In this document: piece after piece, positions 1 through 64,000 of the stretch | Numbering within the stretch: position 1 is the stretch's first letter | Layout of the letters: each line of letters opens with the position of its first letter | From: an uncultured Oscillospiraceae bacterium | GTDB taxonomy: Bacteria; Bacillota; Clostridia; Oscillospirales; Oscillospiraceae | Direction: 5' to 3' | Assembly (NCBI GenBank): GCA_944385415.1 | Contig: CALWXC010000007.1 | Location: forward strand, 1-64,000 | Length of the DNA stretch: 64,000 nt | Program-made: the position numbers and the translations under genes | The notes under the pieces: model-generated | Told to the model about the DNA's origin: nothing | The model's database searches: none | What the model saw: the letters and a program-made list of their open reading frames with translations, nothing else

Positions 1-244
1 GACGTAGGGGCCGGCATCCTTGACGGCCCCGCATGGGGTGCGGCATGGCCCATTGAACCGTATGCACCCTGTAGGGGTCGATGTCCACATCGACCCGCAC
101 ACCGTATCATCGTACACCGCTGGTATGCACCGTCGGTTATTATGGACGTAGGGGCCGGCATCCTTGACGGCCCCGCATGGGGTGCGGCATGGCCCATTGA
201 ACCGTATGCACCCTGTAGGGGCCGATGCCCACATCGGCCCCTAC
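1..244. repeat. Imperfect direct repeat (two copies, offset 144 bp) of hairpin cassettes
   Basis: Bases 1-98 and 145-242 are nearly the same sequence. Each copy has a GGGGCCG...CGGCCCC hairpin with the 10-nt loop GCATCCTTGA, then a second hairpin. In the second hairpin the first copy reads GGGTCGAT/ATCGACCC and the second reads GGGCCGAT/ATCGGCCC, so both sides of the stem changed together. Bases 245-382 show no gene that I can support. Confidence 0.75.
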
Positions 245-382
245 ATTGCACCATCAAATATGGTATGGCCCGCACACCGCACTATCGAAACACGTGCCGC
301 CGGTACGCACTAAAAACCACATGACCGTTTGATTGGTTCCGACCGCGTAGGGCGGTGGCTTGCCCCCGCCGTTGGTACTTCC

Positions 383-775
383 CTACCCGAACGCGTCATC
401 GGCGCCGGGCGTGGGGCCGAACACCACCTGCACCACCGGCGCGGCGGCGGCGGTTTCCCGCTTGTCGGTGTAGGATTGACCATCCCAGAGCTGTTGTTTG
501 ATGAGGAACACGGACTTGGAACCGTTGGTACCGGACCAGGCCGGGGACGTTTCCAGATGGGCCCGTAAACGGGTGGCTGCCTGCCGCAGCACCGGCCCGC
601 AGCCCCCCGTCTCCCCGGCCAGAGCGGTGGCCGTTTCCATATCCATCCCGATGCAGGCCAGCAAATCGCTGGGCCCGCCCCGTTTGGCCGGGTCCGCCTC
701 CAACGACGCAAAATAGCCGTCAATCATTTGGGCCAGCTCCACCGCCCTCCATCGGGTCTTTCCTTTGGCCGCCAT
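383..775 (-). CDS. Phage terminase small-subunit-like protein (orphan)
   Basis: This 130-residue protein has an N-terminal half resembling gp3-like DNA-packaging proteins (ELAQMIDGYFASLEADP, then a segment that may be the helix-turn-helix region) and a C-terminal SVFLIKQQLWDGQSYTDK segment. That segment matches the place where small terminase subunits carry their FALK-nFGW(K)D motif. The start is the ATG at 775, preceded by AAAGGAGGTG at 5-nt spacing; a longer frame runs upstream but has no ribosome site. No large terminase, portal or other phage gene is nearby, so it is a stray phage-derived gene or a domesticated DNA-binding protein. The family call rests on short motif similarity only. Confidence 0.5.
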   Translation of the reverse strand: MAAKGKTRWRAVELAQMIDGYFASLEADPAKRGGPSDLLACIGMDMETATALAGETGGCGPVLRQAATRLRAHLETSPAWSGTNGSKSVFLIKQQLWDGQSYTDKRETAAAAPVVQVVFGPTPGADDAFG

Positions 776-842
776 GCGCTCACCTCCTTTCTCACCGGCC
801 GGTGTGACCATAGTATAGCATATGATTTTCAACACTTTCCCA

Positions 843-938
843 AAAAAGTTTACAATTGTTAACATCCAACCATAAAAAAACGCCCTGCTATCAAGGGGTT
901 TCGCCCTTGATGTCAAGACGTAAAAAGTTTACAATTGT
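843..938. promoter_or_regulatory. Pair of operator-like direct repeats upstream of the terminase-like gene
   Basis: The 17-mer AAAAAGTTTACAATTGT occurs at 843-859 and again at 922-938. The second copy extends to a perfect TTACAATTGTAA palindrome. Between them is a hairpin ATCAAGGG...CCCTTGAT. The arrangement lies 70-160 bp upstream of the start at 775 and could bind a dimeric regulator; this is inference. Confidence 0.4.
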
Positions 939-1002
939 AAGATTTTTCGACAGGTTCCACCATCCCTGACGGCCCCGGATAAGGTGCGCCGAAGCCGTAT
1001 CA

Positions 1003-1243
1003 CCCTATGTACCAACTTCCGGCGGGGCTGAGGGGCCGAAGGCCCTCTCACCGCAACAATGCGGAGCATGGATTGAGAACCCTACCGCACTTTTTCAGAA
1101 CCACCGCACCAAACCAAATAAAACTCTCAAAAATCCCAACATTAAAAGTTTTACTCGATTTTTTTCAAAAAATCGCAGGGGTCCAGGGGGCAGCGCCCCC
1201 GGTCGCCCGCCGCAGCGGGCGAAATCCCCGCGCCGGTTCCTGT
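1003..1243 (-). repeat. Composite intergenic repeat (module M1, CGATTTTTT hairpin, UGCG hairpin)
   Basis: From 1019 to 1092 is module M1, a roughly 70-bp segment found 11 times in this window (GGCGGGGCTGAGGGGCC to CATGGATTGAG). Then come AAAAGTTTTACTCGA, the CGATTTTTT/AAAAAATCG inverted repeat, a GGGGGC...GCCCCC palindrome and one hairpin with loop TGCG when read on the minus strand. It starts within 15 bp of the 3' end of the HAD gene. Confidence 0.8.
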
Positions 1244-1255
1244 CGTCCCTATGTA

Positions 1256-1903
1256 TTACAGTCCCAGAATCACCGGCACCAGATCGGCCACGGTGTCCGC
1301 GATGGCCACGGCCCCGGCTTCGGTCAGCTCCTCCCGGCTGCCGTAGCCGTAGAGGGCGCCCACGGTGGGAATCCCATGAGCCTTGGCCCCCAGAACGTCG
1401 TGCTTCCGGTCTCCCACCATCAGCGATTTACCCACGGACGGGCCAAGCTGTTCCAATGCGTAGGCGATGACGGCGGCCTTTTGGGTCCGCTGCTCGTCCA
1501 GGGTGCTGCCGGCCACCAGGGAAAAATACTTCCGCAGATCGAACCGTTCCAGCACCCGCAGGGCGAAGGGTTCCGGCTTGCTGGTGGCTACCACCAGTCT
1601 CGCGCCCGCATCCTTCAGGGCTTGTAAGGCTTCGGGAATGCCCGGATACAGTTCATTTTCCAGAATGCCCTGCCGCTGGAAATAGTCGTGGAAATGGTCC
1701 ACCAGCACCCGCGCCTCGTCCATGGACATACCGTAGGTGTCTATAAACTGTTCCAGCAGCGGGGGGCCGATGTAGGCGTACAGTTCCGAACGGGGCGGCA
1801 CTTCCCGGCCCGTCTGGCGGAGGGCGTAGGCGACGGAATTGGTGATGCCCTCGCCGGGGTCGGTCAGCGTACCGTCCAGATCAAAAAAAATCGTATCAAA
1901 CAT
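1256..1903 (-). CDS. HAD-superfamily phosphatase, phosphoglycolate phosphatase-like
   Basis: The 215-residue protein has all HAD motifs: DLDGT at residues 8-12 with nucleophile D8 and acid/base D10, motif II T107-S108, Lys142, and motif IV GDRKHD at 164-169. The cap between residues 15 and 85 is alpha-helical, typical of the Gph/PpaX group that hydrolyses phosphoglycolate, pyrophosphate or nucleotides; the substrate cannot be read from sequence. Its start lies 4 nt after the stop of the AI-2E-family gene, with GGAGA inside that gene's end, so the two are probably co-transcribed. An intergenic hairpin cassette follows directly. Confidence 0.85.
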   Translation of the reverse strand: MFDTIFFDLDGTLTDPGEGITNSVAYALRQTGREVPPRSELYAYIGPPLLEQFIDTYGMSMDEARVLVDHFHDYFQRQGILENELYPGIPEALQALKDAGARLVVATSKPEPFALRVLERFDLRKYFSLVAGSTLDEQRTQKAAVIAYALEQLGPSVGKSLMVGDRKHDVLGAKAHGIPTVGALYGYGSREELTEAGAVAIADTVADLVPVILGL

Positions 1904-1907
1904 GGTA

Positions 1908-3038
1908 TCAAGTCTCCGTTTCTTCTTTGGTAGGCTGTTGGCCGTCGAGCCAGTCCAGCACCAGGGTGTAAAGGACCGAGGAAATGGGCACCCCCAGCAG
2001 AACGCCCATCATGCCGCCCATGTTGCCGCCGATGATGACGGCCATCAGGACGATCAAACCCGGCAGGCCCACGGACCGCCCCACCACTTTTGGATAGATG
2101 ACGTTTCCCTCGATGAGCTGGAGCGTCAGGACAAAGACCAAAAAGAGCAGCGCCTGAATGGGGCTTTCAATGAGGATCAGCAGGCAGCCGATGACCTCTC
2201 CGATGATGGGACCGATGACCGGCACCAGAGCCGTCACGGCAATGAGGATGGATATGATGGTGGCGTTGGGGAACTGGAAAATCTTCATACCCAGGAAGCA
2301 GAGGAACCCCAGAATGGCAGCCTCGGTCAGCTGCCCGGTGATGAAATTGGAAAAAGAATTGTTGGCCACCTTGCAGATATGGCGGATTTTCCGCGAAACC
2401 TTTGGGGGAAAAATGGCGTCGGACAACCGGGTAGCCAGTTGGCCCACCCGCTCCTTGCGGGCCAGGATATAGATGGACAGGCAAAAGCTGATCACCAGAT
2501 TGGTGACGCTGCGGATAACGGAGGTGGTGACGCCTGCGGCGGTTTCCACCAGATTGTCATCCGGGGTCAGCACTTCCTTGAGCTTGTCGAAAATCCGTTC
2601 CCAGTCCAGTTGGATGTTGAACAGCTGCCGTCCGTTGCGGTCGATGGTGTGCATGAGGTTCTGGGCCGAATCGAGATAGAGCTCCAGATTCTGGACCAGA
2701 CTGAGGATGGTTTTCTGCAGTCCCGGCAAAACCACCCAAACCAGCAGCACCACGGCCCCCAGCATGAGAACGATGGTGGCCGCCAGACTGACCGGCCGCA
2801 ATAGCCGCCGGACGGCATCATGGCGGCTGCGTCCCAGGAACGCGAAGACCCGCCGTTCCAGCACCCGCAGCAGGACGTTCAGGACGAACGCGATGCAGAA
2901 TCCCGTGACCACCGGCGAAAAAATGCTGTAAATCTTCCAGAACGCCCGCCAGGCCAGGGCGAAATTCTGCGCCAGCGTAAAGAGCAGAACCCCGAAGGCG
3001 ATCAAAAGCAAAATGGCTTTGAATCGCTGTTTATCCAT
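1908..3038 (-). CDS. AI-2E-family transporter (PF01594), paralogue 1
   Basis: This 376-residue polytopic membrane protein shows the family layout: two N-terminal membrane helices, a long extracytoplasmic helical stretch (about 90-190), then a C-terminal membrane block with LVPVIGPIIGEVIG and EGNVIYPKVVGRSVGLPGL. Members are annotated as autoinducer-2 exporters, but some are Na+/H+ antiporters, so the substrate is open. The start is the ATG at 3038 after GGGAGGGG; the frame runs 21 codons further upstream without a ribosome site. The HAD gene follows in the same transcript. A second member of the family (3667-4845) points the other way, suggesting an old duplication. Confidence 0.85.
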   Translation of the reverse strand: MDKQRFKAILLLIAFGVLLFTLAQNFALAWRAFWKIYSIFSPVVTGFCIAFVLNVLLRVLERRVFAFLGRSRHDAVRRLLRPVSLAATIVLMLGAVVLLVWVVLPGLQKTILSLVQNLELYLDSAQNLMHTIDRNGRQLFNIQLDWERIFDKLKEVLTPDDNLVETAAGVTTSVIRSVTNLVISFCLSIYILARKERVGQLATRLSDAIFPPKVSRKIRHICKVANNSFSNFITGQLTEAAILGFLCFLGMKIFQFPNATIISILIAVTALVPVIGPIIGEVIGCLLILIESPIQALLFLVFVLTLQLIEGNVIYPKVVGRSVGLPGLIVLMAVIIGGNMGGMMGVLLGVPISSVLYTLVLDWLDGQQPTKEETET

Positions 3039-3124
3039 GGACAACCCCTCCCGGCGTACAGAGTTATAGTATAGTATATCCACATTTTTGTCCACCGTCA
3101 ACGCGGCCGCCGTAAAGAAATTGT

Positions 3125-3545
3125 GAAGCGGCCGGGGGTTTCGCGCCTTGCGAGGCGCGGGTGTTTCGCCCGTTGCGGCGGGCGACCGGGGCTTTGCCCC
3201 TGGACCCCACGATTTTTTGAAAAAAATCGAGTAAAACTTTTATATGTTGGGATGATTTTTATGATTTGGTGCGCTGCCACTGAATCGGTGCGGGAATGCA
3301 CGCAATCCATGCTTCGCATTGTTGCGGTGAGAGGGCCTCCGGCCCCTCAGCCCCGCCGGAACCGGGTTCCGTATGCTCTCGTAGGGCGGGACCTATGTGT
3401 CCCGCCGCTGGTATGCACCAAAAACCACCGGATGGACCGAAATGTTCCGACCCGTAGGACGGGGGCTTGCCCCCGCCGCCGGTACGGGCCATCGATCATG
3501 ATGGACGTAGAGGCCGGCATCCCTGACGGCCCCGGACGGGCCGCG
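3125..3545 (+). repeat. Composite intergenic repeat between divergent genes
   Basis: Reading on the plus strand there are two UGCG-loop hairpins (stems CGCGCCT/AGGCGCG and CGCCCGT/CGGGCG type), GGGGCtttGCCCC, the CGATTTTTT/AAAAAAATCG inverted repeat, AGTAAAACTTTT, module M1 (3289-3358), a GGCGGGAC/GTCCCGCC hairpin, a GGGGGC/GCCCCC hairpin and a GGCC...GGCC hairpin with loop GGCATCCCTGA. This copy lies between two gene 5' ends, so it is not simply a transcription terminator. Confidence 0.75.
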
Positions 3546-3666
3546 GAATGGTTCCGCTTTCCATCCCCCCTTTCATCCGCCCCGTCCCAAAATTTTTACA
3601 TTTTTCACACAAGCCCGCAAAACTATGGTATACTAATACAACTACACAACACAAAGGAGCAGTGCC

Positions 3667-4845
3667 ATGTTCTTTCGAGACAAACACAAACGGGACCTGT
3701 TGGGCAAATGGCTCATCGGCGTGGTTGCCGTCTGCATTCTGTTCTATCTGGCCATGGGCAATCTGGACATTCTGGGAAAAAGTGTCCTGTGGGTCGTGAA
3801 CCTGCTGCTGCCGTTGATCCTGGGAGCGTTTTTCGCCCTGGTGTTCAATGTGCCCATGGGGTTCATCGAACGTCACCTGTTCCCCCACGCCAAACGCGAA
3901 CGGGTGAAACGGCTGCGGCGGCCCCTGGCCATTCTGCTGTCCATTCTGCTGGTGTTTGGCATTTTTGTCGGCGTGGCGTTCCTGGTCATTCCCCAGCTGG
4001 CCGGGGCCATCAAACTGCTGTCCACCCAGGTATTGGAGAGCATCGACCATCTTTCCCAGCTGGAATCGGAAGCCTTTTGGGCGTCCATTCCCTTTGGCGA
4101 CACCATTTCCCGCATTGAGATTGACTGGGTCGCCATGCAGAGCAAACTGGAGACCTGGGCCTTGAGCACCGGTTCCAACCTGATGGACGGCGCCATCAAC
4201 GCCGCCGGTTCCTTTGCCGGTACCACCGTGGACGCCTTTATTGGTCTCGTGTTTGCCATCTATATTCTCGCCAACAAAGAGACTCTCAAACGCCAGGGCA
4301 GCCGCCTGATTCATGCCTGGCTGCCCCAGCGGGCCGGCGGCGGGCTGCTCCATGTGGCCACCGTATGCAGCCGGATTTTCCGGTCCTTTGTGGCCGGACA
4401 GGTCACCGAAGCCTTTATTCTCGGCTTCCTCTGTTTTATTGGAATGCTCCTGCTGGGTCTCCCCTACGCCGCCATGATCGGCGCGTTGGTGGGCGTATCG
4501 GCATTGATTCCCATTGTGGGCGCGTTTATCGGCATGTTCGTGGGTATCTTTATGATTCTCACCGTCAGCCCCCTCAAGGCTTTGATCTTTGCCATTTTCC
4601 TGTTGGTGCTCCAGCAGGTGGAGGGCAATCTGATTTACCCCAAGGTGGTCGGTTCCAAAATGAACCTGCCGGGCCTGTGGGTTCTGGCCGCCATCACCAT
4701 CGGCGGCGAACTGGCCGGACCCATCGGTATGCTGCTGGGCGTCCCCGCCTTTTCGGCCCTGTACACCCTCCTGAAAGAAGCCACCGCCAACCGCGAAGCC
4801 GCCCTGGCCGCCAAAAGCGAGGATACCCCCGAGGAAACCGCCTAA
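3667..4845 (+). CDS. AI-2E-family transporter (PF01594), paralogue 2
   Basis: The protein has 392 residues and the same architecture as the one at 1908-3038: two N-terminal membrane helices, a soluble helical stretch, then the diagnostic GQVTEAFILGFLCFIG, LIPIVGAFIGMFVG and EGNLIYPKVVGSKMNLPGL segments. The C-terminus is a short charged tail (residues 370-392). The start follows AAAGGAGCAGTGCC, and a TATACT box lies 35 bp upstream. The gene stands alone and is followed by an array of hairpin repeats. Its role may be export of a small molecule or ion; nothing in the neighbourhood narrows this. Confidence 0.85.
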   Translation: MFFRDKHKRDLLGKWLIGVVAVCILFYLAMGNLDILGKSVLWVVNLLLPLILGAFFALVFNVPMGFIERHLFPHAKRERVKRLRRPLAILLSILLVFGIFVGVAFLVIPQLAGAIKLLSTQVLESIDHLSQLESEAFWASIPFGDTISRIEIDWVAMQSKLETWALSTGSNLMDGAINAAGSFAGTTVDAFIGLVFAIYILANKETLKRQGSRLIHAWLPQRAGGGLLHVATVCSRIFRSFVAGQVTEAFILGFLCFIGMLLLGLPYAAMIGALVGVSALIPIVGAFIGMFVGIFMILTVSPLKALIFAIFLLVLQQVEGNLIYPKVVGSKMNLPGLWVLAAITIGGELAGPIGMLLGVPAFSALYTLLKEATANREAALAAKSEDTPEETA

Positions 4846-4863
4846 AGCCCGCCGCTGGGGGAG

Positions 4864-5014
4864 TTTCGCTGGCTGCGGCCAGCGGGGATTTCGCCCGTTG
4901 CGACGGACGGGGGTGTTTCGCGCCGTGCGCGGCGCGGGTGTTTCGCCCGTTGCGACGGGCGGGGAGTGTTTCGCGCCGTGCGCGGCGCGGGTGTTTCGCC
5001 CGTTGCGACGGGCG
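4864..5014 (+). repeat. Tandem array of six UGCG-tetraloop hairpins
   Basis: Six units of 25-28 bp follow one another. Each is TTTCG, a 7-bp stem, loop TGCG, the complementary stem, and a G-rich spacer. Stems include CGCTGGC/GCCAGCG, CGCCCGT/ACGGGCG and CGCGCCG/CGGCGCG, so the sequence changes but the pairing stays. One unit has a mismatched stem (ACGGACG). The array lies 19 bp after an AI-2E-family gene and leads into GGGGCtttGCCCC and the CGATTTTTT hairpin. Confidence 0.85.
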
Positions 5015-5330
5015 ACCGGGGCTTTGCCCCTGGACCCCACGATTTTTTGAAAAAAATCGAGTAAAACTTTTAAATGTTGGGGGTTATTTTAAATGGTTTG
5101 GTGCGGTGCCGCCGAATTTGTGCGGTAAGGTTCTCAATCCATGCTCCGCATTGTTGCGGTGAGAGGGCCAAAGGCCCCTCAGCCCCGCCGGGAGTTGGTT
5201 CCGTATCATCTTGTAGGGCGGGACCTGTGTGTCCCGCCGCCGGTATGCACCATCGATCACCAACAACGCAGGGGCCGGCATCCTTGACGGCCCCGGACCG
5301 GGTGCGCCATGGCCGCGTCGGATTTGTCCC
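5015..5330 (+). repeat. Composite intergenic repeat, continuation
   Basis: This part holds the CGATTTTTT/AAAAAAATCG inverted repeat (about 5039-5060), AGTAAAACTTTT, a GGTGCGGTG segment, module M1 at 5127-5190, a GGCGGGAC/GTCCCGCC hairpin and a GGGGCCG/CGGCCCC hairpin with loop GCATCCTTGA. Confidence 0.75.
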
Positions 5331-5357
5331 GCCCCAAATATTCTCCCAAAACATCTA

Positions 5358-5396
5358 CAGGGGATGGTATCCAGATTGGATACCATCCCCTGTTTT
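5358..5396. terminator. Strong hairpin terminator between convergent genes
   Basis: CAGGGGATGGTATCC pairs perfectly with GGATACCATCCCCTG across a short loop and is followed by TTTT on the plus strand. It lies downstream of the minus-strand abrB-like gene and of the plus-strand AI-2E gene, so it may serve either. Confidence 0.6.
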
Positions 5397-5427
5397 CCGC
5401 TAAAAGAGGGCTAAGACCCTCAGTCCG

Positions 5428-5670
5428 TCAAATCTTCTTGAGTTCTTTCAGGCAGCTGGCGCAGACATTCTTGCCCTTGTAGTTGGTGATGCCTCTGGCG
5501 TCGTTGCAGAAAATGCAGGAGGGCTCGTACTTGCGCAGCACAATGGCCGAGCCGTCCACATAGATCTCCAGCGAATCCTTCTCTGCGATGTCCAGGGTAC
5601 GGCGCAGCTCGATGGGCAGCACGATCCGGCCAAGCTCGTCGACCTTTCTGACGATTCCGGTAGATTTCAT
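5428..5670 (-). CDS. AbrB/SpoVT-family transition-state regulator
   Basis: The 80-residue protein begins with the swapped-hairpin AbrB DNA-binding domain: MKSTGIVRKVDELGRIVLP, ELRRTLDI and DSLEIYVDGS are diagnostic. The C-terminal part has four cysteines in two CxxC-like pairs (CIFCNDA and CASCLKEL), which in this subfamily probably bind zinc. It should act as a dimeric or tetrameric transcription factor at stationary phase or sporulation entry. The start ATG at 5670 follows GGAGGAAAAGAAC; a longer frame upstream crosses the promoter and is rejected. The spmAB genes diverge from it. Confidence 0.9.
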   Translation of the reverse strand: MKSTGIVRKVDELGRIVLPIELRRTLDIAEKDSLEIYVDGSAIVLRKYEPSCIFCNDARGITNYKGKNVCASCLKELKKI

Positions 5671-5715
5671 GTTCTTTTCCTCCACGGGGTGAATTATGTC
5701 CAACAGGACATCTCT

Positions 5716-5744
5716 ATTGTACACCGGCTTCCTATATTTGTCAA
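5716..5744 (-). promoter_or_regulatory. Sigma-A-type promoter of the abrB-like gene
   Basis: On the minus strand TTGACA and TACAAT are separated by 17 bp, about 45 bp upstream of the start codon. This is close to the consensus. Confidence 0.75.
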
Positions 5745-5853
5745 TCCGACAAAATCTCATATTTTTCTAAGAATAACAAATTTTTTTCTTAAGATTGTCA
5801 TAAGACTTTTGGATTGCGCATAGGGTATTTCATGAGAAATGGAGGGGTTCCCC

Positions 5854-6435
5854 GTGGCTATGTCGGTCATTTGGTTGCTGTTATCACTGTGCTCCATCGT
5901 CTACGCGCTAATTGGTAATTGTACGAAAGTCTTAGGGACAGCTGTCCTGGATGGAGCGGCTTCGGCCATTACCCTCTCTCTGTCTCTGGCGGGGAGTCTG
6001 TGCCTGTGGAGCGGTCTTTTGAAGGTCATGGAGCGCAGCGGCATCACGGCTCTGCTGTCCCGTCTGCTGCGGCCCGTATTGGGGCGGCTGTTTCCCCAAT
6101 CGTCCCAGGACCCGGAGGCGTTGGGCCACATCAGCGCCAACGTGTCGGCCAATCTTCTGGGCCTGGGCAACGCCGCCACCCCCGCCGGTGTGGCCGCCGC
6201 CAAACGGATGCGGCAGCTGTCCGGCTCGTCCACGGCGTCCCATGAGCTGTGCCGGTTTCTGGTGCTCAATACGGCCTCGGTCCAGCTGCTGCCCACCACG
6301 GTGGCCGCCATCCGGGCGGCGGCGGGGTGTGAAACGCCCTTTGATATTCTGCCCGCCGTCTGGCTCACGTCCATCTGTGCGCTGGCGGTGGGGCTGCTGG
6401 CGGCGCGGCTGTTCCAACGGCTGGGGAGGGATTGA
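5854..6435 (+). CDS. spmA: Spore maturation protein A (nucleoside-recognition/gate domain)
   Basis: The 193-residue membrane protein matches SpmA: ITLSLSLAGSLCLWSGL near the N-terminus, ANVSANLLGLGNAATPAG in the middle, and a hydrophobic C-terminus. SpmA and SpmB together are needed for dehydration of the spore core in Bacillus. The start is taken as GTG at 5854, six bases after GGAGGGG; an in-frame ATG at 5839 would overlap that ribosome site, and a further ATG lies at 5860. The stop codon lies just before the spmB start, so the pair is translationally coupled. Confidence 0.88.
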   Translation: MAMSVIWLLLSLCSIVYALIGNCTKVLGTAVLDGAASAITLSLSLAGSLCLWSGLLKVMERSGITALLSRLLRPVLGRLFPQSSQDPEALGHISANVSANLLGLGNAATPAGVAAAKRMRQLSGSSTASHELCRFLVLNTASVQLLPTTVAAIRAAAGCETPFDILPAVWLTSICALAVGLLAARLFQRLGRD

Positions 6436-6437
6436 CG

Positions 6438-6947
6438 GTGCTGGATTTGCTGATTCCCCTGATTATGGTGGTGGTGGCCCTGGTGGGGCTTGCCCGGAAA
6501 CAGGATGTCTATGGGCTGTTGGTGGAGGGGGGCCGGGACGGTCTGCGGGTGCTGGCGTCCATTGTCCCGGCGCTGGTGATGCTGCTGTCCGCTACCTCCA
6601 TGCTGCGGGCGTCGGGGGCCATGGACGCGTTGGCCGCGTTTCTAAGCCCGGCGCTGCGGTATGTGGGCATCCCGCCGGAGGTGGCGCCGTTGTTGGTGGT
6701 GCGGCCCATCAGCGGCAGCGCCGCGCTGGCGTTGGGAGCGGATCTCATCGCCGCCTATGGACCCGATTCCACCGTGGGCCGGACCGCGGCTATTTTGCTG
6801 GGCAGTACGGAGACGACCTTTTACGCCGTGTCGGTGTATTGCGGCGCGGCGGGGATTTCCAAAACCCGGTATGCCATCCCGGCGGCGTTGCTGGCCGATT
6901 GTACCGGATTTTTAATGGCGTCGTGTTCCGCACGATGGTTGTTTTAA
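6438..6947 (+). CDS. spmB: Spore maturation protein B
   Basis: The roughly 169-residue membrane protein is the usual partner of SpmA. Conserved segments include GGRDGLRVLASIVPALV, the PLLVVRPISGSAALAL gate motif and STETTFYAVSVYCGAAGI. GTG at 6438 is preferred because GGGGAGGG ends 7 nt before it; a TTG at 6432 overlaps the spmA stop and is too close to the ribosome site. The protein ends after SCSARWLF. An AT-only inverted repeat (about 6980-7007) follows. Confidence 0.88.
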   Translation: MLDLLIPLIMVVVALVGLARKQDVYGLLVEGGRDGLRVLASIVPALVMLLSATSMLRASGAMDALAAFLSPALRYVGIPPEVAPLLVVRPISGSAALALGADLIAAYGPDSTVGRTAAILLGSTETTFYAVSVYCGAAGISKTRYAIPAALLADCTGFLMASCSARWLF

Positions 6948-7103
6948 ATCCAACGTATTGGCGGTAAAAAAAGACGTCGGAAAAAATTTTTAAAAAAATT
7001 TTTCCAGAAACCTTAATTTAACTTTAAATTGGTCGATAAGCTGATAGTCCCGTCGGACGGGATATCCATTTTGATTGTGGAGAAAAATTGGAGGGAACAT
7101 CAT

Positions 7104-7484
7104 ATGAAACAGAAGTTGTTCAAAGTATTTGCTCTGCTGCTGACCCTGATTACCGTGATGAGCCTGGTGGCCTGCGGCGGCGGCGATTCCAAGGATACCG
7201 ACCTGACCGGCACCACCTGGGCCCTGAGCGGCGGTTCCCAGGGCGAAACCACCGTGGACAAGGCCACGCTGGAGTCTCTGTTCGGCGGCGAAATGACCTA
7301 TACCTTTAACGAGGGCGGCACGGTCACTGCTGCGGCTGCCGGCTTGGAAGCCGAAGGCACCTGGACCCAGGATGGCACCACAGTGACCATCGATATGGAC
7401 GGCCAGTCCACCCCCATGACCATTGATGGTGATAAGCTGCTGCTGGAGCAGGGCGACATCACCGTGGAGTTCACCAAGAAATAA
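7104..7484 (+). CDS. Small lipoprotein with a beta-rich domain
   Basis: The 126-residue protein starts with a lipoprotein signal peptide ending in the lipobox LVAC (Cys24) followed by GGGDS. The mature part reads as a single beta-rich domain with TGTTWALSGG, YTFNEGGTVTA and GTWTQDGTTVTIDMDG. This pattern of a modelled value, a threshold and EFTKK at the end recurs in lipocalin-like surface lipoproteins of gut Clostridia. The start ATG follows GGAGGGAACATCAT; an upstream in-frame ATG at 7029 has no ribosome site. Function is unknown. A terminator follows 30 bp after the stop. Confidence 0.75.
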   Translation: MKQKLFKVFALLLTLITVMSLVACGGGDSKDTDLTGTTWALSGGSQGETTVDKATLESLFGGEMTYTFNEGGTVTAAAAGLEAEGTWTQDGTTVTIDMDGQSTPMTIDGDKLLLEQGDITVEFTKK

Positions 7485-7514
7485 GTACATCAAGCACGTC
7501 CGACTGGATACGGT

Positions 7515-7553
7515 GGGGCGCCCTGTCAGAAAGGAAGCAGGGCGTCCCTTTTT
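7515..7553 (+). terminator. Rho-independent terminator after the lipoprotein gene
   Basis: GGGCGCCCTG pairs with CAGGGCGTCCC over a 12-nt loop and is followed by TTTTT. Confidence 0.8.
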
Positions 7554-7559
7554 GTATTG

Positions 7560-7849
7560 TATCGGGGGCAAGCCCCCGTCCTACACGGTCGGATCGTATC
7601 AACCCGTCATGTGGTTTTCGGTGCATACCATCGGCGGGACACGGGATGGTCCCCCACCGCACCAGGGCGAACCCGTACCACCCCATGTACCAACCCCCGG
7701 CGGGGCTGAGGGGCCTTTGGCCCTCTCACCGCAACAATGCGAAGCATGGATTGAGCGCGTTACCGCACCCCTTTAGAACCACCGCACCAAATCAAATAAA
7801 TATCTCAAAATCCCAACGTTAAAAGTTTTACTCGATTTTTTTCTTGTGA
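7560..7849 (-). repeat. Composite intergenic repeat upstream of argS
   Basis: It holds a GGGGGC/GCCCCC hairpin (about 7564), module M1 (7696-7765), a GGTGCGGTG-type segment and AAAAGTTTTACTCGATTTTTTT leading into the 161-nt element at 7850. In the order used here the RNA-like strand is minus, opposite to argS. Confidence 0.7.
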
Positions 7850-8010
7850 GGGCTGCCCACCACCCGTGTGTCTGCGGTGCTCGCCGGGCCTTTTCCGCCA
7901 TGGCGGCGGTGCGGCTTCTTGCCATACATCCAGTATGGCGGCGAAGCCACACCTTGCCCTGACGAAAAATTCCTCGCCGACCACTCTTGCCAACGGGCGG
8001 CGGGCAACCC
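7850..8010 (-). repeat. 161-nt structured element, copy 1
   Basis: This is a full copy. On the minus strand GGGTTGCCCGCCGCCCGT at one end pairs with ACGGGTGGTGGGCAGCCC at the other (18 pairs, three of them G.U). A central 11-bp stem GGTGTGGCTTC/GAAGCCGCACC encloses GCCATAC/GTATGGC. It is flanked by the two halves of the CGATTTTTT hairpin. It is almost identical to the copy at 10920, which has the opposite orientation. Confidence 0.85.
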
Positions 8011-8170
8011 AAATCGCGGAGTCCAGGGGGCGGCGCCCCCGGTCGCCCGTCGCAATGGGCGACATCCCCGCGCCTCGCAAGGCGCGAAACTCCCCCGTTC
8101 TTCTTTACACCACCGCGCTTTTTTGGTATGATAAACAGTACGATTACAAAAGAGAAAGGAATTTCTTTTT

Positions 8171-9928
8171 ATGGAAAAGTTATTGGATTTGATTTCGGCG
8201 ACGGTGTCGGGCGCATTTGCGGCGGCGGGCTATGACGGGGCATTGGGCCGGGTGACGGTGTCGAACCGTCCGGACCTGTGCCAGTTCCAGTGTAACGGGG
8301 CCATGCCGGCGGCGAAGCAGTACCGGAAGGCGCCCATCGCCATCGCCAATGAGGTGGTGGCCCAGCTGCAAACGGACGAGATGTTCTCCAAGGTGGAGGC
8401 GGTCAACCCCGGTTTCATCAACCTGAACCTGTCGGAGACGGCCCTGGCCGATTACGTGGGCCGGATGAAGCAGGACAGCCGGTTCGGCGTGCCGCTGGCG
8501 GAGAAAGAAAAGACCATCGTCATCGACTACGGCGGCCCCAACGTGGCCAAGCCCCTGCACGTGGGCCATCTGCGTTCGGCCATCATCGGTGAGAGCATCA
8601 AGCGGATTTACCGGTATTTCGGCCATAAGGTCACGGGCGATATCCACATGGGCGACTGGGGCTTGCAGATGGGCCTGATTATCGCGGAGGTCCAGGAGCG
8701 TCACCCGGAGCTGCCCTACTTCGACGACAGCTTTACGGGCGAGTACCCCAAGGAGCCCCCGTTCACCATCTCCGAGCTGGAGGAGATCTACCCTGCTGCC
8801 AGCGCCAAGTCCAAGGTGGATGCAGCCTTTGCGGAAAAGGCCCATACGGCCACCTACCTGCTGCAAACGGGCAAGCGGGGCTATCAAGCCATGTGGGACC
8901 ACATTATGGCCGTGTCCGTGGCGGATTTGAAGAAGAACTACGCCAAACTGAACGTGGAGTTTGACGCCTGGCTGGGCGAGAGCGACGCCCAACCCTTTAT
9001 CGAGCCCATGCTGGCCGATATCAAGGAAAAGGGCCTGTGCCGCGAGAGCGAGGGCGCGTTGGTGCTGGACGTCCAGGAGGAGACGGACACCAAGGAGGTG
9101 CCGCCGTGCATTCTGGTGAAGTCCGACGGCGCGACGCTGTACGCCACCACCGATTTGGCCACCCTGGTCCAGCGGGAACGGGACTTCCACCCGGACAAGG
9201 TCCTCTATGTGGTGGACAAGCGCCAGAGTTTGCATTTTGAGCAGGTGTTCCGCGCCGCCCGCAAGGCCGGAATTGTGCGTCCGGAGACGGAATTGCAGTT
9301 CCTGGGCTTCGGCACCATGAACGGCAAGGATGGAAAACCCTTCAAGACCCGCGAGGGCGGCGTCATGCGTCTGGAGCGGCTGATCCGCGAGGTGACGGAG
9401 TTCGTCTATGCCAAGATTCAGGAGAACAACATTGTCGAGGGCGACGCGGCCATGGAGACCGCCGGGAAAATCGCCCTGGCCGCGCTGAAATACGGCGATC
9501 TGTCCAATCTGGCCACCAAGGATTATATTTTTGATCTGGACCGTTTCTCCGCCTTTGAGGGCAACACCGGCCCGTATATTCTCTATACCATCGTGCGCAT
9601 CAAGTCCATCTTGAGCAAGTACCAGGGCGACGTGTCCGCCGCGACCATTCAGCCCGCCGCCAACGACGCCGCCCGGGATCTGATGCTGGCCCTGACCCGC
9701 TTTGCCGACAATCTGATTCTCTGCTGCCGCGACAGCGCCCCCAACATCCTCTGTGCCTATATTTACGAGCTGGCCGGTTACGCCAACAAATTCTATCACG
9801 AGACGAAGATTCTCACCGAAGAGGACCCCCAGAAGCAGGCCGGTTACATCGCCCTCATCGATCTGACCCGCGCCGTCCTGGAACAGTCCATCGACCTGCT
9901 GGGCTTCAGCGCACCCGAGAAGATGTAA
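8171..9928 (+). CDS. argS: Arginine--tRNA ligase
   Basis: The 585-residue class I synthetase charges tRNA-Arg with arginine in the cytoplasm. The N-terminal additional domain (about 1-105) is followed by the catalytic core with DYGGPNVAKPLHVGHLRS, where HVGH at 130-133 is the HIGH signature, and GDIHMGDWGLQMG. The substrate-binding YATTDLATL and FGTMNGKDGKPFKTREGG (KMSK-equivalent) segments are present. The C-terminal DALR anticodon-binding domain begins near residue 460. It lacks nothing expected and has the usual length. The start ATG lies after AGAAAGGAATTTCTTTTT. It is a monocistronic gene between two repeat blocks. Confidence 0.97.
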   Translation: MEKLLDLISATVSGAFAAAGYDGALGRVTVSNRPDLCQFQCNGAMPAAKQYRKAPIAIANEVVAQLQTDEMFSKVEAVNPGFINLNLSETALADYVGRMKQDSRFGVPLAEKEKTIVIDYGGPNVAKPLHVGHLRSAIIGESIKRIYRYFGHKVTGDIHMGDWGLQMGLIIAEVQERHPELPYFDDSFTGEYPKEPPFTISELEEIYPAASAKSKVDAAFAEKAHTATYLLQTGKRGYQAMWDHIMAVSVADLKKNYAKLNVEFDAWLGESDAQPFIEPMLADIKEKGLCRESEGALVLDVQEETDTKEVPPCILVKSDGATLYATTDLATLVQRERDFHPDKVLYVVDKRQSLHFEQVFRAARKAGIVRPETELQFLGFGTMNGKDGKPFKTREGGVMRLERLIREVTEFVYAKIQENNIVEGDAAMETAGKIALAALKYGDLSNLATKDYIFDLDRFSAFEGNTGPYILYTIVRIKSILSKYQGDVSAATIQPAANDAARDLMLALTRFADNLILCCRDSAPNILCAYIYELAGYANKFYHETKILTEEDPQKQAGYIALIDLTRAVLEQSIDLLGFSAPEKM

Positions 9929-9934
9929 GGAAGC

Positions 9935-10160
9935 CTGGTGCAAGGGGATTTCGCTGGCTGCGGCCAGCGACCGGGGGCGCCGCCCCCTGGACCCCTGCGA
10001 TTTTTTGAAAAAAATCGAGTAAAACTTTTCAATTTGGGGATTTTGAGTTGTTGAGTGGTTTGGTGCGGTGCCGCTGAATTTGTGCGGTAAGGTTCTCAAT
10101 CCATGCTTCGCATTGTTGCGGTGAGAGGGCCTGCGGCCCCTCAGCCCCGCCGGAGGGTTG
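9935..10160 (+). repeat. Composite intergenic repeat after argS
   Basis: It contains one UGCG hairpin (CGCTGGC/GCCAGCG), GGGGGC/GCCCCC, the CGATTTTTT/AAAAAAATCG inverted repeat without the 161-nt insert, AGTAAAACTTTT, and module M1 at 10095-10155. Confidence 0.8.
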
Positions 10161-10296
10161 ATTCATGGGGTGTGGTACGGATTCGCCGGAATATGGTGGT
10201 CATCGGCCCCCCCCACACCGCACAGCGGTACCAAGTTTGTACAACTGCGCCCCACTCCCCCACCCAACCACACACGATCAAGGAGGTTTGACCATC

Positions 10297-10827
10297 ATGC
10301 TGTATTCATCCCATGACGCTGAACAGGCCCATCTGTTTGCCACGGCCCAGGCCATGTGTGCCGCCGCCCGGACGGCCCCCAAAACGAAAGGCCAGGACTA
10401 TTTGGAAACCTGCATTGTCACCGGGGACGATCTGGAACCCCTGGCCGCCAAAATGGAAGAACTGTCCGACGCCCACAACGCCGCCTTTTTGCGCCGGGAC
10501 GCGGGCAACATCCGCAGCAGCGGCGCGGTGGTTCTCCTCGGGGCGAAAAACGTCCCCCACGGCATCAATGGGCTCTGTCAATACTGCGGCTTCCCCGATT
10601 GCGCCGCCGCAGCCGCCGCCGGTGCCGCCTGTGTGTATACGTCCATGGATTTGGGCATTGCCGTCGGTTCCGCCTCGGCCATCGCAGCCGACAACCGGGT
10701 GGACGGCCGCGTCATGTTTTCCGCCGGACGGGCCGCCCTGGCCCTGGGCCTGCTGCCCGACTGTTCCATGGCCATCGCCATCCCCCTGAGCGTTTCCGGC
10801 AAATCCCCCTATTTTGACCGGAAATAA
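10297..10827 (+). CDS. DUF2148 ferredoxin-domain protein
   Basis: The 176-residue protein matches the DUF2148 family (PF09918), whose members carry a cysteine cluster and have no assigned role. The relevant cysteines are C94, C97 and C102 in GLCQYCGFPDC, preceded by GAVVLLGAKN and followed by the Ala/Gly-rich DLGIAVGSASAIAAD segment. It could bind an iron-sulfur cluster in the cytoplasm. The start ATG follows CAAGGAGGTTTGACCATC at ideal spacing; the frame extends 44 codons upstream into repeat sequence and is not used. The gene is alone, flanked by repeat blocks on both sides. Confidence 0.8.
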   Translation: MLYSSHDAEQAHLFATAQAMCAAARTAPKTKGQDYLETCIVTGDDLEPLAAKMEELSDAHNAAFLRRDAGNIRSSGAVVLLGAKNVPHGINGLCQYCGFPDCAAAAAAGAACVYTSMDLGIAVGSASAIAADNRVDGRVMFSAGRAALALGLLPDCSMAIAIPLSVSGKSPYFDRK

Positions 10828-10829
10828 CC

Positions 10830-10919
10830 GGCCGGGGGTTTCGCCCACTGCGACGGCCGGGGGGATTTCGCGCCGTGCGCGGCGCGACCGGGGGCGCTGC
10901 CCCCTGGACCCCACGATTT
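10830..10919 (+). repeat. UGCG hairpins after the DUF2148 gene
   Basis: One decayed hairpin (CGCCCAC TGCG ACGGCCG) and one intact hairpin (CGCGCCG TGCG CGGCGCG) are followed by GGGGGCGCTGCCCCC and the left half of the CGATTTTTT hairpin, into which the 161-nt element at 10920 is inserted. Confidence 0.75.
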
Positions 10920-11080
10920 GGGTTGCCCGCCGCCCGTTGGCAAGAGTGGTCGGCGAGGAATTTTTCGTCAGGGCAAGGTGTGGCTTCGCCGCCATACTGG
11001 ATGTATGGCAAGAAGCCGCACCGCCGCCATGGCGGAAAAGGCCCGGCGAGCACCGCAGACACACGGGTGGTGGGCAGCCC
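10920..11080 (+). repeat. 161-nt structured element, copy 2
   Basis: This is a full copy on the plus strand. The terminal stem is GGGTTGCCCGCCGCCCGT with ACGGGTGGTGGGCAGCCC. The central stem runs 10977-10987 with 11012-11022, enclosing GCCATAC (10991) and GTATGGC (11003). A further palindrome CCGCCATGGCGG follows the central stem. After the element AAGAAAAAAATCGAGTAAAACTTTT closes the outer hairpin. Confidence 0.85.
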
Positions 11081-11460
11081 TCACAAGAAAAAAATCGAGT
11101 AAAACTTTTCAATTTGGGGAGTTTGAGTTGTTTATAGTGGTTTGGTGCGGTGGGTTGGAAGAAGTGCGGTAAAGTTCTCAATCCATGCTTCGCATTGTTG
11201 CGGTAAGAGGGCCAAAGGCCCCTCAGCCCCGCCGGTAGAGGATTCGTATGGTCTCGTAGGGCGGGACCTGTGTGTCCCGCCGCCGGTACGCGCCGAAAAC
11301 CACCGGACGGCCCCATACGTTCCGACCCCGTAGGGCGGGGGCTTGCCCCCGCCGCCGCACGGCACCCCCATCCATCCGCAGCGTAGGGGCCGGCATCCCT
11401 GACGGCCCCGGCTGAGCTACGGTGCAGGCGCGTCAAGGATGCCGCGCCCTACGATGGATT
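11081..11460 (+). repeat. Composite intergenic repeat, continuation
   Basis: It contains AGTAAAACTTTT, a GGTGCGGTG segment, module M1 (11177-11236), a GGCGGGAC/GTCCCGCC hairpin, a GGCGGGGGC/GCCCCCGCC hairpin, a GGGGCCG/CGGCCCC hairpin with loop GCATCCCTGA, and a GCGCGTCAAGGATGCCGCGC hairpin, the same loop read in reverse. Confidence 0.7.
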
Positions 11461-11508
11461 GTACCGCCCGTCGAGACGCACATTCATCCCAATCTGTTAT
11501 CCCCATAT

Positions 11509-11550
11509 AAAAAACAACTGGCCGTGGAATCCGACGGATTCCACGGCCAG
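11509..11550 (-). terminator. Terminator of the ddl-DUF1934 transcript
   Basis: CTGGCCGTGGAATCCG pairs perfectly with CGGATTCCACGGCCAG and is followed on the minus strand by TTGTTTTTT. Confidence 0.85.
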
Positions 11551-11571
11551 TTCCCATCTTTACAAAACAAC

Positions 11572-11994
11572 TTACGGCTCCCAAACGGTGATCTCATACG
11601 TATTGGTGCCCACCGGGACGTGTTCAATCTCCACGGCGTAGTCCACAAACAGGCTGCCGCCCTTTTCAGTCAGATCGCTGCGGACCCGCCGGGACGACAC
11701 CCCCAGCAGCATGGCCCCAAAGCCCATATCATAGAGGGATTCCGTTTTTTCCCCCTCGATAAAGGTCATGGTGGAGTTTAAATCGCCGTCCCGCTGGAGA
11801 ATGACCCGGTCATTCTCCACCCGGAAGGTGGTGATCACGCCATCCAGGCCCGTCATTTCCGATTCCCGGTAGGAGACGGTCAAAACCCCATCCTCCGCCG
11901 TCAATGTGCCGTCGGTGGTCAGTTCGATGACCTGCGGTTCCTCGCCGTCGGTGTGCTGGGTGCCCCGAATGGCAATGAGTACATCTTTTGTCAT
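11572..11994 (-). CDS. DUF1934 family protein (YwiB-like beta-barrel)
   Basis: The 140-residue protein matches DUF1934: DVLIAIRGTQ at the N-terminus, the LTVSYRESEMTGLDG strand pair, and VSSRRVRSDLTEKGG followed by DYAVEI and the final EITVWEP. Structures of the family are lipocalin-like barrels with no known ligand. It starts 14 nt after ddl on the same strand, so it shares the ddl promoter and the terminator at 11509-11550. In other Firmicutes such genes sit near argS or cell-wall genes, which fits the position here (argS is 1.6 kb away). Confidence 0.8.
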   Translation of the reverse strand: MTKDVLIAIRGTQHTDGEEPQVIELTTDGTLTAEDGVLTVSYRESEMTGLDGVITTFRVENDRVILQRDGDLNSTMTFIEGEKTESLYDMGFGAMLLGVSSRRVRSDLTEKGGSLFVDYAVEIEHVPVGTNTYEITVWEP

Positions 11995-12008
11995 AATTCC
12001 TCTTTTCC

Positions 12009-13073
12009 TTATTCTTCCATAGCCAGCTGCAACAGCTGGTCGATGAGGTCGCTGTAGGCGATGCCGCTGGCCTCGAACAGCTTGGGATACATGGAGATGG
12101 AGGTAAAGCCCGGCAGGGTGTTGATCTCGTTGAAAATAACCTCCTCCCCGTCGCGGGTCACAAAGAAATCGACCCGGGACAGGCCCCGGCAGCCCAACGC
12201 CTCATAAATCCGCACCGCCGTTTCCCGGACGGTCTCGGACGCTTCCTCGGAAATCCGGGCCGGGATATACAGGGTGGACGTATCGGTGATATATTTGGCC
12301 TCGTAATCATAAAATTCCACGCCGGAGTCGATTTCGCCGCAGGTGGAAGCGGCAGGGGTCTCGTTGCCCAGGACGGCCACTTCCACTTCCCGGCCGTCGA
12401 TGAACGCTTCCACGAGAATTTTCTTGTCAAAGGCGGCAGCCTTGTCCAGGGCCTCCCGGAGGGCTTCCCGGTTTTTGGCCTTGGAGACGCCCACGGAGGA
12501 GCCGGTACCGGCGGGCTTGACAAAGACCGGATAGGAAAATTTTGCTTCTACCGCGTCCAGGACCTTGTCGGTGTCCCGCTGGAACTCCCGGCGGGTCACC
12601 AGATGCCAGGCGGCCTGCCGGACGCCCACATGATCGGCCACCAGTTTGGTCAGCGTCTTGTCCATGGCGGTGGCGGAAGCGGCCACCAGGGGTCCCACAC
12701 AGGGGATACCGGCCAGCTGCATCAGGCCCTGAATGGAGCCGTCCTCGCCGTTTTCGCCGTGGAGGACGGGGAATACCACGTCGATGCGCTCGCGCACCAC
12801 GCAGTCGCCCTCAAAGCTCAAAAGGCCCTGACCCCGGACGGGGGAAATGGCGGCCCGGCGGTTTTCGGGGCAGTCGAGCCAGGTGTTTTTGGGCAGCATG
12901 GAGTAGTCCTTGCCGCCGAACAGGACCCAGTCGCCGTCGCGGGTGATACCCACGGGGAAGATGTTGTATTTCTCCGGGTCCATATGCCGCAGCACAGACT
13001 CGGCAGACCGGAGAGACACCTCATGTTCCGGGGAGACGCCGCCGAACAGTACGCAAACACTGAGTTTTTTCAA
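12009..13073 (-). CDS. ddl: D-alanine--D-alanine ligase
   Basis: The 354-residue ATP-grasp enzyme joins two D-alanines for peptidoglycan precursor synthesis. The N-terminal GGVSPEHEVS (residues 11-20) is the first substrate-binding loop. KPAGTGSSVGVSK is the ATP-grasp loop, GCRGLSRVDFF and FNEINTLPGFT carry the Mg2+ ligands. The start is a TTG at 13073 after GAGGATGAAACC; the frame stays open upstream across the promoter, which rules out those starts. The protein ends 14 nt before the DUF1934 gene. Nothing in the sequence shows whether it prefers D-lactate. Confidence 0.93.
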   Translation of the reverse strand: MKKLSVCVLFGGVSPEHEVSLRSAESVLRHMDPEKYNIFPVGITRDGDWVLFGGKDYSMLPKNTWLDCPENRRAAISPVRGQGLLSFEGDCVVRERIDVVFPVLHGENGEDGSIQGLMQLAGIPCVGPLVAASATAMDKTLTKLVADHVGVRQAAWHLVTRREFQRDTDKVLDAVEAKFSYPVFVKPAGTGSSVGVSKAKNREALREALDKAAAFDKKILVEAFIDGREVEVAVLGNETPAASTCGEIDSGVEFYDYEAKYITDTSTLYIPARISEEASETVRETAVRIYEALGCRGLSRVDFFVTRDGEEVIFNEINTLPGFTSISMYPKLFEASGIAYSDLIDQLLQLAMEE

Positions 13074-13141
13074 GGTTTCATCCTCTTTTCCAGATGAGAT
13101 GGTCGGGCGATGCCCATTGCATACGCACCGATGCTTTGTAT

Positions 13142-13170
13142 ATAATATTCTAAAACGCGCCGAATGACAA
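13142..13170 (-). promoter_or_regulatory. Promoter of ddl
   Basis: On the minus strand TTGTCA and TATTAT are 17 bp apart, about 70 bp upstream of the TTG start. Confidence 0.7.
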
Positions 13171-13272
13171 GGGTATTTTTCACAAAAGAAATTGTTTTTA
13201 CAGTGGAAATTCCCCACAGGGAAGTATATAATGGAGAGAGAAAGACCAAAGCGCGAAGGGAGGGCCTGTGCA

Positions 13273-13680
13273 ATGAACATCGAGCTGACAACGAAGGAGT
13301 TCCGGCGGCTGCTGGACCTGGTGTACATCGGCAACTGGATCCTCAACTCCACCCGTGGAGACGACCGGTTTGAAGACTACGACCAGGTGGAGAGCAAACT
13401 GTTTGGATTGTGCCGGACCAACGGCATGGATTCCCTGGTGAAGCGGTGGAATGGAGAGGATATTCCGTCCCGCGCCTTTGCCGACGGCGGCATCCACGAG
13501 GCCATCATGGACTATGAGGACACGGTGTTTTTTGAGATTCTGGCGGAAGAACTGGCCCGCCGGGATATGGGCTATGTGGAGGTTTCCTCCGACAATTACG
13601 AGGAGCTGATCAGCCGGATGGATGACTATATCGCGGAATTTGAGGCCCACGGCACCGATCATATCACCATCGAAACCTGA
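13273..13680 (+). CDS. Hypothetical acidic protein
   Basis: I do not recognise this 135-residue protein. It is acidic and predicted to be mostly helical, with KEFRRLLDLVYIGNWILN near the N-terminus and paired acidic helices (YEDTVFFEILAEELARRD, YEELISRMDDYIAEFE) near the C-terminus. It has no signal peptide, membrane segment or cysteines that suggest a cofactor. The start follows GGGAGGGCCTGTGCA, and a TATAAT box lies about 45 bp upstream. It diverges from ddl and is followed by the promoter of the diguanylate cyclase leader. The composition resembles its neighbours, so it is probably a lineage-specific cytoplasmic protein. Confidence 0.7.
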   Translation: MNIELTTKEFRRLLDLVYIGNWILNSTRGDDRFEDYDQVESKLFGLCRTNGMDSLVKRWNGEDIPSRAFADGGIHEAIMDYEDTVFFEILAEELARRDMGYVEVSSDNYEELISRMDDYIAEFEAHGTDHITIET

Positions 13681-13701
13681 TTTGGCCTGAAAAAATTCTG
13701 C

Positions 13702-13730
13702 TTGACAAACGCTGTCACAGCAGGGAAAAT
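13702..13730 (+). promoter_or_regulatory. Promoter of the diguanylate cyclase transcript
   Basis: TTGACA and GAAAAT are 17 bp apart. Initiation would fall near 13737, just before a long hairpin, leaving a leader of about 180 nt. Confidence 0.6.
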
Positions 13731-13736
13731 AAGACA

Positions 13737-13918
13737 GACGGAACACAGCGGCAGACGGCGCGGCGGTCGCCAGGGTCTGGGTGTTCCGCCGTGTATCGCA
13801 GAGGACTGCTGTGCCCCATCTGAGCCCCTATCGGATTGAGCACAGCAGTTTTTTACCGATGCTGAGGGGACAAACCCAGCCGCCGTGGGTCGTATTACGG
13901 AGGGAACTTCGCACAAAA
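13737..13918 (+). promoter_or_regulatory. Structured 5' leader with an internal terminator (attenuator-like)
   Basis: CGGAACAC (13739-13746) pairs with GTGTTCCG (13781-13788), enclosing CAGAC/GTCTG and GGCG/CGCC. Further on CTGCTGTGC (13806-13814) pairs with GCACAGCAG (13840-13848) and is followed by six T (13849-13854). A full terminator hairpin between the promoter and the gene suggests conditional read-through. It does not match the c-di-GMP-I or c-di-GMP-II riboswitch consensus that I know. Confidence 0.55.
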
Positions 13919-15301
13919 ATGAAAAAAACTGTGGGGTTGATCTGTTATATATCGGTGTTTCTCATTGTGGAATTTCTGTTTGGGTATTTCATTTTGGAAA
14001 CCCGGCGTATTTTTCTGGAGAAAACCGCCCAGACGGGCCAGTTTTTGGCCCAATCGTATGTGGAAAAAATTGATACGCAGCTGAGTGACTACGTTTTTTC
14101 CGTGGAGCTGGCCGGCCAGTACCTCCAGGAGATGAACGCCGCCGGCGCCTCCAACGAGGAAATGCAGCAGTGGATGAAATCCTATTGCGATAAAATCGCG
14201 GAGAAATTCGGGGAAAATGTGCTGGATTACTATGCGGTCATCGATGACACTTTGGTTGCAGCCAATCCATGGTCCGGCGACAGCAGCTATGCGTATGAGA
14301 CCAAATCGTGGTATTATTCCGTTGTGGACGCCGCGCCGGGAACCGTGGAATTTTCCGATCTCTATACGGACGTTGTAACGGGTCAGAATGTATTTACCAT
14401 TTCCCATTCCTTTGACGCCTCCCACAATGTGTTGGCGCTGGACGTGTATCTCACCAACGGCGACTGGATGGGCTTTACGGAGCTGCCGCAGGATTACGGG
14501 ATCTTCCTGTATGATACCCAAGGGGTTCTGGCCTATTCCATGGGACAGACCCAGCTGCTTCTGGACATTCCCCAGACGGATTACCAGCATGTGGGCTGTC
14601 CGGCAGGCGTCCATGACATTCAGTATCAGCAGGCGGCGGCGGAGAATTATAATCTCTATCTGTCCTGTCTGGATAACGGCTGGCGGGTGGTGGTAGCCAT
14701 TCCCAGTGAAAATCTGGTGTCGTCCAAGCATATGTTTTTGATGGATGTGGGCCTGCGGCTGAATATCCTCAACGTGGCCATTGTGATTATCTTCCTCATC
14801 AAAAACGAGCTGAGCAAGAAGAAACACAATCAGGATGTGCTCACGGGACTTTTGAACAAGTCGTATTTTACAAAGTGCGTCCGCCGGAAGATGCGCAAGG
14901 GAGACGGCGTGCTGCTGGTGCTGGATCTGGACAATTTCAAGAGCATCAACGACAGTTACGGCCATGACAGCGGCGATCAGGTATTGCGGCAGGTGGCGAG
15001 CCTGCTGGAACGAACGTTCCGGAAGACGGATTATATCGGCCGGTTTGGCGGCGACGAATTTGTTGTCTATGTGGATTGTGAGCTGCCGGACTCCATTTTG
15101 GAGCGAAAGGCCCACGATTTGATTCAGCAAATCGGCAGGCTGTCGCGGGAGTATCCCCTGGGGGCGCTGTCGGTGAGTATCGGCGGATGCCGCAACGTCC
15201 GGGGCGATAAATATGCCGACGTGTTCAAACGGGCCGACGAGGCCTTGTATACCGTCAAGGGCCACGGCAAGAGCAGCTATGCCATGAGCGGTAAAAAATA
15301 A
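13919..15301 (+). CDS. Membrane-bound diguanylate cyclase (dCACHE-like sensor, GGDEF)
   Basis: The 460-residue protein has a membrane helix at about 5-27, an extracytoplasmic sensor domain of about 240 residues of the CACHE type (SWYYSVVDAAPGTVEFSDLY is the ligand-pocket segment), a second membrane helix near 280-298, and a C-terminal GGDEF domain. The active site GGDEF is at about 377-381. The product-binding inhibitory site RKTD sits five residues before it, so feedback control by c-di-GMP is expected. The domain should make c-di-GMP from two GTP in response to an external small molecule. The ATG at 13919 follows GGAGGG at a rather long 14 nt. Its own promoter and leader precede it. Confidence 0.92.
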   Translation: MKKTVGLICYISVFLIVEFLFGYFILETRRIFLEKTAQTGQFLAQSYVEKIDTQLSDYVFSVELAGQYLQEMNAAGASNEEMQQWMKSYCDKIAEKFGENVLDYYAVIDDTLVAANPWSGDSSYAYETKSWYYSVVDAAPGTVEFSDLYTDVVTGQNVFTISHSFDASHNVLALDVYLTNGDWMGFTELPQDYGIFLYDTQGVLAYSMGQTQLLLDIPQTDYQHVGCPAGVHDIQYQQAAAENYNLYLSCLDNGWRVVVAIPSENLVSSKHMFLMDVGLRLNILNVAIVIIFLIKNELSKKKHNQDVLTGLLNKSYFTKCVRRKMRKGDGVLLVLDLDNFKSINDSYGHDSGDQVLRQVASLLERTFRKTDYIGRFGGDEFVVYVDCELPDSILERKAHDLIQQIGRLSREYPLGALSVSIGGCRNVRGDKYADVFKRADEALYTVKGHGKSSYAMSGKK

Positions 15302-15320
15302 CAATCAATCAACACGTTCA

Positions 15321-15353
15321 CTGGCCCCGGATTCCATGGGAATCCGGGGCCAG
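15321..15353. terminator. Hairpin terminator after the GGDEF gene
   Basis: CTGGCCCCGGATTCC pairs perfectly with GGAATCCGGGGCCAG across a tiny loop. The following tract is AATTGTTCTATT on the plus strand, so the T-run is weak. Confidence 0.55.
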
Positions 15354-15414
15354 AATTGTTCTATTGACGGCGGAGCACAACGGTTCCGCTGCCTATGGGA
15401 TGATACGGAACCCA

Positions 15415-15625
15415 CTCCCGGCGGGGCTGAGGGGCCTTTGGCCCTCTCACCGCAACAATGCGGAGCATGGATTGAGCGCGTTCCCGCACAAATTCGGCGG
15501 CACAGCACCAAACCACTAAATCAATCCCAAACTTTAAAAGTTTTACTCGATTTTTTTCAAAAAATCGCGGAGTCCAGAGGCAGGGCCTCTGGTCGCCCGC
15601 CGCAGCGGGCGAAATCCCCGCCACA
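15415..15625 (-). repeat. Composite intergenic repeat after the aldose-epimerase-like gene
   Basis: It holds module M1 (15420-15488), the CGATTTTTT hairpin without an insert, an AGAGGC/GCCTCT palindrome and one UGCG hairpin (minus strand, stem CGCCCGC/GCGGGCG). It ends 11 bp from the stop of the gene at 15636. Confidence 0.8.
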
Positions 15626-15635
15626 GGCACTCCCC

Positions 15636-16514
15636 TTATTGCCCCAGCATTTGAATGGTCCAGGTGTTTTCGTAGACGCCGCCGGGGGCGAGACGGAAGA
15701 AGGGTTCTTTGGTGGCGAAGTCTTCCACGACGTCCTGGACGGCGGGGAGGGTGGCCCAGGGCTCGATGCAGAGGAAGGGGGCTTCGGTCTTGGGGGTGTG
15801 CCACAGACCCAGATAGGGCATGTCGGGGAAGGAGACGATCACGCCGTGGGGGTCCTTGTCGGTGACGAGGGAGACGGAACGGGCCATATCCTTTAAGATA
15901 ATGGCGTCATTGTCGAACAGGTCGTGACGCAGGGGGATGGCGTTGGCCGTGAGGGAGTACGGGGAATCGGTACCGGCCAGATAGGCCGCCGGGGACAGGT
16001 CCAGGGACCGGGGATTGCAGGGGGCGCCGAACACCACCTTGTAGTCGGTGAACTGCAAACCGTCGGCCATGGGAACGCGGAAGCCGGGGTGCGCGCCAAG
16101 ACCAAAGGGCAGCACTTCCCCGCCCCGGTTTTCCACCCGGAACGTGACAAACAGGGTGTCATTCTCCAGGCGGTACATGAGCCGGTAGGAAAAGGCGAAG
16201 GGATAGCCCTTGCGGGTCTCGTCGCTGTCGGTGAGCTCCAGAACCAGAGTGTCTTCGGTCTGTTCCACCAGGGTGTAGTCCAGATTCCGGGCGAAGCCGT
16301 GGGGGCCTAATTCGTAGGTGTTCCCGTTCCAGGTGTAAGTGCCGTTGGTGAGCCGTCCCACATGGGGGAACAGGTTGGTGGCGTGGCGGGCCCAGTAGGC
16401 CGGGTCCCCCTGCCAGAGATATTCGACGCCGTCAGCGCCCAGAATGGATTGCATCTCCGCGCCGTGGTCGGAGACGCGGACAGTCAGCAGGCGGTTTTTC
16501 AGTGTGTATTCCAT
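15636..16514 (-). CDS. Aldose 1-epimerase family protein (LacX-like)
   Basis: The 292-residue beta-sandwich protein belongs to the galactose mutarotase-like superfamily. Family features are NLFPHVGRLTNGTYTWNG, the catalytic-site HGFARN (about 90-95), FGLGAHPGFRVP with the second conserved histidine, and the C-terminal FLCIEPWATLP with the glutamate that acts as base. The LacX-type subgroup is often annotated as a hexose mutarotase, but substrates are rarely known. The second ATG (16514) is taken as the start because GGAGGT lies 7 nt before it and overlaps the first. It is a single gene on the minus strand. Confidence 0.85.
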   Translation of the reverse strand: MEYTLKNRLLTVRVSDHGAEMQSILGADGVEYLWQGDPAYWARHATNLFPHVGRLTNGTYTWNGNTYELGPHGFARNLDYTLVEQTEDTLVLELTDSDETRKGYPFAFSYRLMYRLENDTLFVTFRVENRGGEVLPFGLGAHPGFRVPMADGLQFTDYKVVFGAPCNPRSLDLSPAAYLAGTDSPYSLTANAIPLRHDLFDNDAIILKDMARSVSLVTDKDPHGVIVSFPDMPYLGLWHTPKTEAPFLCIEPWATLPAVQDVVEDFATKEPFFRLAPGGVYENTWTIQMLGQ

Positions 16515-16587
16515 CGGTTGTACCTCCATGGGGCCGCAGGCCCATTGTTGGTTGTATCATACCACGTTTCGCCGCCGCATACAATGG

Positions 16588-16616
16588 TTGACACGTCCCG
16601 GAAATGGCCGTATACT
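16588..16616 (+). promoter_or_regulatory. Promoter of the DUF2500 gene
   Basis: TTGACA and TATACT are spaced 17 bp apart, 28 bp upstream of the start codon. Confidence 0.8.
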
Positions 16617-16644
16617 ACAAAAAAAGACATAGGAGGGGTCCGGT

Positions 16645-16998
16645 ATGATTGGTTTCCTGGGGCTTGACCTGTTCAACATCCTGTTTACGCTGATGTTTGT
16701 GCTCATCTTGGGGGCCTTTGTGGTGATGGTGGGGCGGTCGCTGCTCCAGTGGAACAAGAACAACCATTCCCCCCGGCTGACGGTGGCGGCCACGGTGGTG
16801 GCCAGACGGCAGCATGTGAGCCGCCGGGGCGGACATACGCACCACACCACCACCAGCTACTATGTGACGTTCCAGGTGGAGAGCGGCGACCGGATGGAAC
16901 TCCATGTGAACCCATCGGAGTACGGGATGCTGATCGAGGGGGATCGGGGCCAGCTGACGTTCCAGGGGACGCGGTATCTGTCGTTCCAACGGAACTGA
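16645..16998 (+). CDS. DUF2500 family membrane protein
   Basis: The 117-residue protein has one N-terminal membrane helix (about 10-32) and a C-terminal soluble domain. In that domain VAATVVARRQHVSRR, TTTSYYVTFQVESGDR and YGMLIEGDRGQLTFQGTRYLSF match the DUF2500 family, in which a short SHIRT/OB-like beta domain sits outside or just at the membrane. Function is unknown. The start ATG follows AGGAGGGGTCCGGT. The near-consensus promoter at 16588 and the terminator at 17059 make it a single-gene unit. Confidence 0.85.
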   Translation: MIGFLGLDLFNILFTLMFVLILGAFVVMVGRSLLQWNKNNHSPRLTVAATVVARRQHVSRRGGHTHHTTTSYYVTFQVESGDRMELHVNPSEYGMLIEGDRGQLTFQGTRYLSFQRN

Positions 16999-17058
16999 AT
17001 TGGAACTGAAATCAGACAAATATTTGACAAATGTGCTTTTTTTGCGATCTAAACAAGA

Positions 17059-17099
17059 GCGCCCCGGAGGCCCTGAAAACAGGGGCTTCCGGGGCGTTT
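17059..17099 (+). terminator. Terminator of the DUF2500 gene
   Basis: GCGCCCCGGAGGCCCTG pairs with CAGGGGCTTCCGGGGCG with one slip and ends in TTT. Confidence 0.75.
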
Positions 17100-17165
17100 G
17101 GTTCCGGTTCGGCCGGGGCGGGGCTGTGGTAGAATACAGGCAGCGCAAAAAAGGAGGTGGCTCCC

Positions 17166-17588
17166 ATGGAAGCCGTACCGATGAAAGACCATCCCCCCTA
17201 TCCCCTGCTGACCATGTCCCATCGGATGGAGGAGAATTTTTATCAGATGCCCCGCTGGCTGATGGCCCGGACGGATTTGAGTTTGGACGCCAAGCTGGTG
17301 TATATGCTGCTGTATGACCGGTTCCGGCTGTCGCAGAAAAACGGCTGGGCCAACGAGCGGGACGAGGTGTATCTGGTGTACCCCCGGCAGGAGCTGGCGC
17401 AGACGCTGCAAATGGGCCGAAAACGCATCACCGCAGCCATGCGGGAATTGGCTGAGCATGCGCTGTTGTGGGAGCAGAACGGCGGATACAGTGTAGCCAA
17501 TCAGATCTATTTGGCTTGGGGAGGGCCTGTGGATATCTCTGAGGATAACCTGTCAATTTCCTGTGAAAAATCAGAACTACCCTTCTAA
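17166..17588 (+). CDS. RepA_N-domain replication initiator, truncated
   Basis: The 140-residue protein is the N-terminal winged-helix domain of RepA_N replication proteins (PF06970): FYQMPRWLM, LSLDAKLVYMLLYDRF, the YLVYPRQELAQTLQMG helix and RKRITAAMRELAEHALL. Complete RepA_N proteins, known from Gram-positive plasmids and integrative elements, are usually two to three times longer, so this is a truncated or domain-only form. In the +2 frame after the stop about 36 codons stay open, which may be a frameshifted tail. The start follows AAGGAGGTGGCTCCC. It suggests a remnant of an integrated plasmid or ICE. Iteron-like repeats follow directly. Confidence 0.75.
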   Translation: MEAVPMKDHPPYPLLTMSHRMEENFYQMPRWLMARTDLSLDAKLVYMLLYDRFRLSQKNGWANERDEVYLVYPRQELAQTLQMGRKRITAAMRELAEHALLWEQNGGYSVANQIYLAWGGPVDISEDNLSISCEKSELPF

Positions 17589-17604
17589 AACACGCTTTTC
17601 ATAC

Positions 17605-17728
17605 GGGCCAAAATGGCCCAACATATGCGCCAAAACGGCCTGTATATAAGGGCCAATTTGACCCCCTAGTAATAATAAATAAATAAAAATAAAAAAGCTA
17701 TAACAGAAAGAAAGAAAAAAGAAAGAAA
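17605..17728. other. Iteron-like repeats and AT-rich stretch (possible replication-origin remnant)
   Basis: GGGCCAAAATGGCCC (17605), GCGCCAAAACGGCC (17627) and GGGCCAATTTGACC (17650) recur every 22-23 bp, about two helical turns. They are followed by a run of about 60 bp that is nearly all A and T/A with purine-rich GAAAGAAA steps (17668-17728). RepA_N replicons commonly carry their origin inside or next to the rep gene. Activity is unproven. Confidence 0.5.
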
Positions 17729-17849
17729 CCCGCGCCATTTTGGACGCGGGCCTGTTGGGAACCGATGGTGCAAAGCAGCGGCGGGGAGCAAGCCTCCGCC
17801 CTACATGGTCGGAACAAACCAACCTGTTGTGTGATTTTCGGTATATGCC

Positions 17850-18139
17850 AGCGACGGGACACATCGGTCCCGCCCTACGGACCATATCGGTGTCCGCCCG
17901 GGAATGTAGGGCGGCACCTGTGTGTGCCGCCGGGCGGTGTGGGGTACCGATGACCGGCGCATTCCGGCGAACCCGTACCCCATGTACCAACCTCCCGGCG
18001 GGGCTGAGGGGCCGGAGGCCCTCCCACCGCAACAATGCGGAGCATGGATTGAGAACCTTACCGCACAAATTCGGCGGTACCGCACCAAATCACTAAAAAA
18101 ACCAAACTTTAAAAGTTTTACTCGATTTTTTTCTTGTGA
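17850..18139 (-). repeat. Composite intergenic repeat
   Basis: It holds GGCGGGAC-ACATCG-GTCCCGCC and GGCGGCAC-CTGTGT-GTGCCGCC hairpins (the stems differ by compensating changes), module M1 (17996-18064), and AAAAGTTTTACTCGATTTTTTT leading into the 161-nt element. Confidence 0.7.
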
Positions 18140-18300
18140 GGGCTGTCCACCACCCGTGTGTCTGCGGTGCTCGCCAGGCCTTTTCCGCCATGGCGGCGGT
18201 GCGGCTTCTTGCCATACATCCAGTATGGCTGCAAAGCCACACCTTGCCCTGACGAAAAATTCCTCGCCGACCACTCTTGCCAACGGGCGGCGGGCAACCC
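18140..18300 (-). repeat. 161-nt structured element, copy 3
   Basis: This is a full-length copy, close to copy 1 but with GGGCTGTCC at the left end, giving one unpaired position in the terminal stem. It lies between the CGATTTTTT half-hairpins, followed by GGGGGC/GCCCCC and one UGCG hairpin (CGCCCGT/ACGGGCG on the minus strand), 20 bp from the stop of the gene at 18373. Confidence 0.85.
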
Positions 18301-18372
18301 AAATCTCAGGGGTCCAGGGGGCAGCGCCCCCGGTCGCCCGTCGCAACGGGCGAAACTCCCCTACCGCACCGA

Positions 18373-18807
18373 TTACAGCACCATACCCATGCAGCCCTGG
18401 ACAGCCAGGAACAGCAGCAGGCCGGTGACCACGGGGGCGGCCTTGGAGGACTTTCCGGCGGCGAGGCGGTCGGCGGCGATGGCGTACAGGGCAGTCAGCA
18501 CCGTAAAGGATACCGCACCGGTGCCGGCAAATTTGACCAGTTCCATACCGCCCAGGAGCCCGGCGAAATAGGGCATGGCGGCAAAGATCACCAGACCGAA
18601 GACGGGCACCAGGGGCCAGCAGCGTTCGGCGTTGGGGGCGGCGTAGTGGTCAAGGACCAGGGCCACCAGGGAGACGGCACAAATCCACAGGAGATCCATG
18701 GCGGGCAGCATGGCCTGGGGCGCAAAGGCATTGTACAGCACATGGACCAAGCAGGCCAGGGCCGTCACAATGGAAAGAATCGTAAACAGTCGATAACGTT
18801 TCTGCAT
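18373..18807 (-). CDS. Membrane protein at the end of the rnf-like operon
   Basis: This 144-residue protein has four predicted membrane helices (about 8-28, 38-58, 65-85 and 95-140). It is not RnfA or RnfE, which are longer and have a different pattern. I do not recognise the family. Its start is 6 nt after the rnfG stop, with GAGGTTGACC before ATG 18807, so it is co-transcribed with rnfC, rnfD and rnfG and is probably an accessory subunit or assembly factor. The TTG at 18810 is an alternative start. The protein is highly hydrophobic and has no visible cofactor motif. Confidence 0.7.
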   Translation of the reverse strand: MQKRYRLFTILSIVTALACLVHVLYNAFAPQAMLPAMDLLWICAVSLVALVLDHYAAPNAERCWPLVPVFGLVIFAAMPYFAGLLGGMELVKFAGTGAVSFTVLTALYAIAADRLAAGKSSKAAPVVTGLLLFLAVQGCMGMVL

Positions 18808-18813
18808 CAATGG

Positions 18814-19350
18814 TCAACCTCCCCATTCGGTGGCGCTGGAGGACACATCGGCGCCGGTGACGAAGGCTTTGGCCGAGTTGACGGCCTTGACCACGGCTTT
18901 GGAGGTGACCGTGGCGCCGGTGACGCCGTCCACATTCTCCCCGACGGTCAGCGTCTCCTTGTCGAGAAGCAGCTGGGTCAGGAACGGCACGTCGTTGGCG
19001 GCTTTCTGGCCCAGACCCCAGGTTTCGTGCTGGTCCCGGACCACAACGCCGGTCACTTTGCCGTCGTTGCTGACGCCGACGAGCAGGGTAATCTCGTCCA
19101 CATAGCCGTCGGTGACGGTCTCCACCACATAGCCGTTGTCGGCCTTGTAGACGGCGGAAATGTTTGCATCTTCGCCGCTGTAGGGTTCGACGGTGAAGGT
19201 TTCCGAGCCGGGCAGCAGCGTCGTGAGAATGGATTTCAAATCGGCCAGCCGGTTTTCATTGGTCACCGGCAGCAGGCCCACGGCCACGCCGTAGAGGGCG
19301 GCGGCCAGAACCACCGTCACCACGACGGGAACAAAAATCTTCTTGTTCAT
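18814..19350 (-). CDS. rnfG: RnfG-like flavoprotein subunit
   Basis: The 178-residue protein has one N-terminal membrane helix (about 5-27) and an FMN-binding domain on the outer side. The flavinylation motif D141-G-V-T-G-A-T147-V-T-S is complete; T147 should carry FMN in phosphodiester linkage, put there by ApbE (22091-23116). The 4-bp overlap with rnfD (ATGA) shows coupling. In Rnf and Nqr complexes this subunit passes electrons between flavins on the outer side. The companion genes rnfA, rnfE and rnfB are absent from this cluster. Confidence 0.88.
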   Translation of the reverse strand: MNKKIFVPVVVTVVLAAALYGVAVGLLPVTNENRLADLKSILTTLLPGSETFTVEPYSGEDANISAVYKADNGYVVETVTDGYVDEITLLVGVSNDGKVTGVVVRDQHETWGLGQKAANDVPFLTQLLLDKETLTVGENVDGVTGATVTSKAVVKAVNSAKAFVTGADVSSSATEWGG

Positions 19351-20318
19351 TTGGCACCTCCCGGAAGGCTGGTAAAGCGGCGGGGCGGGGTGATGCGGTC
19401 CAGAGCCCAGGCGCAGGCGTTCATGAGCAGAATGGCGTAGGTGACGCCCTCGGGGAACAGGCCGAAGTACCGGAACACCACGGTCAGTACGCCGCAGCCC
19501 ACGCCGTAGACGATCTGGCCCAGGGGGGTGACGGGAGACGTGGCGTAATCGGTGGCCATGAAAATCGCGCCCAGCAGCACGCCGCCGCAGAGGAGATTGT
19601 AAGCCATCCAGAGGACCGGGTCCTGTCCCTTGTTGAAAATCAGGGTCAAAACGGCCACAGTTGCCAGATAGGCAACGGGAATCCGCAGGGAAATGACCTG
19701 GCGGACCACCAGATACGCACCGCCGATGAGCAGGGCCAACGCGGAGACCTCACCGATGGTACCGGGGAGATTGCCCAGGAAGGCGTCCAGCAGGGACACG
19801 TCGGGCAGCTCCGGCATGACCATATGGTGCAGGGGCGTGGCGGAGGAAATTATGTCCACGGACATGGAAGCGCTGCTGATGGCGGTTCCCACGGGGGCAA
19901 ACCGGGTCATCACCGCCGGGAACAGGAGCACCAGCAGGGCGCGGGCGGCCAGAGCGGGGTTGAAGGTGTTCTGACCGAGACCGCCGCCGAGGCCCTTGAC
20001 CACGATCATGGCGAAGAAGCCGCCGACAACAGGCACCCAGTAAGGCACGGACACGGGCAGCGTCAGAGCCAGCAGCAAACCGGTGACGGCGGCGGAGCAG
20101 TCCCGGAGGGTGTGGGGCTGACGGCGCACGACGCACCAGAGAAATTCCGCAATCTTACAGGAGGCGATGGACACCACCATGAGAATCGCGGCCCGGAGAC
20201 CGAAGAAGTAAAATCCGGCCAGCACAGCGGGGATCAGGGCAATGAGCACGTCGGCCATGAGGCGGGACGTGGTGCGTCCGCTGTGGATATGGGGGGACGA
20301 AGTAACCAGGAGATTCAC
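19347..20318 (-). CDS. rnfD: RnfD/NqrB-like membrane flavoprotein
   Basis: The 323-residue protein has about eight to ten membrane helices. GGGLGQNTFNPALAARALL (about 111-130) is the NqrB/RnfD signature. The flavinylation site reads D155-I-I-S-S-A-T161, a variant of the usual DxxSGAT with serine for glycine. Start: the GTG at 20318 overlaps the rnfC stop (GTGA), with GGAGG before it, so translation is coupled; longer frames are ruled out by this. The subunit would conduct electrons across the membrane through its covalent FMN and possibly riboflavin. Confidence 0.88.
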   Translation of the reverse strand: MNLLVTSSPHIHSGRTTSRLMADVLIALIPAVLAGFYFFGLRAAILMVVSIASCKIAEFLWCVVRRQPHTLRDCSAAVTGLLLALTLPVSVPYWVPVVGGFFAMIVVKGLGGGLGQNTFNPALAARALLVLLFPAVMTRFAPVGTAISSASMSVDIISSATPLHHMVMPELPDVSLLDAFLGNLPGTIGEVSALALLIGGAYLVVRQVISLRIPVAYLATVAVLTLIFNKGQDPVLWMAYNLLCGGVLLGAIFMATDYATSPVTPLGQIVYGVGCGVLTVVFRYFGLFPEGVTYAILLMNACAWALDRITPPRRFTSLPGGAK

Positions 20319-21622
20319 TTGGCGTTGGCCTCCTTCCAGAGTTTTTTGCCCTCCCGGATGGTCTGCACCAGGGGCAGCCGGCCGGGACAGATGTAGGAGC
20401 AGCAGCCGCATTCGATGCAGTCCATGAGATGGAATTTATCCAGCTGGGGCAGCCGGCCCAGTTTGGTGTACCGGTACAGGTACAGGGGCTGGAGGTGCAT
20501 GGGACAGACGGAAACGCAGCGGGCGCAGCGGATGCAGGTGGGGTTTTCAGGGGTCTCGTTGCCGTGTTTCAGGCAGAGAATGGCGTTGGTGCCCTTGAGC
20601 ACCGGGGCGTCCAGGTTTTTCTGGGCGAAGCCCATCATGGGGCCGCCAGAAATGACCTTTTTCACACCGTCCAGCAGTCCGCCGGCGGCGTGGATGGTGT
20701 CACCGAAGCTGGTGCCGATGGGGACCAGGAAGTTCCGGGGCGAGAGAACGCCGTCGCCGGTAACGGTGACCACGCGGCGGGTGATGGGCATACCGTCGTA
20801 AACGGCCCGCTGGACGGCGGCGGCGGTGGCCACGTTGAAGACGGCGCAGCCCACGGCGGCGGGCAGGGACCCGGCGGGGACGAGACGGCCGGTGACGGCC
20901 TGAATCAGCTGCTTTTCCGCGCCCTGGGGGTAGCGGGTGGGCAGAACGATGATCTCAATGTTGTCCTCGGGCTTTATGGTCTCCTTGAGGACCGCGATGG
21001 CCTCGGGCTTGTTGTCCTCGATGGCAATGACCGTGCGTTCCGGCTTCAAGGCCCATTGGAGCACCAGGGCGCCGCCGCGGACCTGCTGGGGAAACCGGCA
21101 GATCAACGTGTCATCGGCGGTGATGTATGGTTCGCATTCACAGGCGTTGAGAAGCACACAGTCCACCTTGCCGATGGCGGAAAAGGCTTTGACGTCGGTG
21201 GGGAACGTGGCGCCGCCCATGCCGACGATACCGGCGTCGTGGATGATCTGGAGAATGGTGTTGGGTTCCAAATCCTTGTGATCCAGATAGCGCATCATGG
21301 TTTCGTCGTGGGTGTCCAGGTAGTCGTTCTCGATGACGACGGAGAGGACGTCGCGGCCGGAGGGATGGGGCCGGGGTTCCACGGCCAGGACGCGGCCGGA
21401 AACGGAGGCATGAATGGGCGCGCAGACACCGGAGCCGTCACCGATTTTCTGGCCGCGCTTGACCATGTCGCCCACCTGAACCAGGGGGGTACAGGCCGCG
21501 CCGATGTGCTGAATCATGGGGAGCACAACCTGTTGGGGCTGCAGCTCCGGCAGATCGCCGCCCCTGGACAGGGACTTGTTGCCTTTGGGGTGGATGCCAC
21601 CCCAGAAGGGTTTTTTCATCAT
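20315..21622 (-). CDS. rnfC: RnfC-like electron-transport subunit
   Basis: The 435-residue cytoplasmic subunit has the N-terminal barrel segment GGIHPKGNKSLSRGG, a Complex I 51-kDa-like flavin/NADH domain with GMGGATFPTDVK and NACECEPYI, an SLBB domain (about 290-350), and two 4Fe-4S motifs, CIRCARCVSVCP and CIECGCCSYICP. It is a little shorter than many RnfC proteins but complete. RnfC takes or gives electrons to NADH at the cytoplasmic face. Start: ATG ATG at 21622/21619 after AAGAGGTG; the upstream frame runs into repeat sequence. First gene of the rnfC-rnfD-rnfG-membrane protein unit. Confidence 0.9.
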   Translation of the reverse strand: MMKKPFWGGIHPKGNKSLSRGGDLPELQPQQVVLPMIQHIGAACTPLVQVGDMVKRGQKIGDGSGVCAPIHASVSGRVLAVEPRPHPSGRDVLSVVIENDYLDTHDETMMRYLDHKDLEPNTILQIIHDAGIVGMGGATFPTDVKAFSAIGKVDCVLLNACECEPYITADDTLICRFPQQVRGGALVLQWALKPERTVIAIEDNKPEAIAVLKETIKPEDNIEIIVLPTRYPQGAEKQLIQAVTGRLVPAGSLPAAVGCAVFNVATAAAVQRAVYDGMPITRRVVTVTGDGVLSPRNFLVPIGTSFGDTIHAAGGLLDGVKKVISGGPMMGFAQKNLDAPVLKGTNAILCLKHGNETPENPTCIRCARCVSVCPMHLQPLYLYRYTKLGRLPQLDKFHLMDCIECGCCSYICPGRLPLVQTIREGKKLWKEANAK

Positions 21623-21799
21623 GTAAAATTCACCTCTTGTTAGGGCGGTGCAGTCCAATTTGCCTGCGGCCCTCGCCGGGCCTGGTCCGCCATGGCTGCG
21701 CCGAGGGCTCTTGTCAAATCGGCCTTTACCGCCCTGGCTCTTAATGGATGGTGCATACCGGCGGTGGGACACGCAGGTGCCGCCGTGCGGTGGAGGGTG

Positions 21800-22080
21800 T
21801 CGGTAACCGGCATATCCCGGCGAATCCGTACACCCCCATCGACCAAATCCCCGGCGGGGCTGAGGGGCCGGAGGCCCTCCCACCGCAACAATGCAAAGCA
21901 TGGATTGAGGGCGTTACCGCACTCCTTCCAGCCCGCCGCACCAAACCAATATAAAATCCCAAACTTAAAAGTTTTACTCAATTTTTTTCAAAAAATTGCA
22001 GGGGTCCAGGGGGCAGCGCCCCCGGTCGCCCGCCGCAGCGGGCGAAATACCCGCGCCTCGCAAGGCGCGAAACTCCCCCT
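21800..22080 (-). repeat. Composite intergenic repeat between apbE and rnfC
   Basis: It contains module M1 (21853-21922), the CGATTTTTT-type hairpin (here with one substitution, CAATTTTTT/AAAAAATTG, keeping the pairing), GGGGGC/GCCCCC and two UGCG hairpins on the minus strand (CGCCCGC/GCGGGCG and CGCGCCT/AGGCGCG). It ends just after the apbE stop. Bases 21623-21800 hold no gene that I can support. Confidence 0.8.
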
Positions 22081-22090
22081 ACCCGCTCCC

Positions 22091-23116
22091 CTACGTCCGT
22101 ACCGCAGCCTTAAAACCGGGGCTGTAGAGAAGCTCCCCGTCCTGGGTCATCCACAGGGCTTCGGCGTCGAAGGCGTCGAGGAGCTTCTGGCCGTCCTCCT
22201 GGGAGAGCGTAAAGAGGGCCGTGGAAAGGCCGTCGGCAATGCCGGAGTCCTCACAGAGAATGGAGACGGACCGCCAACGGGTGGCCGGGTACAGGGTGTC
22301 GGGGTCAATAATGTGATGGTAACGCTGACCGTCCACCAGATAATAGCGCTGGTAGTCGCCGCTGGTGACCACGGAGGAATCCTCCACATAGAGGGTGTGG
22401 AGGAAGTCGCCGCCGTCGGGGTTTTCGATGCCCACGACCCAGGGGGAACCGTCGGGCTTGGGACCGGTGGCCCGGACGTTGCCGCCGACAGAAATCAGCA
22501 TCCCGGCGGGGGCCGTTTCGCAGACCCGCTCCACGGCGTAGCCCTTGGCAATGGCTCCCACATCGAGAGACAGGTCCGGGTCCGCCAGATAGACGGTTCC
22601 GGCTTCCTCGTCCATGACGACGTTGGACCAGTCGGCGTGGCGGGCGGCTTCTTCCAATGCGTCCTGGTCGGGTAAATCCGCATGGGCCGGGTCCTCGATG
22701 CCCGCTTCTCTGGCGTCGTGCCACAGGGACAGGACGCCGCCCATGGCCACATTGACCCGCCCGCCGGTCTCCTCATACAAGTCCCTGGAAAACTCCAGCA
22801 TGTCGAGAATCCTGGCATCCACTTCCACCGGCGCGATACCGGCGTTGTCGTTGACGGTCTTTAAATTGTTCATCCCGTCATAGTCGTTGTAGATGTCGTA
22901 AAGCTGGTGATATTCCAACAATTCGTCGTGAATCTGCTGGGCCTGGGCCGTAAACGCTTCCTCGCTGTCGGCATAGCCCACCATGGTGGTGACGGTGTCA
23001 AACAGGGTGAGAAAGGACGCCTCATAGCGTTTCTGGCCGCCCTCCTCCCCTGCCGGTGCGGCGGCACAGCCGCACAGGAGGGCGCAGAGGACCGCAGCGG
23101 CGCACATCCGTTTCAT
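22091..23116 (-). CDS. apbE: FAD:protein FMN transferase (lipoprotein)
   Basis: The 341-residue protein transfers FMN from FAD onto threonine/serine of target flavoproteins outside the membrane. It has a lipoprotein signal with Cys17 in LCGC. TLFDTVTTMVGYAD, DYDGMNNLKTVND, LDVGAIAKGYAVERV and ISVGGNVRATG are the ApbE core; IIDPDTLYPA, SILCEDSGIADGLSTALF is the Mg2+/FAD site region. Its start is 1 nt after the stop of the FMN-binding lipoprotein gene, so they are translated together. Targets in the same cluster are probably RnfG, RnfD and that lipoprotein. Confidence 0.92.
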   Translation of the reverse strand: MKRMCAAAVLCALLCGCAAAPAGEEGGQKRYEASFLTLFDTVTTMVGYADSEEAFTAQAQQIHDELLEYHQLYDIYNDYDGMNNLKTVNDNAGIAPVEVDARILDMLEFSRDLYEETGGRVNVAMGGVLSLWHDAREAGIEDPAHADLPDQDALEEAARHADWSNVVMDEEAGTVYLADPDLSLDVGAIAKGYAVERVCETAPAGMLISVGGNVRATGPKPDGSPWVVGIENPDGGDFLHTLYVEDSSVVTSGDYQRYYLVDGQRYHHIIDPDTLYPATRWRSVSILCEDSGIADGLSTALFTLSQEDGQKLLDAFDAEALWMTQDGELLYSPGFKAAVRT

Positions 23117-23117
23117 G

Positions 23118-24245
23118 TTATTTCGCCGCCTTGGCTACGACGGACTGGAAGCCGCCGATGGAGATGGAGCAGGAAGCGGCCAGATCGGCGTCCGCTGCGC
23201 CGCCGGTCTCGGAGACGGCAATACCGGTGACTTCGTCGGCGGTCTTGCCGACGGTGTACGCGGCAAAGGCAGCGGCCTGCTCGTTCCACTCCTTGCCGAT
23301 GGCGCTGGCCTTGCCCATGCCGTAGTCGGTGCCCAGGGTGTTCTTGGAGGACACGGAACCGGTCAAATCGGTGGTGATGGCGCCGGTGGTGTCAAACTCC
23401 ACCTTGGGCTGGATAGCGTCGATGACGCAGGAGGTAATCACACCGCCATTGGTGGTAACGGCGGCCACACTGACGTTGCCGGACATGGCGCCCAGGGCGT
23501 CGGCGGTGGCGCTGGTGGAATCCCCGATGGAGGTTTCCTGGGCAATGGACAGCTCATCGCCGGACTGGGCGCCCAGATGGACGGCGTTGTTGTAGGCCAT
23601 ACCGATCATGTCGAGATAGGAGCCGATGGAAATGGTCACAGAGGAAGCCAAATCGGCGTCGGTGGGCTTGGTGGACTCGTCCACGGCGATGCCCAGGACC
23701 TCATCCAGCGTCTTGCCCTCGACGTAATCGGCCAGGGCCTGGGCTTGCTGGTACCATTCCTTGCCGATGGAGCTGGCCGTGGCCATGCCGTACTCGTCGC
23801 CGCGCTCCACCTTGGAGAGAACCGGGGCGGTCAGATCGGTTGTAATAGAACCGGCAGCATCAAAGTTCATCTTGATTTGCACGGCGTCGATCACGCAGGA
23901 TTCAATGACGCCGTCGCCGTTGACGGTGACAGCGGCGATGTTGATGTCAGCCTGGGCCAGACCGTCCTCACCGTCGGCGGCGGGCTTGGAGCTGGACAGG
24001 GAGCCCTGGACAGCCAGACCGGTCTTGACGGCTCCGGCGGCGGTTTCGGTGTCGGTGGTGGTTTCGGTAGTGGTTTCCTCGGTGGTGGATTCCGTGGATT
24101 CCGTGGTGGTCTCCTCGGTGGTGGTGCCGCTGTCGGCGGCCAGCAGGTCCGCGTCAGATACATGGACCACGGCGGTGCTGCCGCAGCCGGACAGGACGCC
24201 GGTCAGCATGGCACAGGCCATGGTCAGGGCAAAAAATTTCTTCAT
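23118..24245 (-). CDS. Lipoprotein with two FMN-binding-like domains
   Basis: The 375-residue surface lipoprotein has lipobox LSGC (Cys21), a Thr/Glu-rich linker (about 40-70), then two related domains (about 97-215 and 245-370). Each ends with a motif resembling the flavinylation site: D198-L-A-S-S-V-T204 and D354-L-A-A-S-C-S360. The usual motif is DxxSGAT, so both are variants, and the second would place FMN on serine. The layout resembles the extracellular electron-transfer lipoprotein PplA of Listeria, which has two FMN groups. The start ATG at 24245 follows CAGGAGGAGAAGAC. apbE follows 1 nt after the stop. Confidence 0.8.
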   Translation of the reverse strand: MKKFFALTMACAMLTGVLSGCGSTAVVHVSDADLLAADSGTTTEETTTESTESTTEETTTETTTDTETAAGAVKTGLAVQGSLSSSKPAADGEDGLAQADINIAAVTVNGDGVIESCVIDAVQIKMNFDAAGSITTDLTAPVLSKVERGDEYGMATASSIGKEWYQQAQALADYVEGKTLDEVLGIAVDESTKPTDADLASSVTISIGSYLDMIGMAYNNAVHLGAQSGDELSIAQETSIGDSTSATADALGAMSGNVSVAAVTTNGGVITSCVIDAIQPKVEFDTTGAITTDLTGSVSSKNTLGTDYGMGKASAIGKEWNEQAAAFAAYTVGKTADEVTGIAVSETGGAADADLAASCSISIGGFQSVVAKAAK

Positions 24246-24319
24246 GTCTTCTCCTCCTGAAACGTTGAGTCTATTCCAAACGCGGCGATGCCGCATCTTT
24301 GGCGAATTAGCGTAATGTC

Positions 24320-24336
24320 CTGTAATCCGATTACAG
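24320..24336. promoter_or_regulatory. 17-bp palindrome CTGTAATC-G-GATTACAG upstream of the flavin-lipoprotein gene
   Basis: The perfect inverted repeat lies 75 bp upstream of the start codon, downstream of a CTGACA that could be a -35 box. The half-site spacing suits a dimeric regulator. The identity of the protein is unknown. Confidence 0.5.
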
Positions 24337-24369
24337 AAATAGGGTTATTTGTCAGGAAACAGGGGCGAA

Positions 24370-24644
24370 CCCGAGTATTTGACGTAGGGCGCGGCATCCT
24401 TGACGCGCCCACACCGCACCCCGTCCGGTATGGTCGATGGCCCGTACCGGCGGCGGAACACATCGGTGCCGCCCTACGAGACCATACGAACCCGGTGCTG
24501 GCGGGGCTGAGGGGCCGGAGGCCCTCCCAGCGCAACAATGCGGAGCATGGATTGAGAACCTTACCGCACAAATTCGGCGGCACCGCACCAAATCAAAATA
24601 ACAATCCAAAACTATAAAAGTTTTACTCGATTTTTTTCTTGTGA
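24370..24644 (-). repeat. Composite intergenic repeat
   Basis: It holds a GGGCGCG/CGCGCCC hairpin with loop GCATCCTTGA (24388-24411), a GGCGGAACAC/GTGCCGCC-type hairpin, module M1 (24501-24570) and AAAAGTTTTACTCGATTTTTTT leading into the 161-nt element. Confidence 0.7.
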
Positions 24645-24805
24645 GGGCCGTCCACCACCCGTATGTCTGCGGTGCTCGCCGGGCCTTTTCCGCCATGGCG
24701 GCGGTGCGGCTTCTTGCCATACATCCAGTATGGCGGCGAACCCACACCTTGCCCTGACGCAAAATTCCTCGCCGACCACGCTTGCCAACGGGCGGCGGAC
24801 AGCCC
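24645..24805 (-). repeat. 161-nt structured element, copy 4
   Basis: This is a full-length copy. On the minus strand GGGCTGTCCGCCGCCCGT pairs with ACGGGTGGTGGACGGCCC. Compared with copy 1 the fourth pair changes from U.G to C-G and the seventh from C-G to U-A, both compensating. It is followed by GGGGGC/GCCCCC and UGCG hairpins, ending 10-20 bp from the stop of the gene at 24928. Confidence 0.85.
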
Positions 24806-24927
24806 AAATCGCAGGGGTCCAGGGGGCAGCGCCCCCGGTCGCCCGCCGCAGCGGGCGAAATCCCCGCGCCTCGCAAGGCGCGAAACTCCCGCTGGCCGCA
24901 GCCAGCGAAACACCCTATACAGGCCCC

Positions 24928-25440
24928 CTACCGCATCCGCAGCCCCGCACCCAGCAGCCCGCGGAAGCCGTAGGCGGCGACGGTGCCGGTGATGGCGCCG
25001 GTGGCCAGGGAGACCAATAAAAGAAAGGGCAGATAGGCCCAGACGTAGGACGAGCCGAGAACCAGGGCGGCGACGGAAAGCTGGCCGATGTTGTGGGCGG
25101 CGGCCCCGGCCATGGAGATGCCGTAGAGGGACAACCCCTTGCAGCGTTTGAGGGCGGCCATGACCAGCAGGGCCAGAATACCGCCGCCGATGGAAAAGAG
25201 AAAGGCCGTCACGCCGGTGGAAAAGAGAGAGCCCAGGGCGCAGCGCAGAATGAGAATCATACCGGCTTCCCGAACCGTCAGAAAATAGAGGGCAAAGACG
25301 GTGACGAGATTGGCAAGGCCCAGTTTGACGCCGGGCAGGGGGATGAGTAATTGCAGCGGGAAAAACCGTTCCATATAGGAAAGGGCCAGGGCCAGAGCCG
25401 TGAGGATGGCCCCCATGGTGAGACGCTTGGTGTGTTCCAT
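24928..25440 (-). CDS. Gx transporter family protein (HepS/EetB-like membrane protein)
   Basis: The 170-residue membrane protein has five to six helices and belongs to the COG4769 family, sometimes annotated heptaprenyl diphosphate synthase component I. Family marks are TMGAILTALALALSYMERF, PGVKLGLANLVTVFAL and GAAAHNIGQLSVAALVL. It lies 12 nt after the NusG-II gene. In Listeria and other Firmicutes a Gx-type protein (EetB) accompanies the flavin electron-transfer genes, so a role in that module is more likely than isoprenoid synthesis. Biochemical function is unknown. Start: ATG 25440 with GGGAGGGGTACC upstream. Confidence 0.82.
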   Translation of the reverse strand: MEHTKRLTMGAILTALALALSYMERFFPLQLLIPLPGVKLGLANLVTVFALYFLTVREAGMILILRCALGSLFSTGVTAFLFSIGGGILALLVMAALKRCKGLSLYGISMAGAAAHNIGQLSVAALVLGSSYVWAYLPFLLLVSLATGAITGTVAAYGFRGLLGAGLRMR

Positions 25441-25452
25441 GGTACCCCTCCC

Positions 25453-25842
25453 CTATCGGCTGACGCCGTCGATTTCCGGTTCCGCGCCGCCGCCGGTGAG
25501 ACGGACCTCCACGCCGTTGGGGAGACACACAATGGTCTGACCGGTGTAGGAAATCCACCCGGTGTGGACACAGTCCTGGGTGGGACAGTCGGAATGGGTG
25601 ACGGCCACTTTGCCATAATCGACGGTGACGGTGTTGGTGTACGTGCCGGAGATCTCGAAGGTCACCTGGGACATGGCGGGGACTTGACGGGTGAGGACGC
25701 CGTTCTGCCAGACCTCCACGGTGGCCGGTTCCACGGCGGCATTGCGGAGGAACGGCGCCAGGGACGCCCCGGCCAGCAGCAGTATGCAGAGGATGACCAG
25801 CGCATCGGCGGGGCGGAAGCGCAGAATGGGGGACGATGCCAT
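25453..25842 (-). CDS. NusG domain II-containing membrane-anchored protein
   Basis: The 129-residue protein has one N-terminal membrane helix (about 12-33) and an exported beta-domain. SDCPTQDCVHTGWIS and GQTIVCLPNGVEV are diagnostic for the NusG_II family (PF07009), including the cysteine pair C87/C92. The family often sits beside FMN-binding and ApbE genes, as here. Binding of a flavin or quinone-like ligand is a possibility. The start ATG follows AGGAGGCTTCC. It begins the short operon with the Gx transporter. Confidence 0.85.
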   Translation of the reverse strand: MASSPILRFRPADALVILCILLLAGASLAPFLRNAAVEPATVEVWQNGVLTRQVPAMSQVTFEISGTYTNTVTVDYGKVAVTHSDCPTQDCVHTGWISYTGQTIVCLPNGVEVRLTGGGAEPEIDGVSR

Positions 25843-25976
25843 GGAAGCCTCCTTGTTATCGATAGAAAGATATCAATATATCCATAGGAAAGAGTACCAG
25901 TCTGGATGGCATTTGTCAAGATGGTGTCGAAAATTTCCATATCCTTTTGATGGGAAATTGGAATCCCTTCCCCATG

Positions 25977-26006
25977 AAAAAGCGCCGTCTCCCGTGGAGA
26001 CGGCGC
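25977..26006 (-). terminator. Terminator after the ferredoxin gene
   Basis: GCGCCGTCTCC pairs perfectly with GGAGACGGCGC over a 4-nt loop and is followed on the minus strand by TTTTT. Confidence 0.85.
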
Positions 26007-26027
26007 AGGAACAACCGCAGGGACGGC

Positions 26028-26411
26028 TCAGGCCTCGACGACCTCGAGGATTTCCATGGGACATGCCTTGGCGCAGATGCCGCAGGCGATGCACTTGGAA
26101 GCGGGCTGATCGGCGACCTTGACCAGCACATGGAAGGGACATACCTCGGCGCACTTGCCGCACTGGGTGCAGAGCTTCTTGTTGATGGTGTAAACGCCCT
26201 TGGCGTTCTGGGTGATGGCGCCGGCTTCGCAGGCCTTGGCGCACTTGCCGCACTGGACGCAGACCATGGGCTTGGCGGCGCCGTTCTTCTCGATGATCTG
26301 GATGCAGGACTTATCGGGATGGAATTCCTTGTAGAAAGCGTTGGAGCAGGCCTGGACGCAAGCCAGGCAGGCCATACATTCGCTACCCTTTTTGACTGTC
26401 AGCTTTTTCAT
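26028..26411 (-). CDS. Polyferredoxin with four 4Fe-4S motifs
   Basis: The 127-residue cytoplasmic protein carries four CxxCxxCxxxC motifs in a row, CMACLACVQAC, CVQCGKCAKAC, CTQCGKCAEVCP and CIACGICAKACP, so four 4Fe-4S clusters are possible (16 cysteines). This is more than a plain two-cluster ferredoxin and resembles electron-carrier subunits of the HycB type. It has its own promoter (26462-26490) and terminator. Given the missing RnfB in the cluster downstream, it could deliver electrons to RnfC; this is inference from context. Start: ATG at 26411 after AAAGGGGTACTTTACAT. Confidence 0.9.
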   Translation of the reverse strand: MKKLTVKKGSECMACLACVQACSNAFYKEFHPDKSCIQIIEKNGAAKPMVCVQCGKCAKACEAGAITQNAKGVYTINKKLCTQCGKCAEVCPFHVLVKVADQPASKCIACGICAKACPMEILEVVEA

Positions 26412-26461
26412 ATGTAAAGTACCCCTTTATTCGCGTGTTTGCGTTTTTGTTCAGCGATATC

Positions 26462-26490
26462 ATTATACTGTTTTCCGGCAAAAGAATCAA
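26462..26490 (-). promoter_or_regulatory. Promoter of the polyferredoxin gene
   Basis: On the minus strand TTGATT and a perfect TATAAT are 17 bp apart, about 50 bp upstream of the start codon. Confidence 0.8.
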
Positions 26491-26626
26491 CTGTGATTTT
26501 CTCAAAAAAGTTGGGTGTGGTTTGGACGAAATCGCCACAACTGGAACGGATTAGCATAGTGAGCGGGGAAAAAACGGCACATACTACGTCTGGAGATACG
26601 AGATTTACCACAAGGAGGATTTTTCG

Positions 26627-26905
26627 ATGAAACAGACGGTAACCATGATTTTAGCGCTTTTGTTGGCGGCGGGCCTGACGGCGTGCGGCAACAGCGTGTC
26701 GCAGATGGTGGACGATGCAGAGCGGGAGGTAGCCGAGTACCGCGGGAACGTGTCAACCACCGATGACGGCCGGGTGAACGGGACGAATCCGCCCAGCAAG
26801 ACGGAGCAGGACGCGCGGACAGACCGGACAGGCCGGGAGCCGGTGCGGCCCATGCCCAAGGCGCAGAAGCCGAACACGGACGCCATGGGCGCCGGGATGC
26901 GGTAA
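26627..26905 (+). CDS. Small lipoprotein, low-complexity tail
   Basis: The 92-residue protein has a lipoprotein signal peptide with lipobox LTAC (Cys20) and a hydrophilic, probably unstructured mature part rich in charged residues and proline. I do not recognise a family. The start follows CAAGGAGGATTTTTCG at ideal spacing. A terminator starts 5 nt after its stop, so it is expressed alone. It diverges from the ferredoxin gene. Confidence 0.65.
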   Translation: MKQTVTMILALLLAAGLTACGNSVSQMVDDAEREVAEYRGNVSTTDDGRVNGTNPPSKTEQDARTDRTGREPVRPMPKAQKPNTDAMGAGMR

Positions 26906-26909
26906 AAAA

Positions 26910-26934
26910 GGCGGGGGCTGTCCCCCGCCTTTTT
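26910..26934 (+). terminator. Terminator after the small lipoprotein gene
   Basis: GGCGGGGG and CCCCCGCC pair across CTGT and are followed by TTTTT. Confidence 0.85.
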
Positions 26935-26959
26935 GCCGTATTGGGATGGGAAAGGAATC

Positions 26960-27272
26960 GCACAGGCTGCCCAAATGGTCCGCAGGGCGGGACCTGCGTG
27001 TCCCGCCGCTGGTGCGCACCATCATACAAACCGCCCTGGGGCATTTACGGAACTCCGGCGCAACAGAAGGCCGCCGTCCACCCCCCACTGACGGGGTGGG
27101 TCCGCCGCCCTTGGGGCGGACGCCCCGGGGATTGCGCCATCTGCGGATGGCGCTTTGGGACGATAGGGGATTTCGCGCCGTGCGCGGCGCGGGTGTTTCG
27201 CCCGCTGCGGCGGGCGACCGGGGCTTTGCCCCTGGACCCCAGAATTTTTTCGAGAAAAAATTCAGTAAAAGC
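26960..27272 (+). repeat. Composite intergenic repeat with degenerate CGGCC cassette
   Basis: It holds a GGCGGGAC/GTCCCGCC hairpin, a degenerate copy of the AAGGCCGCCGTCC cassette (27070-27160) with GCGCCATC-TGCG-GATGGCGC, two UGCG hairpins, GGGGCtttGCCCC and a variant of the core hairpin, GAATTTTTTCGAGAAAAAATTC, which still pairs. Confidence 0.75.
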
Positions 27273-27273
27273 T

Positions 27274-28431
27274 TTATATTTTTATCAATGCGGGCTCCAG
27301 GTCTCGGTTCAAATCCATATTAAAATCCATCAACCACAGGGTTTTCCCTGCCCCGGCCACGGTTCCGGTCTGTGTCATGCCGTACCGCTGGTAAAACCGC
27401 ACAGCCCCCGGATTTTCCGGCGACACCGCCAGCTGCAAATGGGTTCTGCCCAACCGCCGGTAAAAGCTGACGGCCTGGCCGATGAGCTGGACGCCCAATC
27501 CCATTCGCCGGAACTCCGGCAGCAGGTAGAGAAACGGAATATACCCCACCCGCTGGTCCGCGCCCCGGTTCAAATCCAATTGGAGCAGGCCCGCCGGTTC
27601 ATCGCCCAGCATGGCCTGACAGATGGCCCACGGTTCCCCGGCGGCCCGGCCCACGGCGTCGGCGTAATAGGCCGCCCCATCGGGGAAGCTGCCCGGCCCG
27701 TAGATGCCCTCCCAGGCTTCCCGGCGGCACTGGACATACCATTGGGGATCGTTGCCCAAGGGCCGGAACCACAGGTTCCGGTCCCGCCGGACCCGGTCCT
27801 TTCTCCACCAATTCTGTTTGGCAAAGGTGGACAGGTTTTCCGGCAAATGGCTGTTGTCGTTGCGGTAAATCTCCCGGAACTGGCCCCCGTCGTATTCCAG
27901 CCGCGTCACACCGGTGTTATCGCAGTGGCCCGCCTCCTGGCCGGGGAACAGTCCCTCCAGCATGGCCCGAATGACGCAGCCATGGGTGAAAATGGCCACC
28001 GTTTTTCCGTCGTGCCGTTGGGCCACCCGTTCCAGCGTGTCCAGGAACCGCCGCTGATATTCGTCGTAATCCTCTGCCCCATCCACATGCCAGTCCCTGG
28101 GCCGGTGGCTGAAGGCCGCCAGCTGGTCCCGCTGCTCCCGTTCCAGCAGACCGAAGGGTAAGTCCTCCCAATGCCCCAGATAGACCTCCCGGAACCCCGG
28201 TTCCAGCCGCAGGGGCAAATCCCGCGGCTCGTAGACAGCCCGGGCCGTGACCCGGGTCCGCACCAGATCGCTGCTGTAGCAAACGTCGATGCGTTCAGTT
28301 TGGAACCGCCGTTCCAGCGCGGCAATCTGTTTCAATCCGTCGTGGGTGACGTTGCTGTTGTAGTGGCCGTGGATGCGGCGGAACAGATTGCCCTCGGCCT
28401 CGGCGTGGCGGATAATGTACAGATCTGTCAT
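27274..28431 (-). CDS. Histidine phosphatase-GNAT acetyltransferase fusion
   Basis: The 385-residue protein joins two enzymes. Residues 1-200 are a histidine phosphatase: RH at 8-9 (IIRHAEAEGN), HGHYNSNVTHDGLKQ, FREVYLGHWEDLPFG and FTHGCVIRAM with the second catalytic histidine. Residues about 205-385 are a GNAT acyltransferase: GLLQLDLNRG, GYIPFLYLLPEFRRMGLGVQ with the acetyl-CoA-binding R/QxxGxG/A loop, and NPGAVRFYQRYGM. Substrates are unknown. The gene starts 1 nt after the stop of the PyrF-like gene, forming a two-gene operon. The ATG is used; there are no better starts. Confidence 0.88.
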   Translation of the reverse strand: MTDLYIIRHAEAEGNLFRRIHGHYNSNVTHDGLKQIAALERRFQTERIDVCYSSDLVRTRVTARAVYEPRDLPLRLEPGFREVYLGHWEDLPFGLLEREQRDQLAAFSHRPRDWHVDGAEDYDEYQRRFLDTLERVAQRHDGKTVAIFTHGCVIRAMLEGLFPGQEAGHCDNTGVTRLEYDGGQFREIYRNDNSHLPENLSTFAKQNWWRKDRVRRDRNLWFRPLGNDPQWYVQCRREAWEGIYGPGSFPDGAAYYADAVGRAAGEPWAICQAMLGDEPAGLLQLDLNRGADQRVGYIPFLYLLPEFRRMGLGVQLIGQAVSFYRRLGRTHLQLAVSPENPGAVRFYQRYGMTQTGTVAGAGKTLWLMDFNMDLNRDLEPALIKI

Positions 28432-28432
28432 A

Positions 28433-29332
28433 TCACATCACCTTCACATGGCGGGCCAGCTCGTCCCGCAGCCGTTCCCCGGCCAGTTGGATGGCGCCGG
28501 TGGGGTCCGTCGGATGGCGTTCCCAGGCGTCCAGAAGACCGGTAGAAATTTCCATCACAGCCCCATGACCGTACTTGTTGAAGAGCCGGGTCATCTCCTT
28601 AAAGGAGGACCCATGGACCGAACGGCCGGGAATCAGGAAAAAGAGCCGTTCATAGCGGCGGCGCAGTTCGGCGGCGGAATCGGCGGTGCGGGGACACAAG
28701 GCCACACCCACGCGGGAGAAGCCGGAGCCGTCCTCCATGCCCACGCTCCAGCGGACGGCCAGATCAGCCATGGCCGTGTGAACCACCCGGTCGCCGGAGA
28801 TCAGGTCCTGAACTTCCCGGGCCGATTTGTCGGCGGTACGGGCCTGGACAAAAATGCTTTTGTTGAGGGTTTTGCAGTGGGCCAGATAGGGTTTGACGCC
28901 GTCGCTGCCGGTGTATCCGCCGATGAACAGGCCGTCAATGGGCCATGGCTGTTCCCACGGTTCATTTTGGGCGCTCAAGGGGCCGAAATAGGTGGCGGCG
29001 GACAGTTCCGCCGCTGCCGGATGGTCCGAGCGGCCCGTCTCCAACAGGACATAATACCCCAAAGATTGGGCGTGGGCGCAGAGGGTGCGCACCACATCGA
29101 GACCGCGGCTGCCCAGCCGTTCAAACCAGACGGGATGCAGTTTCACCGCCGGGATGGTGTCGGCCAGGGCGTCCAAAACCGATTTGCCCCAGGATTCGTA
29201 GGCCGCCGCCAGATCGGCGACGGTGCCGCCGTTCCAGACCGACGGGGGCAACAGGGCCGGGGTCAGATCGAGACTGACCATAGCCGGGGTTCGTTTTTCA
29301 CAAATTTTCCGCTGCAAGAGTTCCATGGACAT
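28433..29332 (-). CDS. Orotidine 5'-phosphate decarboxylase-like protein with altered active site
   Basis: The 299-residue protein has the fold-specific pieces of type-2 PyrF: VSLDLTPALLPPSVW near the N-terminus, PAVKLHPVWFERLG, and a (beta/alpha)8 pattern. The catalytic DxKRxD motif of the family is replaced by E98-T-G-R-S-D103, so the essential lysine appears to be glycine. It may be a pseudoenzyme or act on another substrate. The start ATG (29332) follows GGTGGG at 5 nt; an in-frame ATG 7 codons upstream has no ribosome site. The next gene begins 1 nt after its stop. Confidence 0.6.
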   Translation of the reverse strand: MSMELLQRKICEKRTPAMVSLDLTPALLPPSVWNGGTVADLAAAYESWGKSVLDALADTIPAVKLHPVWFERLGSRGLDVVRTLCAHAQSLGYYVLLETGRSDHPAAAELSAATYFGPLSAQNEPWEQPWPIDGLFIGGYTGSDGVKPYLAHCKTLNKSIFVQARTADKSAREVQDLISGDRVVHTAMADLAVRWSVGMEDGSGFSRVGVALCPRTADSAAELRRRYERLFFLIPGRSVHGSSFKEMTRLFNKYGHGAVMEISTGLLDAWERHPTDPTGAIQLAGERLRDELARHVKVM

Positions 29333-29480
29333 ACAAACCCACCGTTCTTTCATTCAGATAGATAGCAGTATCATATCATAGAAACGGGCGGCTGCCTAGC
29401 GTATTGTGAACTGGGGGAAATTGCATGGGTGAACATGGGCAAAGTGGGATAAGCTATGGTCGGAGAGGAGGTTGAATGTT

Positions 29481-29645
29481 ATGGAGATGAAAGGAATTGC
29501 CGCCGCAGTGGGCGCGGGGATGCTGGCCGGAGCGGCCGTAATGATGATGGTGCCCAAGCGGTCGGCCGTGTATCAGGCCGCCGACGACGCCGCGCATACC
29601 ATCAAGCGCAAGGTAACGGACGTCGTGGACGACATGATGCACTGA
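29481..29645 (+). CDS. Small YtxH-like protein
   Basis: The 54-residue protein starts at ATG 29481 after GAGAGGAGGTTGAATGTT. Its N-terminal half is a Gly/Ala-rich hydrophobic helix (AAAVGAGMLAGAAVMMM), and the C-terminal part is charged (VYQAADDAAHTIKRKV). This is the layout of YtxH/YtxH-like general stress proteins, though it is short. Composition and ribosome site support a real gene. It stands alone and ends 10 bp before a hairpin. Confidence 0.6.
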   Translation: MEMKGIAAAVGAGMLAGAAVMMMVPKRSAVYQAADDAAHTIKRKVTDVVDDMMH

Positions 29646-29654
29646 GAACCAAAC

Positions 29655-29679
29655 GGCGGGCGGTCATGAACCGCCCGCC
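29655..29679 (+). terminator. Hairpin after the 54-residue protein gene
   Basis: GGCGGGCGGT pairs with ACCGCCCGCC across TCATGA-type loop bases. There is no T-run, so termination is uncertain. Confidence 0.4.
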
Positions 29680-29738
29680 CGGCCCCGGACTTACATAGCA
29701 CCAAATGATAAAAGTTTTACTCAATTTTTTTCTTGTGA

Positions 29739-29899
29739 GGGCCACCCACCGTCCGTGTGTCTGCGGTGCTCGCCGGGCCTTTTCCGCCATGCCTGCGGTG
29801 CGGCTTCTTGCCATACATCCAGTATGGCTGCGAAACCACACCTTGGCCTGACGCAAAATTCCTCGCCGACCACTCTTGCCAACGAACGGCGGGCAGCCC
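29739..29899 (-). repeat. 161-nt structured element, copy 5
   Basis: This is a full-length copy. On the minus strand GGGCTGCCCGCCGTTCGT pairs with ACGGACGGTGGGTGGCCC over all 18 positions. Positions 13 (G.U to G-C) and 14 (C-G to U-A) changed together with their partners. The central stem is GGTGTGGTTTC/GAAGCCGCACC. Confidence 0.85.
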
Positions 29900-30256
29900 A
29901 AATCGCGGAGTCCAGAGGCAGCGCCTCTGGTCGCCCCGCGCACGGGGCGAAGCCGTAACCGTTTCGTAGGACGCGGCATCCTTGACGCGTCCATGGCGCA
30001 TTCCGTCCGGGGCCGTCAGGGATGCCGGCCCCTACGCCAAGCGGAATAGATGGTCCCCGCCGTCCACCCCCACAGGGGCGGCGGCGGGGACCATGGCCTT
30101 TGGCCGGGGGTTGCGCCCGTTGCGACGGGCGCTTGGGACGATGGGGGATTTCGCCCGCTGCGGCGGGCGGGAGTTTCGCGCCGTGCGCGGCGCGACCAAA
30201 GGCTCTGCCTTTGGAAACCGCGATTTTTTGAAAAAAATCGAGTAAAACTTTTATCT
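29900..30256 (+). repeat. Composite intergenic repeat
   Basis: From the left: AGAGGC/GCCTCT and one UGCG hairpin (both minus orientation), a GGACGCG/CGCGTCC hairpin with loop GCATCCTTGA, a GGGGCCG...CGGCCCC hairpin, a CCCCGCC/GGCGGGG segment, GCGCCCGT-TGCG-ACGGGCGC, two more UGCG hairpins (CGCCCGC and CGCGCCG stems, plus orientation), AAAGGC/GCCTTT and the CGATTTTTT hairpin with AGTAAAACTTTT. Confidence 0.75.
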
Positions 30257-30262
30257 TTTCCT

Positions 30263-31573
30263 CTATTGCAACAAGTCCGCGACGATTCCGCAAAATGCGG
30301 TCACGCCAGTGACCATATCCCCCTCGTCAAAGTCAAAATTCCTGCCATGGAACGGACCCGCGCAGGGCGACAGCGTATGGAACATCAACCCCTGTCCTCC
30401 ATGCTCGTGGACCGCGTTGACCATATAGGCAAAATCCTCACTGGCTCCGGCCTTCACCCCGGACAGGACCCGCAGCCCCAGCTTGTCCCGGCAAACGCTC
30501 TCGGCCCGTTTCACCAACTCCGGATGGCTCTTGAGGGACAGCGACGACCCCATGGGCGTGATCTCCCAGCTGCACCCGTGCATTTTCGCCGCCGCTTCCA
30601 GGACCCGCCGGGCATACCGTTCCATATAGTCGTTGATCTCCGTGGTGGCGCCCCGGACCTCCAGTTCCAGCGCCGCCCGGTCACAGATGACGTTCCGCCC
30701 CGTGCCCGCGTGGAGGGTGCCCACATTGATGCGCGTTTCGCCCTGACTGTTGCGGGGGATGGCGTGGAGGTTCAGCACCGCCGTGGCCGCCGCCAACAGC
30801 GCGTTGCTCCCCTGCTCCGGCACCATGGCCGCATGGGCGGCCTTACCGGTAAAGGTCACATCCAGTTTGGAGGTGGCCAGCGTCCCGTCTTCGGTGAAAG
30901 AGACTTGAGAAACGCCGTCGGCCCGCTGGCCCATATGGGTGGCAATCACATAGTCCACATCGTCCAAAAGGCCCCGGTCCACCATGGATTTGGCGCCCCG
31001 GACCCCCTCCTCCGCCGGTTGAAACAGCAGTTTGATTTTACCGTGGAGCCGGTCCCGCAGGTTCATCAGGACTTCCGCCACCGCCAGACCCATGGCCGTG
31101 TGGCCGTCGTGGCCGCAGGCGTGCATGACGCCCTCATTGTTGGAGCGGAACCCCTCCGCCGCCGGACGGTGGGACAGTTCCGCCGCCTCCACCACGCCCA
31201 GGGCGTCCATGTCGAACCGCAGCGCCACCACCGGACCGTCGCCGCAGTCCAGCACGTCCAGCACGCCCATGACGCCGGTGAAGCCGCCCCGCAGACGGGG
31301 GGCAAATTCCGGGTCAGCGCCCTGGTCCATGGCCCGTTGGTATTCGGCGTCGAGACGCTGCACCGTGGGCAGACCCATCCGGCTGGCATCCCGGCAGACC
31401 TCCCGGCCCATAAAGACCTCGTACCCCAGCTGGGTCAACCGCCGGGCCACCAGGGAACCGGTACGGATTTCGCACCAACCGCCCTCGGCATGGGCATGGA
31501 AATCGCGTCGTGTCTCCCGGAGCCACGGCCCCAGCGCCTTCGCCTGCTGCTGAATGGTTTCATAGATGGACAT
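30263..31573 (-). CDS. M20 family amidohydrolase, aminobenzoyl-glutamate hydrolase A-like
   Basis: The 436-residue metallo-peptidase has HACGHDGHTA with metal-binding histidine and aspartate, LLFQPAEEGVRGA with the catalytic base glutamates, VTFTGKAAHAAMVPEQG in the lid domain and GASEDFAYM with a further ligand. The long N-terminal part (FHAHAEGGWCEIRT) and extra GEVC-like RD insertion resemble AbgA, which hydrolyses N-acyl amino acids such as p-aminobenzoyl-glutamate. The substrate cannot be fixed. Start: ATG 31573 after CTGGAGGGGTGTCGC; the frame extends 14 codons upstream into a terminator. Confidence 0.85.
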   Translation of the reverse strand: MSIYETIQQQAKALGPWLRETRRDFHAHAEGGWCEIRTGSLVARRLTQLGYEVFMGREVCRDASRMGLPTVQRLDAEYQRAMDQGADPEFAPRLRGGFTGVMGVLDVLDCGDGPVVALRFDMDALGVVEAAELSHRPAAEGFRSNNEGVMHACGHDGHTAMGLAVAEVLMNLRDRLHGKIKLLFQPAEEGVRGAKSMVDRGLLDDVDYVIATHMGQRADGVSQVSFTEDGTLATSKLDVTFTGKAAHAAMVPEQGSNALLAAATAVLNLHAIPRNSQGETRINVGTLHAGTGRNVICDRAALELEVRGATTEINDYMERYARRVLEAAAKMHGCSWEITPMGSSLSLKSHPELVKRAESVCRDKLGLRVLSGVKAGASEDFAYMVNAVHEHGGQGLMFHTLSPCAGPFHGRNFDFDEGDMVTGVTAFCGIVADLLQ

Positions 31574-31603
31574 GCGACACCCCTCCAGAAAAAGTTCAGA
31601 CTG

Positions 31604-31642
31604 TAAAAAGAGCACCCCGACTGCATTTGCAATCGGGGTGCT
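31604..31642 (-). terminator. Terminator adjoining the 3' end of tRNA-Arg
   Basis: On the minus strand AGCACCCCGA pairs with TCGGGGTGCT across TTGCAAATGCAG and is followed by CTTTTT. The stem begins at the last base of the tRNA CCA end. Confidence 0.85.
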
Positions 31643-31718
31643 GGTACGGTAGAAGGGACTCGAACCCCTGACCTACTGATTCGTAGTCAGTCACTCTATC
31701 CAACTGAGCTACTACCGC
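31642..31718 (-). tRNA. tRNA-Arg(ACG)
   Basis: The 77-nt cloverleaf has acceptor stem GCGGTAG/CTACCGT with discriminator A and an encoded CCA, D-loop AGTTGGATAG, anticodon stem ACTGA/TCAGT around the loop CTACGAA (anticodon ACG) and the T-loop GGTTCGAGTC. It would read CGU, CGC and CGA after A34 is modified to inosine. Confidence 0.95.
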
Positions 31719-31859
31719 ATACACATTGGCGTTTCGTTTTTTAACCGTTCGCCTCAGCGCTCATTTATATTAGCACAGGCTTTCCCAAAATGCAAGCATT
31801 TTTTTGAAAAATTTTAAAATATTTTTTCGAGCCCCGTCAATGGGCCCAGATGCCCCTAT

Positions 31860-32303
31860 GGTTCGTAGGGCGGGACCTGTGTGTCCCGCCGCCGGTTTGC
31901 ACCATCCCATATGCGGAATGCCGGTTGATTCCACCCCGCCGCCGTGCCGCACTGCCGGCCACCACCGGCGTAGGGGCCGGCATCCCTGACGGCCCCGGAT
32001 GGGGTGCGGCGTGGGCGCGTCAAGGATGCCGCGCCCTGCGAACGCGACGGACTGCCCTGCGTTGTTTGTTGGGCGGGTACGTCATCGGACGCGGTACGAC
32101 ATAAGGCCGCCGTCCGCCACCCGCTTTGGGGTGGGGACGGCGGCCTTCGGCTTTGCCGGGGATTGCGCCATCTGCGGATGGCGCTATGGACGACTGGGGA
32201 GTTCGCGCCGTGCGCGGCGCGGGTGTTTCGCTGGCTGCGGCCAGCGGGAATTTCGCCCGCTGCGGCGGGCGACCGGGGCTTTGCCCCTGGACCCCGCGAT
32301 TTT
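31860..32303 (+). repeat. Composite intergenic repeat with the AAGGCCGCCGTCC cassette
   Basis: It holds a GGCGGGAC/GTCCCGCC hairpin, GGGGCCG/CGGCCCC (loop GCATCCCTGA) and GGGCGCG/CGCGCCC (loop TCAAGGATGC) hairpins, a 140-bp cassette (32050-32190) with AAGGCCGCCGTCC...GGACGGCGGCCTT and GCGCCATC-TGCG-GATGGCGC, then UGCG hairpins with stems CGCGCCG, CGCTGGC and CGCCCGC, and GGGGCtttGCCCC. Confidence 0.75.
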
Positions 32304-32464
32304 TGGCTGCCCGCCGTCCGTTGGCAAGAGTGGTCGTCGAGGAATTTTGCGTCAGGCCAAGGTGTGGGTTCGCAGCCATACTGGATGTATGGCAAGAAGC
32401 CACACTGCAGGCATGGCACAAAAGGCCCGGCGAGCACCGCAGACACACGGGCGGTGGGCTGCCC
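32304..32464 (+). repeat. 161-nt structured element, copy 6
   Basis: This is a full-length copy on the plus strand. The terminal stem is TGGCTGCCCGCCGTCCGT with ACGGGCGGTGGGCTGCCC (16 of 18 paired). The central stem is GGTGTGGGTTC with GAAGCCACACT, where U.G of copy 1 has become U-A. It ends 35 bp from the gdhA stop. Confidence 0.85.
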
Positions 32465-32498
32465 CACAAGAAAAAATTGAGTAAAAGCTTTCGCTTTG

Positions 32499-33851
<1,353 letters not shown>

Positions 33852-33900
33852 CTACTCCATTTCTTTGCGGACGGGAGCCCGCAAGTTTTTTTCGGCAGCG

Positions 33901-33920
33901 GACCCCCGATAAAGGGGGAC
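33901..33920 (-). promoter_or_regulatory. Hairpin in the gdhA 5' leader
   Basis: On the minus strand GTCCCCC pairs with GGGGGTC across TTTATC, about 20 nt after the likely transcription start. There is no T-run. Confidence 0.45.
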
Positions 33921-33941
33921 GCCGTTTGATTGCACGATACT

Positions 33942-33970
33942 ATTATAGCGGGTCATGGTCCGTTCCACAA
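33942..33970 (-). promoter_or_regulatory. Promoter of gdhA
   Basis: On the minus strand TTGTGG and a perfect TATAAT are 17 bp apart, 94 bp upstream of the start codon. Confidence 0.75.
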
Positions 33971-34154
33971 TAGGAAACTCTCCAAATTTTAGGTTTTTTT
34001 CTGAGGTTTCCCGGTCTGCAAGTCCTTTCCATACTGTAGTCTGTTAATTGTTCACTGTAGCAGGATTTTCGTAGGGTTCTGTCCGCTGTGGAACGACATC
34101 CGGGTTTGGGTGAACGAGATGCGCAAAAAATTTTTGGAAATTGCAGAATTTTTA

Positions 34155-34183
34155 TTGCAATTTCCCAAAGATGGGAGTACAAT
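34155..34183 (+). promoter_or_regulatory. Promoter of the ssnA transcript
   Basis: TTGCAA and TACAAT are 17 bp apart. The predicted start lies near 34190, giving a leader of about 155 nt. Confidence 0.65.
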
Positions 34184-34189
34184 AAAGCT

Positions 34190-34347
34190 ACAATCTAAGA
34201 CTGGTAGCTGTAACGAAGTGCTGCGCGCACGGGCTGCAACTATCACTCGGCTTTTGCAGAGTGTTTCAAACCATAGCCATAGTGGCGGTTTGAAACATTT
34301 TTTGTTATCCGAGGCGTGTTGTTCTCAGTCATTAAGGAGGAACTATC
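34190..34347 (+). promoter_or_regulatory. Structured ssnA leader with internal terminator
   Basis: GGTAG (34203) can pair with CTATC (34240), enclosing GTGC-TGCGC-GCAC. CACTC (34244) pairs with GAGTG (34258). Then GTTTCAAACC (34263-34272) pairs perfectly with GGTTTGAAAC (34287-34296) followed by ATTTTTT, a strong intrinsic terminator ahead of the gene. The 3' arm of the second hairpin abuts the terminator, so mutually exclusive folding is possible. It fits none of the riboswitch consensus sequences I know. Confidence 0.55.
34263..34303 (+). terminator. Terminator within the ssnA leader
   Basis: A 10-bp perfect stem, GTTTCAAACC/GGTTTGAAAC, is followed by ATTTTTT. Confidence 0.8.
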
Positions 34348-35688
34348 ATGTACTTATTGACAAACGGCAGACTCATCACCCGGGACCCGGAGCATCCCTA
34401 TTATGAAAAGGGTGCAGTGGTCTTTGACGGCCCCTCCATTGTGGCGGTGGGCGAGGAAGCGGCGCTGCGGACGGCGTATCCCCAGGCGGAGGTCATCGAC
34501 GCCAAGGGCGGCGTCATCATGCCGGCGTTCATCAATGCCCATACCCACATCTATTCGGCGCTGGCCCGGGGCCTGTCCATCAATGGCTACAATCCCACCA
34601 ATTTTTATGAGGTGCTGGACGGCATGTGGTGGAACATTGACCGCCATCTGACGTTGGACGGTACCAAGGCATCGGCCGACGCCCTCTATCTGGACTGCAT
34701 CAAGCAGGGCGTCACCACCATTTTTGACCATCACGCTTCGTTCTGTGAGATTCCCGGCTCGTTGCAGCGCATTGCCGAATCGGCCAAGGAATTCGGTATC
34801 CGCTCCTGCCTGTGCTATGAGGTCTCCGACCGGGACGGCGAGGACAAGGCTTTGCAGGCCATCCAGGAGAACGCCGATTTTATCACCTGGTGCGAAACGG
34901 AAAAAGACCCCATGCTGGCGGCCATGTTCGGCGGTCACGCCTTGTTCACCATCTCCGATAAGACCTTCGAGCGGATGGTGGCGGCCAACAATGGCCGGAC
35001 CGGCTACCATATCCATGTGTCCGAGGGCATGAACGACGTGTACGACAGCCTGCAAAATTACGGACGCCGTCCGGTGCAGCGGCTGCAGGACCATGGCATC
35101 CTGGGCCCCAAGACCATCCTGGGCCATTGCATCCATGTAAATACGGCCGAAATGGAGATCATCCAGGAGACGGGCACCATGTGCGTCAATAACCCCGAAT
35201 CCAATATGGGCAACGCCGTGGGCTGCTCCCCCATTTTGCAGCTGATGGCCCGGAATATCCTGGTGGGCCTGGGTACCGACGCCTATACCAATGATATGCT
35301 GGAATCCCTCAAGGTGGCGCTGACCATCCAGCGGCATAACGCCTGCATGCCCAATGTGGGCTGGTGCGAGGTCACCAAGATGCTGTTTGAGAATAACGCC
35401 AAGATCGGTGAAAAGTACTTCCATACTACCCTGGGCGTCCTGAAGCCCGGCGCGTCTGCCGATATCATTGTCATGGATTATAAGCCGTTCACGCCGTTCT
35501 CCGGCGATAATATCGACGGCCATATGATTTTCGGTATGACAGGCCGCCAGTGCCAGACCACCATTGGCAATGGTAAGATTCTCATGAAGGACCGGGAGCT
35601 GGCCGGCGTGGACGAGGAAGCCGTCAACGCCCATATCCTGGAGGAGTCCAAGAAGCTGTGGGGCGAGCTGAACCACACAACTTATTAA
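34348..35688 (+). CDS. ssnA: SsnA-type aminohydrolase
   Basis: The 446-residue protein belongs to the metal-dependent amidohydrolase superfamily, SsnA branch. The metal site is seen in NAHTHIY (residues near 61-67), the YHIHVSEG histidine, GHCIHVN and the aspartate in GLGTDAYTNDM. NPESNMGNAVG is typical of the SsnA/guanine-deaminase group. ssnA occurs with ygfK, xdhD, hyuA and ygeX/Y/W in anaerobic purine and urate breakdown clusters; the reaction itself is not settled. The start follows TAAGGAGGAACTATC. The leader carries a terminator, so expression is probably conditional. ygfK follows after a repeat block. Confidence 0.92.
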   Translation: MYLLTNGRLITRDPEHPYYEKGAVVFDGPSIVAVGEEAALRTAYPQAEVIDAKGGVIMPAFINAHTHIYSALARGLSINGYNPTNFYEVLDGMWWNIDRHLTLDGTKASADALYLDCIKQGVTTIFDHHASFCEIPGSLQRIAESAKEFGIRSCLCYEVSDRDGEDKALQAIQENADFITWCETEKDPMLAAMFGGHALFTISDKTFERMVAANNGRTGYHIHVSEGMNDVYDSLQNYGRRPVQRLQDHGILGPKTILGHCIHVNTAEMEIIQETGTMCVNNPESNMGNAVGCSPILQLMARNILVGLGTDAYTNDMLESLKVALTIQRHNACMPNVGWCEVTKMLFENNAKIGEKYFHTTLGVLKPGASADIIVMDYKPFTPFSGDNIDGHMIFGMTGRQCQTTIGNGKILMKDRELAGVDEEAVNAHILEESKKLWGELNHTTY

Positions 35689-35689
35689 A

Positions 35690-35738
35690 GGGCTACCCAC
35701 CGTCCGTGTGTCTGCGGTGCTCGCCGGGCCTTTTCCGA
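35690..35738 (-). repeat. 161-nt structured element, truncated copy
   Basis: Only one terminal third remains (GGGCTACCCACCGTCCGT on the plus strand to the GGGCCTTTTCCG segment). It begins 2 bp after the ssnA stop codon, and a GGCGGGAC-type hairpin has replaced the rest. Confidence 0.75.
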
Positions 35739-35963
35739 ACAGCGGCGGGACACATCGGTCCCGCCCTACGAGACCATACGGACCCGCTCCCGGCGGGGCT
35801 GAGGGGCCTTTGGCCCTCCCACCGCAACAATGCGAAGCATGGATTGAGTACCTTACCGCACAAATTCGGCGGCACCGCACCAAATCCATATAAAACCCCA
35901 ACATTAAAAGTTTTACTCGATTTTTTTCAAAAAATCGCGGAGTCCAGAGGCAGGGCCTCTGGT
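35739..35963 (-). repeat. Composite intergenic repeat between ssnA and ygfK
   Basis: It holds GGCGGGAC-ACATCG-GTCCCGCC, module M1 (35792-35860), AAAAGTTTTACTCGA, the CGATTTTTT hairpin without the insert and AGAGGC/GCCTCT. Confidence 0.75.
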
Positions 35964-36088
35964 CGCCCCGCGCACGGGGCGAAATACCCGCCCGTCGCAA
36001 CGGGCGAAACACCCGCTGGCCGCAGCCAGCGAAACCCCCGCCCGCCGCAGCGGGCGAAACACCCGCCCCGCGCACGGGGCGAAATCCC
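35964..36088 (-). repeat. Tandem array of five 25-bp UGCG hairpins
   Basis: Five units of exactly 25 bp follow each other. On the plus strand each is a 7-bp stem, loop CGCA (UGCG on the minus strand), the complementary stem, and GAAAYNCC. The stems are CGCCCCG/CGGGGCG, CGCCCGT/ACGGGCG, CGCTGGC/GCCAGCG, CGCCCGC/GCGGGCG and CGCCCCG/CGGGGCG, all perfectly paired. The array ends about 20 bp before the ygfK ribosome site. Confidence 0.9.
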
Positions 36089-36126
36089 CCCCTACCCTAT
36101 ACTATATATAAAAGGAGGACCATCCC

Positions 36127-39069
36127 ATGTCCGAACTGATGACTCCCATTCCCTTCCGCCGCCTGATGCAGTGGATTACCACCGAATACCAGCGGGAAGG
36201 CTCCGTGTTCGGCGTCCACCGTCCGTATATCGCCGGTCATAAGACGCTGCCCATTTTCGGGGAAACCATCGAGACGCCTTTCGGCCCTGCCGCCGGTCCT
36301 GCCACCCAGCTGGCCCAGAATATCATTGCCGGTTACTTCGGCGGCGCCCGGTTCTTTGAGCTGAAAACCGTCCAGCAGATGGACGGCGCGGACCTGGCCG
36401 CCTGCGTCAATAAGCCCTGTATTCTGGCCGAGGACGAGTGCTACAACTGCGAATGGTCCACGGAGCTGTATGTCCACGAGGCGTTTGATGAGTATGTAAA
36501 AGCCTGGTGCGCCATCAAGATGATCTCCCACCTGTACGGCCTGGGCCATGACGACGGCTTTGTGTTCAATATGTCCGTGGGCTATGACCTGGCGGGCATC
36601 CAGGGCGAGAAAATCGACACTTACCTGAACAATATGATGGACGCTTCCAAGACGCCCATCTTCCAGGAGTGCATTGCCGTTTTGAAGGCCATGTTCCCCA
36701 ATGAGGAGGAGTTCATCGATACCATCTCCCCCAAGGTCTCCCGCAGCGTCACCGTGTCCACCCTCCACGGCTGCCCCCCCGACGAAATCGAGCGTATCGC
36801 TTCGTACCTGATTACCGAAAAGGGATTGCACACCTTCGTCAAGTGCAACCCCACCATTCTCGGTTACGAGTCCGCACGGGATATCCTGGATTCCATGGGC
36901 TTTGATTACATCGCCTTTGACGATCACCACTTTAACGAGGATTTGCAGTACTGCGACGCCATCCCCATGTTCCGCCGCCTGCTGGCCCTGGCCAATTCCA
37001 AGGGTCTGGAGTTCGGCCTGAAGCTGTCCAACACGTTCCCCGTGGACGTGAAGCAGAAGGAGCTGCCCTCGGAAGAGATGTACATGGCGGGCAAGTCCCT
37101 GTTTCCCCTGACCATCGAAATGGCCCGGCGGATTTCCAAGGAGTTCGACGGCCGCCTGCGCCTGAGCTACTCCGGCGGCGCGGACTTCTTCAATATTGAC
37201 CGGCTGTTTGCCTGCGGCATCTGGCCCATCACCATGGCCACCACCGAATTGAAGCCCGGCGGCTATCAGCGGTTCCGTCAGATCGGTGAGAAGCTGGAGC
37301 GCATGGTGTACCATCCCTTCTCCCGCGTGGACTGCGAGGGCGTGGAGCGTCTGGGCGCGGATATGCGCAATGACCGCCATCACAGAAAGGCCGTCAAGCC
37401 CCTGCCCAACCGCAAACTGGCGGAAAAGGTGCCGCTGCTCAACTGCTTTACGGCACCCTGTAAGGGCGGCTGCCCCATCGGCCAGGACATTCCCGAGTAT
37501 GTGGAGCTGTGCCGCCTGGGCTGCTATGAGGAAGCGCTGGACGTCGTCCTCGCCAAGAACCCCCTGCCCTTTATCACCGGTACCATCTGCGCCCATCACT
37601 GCATGGATAAATGTACCCGCAACTTCTACGACCTGCCGGTGGACATCCGCGGCACCAAGCTGATCGCCGCCGAGCACGGCTATGACGCGGTGTTTGCCAA
37701 GCTGCAGGCCCCCGCCGTCCGGTTCCCCGACCGGAAAGCCGCCATCGTCGGCGGCGGCCCCACCGGTATGGCTGCGGCCCACTTCCTGGCCCGTGCCGGT
37801 GTCCCTGTGACGCTGTTTGAGCGGGAGAACCAGCTGGGCGGCATCGTCCGTCAGGTCATCCCCGGTTTCCGGATCTCCGGCGAAGCCATTGACAAGGACG
37901 CCGCCATGCTGACCAAGCTGGGCGTGGACATCCGTCTGGGCGCACCGGCTCCCTCCGTGGAGGAATTGAAGGCCCAGGGTTATACCCATATTCTGCTGGC
38001 CGTGGGCGCGTGGAAGCCCGGCAAGCTGGACATTCCCGGCAACGTCCGGCCTGTTATCGCCTGGATGCAGGCCATCAAGGCGGGCAAGGAGACCGTCAGC
38101 GGCCATGTGGCCGTCATCGGCGGCGGCAATACGGCCATGGACGCGGCCCGTCTGGCGCTGCGTGCCGGTGCTGCCTCCTCTACCCTGGTCTATCGCCGGA
38201 CCCGGAAGTACATGCCCGCCGACGCCGAGGAGCTGGAGCTGGCCATGGCCGACGGCGTGCGGTTCCTGGAGCTGGTGTCCCCCATGGCCCAGGAGAACGG
38301 AAAACTGCGCTGCCGCAAGATGATTCTGGGCGAGCCCGACGCGTCCGGCCGCCGCAGCCCGGTGGAAACCGACGAGTTTGTGGAGATTCCCTGTGATCTG
38401 GTGGTATCCGCCGTGGGTGAAAAGGTGGACGATCAGTTCCTGGCCGCCAACGGCGTGGCCGTCAATGACCGGGGCCGTCCGGCCTTTGAAAACGGCTGTG
38501 TCTACACGGCGGGCGATACCCTGCGGGGTCCTGCCACCGTTGTCGAAGGCATTGCCGACGCCGCCCGGTTCTGCGAAGCCGTCACCGGCGAGAAGAGCGG
38601 GTATGTGGCTCCCAATTACGCCGAGCGGGGCGACGCCATCGCCAAAAAGGGCATCCTGTGCGATTCCGCCAAGTGCGAGGGCGACCGCTGCCTGAGCTGT
38701 AATACGGTCTGTGAATGCTGCGCCGACGTGTGCCCCAACCGTGCCAATGTGGTCATTGAGCTGGCCGACGGCAGCCATCAGATTTTGCATATCGATCAGA
38801 TGTGTAATGAGTGCGGCAACTGCGCCGTGTTCTGCCCCTACAGCAGCGCACCGTATAAGGATAAGTTCACGCTGTTCTGCTCCAGAGAGGGCATGGCGGA
38901 GAGCAAGGAGAATTCCGGCTTCCTGTATCTGGGCAATCGGAAGGTCCTGGTCCGGCTGTTCGGCAACGAGGCCGAGTATGATCTGGACGATCCCAAGAAC
39001 GGACTTCCCACGACCATCGAGGTCCTGATCCTGACGGTCCTGAATCATTACGGCTATCTGGTCCAGTAA
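36127..39069 (+). CDS. ygfK: YgfK-type putative selenate reductase/dihydropyrimidine-dehydrogenase-like flavoprotein
   Basis: The 980-residue protein has a dihydroorotate-dehydrogenase-like barrel (about 1-410), then a GltD-like electron module with the Fe-S segment CKGGCPIGQDIPEY, the FAD site AAIVGGGPTGMAAAHFL and the NAD(P) site VAVIGGGNTAMDAARLAL, and C-terminal 4Fe-4S motifs CLSCNTVCECCADVCP and CNECGNCAVFCPY. YgfK is named for selenate reduction in E. coli but belongs genetically to anaerobic purine/urate clusters with ssnA and molybdenum hydroxylases. No xdh or hydantoinase gene lies within the window. The start follows AAGGAGGACCATCCC. Confidence 0.9.
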   Translation: MSELMTPIPFRRLMQWITTEYQREGSVFGVHRPYIAGHKTLPIFGETIETPFGPAAGPATQLAQNIIAGYFGGARFFELKTVQQMDGADLAACVNKPCILAEDECYNCEWSTELYVHEAFDEYVKAWCAIKMISHLYGLGHDDGFVFNMSVGYDLAGIQGEKIDTYLNNMMDASKTPIFQECIAVLKAMFPNEEEFIDTISPKVSRSVTVSTLHGCPPDEIERIASYLITEKGLHTFVKCNPTILGYESARDILDSMGFDYIAFDDHHFNEDLQYCDAIPMFRRLLALANSKGLEFGLKLSNTFPVDVKQKELPSEEMYMAGKSLFPLTIEMARRISKEFDGRLRLSYSGGADFFNIDRLFACGIWPITMATTELKPGGYQRFRQIGEKLERMVYHPFSRVDCEGVERLGADMRNDRHHRKAVKPLPNRKLAEKVPLLNCFTAPCKGGCPIGQDIPEYVELCRLGCYEEALDVVLAKNPLPFITGTICAHHCMDKCTRNFYDLPVDIRGTKLIAAEHGYDAVFAKLQAPAVRFPDRKAAIVGGGPTGMAAAHFLARAGVPVTLFERENQLGGIVRQVIPGFRISGEAIDKDAAMLTKLGVDIRLGAPAPSVEELKAQGYTHILLAVGAWKPGKLDIPGNVRPVIAWMQAIKAGKETVSGHVAVIGGGNTAMDAARLALRAGAASSTLVYRRTRKYMPADAEELELAMADGVRFLELVSPMAQENGKLRCRKMILGEPDASGRRSPVETDEFVEIPCDLVVSAVGEKVDDQFLAANGVAVNDRGRPAFENGCVYTAGDTLRGPATVVEGIADAARFCEAVTGEKSGYVAPNYAERGDAIAKKGILCDSAKCEGDRCLSCNTVCECCADVCPNRANVVIELADGSHQILHIDQMCNECGNCAVFCPYSSAPYKDKFTLFCSREGMAESKENSGFLYLGNRKVLVRLFGNEAEYDLDDPKNGLPTTIEVLILTVLNHYGYLVQ

Positions 39070-39070
39070 C

Positions 39071-39120
39071 CCCATAAAAAAACTGGGTACCGCTTCGGCG
39101 GTACCCAGTTTTTTTATGGG
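39071..39120. terminator. Bidirectional terminator between ygfK and the MATE gene
   Basis: CCCATAAAAAAACTGGGTAC pairs with its complement around CGCTTCGGCG and gives a T-run in both directions. Confidence 0.9.
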
Positions 39121-40475
39121 GTTGTGGTACATTCCCGGAGGATTTTGGGGAATGCCCGGAGGAACAGCACCGTGGTCATCGTTGCCGAAACAATATCGGC
39201 CAACGGCTCCGAGAAGAACGTCGCCTCCGCCGACACCAGCACCGGCAGCGCCACCAATGCCACCAGATAGACCGTTTTCCGGAACAGCGAGCAGAACAGC
39301 GCCAATTTCACATGGCCCAATGCCGTCGTTTCATCCACCAATGCGTATTGGATGGCCAACGGCAGAATCATGGCCGTAAAAATCTTGATATACCGGACGC
39401 TCCGCGCTAAAATATCACCGTCCGACGTAAAGAGTTTGACAAAATACTGAGAAACCGTATGGGTAGCAATCATCATAATGGCGCAGAACAGCAGACACAG
39501 CCCCACAATGGCCTTCATGGCCTTGCGGATACGGTCCGGGTTACCCGCGCCGTAATTAAAGCTGATGACCGGTTGGGTCCCCAGGGTCATACCGCCCATG
39601 GGCATCGTAATAATCAGCAGATAACTCTGCACAATGGTGGCGCAGGTCACCAGCGTATCGCCCAATTCCGGCCCGCCGTACCGCTGGAGCATGGTATTGA
39701 GCACAATCAGCAATACGCTGTCCGTGGCGATAATGAGGAACGGCGACAGACCGAACGCCACCACCTGCCGGACGATTTTCCATGAAAACCCATGAATCCC
39801 CAGGGGAACCGGCATGGTTTTCCGCCGCAGCGTCAGCAGCACAAAGGCACAGGAGCCCATCTGAGACAGCACCGTTGCCAGCGCCGCACCGGCCACACCC
39901 ATGTCACACAGGAAAATAAAGATGGGGTCCAGCACAATATTCATCACCGCGCCCAGCAGCACCGTGAACATACCCAGGCCGGAAAAGCCCTGGCAGATGA
40001 GAAAACTGTTCATACCCGCCGCCATCAATGCGAACAGCGTACCGGCGGTGTAGATGGTCAAATAGGTATTGCCATACCCGAAGGTGCTGGGACTGGTGCC
40101 GAACCACTGGAGCAGATGGTTTTTCATCAGCAGGAACCCCACCGTCAGCGCCGCCGAAAGGCCCAACAGCAGCAGGAAACAGGTGTTGAGAATCCGGCCC
40201 GCTTCCTCTTTGCGTCCCGCGCCCATGCGCATGGCCATAATGGGGGACCCGCCCAGGCCCACCAACGTGGCGAAGGACGAAAGCAGCGTGACAATGGGGC
40301 CGCAGACGCCCACACCGGCCAGGGCCAGTTCGCCCACCTCGGGGATATTGCTGATGTAAATGCGGTCCACAATGCTGTACAGGACATTGACCAGTTGGGC
40401 CAGCATGGTGGGCAGGGCCAGCCGCAAAACCAGGCGGCCCACGGGATCGTTGCCCAGGTCGTTGGTACGCCGCAT
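39114..40475 (-). CDS. MATE-family multidrug/toxin exporter
   Basis: The 453-residue protein has 12 membrane helices and the MatE repeat: LVNVLYSIVDRIYISN, GLGGSPIMAMRMGAGRKEEA and FSGLGMFTVLLGAVMNIVLDPIF in the N-terminal half and TLGTQPVISFNYGAGN in the C-terminal half. It probably exports cationic compounds in exchange for Na+ or H+. The start ATG follows GAGAGGAGAGAGACGCG; a good promoter (40515-40543) lies upstream. It is a single-gene unit that ends at the shared terminator with ygfK. Confidence 0.9.
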   Translation of the reverse strand: MRRTNDLGNDPVGRLVLRLALPTMLAQLVNVLYSIVDRIYISNIPEVGELALAGVGVCGPIVTLLSSFATLVGLGGSPIMAMRMGAGRKEEAGRILNTCFLLLLGLSAALTVGFLLMKNHLLQWFGTSPSTFGYGNTYLTIYTAGTLFALMAAGMNSFLICQGFSGLGMFTVLLGAVMNIVLDPIFIFLCDMGVAGAALATVLSQMGSCAFVLLTLRRKTMPVPLGIHGFSWKIVRQVVAFGLSPFLIIATDSVLLIVLNTMLQRYGGPELGDTLVTCATIVQSYLLIITMPMGGMTLGTQPVISFNYGAGNPDRIRKAMKAIVGLCLLFCAIMMIATHTVSQYFVKLFTSDGDILARSVRYIKIFTAMILPLAIQYALVDETTALGHVKLALFCSLFRKTVYLVALVALPVLVSAEATFFSEPLADIVSATMTTVLFLRAFPKILRECTTTP

Positions 40476-40514
40476 CGCGTCTCTCTCCTCTCTCTTTCAA
40501 GCCGTGTGACAGTA

Positions 40515-40543
40515 AGTATAGCGGGTTCCGGGCGGCTTGTAAA
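40515..40543 (-). promoter_or_regulatory. Promoter of the MATE gene
   Basis: On the minus strand TTTACA and TATACT are 17 bp apart, 40 bp upstream of the start codon. Confidence 0.75.
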
Positions 40544-40604
40544 CAACAAACGGTTACATAGCGGGAAAAATGTTCAACATACGGAAAAATTCCCGATCTG
40601 CCCG

Positions 40605-40690
40605 ACCGTAGGGGCCGGCATCCTTGACGGCCCCGGATGGGGTGTGCCAGGGGCGCGTCAGGGATGCCGCGCCCTGCGTCCGATAGGGGG
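40605..40690 (+). repeat. Two GCATCC-loop hairpins
   Basis: GGGGCCG/CGGCCCC with loop GCATCCTTGA is followed by GGGCGCG/CGCGCCC with loop TCAGGGATGC (the reverse complement loop). Confidence 0.7.
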
Positions 40691-40711
40691 ATTTCCCCCG
40701 GTTCACACCGT

Positions 40712-40733
40712 CTTCATAAATTCTTCATGGTTT
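40712..40733 (+). promoter_or_regulatory. 11-bp direct repeats upstream of the response-regulator gene
   Basis: CTTCATAAATT and CTTCATGGTTT lie head to tail with an 11-bp step, the spacing typical for OmpR/PhoB-type tandem half-sites. They end about 60 bp before the start codon, with TATACT in between. Autoregulation is likely but inferred. Confidence 0.45.
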
Positions 40734-40792
40734 GTCTACTGTTTTGTTCATCGGAAATTTTTTATACTAAACCCGTAAGGAGGGGTTCCCAA

Positions 40793-41488
40793 ATGTATCA
40801 CATTCTGATCTGCGACGACGAGCAGGACATCGTCAACGCCTTAAAAATCTACCTGTCCAGTCCCGACCTGGTGCTGCACGAAGCCAACAACGGCCAGCAG
40901 GCCTTGGAGGTGCTGGAAAAGAACGACATTCAATTGGTGCTGCTGGACATTATGATGCCGGTGCTGGATGGGATCTCGGCCATGGTGCGCATCCGCCAGC
41001 AGAGCAACGTCCCCATCATCCTGCTGACGGCCAAGAGCGAGGACACGGACAAGATTCTGGGTCTGAACACCGGGGCAGATGATTACATCACCAAGCCGTT
41101 CAACCCGGTGGAGGTATTGGCGCGGGTGCGGTCCCAGCTGCGCCGGTATACCCAACTGGGCGGCCGGACGGAGCCGGCGGCGCCGGAACCGGACGTCTTT
41201 CAACTGGGGGGCGTCTGTCTGGATGACCGGGCCAAGGCGGTGACGCTGGACGGCGAACCGGTGTCCCTGACGCCGACGGAATTTGAGATTTTAAAGCTGT
41301 TGATTGCCAATCCGGGCCGGGTTTACTCCCCCGACGAGATCTACCGGCAGGTGTGGAAAAAGGAACCCTTCGACATCGACAACACCGTGGCGGTCCATAT
41401 CCGCCACCTCCGCGAAAAAGTGGAGATCACGCCGTCGGAGCCGCGCCATCTGAAAGTGGTGTGGGGCCGTGGCTACAAAATGGAATGA
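40793..41488 (+). CDS. OmpR/PhoB-family response regulator
   Basis: The 231-residue protein has a receiver domain (1-120) with acidic residues D8 and D9, the phosphoacceptor D52 in VLLDIMMP, the conserved TAKSEDTDK and the lysine in DDYITKPFN. A winged-helix output domain follows (about 135-231) with LTPTEFEILKLL and AVHIRHLREKVE. It pairs with the histidine kinase gene 13 nt downstream. Start: ATG 40793 after AAGGAGGGGTTCCCAA; the frame runs back into repeat sequence and those starts are rejected. The signal is unknown. Confidence 0.95.
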   Translation: MYHILICDDEQDIVNALKIYLSSPDLVLHEANNGQQALEVLEKNDIQLVLLDIMMPVLDGISAMVRIRQQSNVPIILLTAKSEDTDKILGLNTGADDYITKPFNPVEVLARVRSQLRRYTQLGGRTEPAAPEPDVFQLGGVCLDDRAKAVTLDGEPVSLTPTEFEILKLLIANPGRVYSPDEIYRQVWKKEPFDIDNTVAVHIRHLREKVEITPSEPRHLKVVWGRGYKME

Positions 41489-41501
41489 GGAGGCATCCAT
41501 C

Positions 41502-43520
41502 ATGAAATGGTTTACCAAACCGGAAACGGCGGCGGAAGCAGCCGTCTCCCGTCAAAAAATCCCCCTGACCCATCGGCTGTGGGCGAAAGTCGTATCGTTT
41601 TTGCTGGTGATTCTGATGATTCCCACGTTTTTGGGCACCTGCCTGGGCATTTTCGCCATGTGGCAAACGGGCGTCTACACCATGACGGAACAGGCCATGC
41701 TGAACAGTATGGTGGAAAATGTGGCGGCCGGCATTGCCTATGACGCCGCCGACGCCATTGCCTATGACACCATAGAATATGCGGCCCGCAAATGGCAGAA
41801 CAGTAATGTGGCCAGTCTGAAAGTCGTCATGAGCGGTGAACCGAGCAGACAATACGGTATCACCAACGGCGGTGTCCCCACCAACCGCACCTACACCTAT
41901 GAATGGATTTTTGCAGAAAACACCACCACTGGTGAAACCTTTCTTGCCGATAAAGACATACTGACCGACCCGGGATTCCAGTCCGAAGACATGAAGGTGT
42001 CCCATATTGCTGTGACCATTACCGTACCCGATACGTTTAAATTTGGTGATGAATTTTATCTGGTGTCGCGGGTGGTCCAGCTCCTGTATGCCTTCCGGGT
42101 TTGGGCCTATCCCCTGGCTGCCGTTTCCCTGGTGCTGGCCATTGTGTCTCTGGTCTTTCTGCTGTGCGCCGTGGGCAAGCGCAAGGGGCTGGCAGAGATT
42201 CAGCCCGGTTGGGGCACCGTTATCCCTGCCGATGTGCTGACGGCTGCCACCCTGTTCGGCGGATTCCTGGGCGTACAGGTTATGGTGGAATCCACCTATG
42301 GTCATGAAAGTGTATTCATGGTGTTTCTGCTGGCCGTCGGGTTCCTGTTCCTGGAACTGATTTCCCTGGGCTGGCTTATGAGCATTACGCTGCGGCTGAA
42401 ACTCCACACCCTGTGGACCAATACAATCATTTACCGGGTGCTGCGGCTGGTTTATCACCTGCTGCGGAAAATCGGCCATGGCTGTTCCCTGATTCTGCGG
42501 GGCACCCCCACCATGAAAAAGACCGTAGCCATTGCGGTGGGTGTGGTGCTGGTGGACGGATTTTTCACCGCTGCCACCGCCTGGGGCGGTGAAGCCGGTT
42601 GGTGGTTCTTCCGTTCTGTGATCTTCCTGGCGGTGGTGGTGCTGCTGACCCTGAGCTGCCGGAGACTGTATGACGGCGGCAAGGCGCTGGCCGAAGGCGA
42701 TTTGAACCATCAAATCAGCCTGCGCCACCTGTACGGCCCCTTGAAGGACCATGCCGAGCATTTGAACGCCATTGGCGAGGGCATGACGGCGGCGGTGGAA
42801 CAGCGGATGCGCAGCGAGCGGATGAAAACAGAGCTGATTACCAACGTGTCCCACGATATTAAAACGCCCCTGACCTCCATTATCAACTATACGGATTTGA
42901 TTGAGAAAGAGCCCTGTGACAACGCCAAAATCACCGAATATGCCGAGGTGCTGCACCGGCAGTCGGACCGGTTAAAGCGGCTGATTGAGGATTTGGTGGA
43001 AGCGTCCAAGGCGTCCACGGGCAATCTGGATGTGCAGATGGCGCCGTGTACGGTGAATATCCTGTTGGGGCAGGCGCTGGCAGAGTACGAGGAAAAGCTG
43101 GCATCGTCCCAGCTGGAGCTGATGACGGGCATTGAAAAGAATCTGGAGATTCTGGCCGACGGACGGCGGCTGTGGCGGGTGTTTGATAACCTGATGAATA
43201 ACATCTGTAAATACGCCCAGCCCCATACGCGGGTGTATGTGACGGCCCGGCCGGTGGCGGGCCGGGTGGAAATCGCCTTTAAGAATATATCCAATGTGCC
43301 GTTGAACCTGACGGCAGAGGAATTGATGGAACGGTTTGTCCGGGGCGATGAATCGCGCCATAGTGAGGGCAACGGCTTAGGATTGTCCATTGCCCGGAGC
43401 CTGACGGAGCTGCAAAACGGCAGAATGGAGCTGTCGGTAGACGGCGACTTGTTCAAGGTGGTCTTGACGTTCCCCCTCCTGCCCAAAAATAAGCAAACGC
43501 CGCCGCCAGAGACCATTTAA
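41502..43520 (+). CDS. Multi-pass membrane sensor histidine kinase
   Basis: The 672-residue protein has a membrane helix near 30-55, an extracytoplasmic region to about 190, then a block of about five to six membrane helices (195-390), unusual compared with the common two-helix kinases. HAMP-like ALAEGDLNHQISLRHLYG leads to the dimerisation domain with NVSHDIKTPLTSI (H451 is the phosphorylation site). The ATPase has N box NNICKYAQ and GNGLGLSIARSL. The start follows GAGGAGGCATCCATC. It is co-transcribed with the regulator. The class resembles Clostridia membrane-stress kinases, but the ligand cannot be guessed. Confidence 0.92.
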   Translation: MKWFTKPETAAEAAVSRQKIPLTHRLWAKVVSFLLVILMIPTFLGTCLGIFAMWQTGVYTMTEQAMLNSMVENVAAGIAYDAADAIAYDTIEYAARKWQNSNVASLKVVMSGEPSRQYGITNGGVPTNRTYTYEWIFAENTTTGETFLADKDILTDPGFQSEDMKVSHIAVTITVPDTFKFGDEFYLVSRVVQLLYAFRVWAYPLAAVSLVLAIVSLVFLLCAVGKRKGLAEIQPGWGTVIPADVLTAATLFGGFLGVQVMVESTYGHESVFMVFLLAVGFLFLELISLGWLMSITLRLKLHTLWTNTIIYRVLRLVYHLLRKIGHGCSLILRGTPTMKKTVAIAVGVVLVDGFFTAATAWGGEAGWWFFRSVIFLAVVVLLTLSCRRLYDGGKALAEGDLNHQISLRHLYGPLKDHAEHLNAIGEGMTAAVEQRMRSERMKTELITNVSHDIKTPLTSIINYTDLIEKEPCDNAKITEYAEVLHRQSDRLKRLIEDLVEASKASTGNLDVQMAPCTVNILLGQALAEYEEKLASSQLELMTGIEKNLEILADGRRLWRVFDNLMNNICKYAQPHTRVYVTARPVAGRVEIAFKNISNVPLNLTAEELMERFVRGDESRHSEGNGLGLSIARSLTELQNGRMELSVDGDLFKVVLTFPLLPKNKQTPPPETI

Positions 43521-43547
43521 AAGTTTTACTCGATTTTTTTCTTGTGA

Positions 43548-43628
43548 GGGCCGCCCACCGTCCGTGTGTCTGCGGTGCTCGCCGGGCCTTTTCCGCCATG
43601 CCTGCGGTGTGGCTTCTTGCCATACATC
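43548..43628 (-). repeat. 161-nt structured element, truncated copy
   Basis: About half of the element remains (GGGCCGCCCACCGTCCGT to GCCATACATC on the plus strand); sequence after 43628 is unrelated. It follows the CGATTTTTT half-hairpin 20 bp after the kinase stop. Confidence 0.75.
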
Positions 43629-43659
43629 TTCCCCCTCCCCCACATAAACCACCCTCCCA

Positions 43660-44082
43660 CTCGTAGGGCGGGACCTGCGTGTCCCGCCGCGCCGTACCGG
43701 GTGGCGTTGACTGGCGTATGGGGGCGAAACCGTAACCATTTCGTAGGACGCGGCATCCTTGACGCGTCCATGGCGCATTCCATCCGGGGCCGTCAGGGAT
43801 GCCGGCCCCTACATTCCGGATGGCTGATGGTGCGTACCGGCGGCACACACAGGTGCCGCCCTACGAACACGGACGAACTGCCCCGCATGGTTTGGGGGGC
43901 GGGTAAGTCATCGGACACGGTACGACATAAGGCCGCCGTCCACCACCCGCTGACGGGGTGGGGACGGCGGCCTTCGGCTTTGCCGGGGATTGCGCCATCT
44001 GCAGATGGCGCTTTGGGACGCTTGGGGTATTTCGCCCGCTGCGGCGGGCGACCAAATGCTCTGCCTTTGGAAACCGCGATTT
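43660..44082 (+). repeat. Composite intergenic repeat
   Basis: It holds GGCGGGAC/GTCCCGCC, a GGACGCG/CGCGTCC hairpin (loop GCATCCTTGA), GGGGCCG/CGGCCCC, GGCGGCAC-ACACAG-GTGCCGCC, the second copy of the AAGGCCGCCGTCC cassette (43870-44015), one UGCG hairpin (CGCCCGC/GCGGGCG) and AAAGGC/GCCTTT-like sequence. Confidence 0.75.
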
Positions 44083-44243
44083 GGGCAACGCGCCGCCGGT
44101 TGGCAAGAGGTGTCGGCGAGGAATTTTGTGTCAGAGCAAGGCCCAGGTTCGCCGCCATACTGGATGTATGGCAAGAAGCTGGGCCGCAGCTATGGCGCAA
44201 AAGGCCCGGCGACACCCGCAGTCACACCGGTGGTAAGTTGCCC
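44083..44243 (+). repeat. 161-nt structured element, copy 7 (most diverged)
   Basis: The length is still 161 nt. The terminal stem is GGGCAACGCGCCGCCGGT with ACCGGTGGTAAGTTGCCC (16 of 18 paired; A-U, A-U and G-C pairs replace others). The central stem GGCCCAGGTTC (44140-44150) pairs with GAAGCTGGGCC (44175-44185) although most of its bases differ from copies 1-5. Confidence 0.85.
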
Positions 44244-44289
44244 CACAGAAAAAAATCGAATAAAACTTTTATTTTTTTGCGCTCTAACG

Positions 44290-44322
44290 AAAAAACGGAC
44301 GCGCTGCCGGAGCAGCGCGTCC
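44290..44322 (-). terminator. Terminator of the 5'-nucleotidase gene
   Basis: GGACGCGCTGC and GCAGCGCGTCC pair across TCCG; on the minus strand GTTTTTT follows. Confidence 0.9.
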
Positions 44323-44335
44323 TTATTCACACAAT

Positions 44336-46531
44336 TTACTGCATCTTGGAATAGTCCAGCAGCAACTGGGCAACCTGAGCACGGGTAGCCGTGCCGGTGG
44401 GATTCAGGGTATTATTGGAACCGCTGACCAGGCCCATGCCCACAGCCGTTTCCATATAGCCCTCGGCCCAACCGGCCACCTGGGCAACATCCGTATAACC
44501 GCTCAAATCGGCTTTCTTGCTGGTGTCCTTCTTCTGATACTCCGCAAAGGAGACCATGATCTTCGCCAGCTGCTGACGGGTCACAACGCCTTCGCCGTCA
44601 AACCGGCCGTTGCCGACGCCGCCGGCAATGCCGTTATCCTCGGCCCAGGCCGCCGCATCGGCGTAGCTGGTACCGGCCACATCGGTAAAGGAGGCAGGCT
44701 CCACAGTGGGCTTACCGGCCAGGTTGTACAGAGCCTGAATCAGGACGCCGCGGGTGGCAGCGCTGTCGGGCTGGAAGTCCACACCGGCCTCACCCATGAT
44801 GCCGTTGGTGGTCACATACTCCACCGCCTCTGCGTACCAGGGCGTCTCCTCGGGGGTCTCGGAACCAGCATAGATGGTGATCCGGCCCTGGCCGTGGGGG
44901 TCGGCGTACTCGTCGCCCACGACGCCGCCCAGGGTGTTCTTGATGTAGTCAATGAGGACCTCGTTGTCCACCATGACCTCGTCCTTGAGGATGGTCACGT
45001 TGTCCTTGCCAAACATGGCGTAGCCGTCGCCGCCCTGCTTGAGCATGTAGTTGTGGGAAGCCAGGGTGTAGGTGCCCTGGGGATCGATGGCCTTGTACTC
45101 GCCGGTGGCCTTGTCGAGAATCTGCACGTCCTCCACGCGGCGGGCGCCTGCGACTTCGACGAAGTTCCCGGCGTCATCCAGGACAACGGAGCTCTTCACG
45201 CCGGTGTTGATGGTGTACTTGAGGCCGGAGACCTGCAGGAAGCCGCCGTTCTCAGACTCGCCCGCGTAAGCGGAGCCGTGCTCCAGAGCGTCGAGGATCT
45301 GCTGGCCGCTGACTTCCACCAGGCAGGCCAGGTTGCCGAAGGGATGGACGGCGATGATGTCGCCGTAGGTGATCTCACCGGCAGCAATATCGGCGCGGAC
45401 GCCGCCGCCGTTGACAAAGGCCACATCGGCGTCCAGCAGCGTCCGGTAGGCATCGGCGCACAGGTCGCCCAGGTTGGTCTCCGCGGAGCGGACCGCCCGC
45501 TCACCGGTGGCCGGGTCCAGGGTGGTCAGATCCACCTCGGAGGTGGCAACCACTTCGTTGGCCTTGTCCTGATACTGCTTCTGGATGGACTCCACCGTGG
45601 TCTTCATCTGGGTGTAGGCCTCGGAGGTGGTGTCCACATCGGCCAGGGCCACCAGCTCCGTGGACAGCTTGCCGTCGGCGGAGATGGTCAGCTTGCCGAT
45701 GGACTCGGCCTTGGTGCCGGTCTGGCTCAGGAGCACATCCTCACCCTTCTCGTTCTTGACGGTCTGGCTGGGGACGGTGCTGTGGGAGTGGCCGTCCAGC
45801 ACCACGTCGATGCCGGAGGTGTTGGCGATGACTTCCGTGGACATCCAGGGGGAGCTTTCGGTGTCGTCGCCCAGGTGGGCCAGGGCCACCACGTATTCGG
45901 CGCCGGCGGCAATGGCCTCGTCAACGGTCTTCTGGACCTGATCGTACAGTTCCTGGCCGTTGTCGCCCTGGCAGAAGCCGTAGATGTACGCACCCTGTTC
46001 ATTCTGGAAGTAGGCCGGGGCCGCCTTGGTCATGGTCTCGGGGGTGGAGATGCCCACATAGGCCACGTCCACATCACCATAGGTAACCATCTTGTAGCTG
46101 TCCAGTACCGGATTGCCGTCCTTGTCCACAAAGTTGCAGCTGAGGTAGGGGTACTGGGCCTGATTGTTGACGATGTCCAGGAAGGTCGTCATCTGGAAGT
46201 CAAATTCATGGTTGCCGGGGATGGCCATGTCATACCCGGCCTTGTTCATGATTTCGACGATCCAGCTGCCCTGGGACATGGAGCCCAGGATACCGCCCTG
46301 AATGGCGTCGCCGTTGTCCACCAGTGTCACATAGTCGTTGCCGTACTGCTGCTGCATCTGGGCTTTGTAGCCCGCGATGGCGGCATAGGCCATACCGTCG
46401 TCGTTGGTGCAGTGGACGTCGTTGGTGTAGAGTACCACGATGTCCTGCCCGTCGGCGGCGCTGACAGGCAGTGCCATGGCTGACACCGTCGCCAGCGACA
46501 GGCCCAGAGCCACCAGTTTTTTCGCTCTCAT
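44336..46531 (-). CDS. Cell-surface 5'-nucleotidase with SLH anchor domains
   Basis: The 731-residue exported protein has a Sec signal peptide (cleavage after about 25, VSA-A). The metallophosphatase domain has LYTNDVHC, NGDAIQGG, PGNHEFDF and GHSHS; the substrate domain (5_nucleotid_C, about 315-520) has NLGDLCADAYR and NGGGVRADI. Three S-layer homology repeats follow (about 545-731: ETPWYAEAVEYVTTNGIMGE, SYADAAAWAEDNGIAGG and GWAEGYMETAVGMGL). The enzyme should remove phosphate from external nucleotides while held at the cell wall. Start: ATG 46531 with AAAGGTGG upstream; a GTG 4 codons before overlaps the ribosome site. Confidence 0.93.
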   Translation of the reverse strand: MRAKKLVALGLSLATVSAMALPVSAADGQDIVVLYTNDVHCTNDDGMAYAAIAGYKAQMQQQYGNDYVTLVDNGDAIQGGILGSMSQGSWIVEIMNKAGYDMAIPGNHEFDFQMTTFLDIVNNQAQYPYLSCNFVDKDGNPVLDSYKMVTYGDVDVAYVGISTPETMTKAAPAYFQNEQGAYIYGFCQGDNGQELYDQVQKTVDEAIAAGAEYVVALAHLGDDTESSPWMSTEVIANTSGIDVVLDGHSHSTVPSQTVKNEKGEDVLLSQTGTKAESIGKLTISADGKLSTELVALADVDTTSEAYTQMKTTVESIQKQYQDKANEVVATSEVDLTTLDPATGERAVRSAETNLGDLCADAYRTLLDADVAFVNGGGVRADIAAGEITYGDIIAVHPFGNLACLVEVSGQQILDALEHGSAYAGESENGGFLQVSGLKYTINTGVKSSVVLDDAGNFVEVAGARRVEDVQILDKATGEYKAIDPQGTYTLASHNYMLKQGGDGYAMFGKDNVTILKDEVMVDNEVLIDYIKNTLGGVVGDEYADPHGQGRITIYAGSETPEETPWYAEAVEYVTTNGIMGEAGVDFQPDSAATRGVLIQALYNLAGKPTVEPASFTDVAGTSYADAAAWAEDNGIAGGVGNGRFDGEGVVTRQQLAKIMVSFAEYQKKDTSKKADLSGYTDVAQVAGWAEGYMETAVGMGLVSGSNNTLNPTGTATRAQVAQLLLDYSKMQ

Positions 46532-46745
46532 GGGGAATTCCACCTTTCGTAATCACAAATGCCGTCTTCTCTCTCGGCACTCTCTATATTATGGTATCAG
46601 GTTCCGCCGCCCCTTGCAATGGATTTCACGAGAGCCTTACAAGATTTTACGCATCTTTCAATTTTTCACCATAAAATTCTGCAATAATTAACAATGAATT
46701 TCCATCTCTGTCGGAAAAACTGTATGGAAAGGGTGCCCCGCCCCC

Positions 46746-46774
46746 TTGTGCCGTGGGGCAAACTATGCTATAAA
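46746..46774 (+). promoter_or_regulatory. Promoter of the symporter gene
   Basis: TTGTGC and TATAAA are 17 bp apart, 56 bp upstream of the start codon. The rest of the spacer between 46532 and 46830 is AT-rich near 46630-46700, and I see no gene in it. Confidence 0.6.
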
Positions 46775-46830
46775 AGAATCAGTCGTGACAGCCGCACGGC
46801 GCGGCTGGACGGAACGAGGAGGTTTATGGT

Positions 46831-48033
46831 ATGAAACTCGTCAAGAGCCTGCCCTTCCAGCTGTTGGTGGGCGTGGTCCTGGGCATGATCCTGGGCCTGG
46901 TCATCCCGGAGGAAGGGATGCTGCACAGCCTGCTGCAAGTCATTGTCACCGTCAAGTATATTCTCAACCAGCTGATTTCCTTCTGCGTGCCTCTGATTAT
47001 CATCGGATTTATTGCCCCGTCCATTGTCAAGCTGGGGTCCAATGCCTCGCGGATGCTGGGGGTGGCCCTGGTCATCGCCTACGCGTCGTCTCTGGGCGCG
47101 GCGCTGTTTTCCATGGCCGCCGGTTACGCCATCATCCCCGGTCTCAACATCGTCTCCCAGGTGGACGGCCTCAAGGAGGTCCCCGAAGCCATTTTCCAGC
47201 TGGATATCCCGGCCATTATGCCCGTTATGAGCGCCCTGGTGTTCTCGGTGCTGGTGGGTCTGGCGGCCACCTGGACCGGCGCCCGTACCATTTCGGCGGT
47301 GCTGCAGGAGTTCCAGGAAATTGTGCTGAAGATTGTCACCAAGGTGGTCATTCCCATTCTGCCCATCTTTATCGCCTGTACCTTCTGCACCTTGGCCTAT
47401 GAGGGCACCATCACCAAGCAGCTGCCCGTCTTCCTGATTGTGGTGATCCTGGTGATGATCGGCCATTATATCTGGCTGGCCCTGCTCTACGGCCTCGGCG
47501 GCGCCTACTCCAAGACCAATCCCCTGGAAGTGGTGAAGCACTACGGCCCCGCCTATCTCACCGCCGTGGGCACCATGTCGTCCGCCGCTACGTTGTCCGT
47601 GGCGCTGGAGTGCGCCCGCAAGTCCAAAACCCTGCGGCCGGATATGGTTTCCTTCGGCATTCCCCTGTTTGCCAATATCCATCTGTGCGGCTCGGTGCTG
47701 ACGGAGGTGTTCTTTGTGATGACCGTCAGCAAGATTCTCTATGGTCAGCTGCCCAATCTGATGACCATGGTGCTCTTCTGCGTTCTGCTGGGTATTTTTG
47801 CCGTGGGTGCGCCCGGCGTCCCCGGCGGTACGGTCATGGCGTCTTTGGGTCTGATCATGTCGGTGCTGAACTTTGACGGCACCGGTACGGGCCTGATGCT
47901 GACCATCTTTGCGTTGCAGGATTCCTTCGGCACCGCCTGCAACGTCACCGGTGACGGCGCCCTGACGCTGATGCTCACCGGCTACGCCAAAAAGCACAAC
48001 ATTGCGGAAACCAATTTGAATTTCACCATGTAA
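46831..48033 (+). CDS. Dicarboxylate/amino acid:cation symporter (DAACS family)
   Basis: The 400-residue membrane protein has eight helices and two re-entrant hairpins. LLVGVVLGMILGLVIPEEG, SFCVPLIIIGFIAPSI, the serine-rich loop GTMSSAATLSVALECARK (the SSSAT-like HP1 tip) and GAPGVPGGTV with the ALQDSFGTACNVTGDGA segment are diagnostic. It takes up glutamate, aspartate or C4-dicarboxylates with Na+ or H+. The start follows GAGGAGGTTTATGGT. It has its own promoter and terminator (48049-48081). Glutamate import would fit the GdhA encoded 13 kb away. Confidence 0.93.
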   Translation: MKLVKSLPFQLLVGVVLGMILGLVIPEEGMLHSLLQVIVTVKYILNQLISFCVPLIIIGFIAPSIVKLGSNASRMLGVALVIAYASSLGAALFSMAAGYAIIPGLNIVSQVDGLKEVPEAIFQLDIPAIMPVMSALVFSVLVGLAATWTGARTISAVLQEFQEIVLKIVTKVVIPILPIFIACTFCTLAYEGTITKQLPVFLIVVILVMIGHYIWLALLYGLGGAYSKTNPLEVVKHYGPAYLTAVGTMSSAATLSVALECARKSKTLRPDMVSFGIPLFANIHLCGSVLTEVFFVMTVSKILYGQLPNLMTMVLFCVLLGIFAVGAPGVPGGTVMASLGLIMSVLNFDGTGTGLMLTIFALQDSFGTACNVTGDGALTLMLTGYAKKHNIAETNLNFTM

Positions 48034-48048
48034 CGGAACTTGCAGCAG

Positions 48049-48081
48049 CCCCCTGCACGGCCAGCCGTGCAGGGGGTTTTT
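48049..48081 (+). terminator. Terminator of the symporter gene
   Basis: CCCCCTGCACGG pairs with CCGTGCAGGGGG across a 4-nt loop, followed by TTTTT. Confidence 0.9.
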
Positions 48082-48210
48082 GTTGAAACGCGGCCGTTGG
48101 CCCGGAAAAGTCCCTCTATCGCACCAAACCATAAAAAGTTTGTCTCTGTCCAAGATAAGTATTGGTATGTATAACTGACCTTTTTATTCATTTTTTATGA
48201 ACGCCCAATG

Positions 48211-48240
48211 AAAAGGAGCAAGGTGTATCGACCTTGCTCC
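48211..48240 (-). terminator. Terminator of the small membrane-protein gene
   Basis: On the minus strand GGAGCAAGG pairs with CCTTGCTCC across TCGATACA and is followed by TTTTC. Confidence 0.8.
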
Positions 48241-48282
48241 TCCTATGGGATATACTATTCAGTTCAACTAATTGGAATTGGC

Positions 48283-48507
48283 TTACTTCTTCTTTCCAAA
48301 AAACAAGGGAATTGCACCAAATATAATTGCAACGACAAGAGATATCATCGTTTTGAAAAACACCATATGGGTGATACTCTTAAAGAATATTTCTATCGGT
48401 TCTGCTTCTAACTTAATTCTCATGCCAGGGATTGCAAAGCAAATAATCAAATAAGTTGAAATAAAGGCAATCAAAAACAACACTATGGATACAGTTTTCT
48501 TTTTCAT
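48283..48507 (-). CDS. Small two-helix membrane protein, AT-rich
   Basis: The 74-residue protein has two membrane helices (about 5-27 and 48-70) and a short charged segment (KKK at the C-terminus). I do not recognise the family. The gene and its flanks (48180-48610) are far richer in A and T than the neighbourhood, which suggests recent acquisition. ATG 48507 follows AAAGGAGTGTGTTTGT. The terminator at 48211-48240 follows. The TATAGAC/TATATT-rich upstream region has possible promoter boxes that I cannot pin down. Confidence 0.65.
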   Translation of the reverse strand: MKKKTVSIVLFLIAFISTYLIICFAIPGMRIKLEAEPIEIFFKSITHMVFFKTMISLVVAIIFGAIPLFFGKKK

Positions 48508-48654
48508 ACAAACACACTCCTTTGTCAAATACAAGTTTGTCTAACTGTTCCTTGTCTATATAGACGAAAAGAACAGCAAAAAGTTCCGAACTATGGCTAT
48601 ATTATAGCATACTTCGGTCTATTTGTCTCATTCCAAAAACGAAATTTAAACTTT

Positions 48655-49040
48655 TTTAGGGGCCGGCATCCCTGACGGCCCCGGATGGAATCCGTTCCGG
48701 ACGCGTCAAGGATGCCGTGTCCTACCAACTGGGTACGCATTCGCCACGGCACGGCGGTCATCGGTTCCCAAACCCGCACGGACGGACTGCCCCGTATGGT
48801 TTGCGGGGCGGGTACGTCATCGGACGCGGTACGCGACATAAGGCCGCCGTCCACCACCCGCTGACGGGGTGTGGACGGCGGCCTTCGGCTTTGCCGGGGA
48901 TTGCACCATCCGCGGATGGCGCTTTGGACGCTGGGATATTTCGCGCCTTGCGCGGCGCGGGTGTTTCGCCCGTTGCGACGGGCGACCGGGGCTTTGCCCC
49001 TGGACCCCAGAATTTTTTCGAGAAAAAATTCAGTAAAAGC
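48655..49040 (+). repeat. Composite intergenic repeat upstream of ptsI
   Basis: It holds GGGGCCG/CGGCCCC (loop GCATCCCTGA), GGACGCG/CGTGTCC (loop TCAAGGATGC, one G.U), the third copy of the AAGGCCGCCGTCC cassette (48783-48930), two UGCG hairpins with slightly imperfect stems, GGGGCtttGCCCC and GAATTTTTTCGAGAAAAAATTC. Confidence 0.75.
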
Positions 49041-49061
49041 TTTTGATTTTGGGTGCGGTGG

Positions 49062-50762
49062 TTACTGGGAGAGACGCTCCGCGACGGCGGCAGCCGTCGC
49101 ACAATCCATGGCGTGCTCCGTCACAATCTCCGCGTCGTTCCGATGCCATCGATGAATCTGTGCCCGAGTAGCCAGCACAGACGACGCGCTGACGGAAAAC
49201 TCATCCAGGCCCCACGTCAGCAGCAGCGGCGTCAGCCGCGGGTCAGCCGCCGCCTCGCCGCACATACCCACAGGGATTTTCGCGGCCTTGGCCGCGGCGA
49301 TGACGCTGCGGATGGACCGCAGCACCGCCGGGTGCAGCGTATCGTACAGCCCCGCCACCTTGGCGTTGCCCCGGTCCACGGCCATGGTATACTGGGTCAG
49401 ATCGTTGGTACCGATGGAGAAGAAATCGCATTCCAGTGCCAGCAGATCGGCAATCCAGGCGGCGGCAGGCGTCTCGATCATAATGCCCACGGAAATCTCC
49501 GCGTCGAACGCCTTGCCCTCGGCCTGCAGCTCTGTCTTGCACTCCTCCAGCAGCGCCTTGGCCTTGCGGATTTCCTCCACCGAGGTCACCAGGGGCAGCA
49601 TGATTTTAATGTTTTTACCCACGGCACCGGCCCGCAGCAGGGCCCGCAGCTGGACCCGGAACAGGTCCGCCCGGTCCAGACAATAGCGGATGGCCCGATG
49701 GCCCAGGAAGGGATTCTCCTCCGGCTCCATCTCTAAGTAATCCACAGCCTTGTCGCCGCCCACATCCAGCGTCCGGATGATGACCTCTTTCCCCGCCATG
49801 GTCTTGGCCACGGCGGCATAGGCTTCGTACTGCTCCTCCTCCGTGGGGGCGGCGGTACGGTCCATAAACAGGAATTCGGTCCGGAACAGGCCGATACCCT
49901 CCGCGCCTGCATCGGCAGCGGCCTGGGCTTCAGCGGCGGAACCGATATTGGCGTACAATCCGTAGTGGTTGCCGTCGGCATCCACCGTGGGCCGGTCCCG
50001 ATAGACGTTCAGCAGTTCCCGCTGGTGGAGATACTCGGCCCGCTTGGCTTCATACTGCTGCCGGGTGGTCTCGTCGAATTCGGTCAGCACCACACCGGCG
50101 GTGCCGTCCACAATGATGTCCTGGCCCTCGGCCAGGGTGTCCACCACATTGGCCACGCTCAGGACGGCGGGAACCTCCATGGCACGGGCCAGAATGGCCG
50201 AATGACTGGTGCGGCCGCCTACCTCTGTCACAATGGCGGCCACATGCTGGCGATCCATGCCCACGGTCATGGAGGGCGTCAGATCATGAACCACCAGCAC
50301 CGTGTTTTCCGGCAGGCGGCTCAAATCGGTGGCCTCCCGGCCCAGGAGGATGGACAGCATCCGGCTGCGGATGTCACCGATATCGGTGGCCCGCTGGCGC
50401 ATCATCTCGTCGTCCACCCCGGCGAACATGGCCATAAAGGACGAGCAGACCTGATCCACCGCGGCTTCGGCGCATTGGCCGCCGTCGATGCAGTCGGTCA
50501 TCTGGGACTGCATAAAGGGGTCGCTGAGCATGACCACCTGTCCCGTGAGGATTTCCGATTCCTTTTCGCCCACGTCGGCGCGAAGGGATTCGGCCATGGC
50601 CGTGGTGGTCTCGGTAAACCGTTGGATGGCCGCCGTCAGGCGGCTCCGTTCGGTCTCCGGTCCCCCGCTGACCACGGCGGAATAGTCCAGGGAAGCCGGA
50701 CGGACCGGCAGGACTTTACCCAGTCCGATGCCGTCCGACGCCCCGATGCCCTGCAAGGTCAT
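49062..50762 (-). CDS. ptsI: PTS enzyme I (phosphoenolpyruvate--protein phosphotransferase)
   Basis: The 566-residue cytoplasmic enzyme transfers phosphate from PEP to HPr. The HPr-binding and phosphohistidine domain has GGRTSHSAILAR with H187; the PEP-binding C-terminal barrel has GIGLFRTEFLFMDR, DVGGDKAVDYL, FSIGTNDLTQYTMAVDR and PVGMCGEAAADP with the catalytic cysteine. It is complete and of typical length. The start ATG follows CACAGGAGGGACACCCT and the frame upstream overlaps the ptsH end. Last gene of the fru-pts operon, followed by repeat sequence. Confidence 0.97.
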   Translation of the reverse strand: MTLQGIGASDGIGLGKVLPVRPASLDYSAVVSGGPETERSRLTAAIQRFTETTTAMAESLRADVGEKESEILTGQVVMLSDPFMQSQMTDCIDGGQCAEAAVDQVCSSFMAMFAGVDDEMMRQRATDIGDIRSRMLSILLGREATDLSRLPENTVLVVHDLTPSMTVGMDRQHVAAIVTEVGGRTSHSAILARAMEVPAVLSVANVVDTLAEGQDIIVDGTAGVVLTEFDETTRQQYEAKRAEYLHQRELLNVYRDRPTVDADGNHYGLYANIGSAAEAQAAADAGAEGIGLFRTEFLFMDRTAAPTEEEQYEAYAAVAKTMAGKEVIIRTLDVGGDKAVDYLEMEPEENPFLGHRAIRYCLDRADLFRVQLRALLRAGAVGKNIKIMLPLVTSVEEIRKAKALLEECKTELQAEGKAFDAEISVGIMIETPAAAWIADLLALECDFFSIGTNDLTQYTMAVDRGNAKVAGLYDTLHPAVLRSIRSVIAAAKAAKIPVGMCGEAAADPRLTPLLLTWGLDEFSVSASSVLATRAQIHRWHRNDAEIVTEHAMDCATAAAVAERLSQ

Positions 50763-50784
50763 AGGGTGTCCCTCCTGTGGGCGC

Positions 50785-51051
50785 TCAGCAGTCGCCGAGG
50801 CCGGACTCGATGAGCTCCACGGCGGCGGCCAGGGCGGCCTCCTCCTGCTCACCGTTGCACTGGACCTCGATCTCGCTGCCCTGCTTCATGCAGGCGGCCA
50901 TCAGGTGCATAATGCTCTTGGCGTTGATGGCGGTGCCCTTGAACACGATGGTCACATCGCAGGGGAAGGCGCTCATCTTGGTGACGAACAGCTGCGCGGG
51001 ACGCATGTGCATACCCTGGGGATTGATAATCTTGACTTGAGCGGAAACCAT
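50785..51051 (-). CDS. ptsH: Phosphocarrier protein HPr
   Basis: The 88-residue protein carries phosphate from enzyme I to the fructose-type IIA. The active histidine is in QGMHMRPAQLF; most HPr proteins read GLHARPA, so the Leu and Ala positions are both Met here. The regulatory serine (Ser46 equivalent) is kept in NAKSIMHLM, so HPr kinase regulation is possible. It lies 22 nt before ptsI and 32 nt after fruA. The start follows AAAGGTAGGAATTTACT. Confidence 0.93.
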   Translation of the reverse strand: MVSAQVKIINPQGMHMRPAQLFVTKMSAFPCDVTIVFKGTAINAKSIMHLMAACMKQGSEIEVQCNGEQEEAALAAAVELIESGLGDC

Positions 51052-51083
51052 AGTAAATTCCTACCTTTCTTTTGTACAGGTTG

Positions 51084-53012
51084 TTAAGACTTCTTTTTCT
51101 TGAGCAGGCCCAGCAGGATGGTGCCGACGGCGGTACCCACCGCCAGGGCGATGAGGTAGCCCACCACATTGGTCATGACGGGGAACACGAAGATACCGCC
51201 GTGGGGTGCGGGCAGCGCGCAGCCGAAGGCCATGGACAGGGCTCCCGCCACGCCGGAGCCCACGATGCAGGCGGGCAGGACGCGGAGGGGGTCGGCGGCG
51301 GCGAAGGGAATCGCGCCCTCGGTGATGAAGCACAGACCCATGATGAAGCTGACGATACCGGACTTGCGCTCCTCATTGGTGAAGCGGTTGCGGAAGAAGA
51401 ACGTGGCGCAGGCGATGGCCAGGGGGGGCACCATACCGCCCATCATGACGGCGGCCATGACGTCGGAGCCCTCGGAGGCGGACACGGCGGCCAGGGTGGA
51501 CGTGCCGAACACATACGCGGCCTTGTTGAAGGGACCGCCCATATCAATGGCCATCATACCGGCCAGGACGATGCCCAGGACGATTTTGCTGCCCTCGCCC
51601 ATGGATTCCAGACCGGAGTAAATGGCGGTGTTGATGAGGCCCACAATGGGGTTGATCAGGCACATAAAGAGACCGATCAGGGCCAGACCCACCACCGGGT
51701 AAATGAGGATGGGCTTGATGCCCTCCAGAGCTTTCGGCAGCTTGTCGCAGACTTTTCTCAGGGCCAGCATCAGATAACCGGCGGCAAAACCGGCGATCAA
51801 CGCACCCAGGAAACCGGCGGACACGGCGGTGCCGGTGGGAGAGGAGAAGGTGGCGCCGGACACGGCGATGGCGCCGCCGGCGAAGCCCACCATCAGGCCG
51901 GGCCGGTCGGCGATGGACATGGCGATGAAACCGGCCAGAATGGGCAGCATAAAGTTAAACGCCACATTGCCCATGCTCTTGAGCCAGGCGGCCACGGGGG
52001 TGTTCATACCGAAGTTGGCGTAATCGATGGAGGGGTCGTCCAGCAGGAACGCCAGAGCCATGAGGATACCGCCGCCGATGACAAAGGGCAGCATATGGCT
52101 GACGCCGTTCATCAGCTGTTTGTACAGCTTCCGGCCGAAGGACTCATTGGTAACGCTTTCGGTCTTCTCGCCGGTGTGGTGGTAGATGGGGGCTTGGGGA
52201 GCCTCATGAATCAGTTCCTCCGGCTTATGGATGCCCTCGGAAACGGGGACCCGCAGAACGGGCTTGCCGTCGAAGCGGCTCAGCTCCACTTCCTTGTCGG
52301 CGGCGATAATGACGCCGTCACAGTTTGCGATTTCCTCGGCGGTCAGCACGTTTTTCGCGCCGCCGGAGCCCTGGGTCTCCACCTTGACGGCAATGCCCAG
52401 CTCCTTGCCCTTCTTTTCCAATGCCTCGGCGGCCATGTAGGTGTGGGCGATGCCGGTGGGGCAGGCGGTGATGGCCACAATCCGGGGGCCGCTCTTGGCT
52501 GCTGCAGCGGGTGCGGGCTCCTGGGCCGTCTCCGGTTTTTCGGGTGCGCCGAACTTGGCGGTCTCATAGCGGTCGATGACGGCCATAAAGGCCGCGGCGT
52601 CCGCCGCGCCGCGCAGTTCCGCGGTAAAGCTGGGGTCCATCAGCAGGACCATCAGGTGGGAGAGAATCTCCAAATGCAGGTCGCCGTCCATGGGGGCGGC
52701 AATCATAAAGAACAGATCCGAAGGCTGGCCGTCCATGGCGCCGTAGTCCACACCCTGGGTCAGGGTGCAGGCGGCCAGGCTGGGGGCCTTGACACAATCG
52801 CTTTTGGCGTGGGGCACGGCAATGCCCATTTCGATGGCCGTGGAGGTCTGGGCCTCTCGGGCCAGAATGGCCTCCTTGTAACCGGCCTTGTCGGACAGAC
52901 AGCCGCCCTTGTCCTGGAGGTCCACCAGGAAATCGATCATGGCGGCCTTGTCGGCCACCGCAGGAGTGTGGAGCGCGATTTTCTCGGCGCTCAGCAAATC
53001 AACAATGCGCAT
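51084..53012 (-). CDS. fruA: Fructose-specific PTS enzyme IIABC
   Basis: The 642-residue protein joins three domains: IIA (1-150) with phosphohistidine H68 in GIAVPHAKSD; IIB (about 175-275) with phosphocysteine C184 in ITACPTGIAHT; and IIC (about 300-640), eight to ten membrane helices with NGVSHMLPFVIGGGILMAL, GEGSKIVLG and GAIPFAAADPLRV. It imports fructose (or mannose-like sugar) as the 1-phosphate. It lies 18 nt after fruK. The start ATG follows AAAGAGAGGTACTTATCCC. Confidence 0.95.
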   Translation of the reverse strand: MRIVDLLSAEKIALHTPAVADKAAMIDFLVDLQDKGGCLSDKAGYKEAILAREAQTSTAIEMGIAVPHAKSDCVKAPSLAACTLTQGVDYGAMDGQPSDLFFMIAAPMDGDLHLEILSHLMVLLMDPSFTAELRGAADAAAFMAVIDRYETAKFGAPEKPETAQEPAPAAAAKSGPRIVAITACPTGIAHTYMAAEALEKKGKELGIAVKVETQGSGGAKNVLTAEEIANCDGVIIAADKEVELSRFDGKPVLRVPVSEGIHKPEELIHEAPQAPIYHHTGEKTESVTNESFGRKLYKQLMNGVSHMLPFVIGGGILMALAFLLDDPSIDYANFGMNTPVAAWLKSMGNVAFNFMLPILAGFIAMSIADRPGLMVGFAGGAIAVSGATFSSPTGTAVSAGFLGALIAGFAAGYLMLALRKVCDKLPKALEGIKPILIYPVVGLALIGLFMCLINPIVGLINTAIYSGLESMGEGSKIVLGIVLAGMMAIDMGGPFNKAAYVFGTSTLAAVSASEGSDVMAAVMMGGMVPPLAIACATFFFRNRFTNEERKSGIVSFIMGLCFITEGAIPFAAADPLRVLPACIVGSGVAGALSMAFGCALPAPHGGIFVFPVMTNVVGYLIALAVGTAVGTILLGLLKKKKS

Positions 53013-53029
53013 GGGATAAGTACCTCTCT

Positions 53030-53932
53030 TTAAAAGGCGTCCAACAACGCCAGGATTTCCGTTTGGGTGGCCAGACCCTCCGTAAAGGCCGTGGCGGAAC
53101 CGGCAGCAGCGCCCAGCCGCTGGGCGTAACCGTAGTCGAGCCGTTCCAGCCAACCGGCCAGGAATCCGGCCACCATGGAGTCGCCCGCGCCCACGGAGTT
53201 GCACACGGTCCCCTTGGGGACGCCCAGGCGGTGGCGGTTGCCGTGCTCATCCAGCAGCAGGGAGCCGTCCCCGGCCATGGACACCAGAACGTTCCGGGCG
53301 CCCTGCTCCTGGAGCTTGGCGGCACAGGCGGCAATGGCGTCGTCGGTGACGGGGGTCTCTCCGAAAATCTCGCCCAACTCCAGATTGTTGGGCTTGATCA
53401 GGAAGGGCCGGTACGGCAGAGCGCTGAGCAGCAGTTCCCGGGTGGAATCCACCACAAAGGCAATGTTTCGGTCACTGAGCCGGGCCAGCAGGTTTTTGTA
53501 CACATCGTGGGACAACGCGGCGGGCACGGAACCGGAGATCACGAGAAAGTCGCCCTCGTGAAGGCCGTCCAGCTTCTGTTGCAGCTGGGAAAGGGCCTCG
53601 GGACCGATTTCCGGGCCGCGGCCGTTGACCTCGGTCTCCTTCCCGGCTTTCAGCTTGACGTTGATGCGGGTCATGCCCTCGTCGAGCCAGACGAAATCGG
53701 TGCGGATGCCCTGGGCCTGGAGCCCTTCCTCCAGGGCCTTGCCGGTGAAACCGGCCAGAAAGCCCGTGGCCACGGTGTCCACCCCCAGGTTGTGGAGGAT
53801 GGTGGAGACGTTGATACCCTTGCCGCCCCACTGAATCACCTCTCGGGCCGAACGGTTGATGGCACCGGCTGTAAAGCGGTCCAGCCAGACCACATAATCC
53901 AGGGCCGGGTTGAATGTGACTGTGTAGATCAA
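53030..53932 (-). CDS. fruK: 1-phosphofructokinase
   Basis: The 300-residue PfkB-family kinase converts fructose 1-phosphate to fructose 1,6-bisphosphate. The first motif GGKGINVSTILHNLG and the second, NSVGAGDSMVAGFLAGW, with catalytic aspartate in GAGDS, are complete; KPNNLELGEIFG lies between. It overlaps fruR by 4 bp (ATGA) and precedes fruA by 18 nt, typical of a fructose operon. The substrate assignment rests on this context and on the 1-phosphofructokinase-type motif spacing. Confidence 0.95.
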   Translation of the reverse strand: MIYTVTFNPALDYVVWLDRFTAGAINRSAREVIQWGGKGINVSTILHNLGVDTVATGFLAGFTGKALEEGLQAQGIRTDFVWLDEGMTRINVKLKAGKETEVNGRGPEIGPEALSQLQQKLDGLHEGDFLVISGSVPAALSHDVYKNLLARLSDRNIAFVVDSTRELLLSALPYRPFLIKPNNLELGEIFGETPVTDDAIAACAAKLQEQGARNVLVSMAGDGSLLLDEHGNRHRLGVPKGTVCNSVGAGDSMVAGFLAGWLERLDYGYAQRLGAAAGSATAFTEGLATQTEILALLDAF

Positions 53933-54678
53933 TGGGAAACCTCCTTGATGACCGTCTGTTCCAGATAGTCGGGGTCGGGCAGCCGTTCGGTGATGATGGT
54001 GGCCTTTTCCAGGGGCAGCACCGTCACCGCCGAGACCTTTTCAAACTTGGAGCTGTCGGCCAGGACATAGGTGAGGTAGGACTGTTCGGCGGCCTTGGCC
54101 TTGATGGCTGCTTCCTCCGGGTCTGGGGTGGTAAAGCCCTGGCGGATGGTGATGCCGTTGATGCCCAAAAACGCCTTGGTGAAGTTGTACTTCCCCAGTT
54201 CGGCCAGTGCCGTGGGACCGACGACGGCCCAGGTGCCGGGTTTCAGATAACCGCCGATGATGTAGGCCCGCAGCCCCATTTCCAGCATCCGATGGGCGCA
54301 GGCGATGCCGTTGGTGACAAAGGTGGCCTTGCAGCCGCCCAGATAGTCAATCATCCGCATGGTGGTGGTACCGGCGTCCAGATAGATGACGTCGTCATGG
54401 CTGATGAGTCCGGCGGCATATTTGGCAATGGCGGCCTTTTCAAACTGGAACAGCTGGGTCTTGGTGGGAACGTCAGGCTCCTCGCCCTGGAACTCACTGG
54501 CGGCCAGAACGGCGCCGCCGTGGACCTTGTTGAGCCGTCCCTGTTTGGCCAGGGCCGTCAGATCCCGGCGGATGGTGGCCTCGGAGGCCCCCGTCAGTTC
54601 ACAAAGACGCATGACGCTGGCGGTCCGGGCGTCGCTGAGCTCCTGGAGAATCAGTTCAAAGCGCTTTTCAGCCAGCAT
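53929..54678 (-). CDS. fruR: DeoR-family regulator of the fructose operon
   Basis: The 249-residue repressor has an N-terminal DeoR helix-turn-helix (1-60: RFELILQEL, TASVMRLCELTGASEATIRRD, LNKVHGGAVL) and a sugar-phosphate-binding C-terminal domain with DDVIYLDAGTTTMRMI and TFVTNG. In related operons the effector is fructose 1-phosphate. The start ATG follows GGAAAGGAGGGGAGACC. It is the first gene of the fruR-fruK-fruA-ptsH-ptsI unit, so it regulates itself, and the repeats at 54746-54771 are candidate operator sites. Confidence 0.92.
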   Translation of the reverse strand: MLAEKRFELILQELSDARTASVMRLCELTGASEATIRRDLTALAKQGRLNKVHGGAVLAASEFQGEEPDVPTKTQLFQFEKAAIAKYAAGLISHDDVIYLDAGTTTMRMIDYLGGCKATFVTNGIACAHRMLEMGLRAYIIGGYLKPGTWAVVGPTALAELGKYNFTKAFLGINGITIRQGFTTPDPEEAAIKAKAAEQSYLTYVLADSSKFEKVSAVTVLPLEKATIITERLPDPDYLEQTVIKEVSH

Positions 54679-54730
54679 GGTCTCCCCTCCTTTCCGGTTG
54701 GTCGGTTTTGATCGTTTTTTATCGAACCCA

Positions 54731-54771
54731 ATGATAACACTAAATTCAATCATAGTCAATCTTTTTCAATC
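54731..54771 (-). promoter_or_regulatory. Promoter and operator repeats of the fru-pts operon
   Basis: On the minus strand TTGACT and TATCAT are 17 bp apart. GATTGA occurs three times with an exact 10-bp step (plus-strand TCAATC at 54746, 54756 and 54766), and one copy overlaps the -35 box. The pattern suits repression by FruR. Confidence 0.65.
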
Positions 54772-54820
54772 ATTTTCCGACAAAAAATTTTTCCCCTCCC
54801 CTGCCCTGGGTCCCGCAGAC

Positions 54821-54862
54821 AAAAACAGGGCGGGACCCGGAAAAAAGTTGGGTCCCGCCCTG
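54821..54862 (-). terminator. Terminator of spoVAC
   Basis: CAGGGCGGGACCC pairs with GGGTCCCGCCCTG; the minus-strand T-run TTTTTG follows. Confidence 0.85.
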
Positions 54863-54892
54863 GGGGGGCGTTGGGGAAAACATGGGGAACAA

Positions 54893-55342
54893 TTATCCGA
54901 ATTGTTGCAGAATTACCAGGATAATGCCATAGATCACGCTGGCGGAGATACCGAAAACGAGGACAGGACCGGCGATGGTGAACATCTTGGCGGCGACGCC
55001 CATCACCAGGCCCTCGGAGCGGTATTCCATGGCTGGGGATACCATGGCATTGGAGAATCCAGTGATTGGAACCAGGGTACCGGCTCCGGCCACCTTGGCG
55101 ATATCATCAAAAACGCTCAAACCCGTCAGGAGCGCGCCGCAGAAAATGACGGTGATGGACGTGAGGGTACCGGCCGTTTCCTCGTCAAAGCCGACAGCCA
55201 TCCAACCGGTGCGGATCAGTTGGGCAATGGCGCAGATGGCGCCGCCGATGAGAAAGGCAAAGAGTACGTTTTTGTAGCTGGGGGATGAGGGGGACAGACT
55301 GGAAACGTATTGGTTGTATTCTTTAGGGGACATTTGCTGCAT
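54893..55342 (-). CDS. spoVAC: Stage V sporulation protein AC
   Basis: The 149-residue membrane protein has four helices. YKNVLFAFLIGGAICAIAQ, GLSVFDDIAKVAGAGTLVP, TGFSNAMVSPAMEYRSEGL and GVAAKMFTIAGPVLVFG match SpoVAC. In the SpoVA channel it takes up and releases dipicolinic acid in the spore. SpoVAD and SpoVAE are not adjacent here, which is unusual. The start follows GGAGGTGTTTTC. It is a single gene with a terminator at 54821-54862. Confidence 0.92.
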   Translation of the reverse strand: MQQMSPKEYNQYVSSLSPSSPSYKNVLFAFLIGGAICAIAQLIRTGWMAVGFDEETAGTLTSITVIFCGALLTGLSVFDDIAKVAGAGTLVPITGFSNAMVSPAMEYRSEGLVMGVAAKMFTIAGPVLVFGISASVIYGIILVILQQFG

Positions 55343-55401
55343 GAAAACACCTCCGATGCCCCTAGTATCCCCAGTAAATTTAAAAGTTTTACTCGATACG
55401 C

Positions 55402-55434
55402 AAAAAAATCCGCAGGAAAACTTCCTGCGGATTT
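55402..55434 (-). terminator. Terminator of the ribosomal-protein operon
   Basis: CCGCAGGAAG pairs with TTCCTGCGG across TTT; the minus strand continues with ATTTTTTT. A fragment of AAAAGTTTTACTCGAT (55381-55396) lies next to it. Confidence 0.85.
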
Positions 55435-55447
55435 CTGTATCGAAGGA

Positions 55448-55798
55448 TTAGTCCTTCTCCACCAGCTCGATGATAGCCATTTCAGCGGCGTCACCACGGC
55501 GGGGGCCGAGGCGGGTCACACGAGTGTAACCGCCGTTACGCTTGGCGTAAGCGGGGGCGATCTCGTCAAACAGCTTCTTGGCGACGTCCTCCTTGGTGAT
55601 CCAGGCCAGGGCCTTACGGTAGGCAGCCAGGTCCTTCTTCTTACCCAGGGTGATCATCTTCTCGGCGATGGGCTGAATCTCCTTTGCTCTGTAGAACGTG
55701 GTCTCCAGCTTGCCGTTTTCGAACAGATAGGTGGTCATAGCTCTCAGCATCGCCTTCCGCTGATCGGTGGTTCTGCCGAGCTTACGAGTTCCGAACAT
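55448..55798 (-). CDS. rplQ: Ribosomal protein bL17
   Basis: The 116-residue large-subunit protein begins [18 protein letters not shown] and ends with the [15 protein letters not shown] tail, diagnostic of bL17. It is the last gene of the cluster, and the terminator lies 15 nt after its stop. The 27-nt space to rpoA and the ribosome site GGGAGGGAATATCA show co-transcription. Confidence 0.97.
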
Positions 55799-55825
55799 TG
55801 ATATTCCCTCCCTTTACAAGGTCAC

Positions 55826-56788
55826 TTAGTTGTTAGAGTTGCTGTTGTCGTCGCTGGCCAGACTAAGACCCATCATTGCCAGCTTGTTCTGCACTTCCTC
55901 CAGCGACTTGCGGCCCATGTTGCGCACCTTCATCATATCCTCGCCGGTTCTGGAGATCAGATCCTCGACGTTGTTGATGTTGGCACGCTTGAGGCAGTTG
56001 AAGCTGCGGACGGACAGGTCCAGCTCTTCGATGGTCATTTCGAGCACCTTGTCGCGGTGGGACTCGGCCTTTTCCACCACCGTCGTCTTGCTGGCCACGG
56101 CCTCGGAGAGGTCCGTAAACAGACTCAGGTGATCGGACAGAATCTTGGCGCCAAGGGACACGGCGTCGCGGGCCGAAATGGTGCTGTCGGTCCAGACTTC
56201 CAGTGTCAGCTTGTCATAGTCGGTCATGTTGCCCACACGGGTGTTCTCCACCGTATAGTTCACCTTATACACGGGGGTATAGATGGAATCGATGGGAATC
56301 ACGCCAATGACGCTCTGTGCGGGCTTGTTGCGGTCGGCAGGAACGTAACCGCGGCCATGGCTCAGGGTAATCTCCATGTTGAAGGTGGCGTCAGGGCCAA
56401 GGGTGCAGATGTGGAGATCCGGGTTGAGGATTTCCACATCGCCATCCACCTTGATATCGCCGGCACAGACCTCACACTCGCCGGAGGCGTCGATGTAAAC
56501 GGTCTTGGTGCCCTGGCAATGGAGCTTGGCGATGATCTTCTTGACGTTCAGCACGATTTCGGTGACGTCTTCCTTGACGCCGGGAATCGTGGAGAACTCG
56601 TGCTGGATACCGGCGATCTTGATGGAGGTCGCAGCGGTACCCGGCAGCGAGGAAAGAAGGATCCGACGGAGAGAATTACCCAACGTGATGCCGTAGCCTC
56701 TCTCCAGGGGGTCCACGACGTACTTGCCGTAGGAACTGTCCTCGAGAGAATCGATACACTCGATGCGGGGCTTTTCAATTTCTACCAT
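55826..56788 (-). CDS. rpoA: RNA polymerase alpha subunit
   Basis: The 320-residue protein has the N-terminal dimerisation domain ([20 protein letters not shown]; 1-230) and the C-terminal domain ([20 protein letters not shown] with the helix-hairpin-helix contact to promoter UP elements and activators). The C-terminal linker and tail ([12 protein letters not shown]) are variable. It lies between rpsD and rplQ as in most Firmicutes. The start follows AAGGAGGGTATCTTAAATT. Confidence 0.97.
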
Positions 56789-56871
56789 AATTTAAGATAC
56801 CCTCCTTGTAACTCCGAAACAAAACTGTTTCGTTGCCATACTTCAGCTTACCAATTTGTGAGGGCGATGCG

Positions 56872-57468
56872 TTACTTGGAGTACAACTCGACGATCAGGT
56901 GTTCAGCGATCTCGAAGTCAATGTCATCCTTGGTGGGCATGGCAATGACCTTGCCGGAAAGGTTGTTCTTATCTCTGTCCAGCCACTTGGGAGCGGCGAC
57001 GAAAGCGTTGTCCTCCTTCATCTTCTTGAAGCGGTTGTTGGAAGCGCTCTTCTCGCACACGGCGATGACGTCGTTCAGGCTCACCAGGTAGGAGGGGATG
57101 TCGACGCGCTTGCCGTTGACGGTGAAGTGGCCGTGGTTCACCAGCTGACGAGCCTCGCGGCGGGTAGCGGCGAAGCCCAGGCGGTACACCACATTGTCCA
57201 GACGGCGCTCCACCAGCTGCAGCAGGTTGTTACCGGTGTTGCCGCCCATGCGCTCGGCCTTCTCGTAGTACATCCGGAACTGCTTCTCCAGGATGCCGTA
57301 CACGAAACGGACCTTCTGCTTCTCCTGCAGCTGCAGGCCGTACTCGGACTTCTTGGTTCTTCTCTGGCCGCCGGGGTTCTTGTTGGAGCTCTTGGAATAG
57401 CCCATGGCGGCAGGAGAAACGCCCAGCGTTCTGCAACGCTTCAGAATGGGTTGCGTATTTTTAGCCAT
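56872..57468 (-). CDS. rpsD: Ribosomal protein uS4
   Basis: The 198-residue small-subunit protein has the S4 domain ([20 protein letters not shown] and [20 protein letters not shown]). The N-terminal part lacks the usual four zinc-binding cysteines of the CXXC type (a zinc-free form). It follows rpsK with 25 nt spacing and a GGAGGATCACGTAACT site. Confidence 0.97.
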
Positions 57469-57493
57469 AGTTACGTGATCCTCCTTTTAGCGA

Positions 57494-57895
57494 TTAAACG
57501 CGGCGTCTCTTGGGAGGACGGCAGCCATTGTGAGGAATGGGGGTGACGTCCTTGATCATGTTGACCTCGAGGCCAGCGGACTGCAAAGCGCGGATAGCGG
57601 CTTCACGGCCCTGGCCGGGGCCCTTGACGTACACTTCGACGGTCTTCAGGCCATGCTCCATTGCAGCCTTGGCAGCGGTTTCTGCAGCCATCTGAGCGGC
57701 GAAGGGAGTGGACTTTCTGGAACCGCGGAAGCCCAGACCACCGGAGGAAGCCCAGGACAGAGCGTTGCCCTGGAGATCGGTGATGGTAACCATGGTGTTG
57801 TTGAAGGTGGAGCGGATATGCGCGGCACCCTTCTCGATGTTCTTACGTTCGCGGCGTCTCTTGACGACCTTCTTAGTAGCAGCGGCTTTAGCCAT
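57494..57895 (-). CDS. rpsK: Ribosomal protein uS11
   Basis: The 133-residue protein has the uS11 signature [20 protein letters not shown] and the conserved end [20 protein letters not shown]. It forms part of the small-subunit platform. It begins 14 nt after rpsM, with GGAGGGATATGTC. Confidence 0.97.
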
Positions 57896-57909
57896 GACAT
57901 ATCCCTCCT

Positions 57910-58278
57910 TTACTTCTTCTTATTGGCGATGGTCTTCTTGGGACCCTTGCGGGTACGAGCGTTGGTCTTGGTACGCTGACCACGGACAGGCAGGCCTCTT
58001 CTGTGACGGGTGCCACGATAGCAGCCGATCTCGGTCAGTCTCTTGATGTTCAGCGCGGTCTCACGGCGCAGGTCGCCCTCGATGGTGTAGTTCTTGGCGA
58101 TCTCTTCGCGGAGCTGAGCCTCCTGCTCGTCGGTCAGGTCCTTCACGCGGGTATCGGGGTTGATGCCGGTCGCCTTCAGGATGTCGTTTGCGCTCTTTCT
58201 GCCAATGCCGAAGATATAAGTGAGTCCGATCTCGATTCTCTTATCTCTGGGCAGGTCAATACCGGAAATACGTGCCAT
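57910..58278 (-). CDS. rpsM: Ribosomal protein uS13
   Basis: The 122-residue protein begins [19 protein letters not shown] and contains [14 protein letters not shown] and [16 protein letters not shown], all conserved. It contacts the 16S rRNA head. It begins 18 nt after rpmJ. Confidence 0.97.
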
Positions 58279-58296
58279 ATTACTTCGTGCACCTCC

Positions 58297-58410
58297 TTAG
58301 CCTTGTCTTTGTTTGTGTTTGGGGTTTTCGCAAATAACCATAACACGGCCCTTGCGCTTGATGACTTTGCACTTTTCGCACATGGGCTTGACGGACGGTC
58401 TTACCTTCAT
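58297..58410 (-). CDS. rpmJ: Ribosomal protein bL36
   Basis: This 37-residue protein, too short for most gene lists, reads [20 protein letters not shown] onward and ends HKQRQG. The Zn-binding pattern C11, C14 (CEKC), C27 and H32 is present, so this is the zinc-binding (C+) form. It is preceded by GGAGGTTACAGT and lies between infA and rpsM. Confidence 0.95.
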
Positions 58411-58438
58411 ACTGTAACCTCCATATGAGAAATACGTC

Positions 58439-58657
58439 TTATTTACTTCTCCAGGTGATTCTGCCGCGGGTCAGGTCATACGGAGACATCTGCACCGTGA
58501 CCTTGTCGCCGGGGAGAATCTTGATAAAGTTCATCCGGAGCTTGCCGGAAATATGAGCCAATATCGTGTGTCCGTTGCCGATGTCAACGGAGAACATCGC
58601 ATTTGGCAGCGCATCCGTTACGATGCCCTCAAGCTCGATTACGTCGTCTTTTGCCAA
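58439..58657 (-). CDS. infA: Translation initiation factor IF-1
   Basis: The 72-residue OB-fold protein [19 protein letters not shown]... binds the A site of the small subunit during initiation. [17 protein letters not shown] and [13 protein letters not shown] are diagnostic. It starts 4 nt after the KOW-protein stop, with AAGGAGGGTAAAAACTT. Confidence 0.97.
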
Positions 58658-58661
58658 GTTT

Positions 58662-58949
58662 TTACCCTCCTTGGTTATGACTTTGGTTTTGATGGCGAAG
58701 TCTCGCCAAATCCCTGCGTAATTCGCTGTCGAGCACCTCTCCCCCGGCCCGCAGGCGTTGGGCGGAGAGGCAGTCGGTCCGTGCGATCAGTCGGACATGC
58801 TTCAGCTTTTTCCGTTTGGGATGAAAGAGTTTTCTGCACTTTCCGTCGGCCACGGCGGCGTAGGTTCCGTCGCAGTCCACGACAAAGAACCAGTCTCCCC
58901 GGTCGTGACCGGCCAGGGATTCCACCAGGTCTCCCTTGGAAATCTCCAT
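58662..58949 (-). CDS. KOW-domain RNA-binding protein (L14e-like)
   Basis: The 95-residue protein has a KOW/SH3-like barrel: [21 protein letters not shown] then [23 protein letters not shown]. The C-terminus (60-95) is Arg/Gln-rich. It is a common companion between map and infA in Clostridia, related in fold to eukaryotic-type L14e/L27e, and its role is unproven but presumably ribosomal or translational. ATG 58949 is preceded by GAGGAGCTTTAGT and lies 1 nt after the map stop. Confidence 0.85.
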
Positions 58950-58950
58950 A

Positions 58951-59706
58951 CTAAAGCTCCTCGGTGACTGTGAGGATCTCCGGCTCACCGTCTGTGATAG
59001 CCACAGTGTTTTCGTAGTGAGCCGACAGCTTACCGTCTGTCGTCACCGTGGTCCATTGATCTTTCAGGACGCGCACATCGTATGTGCCCTGGTTTACCAT
59101 GGGTTCAACAGCGATTGTCATACCGCGGACCAGCCGCGGGCCTCTACCTGGGGCGCCGAAGTTGGGCACCTCCGGCGATTCATGCAGCTTTTCGCCGACG
59201 CCGTGGCCGACGAAGCTGCGGACAACGGAGAATCCGTTGGCCTCCACATAGGACTGAACCGCGTGGGAAATATCGGACACCCGATATCCCTGGCGTGCAA
59301 ACTTCATCCCCTCAAAGAAGCTCTGCTTTGTGACAGCGATGAGCTTTTCCGCCTCGGCAGAGATGCTGCCGCAGGCGAAGGTAGCGGCGCAATCACCGTG
59401 AAAACCGCCCCAATAGGCACCTACATCCACGCTGACAATGTCGCCCTCACGAAGGACCCGTCCGTCGGGAATTCCGTGGATCACCACATCGTTTACAGAG
59501 ATGCAAGCGCTAGCGGGGTATCCTGAGTAGTTCAGGAAAGACGGCTTCGCGCCCTGCGACACGATATAATCGTGAACAGCCTTGTCGATCTCCATGGTAG
59601 TGACGCCGGGCCGGACCATGGATCCGGCCAGAGCACGGGCTCCGGCGGCAATTCTGCCGGCCCGGCGCATCACCTCGAGCTCACGCTCAGTTTTGACAGA
59701 TATCAT
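58951..59706 (-). CDS. map: Methionine aminopeptidase, type I
   Basis: The 251-residue metalloenzyme removes N-terminal methionine. The five metal ligands are visible: D in VSVDVGAYWGGFHGD (two aspartates), H in GHGVGEKLHE, E in IAVEPMVNQG and the last E in YENTVAIT. No N-terminal zinc finger or extension is present. It begins 3 nt after adk and shares its transcript. Confidence 0.95.
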   Translation of the reverse strand: MISVKTERELEVMRRAGRIAAGARALAGSMVRPGVTTMEIDKAVHDYIVSQGAKPSFLNYSGYPASACISVNDVVIHGIPDGRVLREGDIVSVDVGAYWGGFHGDCAATFACGSISAEAEKLIAVTKQSFFEGMKFARQGYRVSDISHAVQSYVEANGFSVVRSFVGHGVGEKLHESPEVPNFGAPGRGPRLVRGMTIAVEPMVNQGTYDVRVLKDQWTTVTTDGKLSAHYENTVAITDGEPEILTVTEEL

Positions 59707-59709
59707 AGA

Positions 59710-60342
59710 TCAGACACCTATCGCTTGAAGGATCGCAGCAGTGATGTCTGCGATGGGCTGATTGCCCTCCACCAGCTTGAGAACGCCCAGCTTCTCATAG
59801 AAGCCCTTGAGGGGTTCGGTTTCCTGGTGGAACACGCTCAGGCGGTTGCGGACCGTCTCGGGCGCGTCATCCTTGCGGATGGAAAGGGCCTGGCCACAGT
59901 GGTCGCAGATGCCTTCGACCTTCGGAGGATTGGCGGTCACGTGGAAGCTGGCGCCGCAGGCCGTGCAGACCCGGCGGCCCGTCATCCGCTGTTCGATGAC
60001 CGCGTCCTCAATCTCGATGGACACCACACTGTCGAAGTGGATGCCCGCATCCTCCAGGGCCTGAGCCTGGGGGATGGTGCGGGGCATACCATCGAGGATA
60101 TAGCCCTTCTGGCAGTCCGGCTGGGCCACGCGCTCCTGGACGATGCCGATGATGACTTCGTCCGGGACCAGTTTGCCCTGGTCCATAAAGCTCTTGGCCT
60201 TGAGACCGACCTCAGTGCCGTTTTTAATTGCTTCGCGCAGGATGTTACCGGTGGAGATGGTGGGAATGCCCAGCTGAGCGGCAATGCGCTCGGCCTGGGT
60301 ACCCTTACCGGCGCCGGGAGCACCCAAAAGAATCAGTTTCAT
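59710..60342 (-). CDS. adk: Adenylate kinase
   Basis: The 210-residue enzyme interconverts ATP + AMP and 2 ADP. The P-loop GAPGAGKGT is at 7-15, with DGMPRTIPQA as the AMP/LID-hinge motif. The LID domain has a Cys4 zinc site, CTACG and CDHCG, typical of Firmicutes. It follows secY by 18 nt in the standard spc-operon order. Confidence 0.96.
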   Translation of the reverse strand: MKLILLGAPGAGKGTQAERIAAQLGIPTISTGNILREAIKNGTEVGLKAKSFMDQGKLVPDEVIIGIVQERVAQPDCQKGYILDGMPRTIPQAQALEDAGIHFDSVVSIEIEDAVIEQRMTGRRVCTACGASFHVTANPPKVEGICDHCGQALSIRKDDAPETVRNRLSVFHQETEPLKGFYEKLGVLKLVEGNQPIADITAAILQAIGV

Positions 60343-60360
60343 TGAGAATCCCTCTTTCGA

Positions 60361-61632
60361 TTACTCCAGGAAGCCCTTGTAGTGACGCATCATCATCTGG
60401 GCTTCCAGAGCGCTCATGGTCTCACGGGCAACGCCCACGACGATGATGACGGAAGTACCGCCGATGGACAGCATGTTGTCCACCAGGGCGCCCAGAACGA
60501 TGGGCACCAACGCGATGACAGCCAGATACAGGGCGCCGAAGAAGGTGATCTTGTTGATCACTTTGGAGATAAACTCCGCCGTGGGGCGGCCGGGCCGGAA
60601 GCCGGGGATAAAGCCGCCGTTCTTCTTCAGGTTGTTGGCGATCTCCACGGGGTTGTACTGAACCGTCGCGTAGAAGAAGCTGAACGCGATGATCAGCAGG
60701 AAATAAACCAGGCCATAGAGGAAGCTCTGGTTGCTGAACAGGTTGTCATAGAGCCAGCCGTCGGTGTTGCCGGTGAAGGCGCAGATGGTGGCGGGCAGCG
60801 AGGCGATGGACTGGGCGAAGATGATGGGCAGAACACCGCTCATGTTGACCTTGATGGGCAGATGGGTGCTCTGGCCGCCGTACATCTTGCGGCCCACCAC
60901 GCGCTTGGCGTACTGTACAGGAATGCGGCGCTCGGCGTTGGTGATGAACACCACGAAGAGGACCAGCAGCAGGACGCCGATGACAATCAGCAGGGCCAGA
61001 TACCAGGCCAGGGTACCGCCGGTGACACCGGTGATGATGTGGCTGATGCCGGCCGGCAGACGGGAAATGATGTTGGCAAAGAGGATCATGGAGATGCCGT
61101 TGCCGATACCGAATTCCGTAATCTGCTCACCGAGCCACATGACGAAGCAGGAGCCGGCGGTGAAGCTGAGGACAATGACCAGGCCGTAGATGAAGCCCGT
61201 GTGGAGCAGGAGGCCGGCATTGTTCAGCATGACGTAGTAGGCAAGGCCCATGAGGAGGCCCAGGCCCACGGTGGTGTAGCGGGTGATCCGCTGGATCTGC
61301 CGCTTGCCCTCCTCGCCGCCTTCTTTACTCAGCCGTTCCAACGCCGGGATGGCGATGGTCAGCAGCTGAATAATGATGGACGCGTTGATATAGGGCTGGA
61401 TGGACAGCGCAAAGACCGTGGCCTGGGAAAAGGCCGAACCAGACATGGCGTTGTACAGGCCCAGGATGGTGTCGGAGAGCTGGGAGTTGAAATAAGAGGC
61501 CAGGGCAGTGATGTTGACGTAGGGAACGGGAACGGCGTTGCCCAGGCGGAAAATCAGCAGGATGAAGAGTGTAAAGAGGATCTTCTTGCGGAGCTCCGGA
61601 ATTTTCCAGGCGTTGCGCAGAGTCGTAAACAC
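60361..61632 (-). CDS. secY: Preprotein translocase subunit SecY
   Basis: The 423-residue channel has ten membrane helices. FRLGNAVPVPYVN, the plug segment, SIQPYINASIIIQLLTI and GVARETMSALEAQM are conserved. GTG at 61632 is the start because AGAGGTGG lies 6 nt before it and it matches the usual VFxTLRNAWKI start; earlier in-frame codons overlap rplO. The rplO stop is 1 nt upstream. Confidence 0.95.
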   Translation of the reverse strand: MFTTLRNAWKIPELRKKILFTLFILLIFRLGNAVPVPYVNITALASYFNSQLSDTILGLYNAMSGSAFSQATVFALSIQPYINASIIIQLLTIAIPALERLSKEGGEEGKRQIQRITRYTTVGLGLLMGLAYYVMLNNAGLLLHTGFIYGLVIVLSFTAGSCFVMWLGEQITEFGIGNGISMILFANIISRLPAGISHIITGVTGGTLAWYLALLIVIGVLLLVLFVVFITNAERRIPVQYAKRVVGRKMYGGQSTHLPIKVNMSGVLPIIFAQSIASLPATICAFTGNTDGWLYDNLFSNQSFLYGLVYFLLIIAFSFFYATVQYNPVEIANNLKKNGGFIPGFRPGRPTAEFISKVINKITFFGALYLAVIALVPIVLGALVDNMLSIGGTSVIIVVGVARETMSALEAQMMMRHYKGFLE

Positions 61633-61633
61633 C

Positions 61634-62074
61634 TTATACCACCTCTGCCTTTCCACCTGCCTCTTCAATCTTCGCCTTGGCGGATTCGGAGAAGGCGGCG
61701 GCCTTGACAGTGACCTTCTTGGTCAGCTTGCCGTTGGCCAGGACCTTCAGGCCGTACTTGCACTCGTGGAGGATGCCCTTTTCGATCAGAGCAGCCGCAT
61801 CGACCACAGCGCCGTCCTCGAAAGCGTTCAGGGAACCGACATTGATAGCGGTCAGGGGTTTGGCAAAGATGTTGTTGAAGCCGCGCTTGGGAATGCGGCG
61901 GACCAGAGGCATCTGGCCGCCCTCGAAGCCAACGCGGACCTTGCCGCCGCTGCGGGCCTTCTGGCCCTTGTGGCCGCGGCCGGCGGTCTTACCGTTACCG
62001 GTACCGGTGCCGCGACCCTTGCGCTTGCCCACATGGGTGGAGCCGGCAACAGGTGCGAGTTCGTGCAGATTCAT
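61634..62074 (-). CDS. rplO: Ribosomal protein uL15
   Basis: The 146-residue protein begins [20 protein letters not shown] and contains [13 protein letters not shown] and [18 protein letters not shown]. It assembles with 23S rRNA. The frame is open 46 codons further upstream across rpmD; ATG 62074 with AAGGAGGCGCAACCT is the proper start. Confidence 0.97.
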
Positions 62075-62087
62075 AGGTTGCGCCTCC

Positions 62088-62270
62088 TTACTTCTCTTCG
62101 GTGACCTGCAGGAGATAACCGATCTTAGCGATCTTGCCGCGGGTCTGCTCGTTGTCGGGCTGCACGGTCTCGTGACCGATGCGGCGCAGGCCCAGGGAGT
62201 TCGCGGTTGCAATGTGCTTTTCCAGTCTGCCGTTGAGGCTCTTGACCAGCTTAATCTTCAGATTTGCCAT
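62088..62270 (-). CDS. rpmD: Ribosomal protein uL30
   Basis: The 60-residue protein [20 protein letters not shown] carries the [20 protein letters not shown] core of uL30. It lies 15 nt after rpsE and 13 nt before rplO. Confidence 0.96.
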
Positions 62271-62285
62271 TCTTCAAGCCCTCCT

Positions 62286-62807
62286 TTAGCCGACGATTTC
62301 TTCCACGCTCTTGCCGCGGACGCGAGCCACCTCAGCGGGGCCGCGCAGGGACTTCAGGCCCGCCATGGTGGCCTTGACCACGTTCTGGGGGTTGTTGGAG
62401 CGCAGGCACTTTGCACGGATGTTGGAGACACCGACAGCCTCCATGACGGCACGGACGGTGCCGCCGGCGATGATACCAGTACCGAGAGGAGCGGGCTTGA
62501 GCAGCACCTCGCCGGCGCCGAACACACCGATGACCTCGTGGGGGATGGTGGTACCGTCCAGCACGATCTTGGTCATGTTCTTCTTGGCATCGGCGATGCC
62601 CTTGAGGATAGCCTCAGAGACTTCGGAAGCCTTGCCCAGGCCGTAGCCCACGGTGCCCTTGCCGTCGCCGACGACGACCAGAGCGGCAAACTTGAAGATA
62701 CGGCCGCCCTTGACGGTCTTGGAGACACGGTTCAGGTAGACAACCTTCTCGATAAACTCGGGAGCGGAAGTCTCGCCGTTGTTGCGATCATTACGATTAT
62801 AAGCCAT
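62286..62807 (-). CDS. rpsE: Ribosomal protein uS5
   Basis: The 173-residue protein has the dsRNA-binding-like S5 domain: [36 protein letters not shown] and the C-terminal [19 protein letters not shown]. It contributes to decoding accuracy. It follows rplR by 20 nt. Confidence 0.97.
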
Positions 62808-62827
62808 TTTGTTTCTTCCTCCCCCCG

Positions 62828-63187
62828 TTAAAAGTTCAGTCCGCCTTCGCGGGCGCCCTCAGCCAGGGCGGCGACGCGGCCGTGGTACACATAGCCGCCG
62901 CGGTCAAACACGACGGTGTCGATGCCCTTGGCCTTGGCGCGCTCGGCGATCATCTGACCGACCTTCTTGGCGGCCTCGGCGTTGGAGCCGGTACCTTCAA
63001 AAGCTTTCTCCAGGGTGGATGCGGCAGCCAGGGTGACGCCGTTGACGTCGTCGATGATCTGCGCATAGATGTTCGCATTACTGCGGAACACATTCAGGCG
63101 GGGTCTCTCGGGTGTGCCGGAGATCTTGCCGCGCACTCTCTTATGGCGCACCAGGCGCTGTGCATTCGTGTTGGGTTTTCTTACCAT
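62828..63187 (-). CDS. rplR: Ribosomal protein uL18
   Basis: The 119-residue protein binds 5S r[23 protein letters not shown] and [20 protein letters not shown] are diagnostic. Operon order rplF-rplR-rpsE is standard. Confidence 0.97.
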
Positions 63188-63204
63188 TGTGGCACACCTC
63201 CTAA

Positions 63205-63750
63205 TTATTTCTTACCGCCGGTCTTGCCTTCCTTGCGGCGAATGACCTCGGTAGTATACTTAATGCCCTTGCCCTTGTAAGGCTCGGGGGGTCTCTTACC
63301 ACGGACCTCAGCGGCGAACTGGCCGACAACCTGCTTGTCGATGCCGCTGATGACGATCTTGTTGGGGGTGGGAGCGTCGATGGTGATGCCGTCGATCTCG
63401 TCCACAAAGACCTGATGGGAGTAGCCCAGGTTCATGACCAGCTGCTTGCCCTGCTTGGCCACACGGTAGCCGACGCCGTTGACGTCCAGCTCCTTGGAGT
63501 AGCCCTTGGTAACGCCCTCCACCATGTTGTGGATCAGGGTGCGGGTCAGGCCATGGAGGCTGCGGTGCTGCTTCTCGTCGTCGGGACGGGCCACGGTGAT
63601 GACGCCGTCAGCGACGGTAATAATCATATCGGGATGAAATGCTTTCGTCAGAGTACCCTTGGGGCCCTTGACCGTGACAACGTTGTCAGCCTGAACGGTC
63701 ACTTCCACGCCAGCCGGTACGGTGATAGGCATTTTGCCAATTCTTGACAT
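63205..63750 (-). CDS. rplF: Ribosomal protein uL6
   Basis: The 181-residue protein consists of two L6 domains. It begins [17 protein letters not shown] and ends with [20 protein letters not shown], which binds near the factor-binding site. It lies 17 nt after rpsH. Confidence 0.97.
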
Positions 63751-63767
63751 AATGTTGTTCCTCCTTC

Positions 63768-64000
63768 TTACCAGACAAATGCGAGGACTTCGCCGCCGAC
63801 GTGGTTGGCTCTCGCCTTCTTGTCGGTCATGACGCCCTTGGATGTGGAAATGATGGCGATACCCAGGCCCTTGAGGACGCGGGGCAGCTCGTCGGCGCCG
63901 GCGTAAACACGCAGGCCGGGCTTGGACACGCGGCGCAGGCCGGTGATGACCTTCTCCTTGCCGGGCAGGTACTTCAGAGCGATGCGGATAACGCCCTGGG
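63768..64000 (-). CDS. rpsH: Ribosomal protein uS8, N-terminus beyond the window edge
   Basis: Only the last 76 codons and the stop are inside the window. The readable end is [39 protein letters not shown] and GGEVLAFVW, which identifies uS8. The 5' part continues past base 64000. Confidence 0.95.

Follow-up and report, generated by a model that had tools for sequence, protein, structure and literature searches.

A BOX/BIME-like composite intergenic repeat built from tandem fixed-loop hairpin cassettes in Candidatus Avoscillospira

The 64,000-nucleotide stretch analyzed here, referred to below as the window, comprises positions 1 to 64,000 of contig CALWXC010000007.1 (assembly GCA_944385415.1) from an uncultured Oscillospiraceae bacterium. 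It carries many short hairpins with the loop TGCG, which stand alone or in tandem between genes. The focal array lies on the minus strand at 35964-36084 and holds five units, and a six-unit array lies on the plus strand at 4864-5014; both are located where the initial annotation had placed them. The arrays of the window are given below, each unit being named by the inner four bases of its stem.

1204-1224, minus: single CCGC unit
3139-3184, plus: two units, GCCT and CCGT, the second with one T.G mispair
4864-5014, plus: six units, TGGC, CCGT, GCCG, CCGT, GCCG and CCGT, one foot with a G-to-A change, then a GC hairpin and AT arm
8044-8089, minus: GCCT and CCAT/ACGG (one A.C mispair); 161-nt element in the tail
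9949-9969, plus: single TGGC unit after the arginyl-tRNA synthetase gene at 8171-9928
10866-10886, plus: single GCCG unit; 161-nt element in the tail
15594-15614, minus: single CCGC unit
18335-18355, minus: single CCGT unit; 161-nt element in the tail
22027-22072, minus: GCCT and CCGC
24840-24910, minus: TGGC, GCCT and CCGC; 161-nt element in the tail
27132-27216, plus: leader CATC, then GCCG and CCGC
29932-29952, minus: CCCG, left arm of the two-armed element at 29709-30250; 161-nt element in the tail
30111-30194, plus: CCGT, CCGC and GCCG, right arm of the two-armed element at 29709-30250
32163-32271, plus: leader CATC, then GCCG, TGGC and CCGC; 161-nt element in the tail
35906-35937, minus: AT palindrome arm of the focal array, AAAAGTTTTACT plus CGATTTTTTTCAAAAAATCG read on the plus strand; the "empty" form of the 161-nt insertion site
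35944-35962, minus: GC hairpin in the tail of the focal array, of the CCAGAGGC-CCT-GCCTCTGG type, then ACTCC
35964-36084, minus: focal array of five 25-bp TGCG units, in sense order CCCG, CCGC, TGGC, CCGT and CCCG
43990-44050, plus: leader CATC, then CCGC; variant 161-nt element in the tail
48939-48984, plus: hybrid GCCT/CGGC unit (arms of two types), then CCGT

An ssnA RNA motif (RF03031) is found at 34198-34245, upstream of an amidohydrolase gene at 34348-35688. This RNA and one tRNA are the only Rfam families reaching the gathering score in the window; the arrays have no match, and their assignment to a known RNA family is rejected.

Hairpins of this kind are real and far above chance. With the loop not chosen beforehand, the window contains 59 perfect hairpins with a 7-bp stem and a 4-nt loop, of which 35 have TGCG (20) or CGCA (15) as the loop, and no other loop exceeds four; simulated first-order Markov windows yield on average 5.5 such hairpins and 0.07 with either of these loops. 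Together with about four units that contain one mispair, these 35 exceed the initial claim of at least 25. Across the whole source genome, CGCNNNNTGCGNNNNGCG is found 271 times, as compared with 7 times for the reversed-pattern control, and in the first 820 kb, 109 of 116 matches to the looser format TTCGC-4-4-4-GCG with a paired core have TGCG as their loop. The arrays are unevenly spread over the source genome: among the matches listed, C2-C4 (150-224 kb) have 1, 1 and 2, and C1, C5, C7 and C8 (111-230 kb) have dozens.

The repeating unit is 25 bp long and has the form GGNN-TTTCGC-NNNN-TGCG-N'N'N'N'-GCG. Covarying base pairs had been described along the whole 7-bp stem; the covariation is genuine, but the CGC/GCG foot is fixed, so that variation is confined to the inner 4 bp and takes the form of about seven discrete stem types (CCGC, GCCG, TGGC, CCGT, CCCG, GCCT and the leader type CATC, plus a rare GCTC) rather than free variation. 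About 95% of the units (653/686) match a stem type perfectly, despite 6% divergence of the flanking DNA, in a catalogue whose templates favor near-perfect units; the loop counts for the window, the first 820 kb and the G105 genome considered below are free of that bias. The mispaired units are often hybrids whose left arm belongs to one type and right arm to another, as in CCGC-TGCG-GCCA and GCCT-TGCG-CGGC. Array statistics here and below rest on 1.22 Mb of the source genome and 1.22 Mb of its relatives, from loci that partly overlap and with arrays de-duplicated; all genomes compared are metagenome assemblies.

The units are embedded in a larger composite element, in which a leader hairpin (CATC) is followed by one to six TGCG units at a 25-bp period, a GC hairpin and an AT palindrome arm. 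The leader sits 38-40 bp upstream of the remaining units. The GC hairpin adjoins the 3' side of the array and occurs in four covarying types (GGGGG/CCCCC, GGGG/CCCC, AAAGG/CCTTT and AGAGG/CCTCT); in tails throughout, the five bases that follow (ACCCC, ACTCC or AAACC) can be predicted from its type. Behind the GC hairpin, the AT palindrome CGATTTTTTGAAAAAAATCGAGTAAAACTTTT is either intact or carries the 161-nt element. The latter always lies within the inner AT palindrome of the tail, between CGATTT and AAAAAAATCG, for example at 29728-29905. Many elements are two-armed, with one minus-strand and one plus-strand array facing outward around a REP-rich center that often contains GTAG palindromes. 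As had been proposed at the outset, the hairpin family is associated with gene ends as well as with the 161-nt element, and the orientation of the TGCG loop relative to the 161-nt element is the same in 43 of 43 cases.

None of the 79 catalogued arrays overlaps a gene, according to our own codon-usage-based gene calls; all are intergenic. For the 74 arrays with both flanking genes available, these genes are convergent in 32 cases, co-directional in 41 and divergent in one, in contrast to 73 convergent, 229 co-directional and 120 divergent background gaps (convergent versus divergent, p = 2e-11). An excess between convergent genes of the kind that marks BOX-type repeats is therefore present (32/74 arrays versus 73/422 intergenic gaps, p = 4e-6). 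These elements prefer gene ends and avoid divergent promoter regions. It had been noted that the hairpins often follow directly after a stop codon. This is true, but they do so more strictly on the opposite strand: of 74 arrays, 58 point their tail (3') at a stop codon and 47 their head. The distance from tail to stop codon is mostly 55-90 nt, or about the length of the tail itself.

The fixed loop had suggested a family of exceptionally stable UNCG RNA loops displayed on one sense strand, and we considered whether the closing pairs, strand energies and loop orientations fit such a reading. The extra-stable cUNCGg fold requires a C-G closing pair. The TGCG loop conforms to UNCG when read on one of the strands, yet only CCGC, TGGC and CATC supply this pair, and CCGT, GCCG, GCCT and CCCG close with G-C or T-A, so that four of the seven types fail. 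With the Vienna parameters, the two strands have equal stability in four of eight stems (the seven plus GCTC) and differ by only 1.8 kcal/mol in the other four. UNCG stability as an organizing rule is rejected on these two grounds. In addition, the mirrored arms of two-armed elements place both UGCG and CGCA loops on one strand, and within 150 nt of an array-facing stop codon 94 units read CGCA on the mRNA of that gene, as compared with 46, behind stop codons at the array head, that read TGCG. The initial annotation had named equal numbers of CGCA loops on the predicted sense strand as a refutation, and by this measure the count speaks against its reading. Because the mRNA side of stop codons carries mostly CGCA, and because two-armed elements present both loops on either strand, a UNCG-based RNA device loses its basis, and the tempting view of fixed UGCG loops as RNA stabilizers is corrected.

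A further feature of the arrays concerns the stems of neighboring units. Tandem repeats normally grow by self-copying, so that neighbors are alike. Among 272 pairs of neighboring units 25 bp apart, however, none has the same stem, whereas about 52 such pairs are expected by permutation (10.1 in the source genome and 41.9 in relatives), and a stem is repeated anywhere in the array in 12 of 170 arrays versus 67 expected. Identical neighbors are predicted to form a single near-perfect hairpin, favored by 12-16 kcal/mol over two separate hairpins, because UGCG also pairs with UGCG. Near-twins are less affected: CCGC-CCGT neighbors, with a predicted misfold of 6.5 kcal/mol, are mildly depleted (12 observed, 18.6 expected), and GCCG-GCCT neighbors are depleted more strongly (1 observed, 7.3 expected). 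Exact identity matters most, which fits loss through slippage or palindrome cleavage. We considered collapse of identical repeats during assembly as a cause of their absence; this is countered in the source assembly by four retained perfect tandem duplications with periods of 23-28, and it is possible for the CALWWW assembly, which has none in 610 kb.

The avoidance of like neighbors also bears on whether the arrays function in RNA. If arrays were transcribed and acted at mRNA 3' ends as stacks of exonuclease-blocking or attenuating hairpins, unlike stems would allow each hairpin to fold alone. The position of arrays at gene ends, their rarity at promoters and the almost mutation-free cassette sequences are as this explanation would have it. 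All units are predicted to fold locally in 86 of 144 real arrays, as compared with 50 when units are dealt at random and 65 (60-71) under the no-identical-neighbor rule; in our folding model, this excess fits selection for independent folding. The focal array shows strong RNA folding, with z = -8.4 (minus strand) and z = -8.2 (plus strand). Its predicted minimum-energy structure, however, is not the five independent hairpins originally described: units 1 and 5 and units 2 and 4 match, and the whole nests into one long hairpin. The focal array is therefore itself predicted to misfold, and the CCGC-CCGT combination, for which misfolding is predicted as well, is still encountered 12 times.

Single mispairs also count against an RNA role. 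They comprise 15 G.T and 12 A.C (p = 0.70), and therefore the wobble tolerance that selection on RNA should produce is seen on neither strand, so that RNA selection acting through wobble asymmetry is rejected. Between 29600 and 36400 of the window, no array shows the intrinsic-terminator signature of a GC hairpin directly before a T-tract. The lack of wobble bias and of T-tracts lowers the case for an RNA role at 3' ends without removing it, and two-armed elements with both loop orientations on one strand and frequent closing pairs other than C-G weigh further against it. We regard the RNA explanation as unlikely overall, if the most credible of the alternatives. Apart from the hairpin units, the empty AT palindrome may serve as a bidirectional terminator.

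Comparison between relatives indicates how arrays change. In 34 orthologous arrays with flanks 94% identical, the string of units is the same in only two; there are 42 matching units, 15 substitutions and 39 gains or losses, each of a complete 25-bp unit. The type of GC hairpin and the presence of the 161-nt element can switch together with the 3' block. Empty and filled orthologous sites from close species place the junctions in the AT palindrome AAAAGTTTTACT-CGATTTTTTTCAAAAAATCG-AGTAAAACTTTT, and filled sites carry its inner 20 bp twice, a duplication that is equally compatible with insertion and with deletion between direct repeats. Several orthologous pairs (arrays 25, 42 and 55) suggest a CRISPR-like addition of units next to the leader, which we do not claim because in other pairs the differing units sit at the tail or midway along the array. 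The near-perfect state of the cassettes amid this turnover could reflect purifying selection for function, instead of youth or homogenization.

Of seven genomes of the genus, three carry the TGCG-unit format, all Candidatus Avoscillospira: the source (271 units), Candidatus Avoscillospira avistercoris (DVJJ, here G244; 254 units) and the metagenome-assembled genome CALWWW (G138; 575 units). Of 394 genomes sampled in the order, the other 393 lack the tandem pattern. Phages, plasmids and viral contigs have no match to the units, and carriage by phage or plasmid is rejected. We found no description in the literature of tandem fixed-loop hairpins in Oscillospiraceae. One tandem-unit match comes from a goat metagenome-assembled genome labeled Bacteroidales (L109, JAFPYT010000071.1) and may reflect binning contamination or transfer.

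A second genus of the family (G105, loci L184-L191) has a related mosaic with TGCG loops and other stems (ACTC, TCAT and CGCT), including 6-8-bp examples such as CACCGTC and CGCGAC. Among its 4-nt-loop hairpins, again with the loop not chosen beforehand, 21 have CGCA or TGCG, and every other loop occurs at most once. This comparison bears on whether the family needs a function or a recognizer at all, since old palindromes might stay perfect through template-switch (quasipalindrome) correction together with concerted exchange, with the loop fixed through descent from few founders. The discrete stem types common to several species, the hybrid units and the symmetric G.T and A.C intermediates would all follow from such a process. 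The G105 genome, however, has the same loop on wholly different stems, none of them a founder type, which argues that the loop, and not stem ancestry, is what is kept. An origin from founders and correction alone thus appears quite improbable to us.

We suggest, as an account that we hold to be slightly better than an even bet, that the hairpins form the repeating cassette within a composite intergenic repeat of the BOX/BIME kind that has no coding function, that cassettes recombine, and that dispersal is non-autonomous. Cassettes would be exchanged or lost through the shared 13-bp linker GCGGGNNTTTCGC by recombination or slippage, and exchange through this linker would carry stems intact. The hybrid units are the kind of scar that recombination would leave when the exchange falls inside the loop, not in the longer linker. 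Identical neighbors, which form a near-perfect palindrome of about 45 bp, would be lost fastest. Because the loop is fixed while the stem is free, we infer a putative factor that would use the loop to recognize the hairpin when it is extruded or single-stranded, in analogy to TnpA-REP proteins, for which the loop and structure, not the stem sequence, matter in some groups (PMC8266576). Dispersal would be selfish or near-neutral, with any effects on mRNA 3' ends secondary. No transposase, TIR/IS partner or demonstrated target-site duplication was found for the element.

A further reading concerns the difference between neighbors itself. Every hairpin would have to differ in stem from those next to it, so that a putative protein that reads the loop (TGCG/CGCA), with the stem serving as structure only, meets a row of independently folding, orthogonal hairpins. 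We consider this distinctness rule doubtful; if true, it would make the exchange and loss of units a working recombination system on folded DNA, beyond simple slippage. Across about 250 arrays in three species, identical neighbors are wholly avoided while whole cassettes exchange quickly. The family thus offers a natural, countable test of how identical palindromes are removed, whether by slippage, palindrome cleavage or a folding constraint, and of whether the loops of mobile hairpins are read by proteins.

The element is a new BOX/BIME-like composite repeat, and it resembles several known systems in part. Mitochondrial double-hairpin or repetitive hairpin elements have stems that vary and covary. 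They are also dispersed short hairpins, but they are organellar and have neither tandem mutually distinct units nor a composite element at gene ends. BOX elements are closest in architecture and distribution. Those of S. pneumoniae and S. suis are composite (A-Bn-C) and intergenic, and the number of their tandem hairpin modules varies; they are enriched between convergent genes, differ in array length between strains and are probably non-autonomous parasites (PMC3049150). The leader-(TGCG unit)1-6-GC hairpin/AT arm order provides the same fixed end modules around variable tandem middle modules, along with the convergent-gene bias, a likeness of architecture from which we claim no descent; we expect no sequence relation to boxA, boxB or boxC. 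In contrast to BOX, the module here is a perfect 25-bp hairpin with about seven stems and one loop whose neighbors are never identical, the element has two outward-facing arms, and no TIR/IS partner was found. A MITE would have terminal inverted repeats and a target-site duplication made by a known transposase. Filled sites here show inverted AT arms and the inner 20-bp palindrome in duplicate, which could stem from insertion or from deletion, and no transposase partner was found.

With the BIMEs and REPs of Enterobacteria and their RAYT proteins, the element shares high-copy extragenic palindromes in mosaics in which unlike units alternate (PMC2817692, PMC8266576, PMC3733652), as well as a hairpin with a variable stem, the loop of which is read by protein in some REP groups (PMC8266576). 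We considered whether the units form a REP family in the strict sense, mobilized by the RAYT (TnpA-REP) proteins of these genomes. The palindromes are short, intergenic and clustered, a Y1_Tnp gene is present, and GACG (CGTC on the other strand) follows the foot of leader CATC in about 148 cases. However, only 2 of 686 units have a GTAG tag within 12 nt, the CGTC-like GACG is found mainly beside the leader unit, the stems are perfect, and the same-orientation tandem arrays are unlike the usual head-to-head REP dimers. The RAYT gene of the source genome and the two inspected from G138 carry palindromes of another family (GTAGGG...) inside or beside them, and TGCG units are neither within these genes nor immediately next to them. 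This association of the Y1_Tnp genes with GTAGGG palindromes leads us to reject RAYT ownership of the TGCG units, and a REP family proper seems very improbable.

Three Y1_Tnp (RAYT-like) genes, at L172:9672-10160 (source C2, ~75.67-76.16 kb), L173 at ~9.9-10.4 kb and L174 at ~9.6-10.2 kb, contain GTAG-tagged palindromes of a different family in each case (GGCATCCYTGACG, GGGACCTGTGTGTCCC and GGGGGCTTGCCCCC). These internal palindromes match REP families dispersed in the same genomes, including the centers of the elements studied here.
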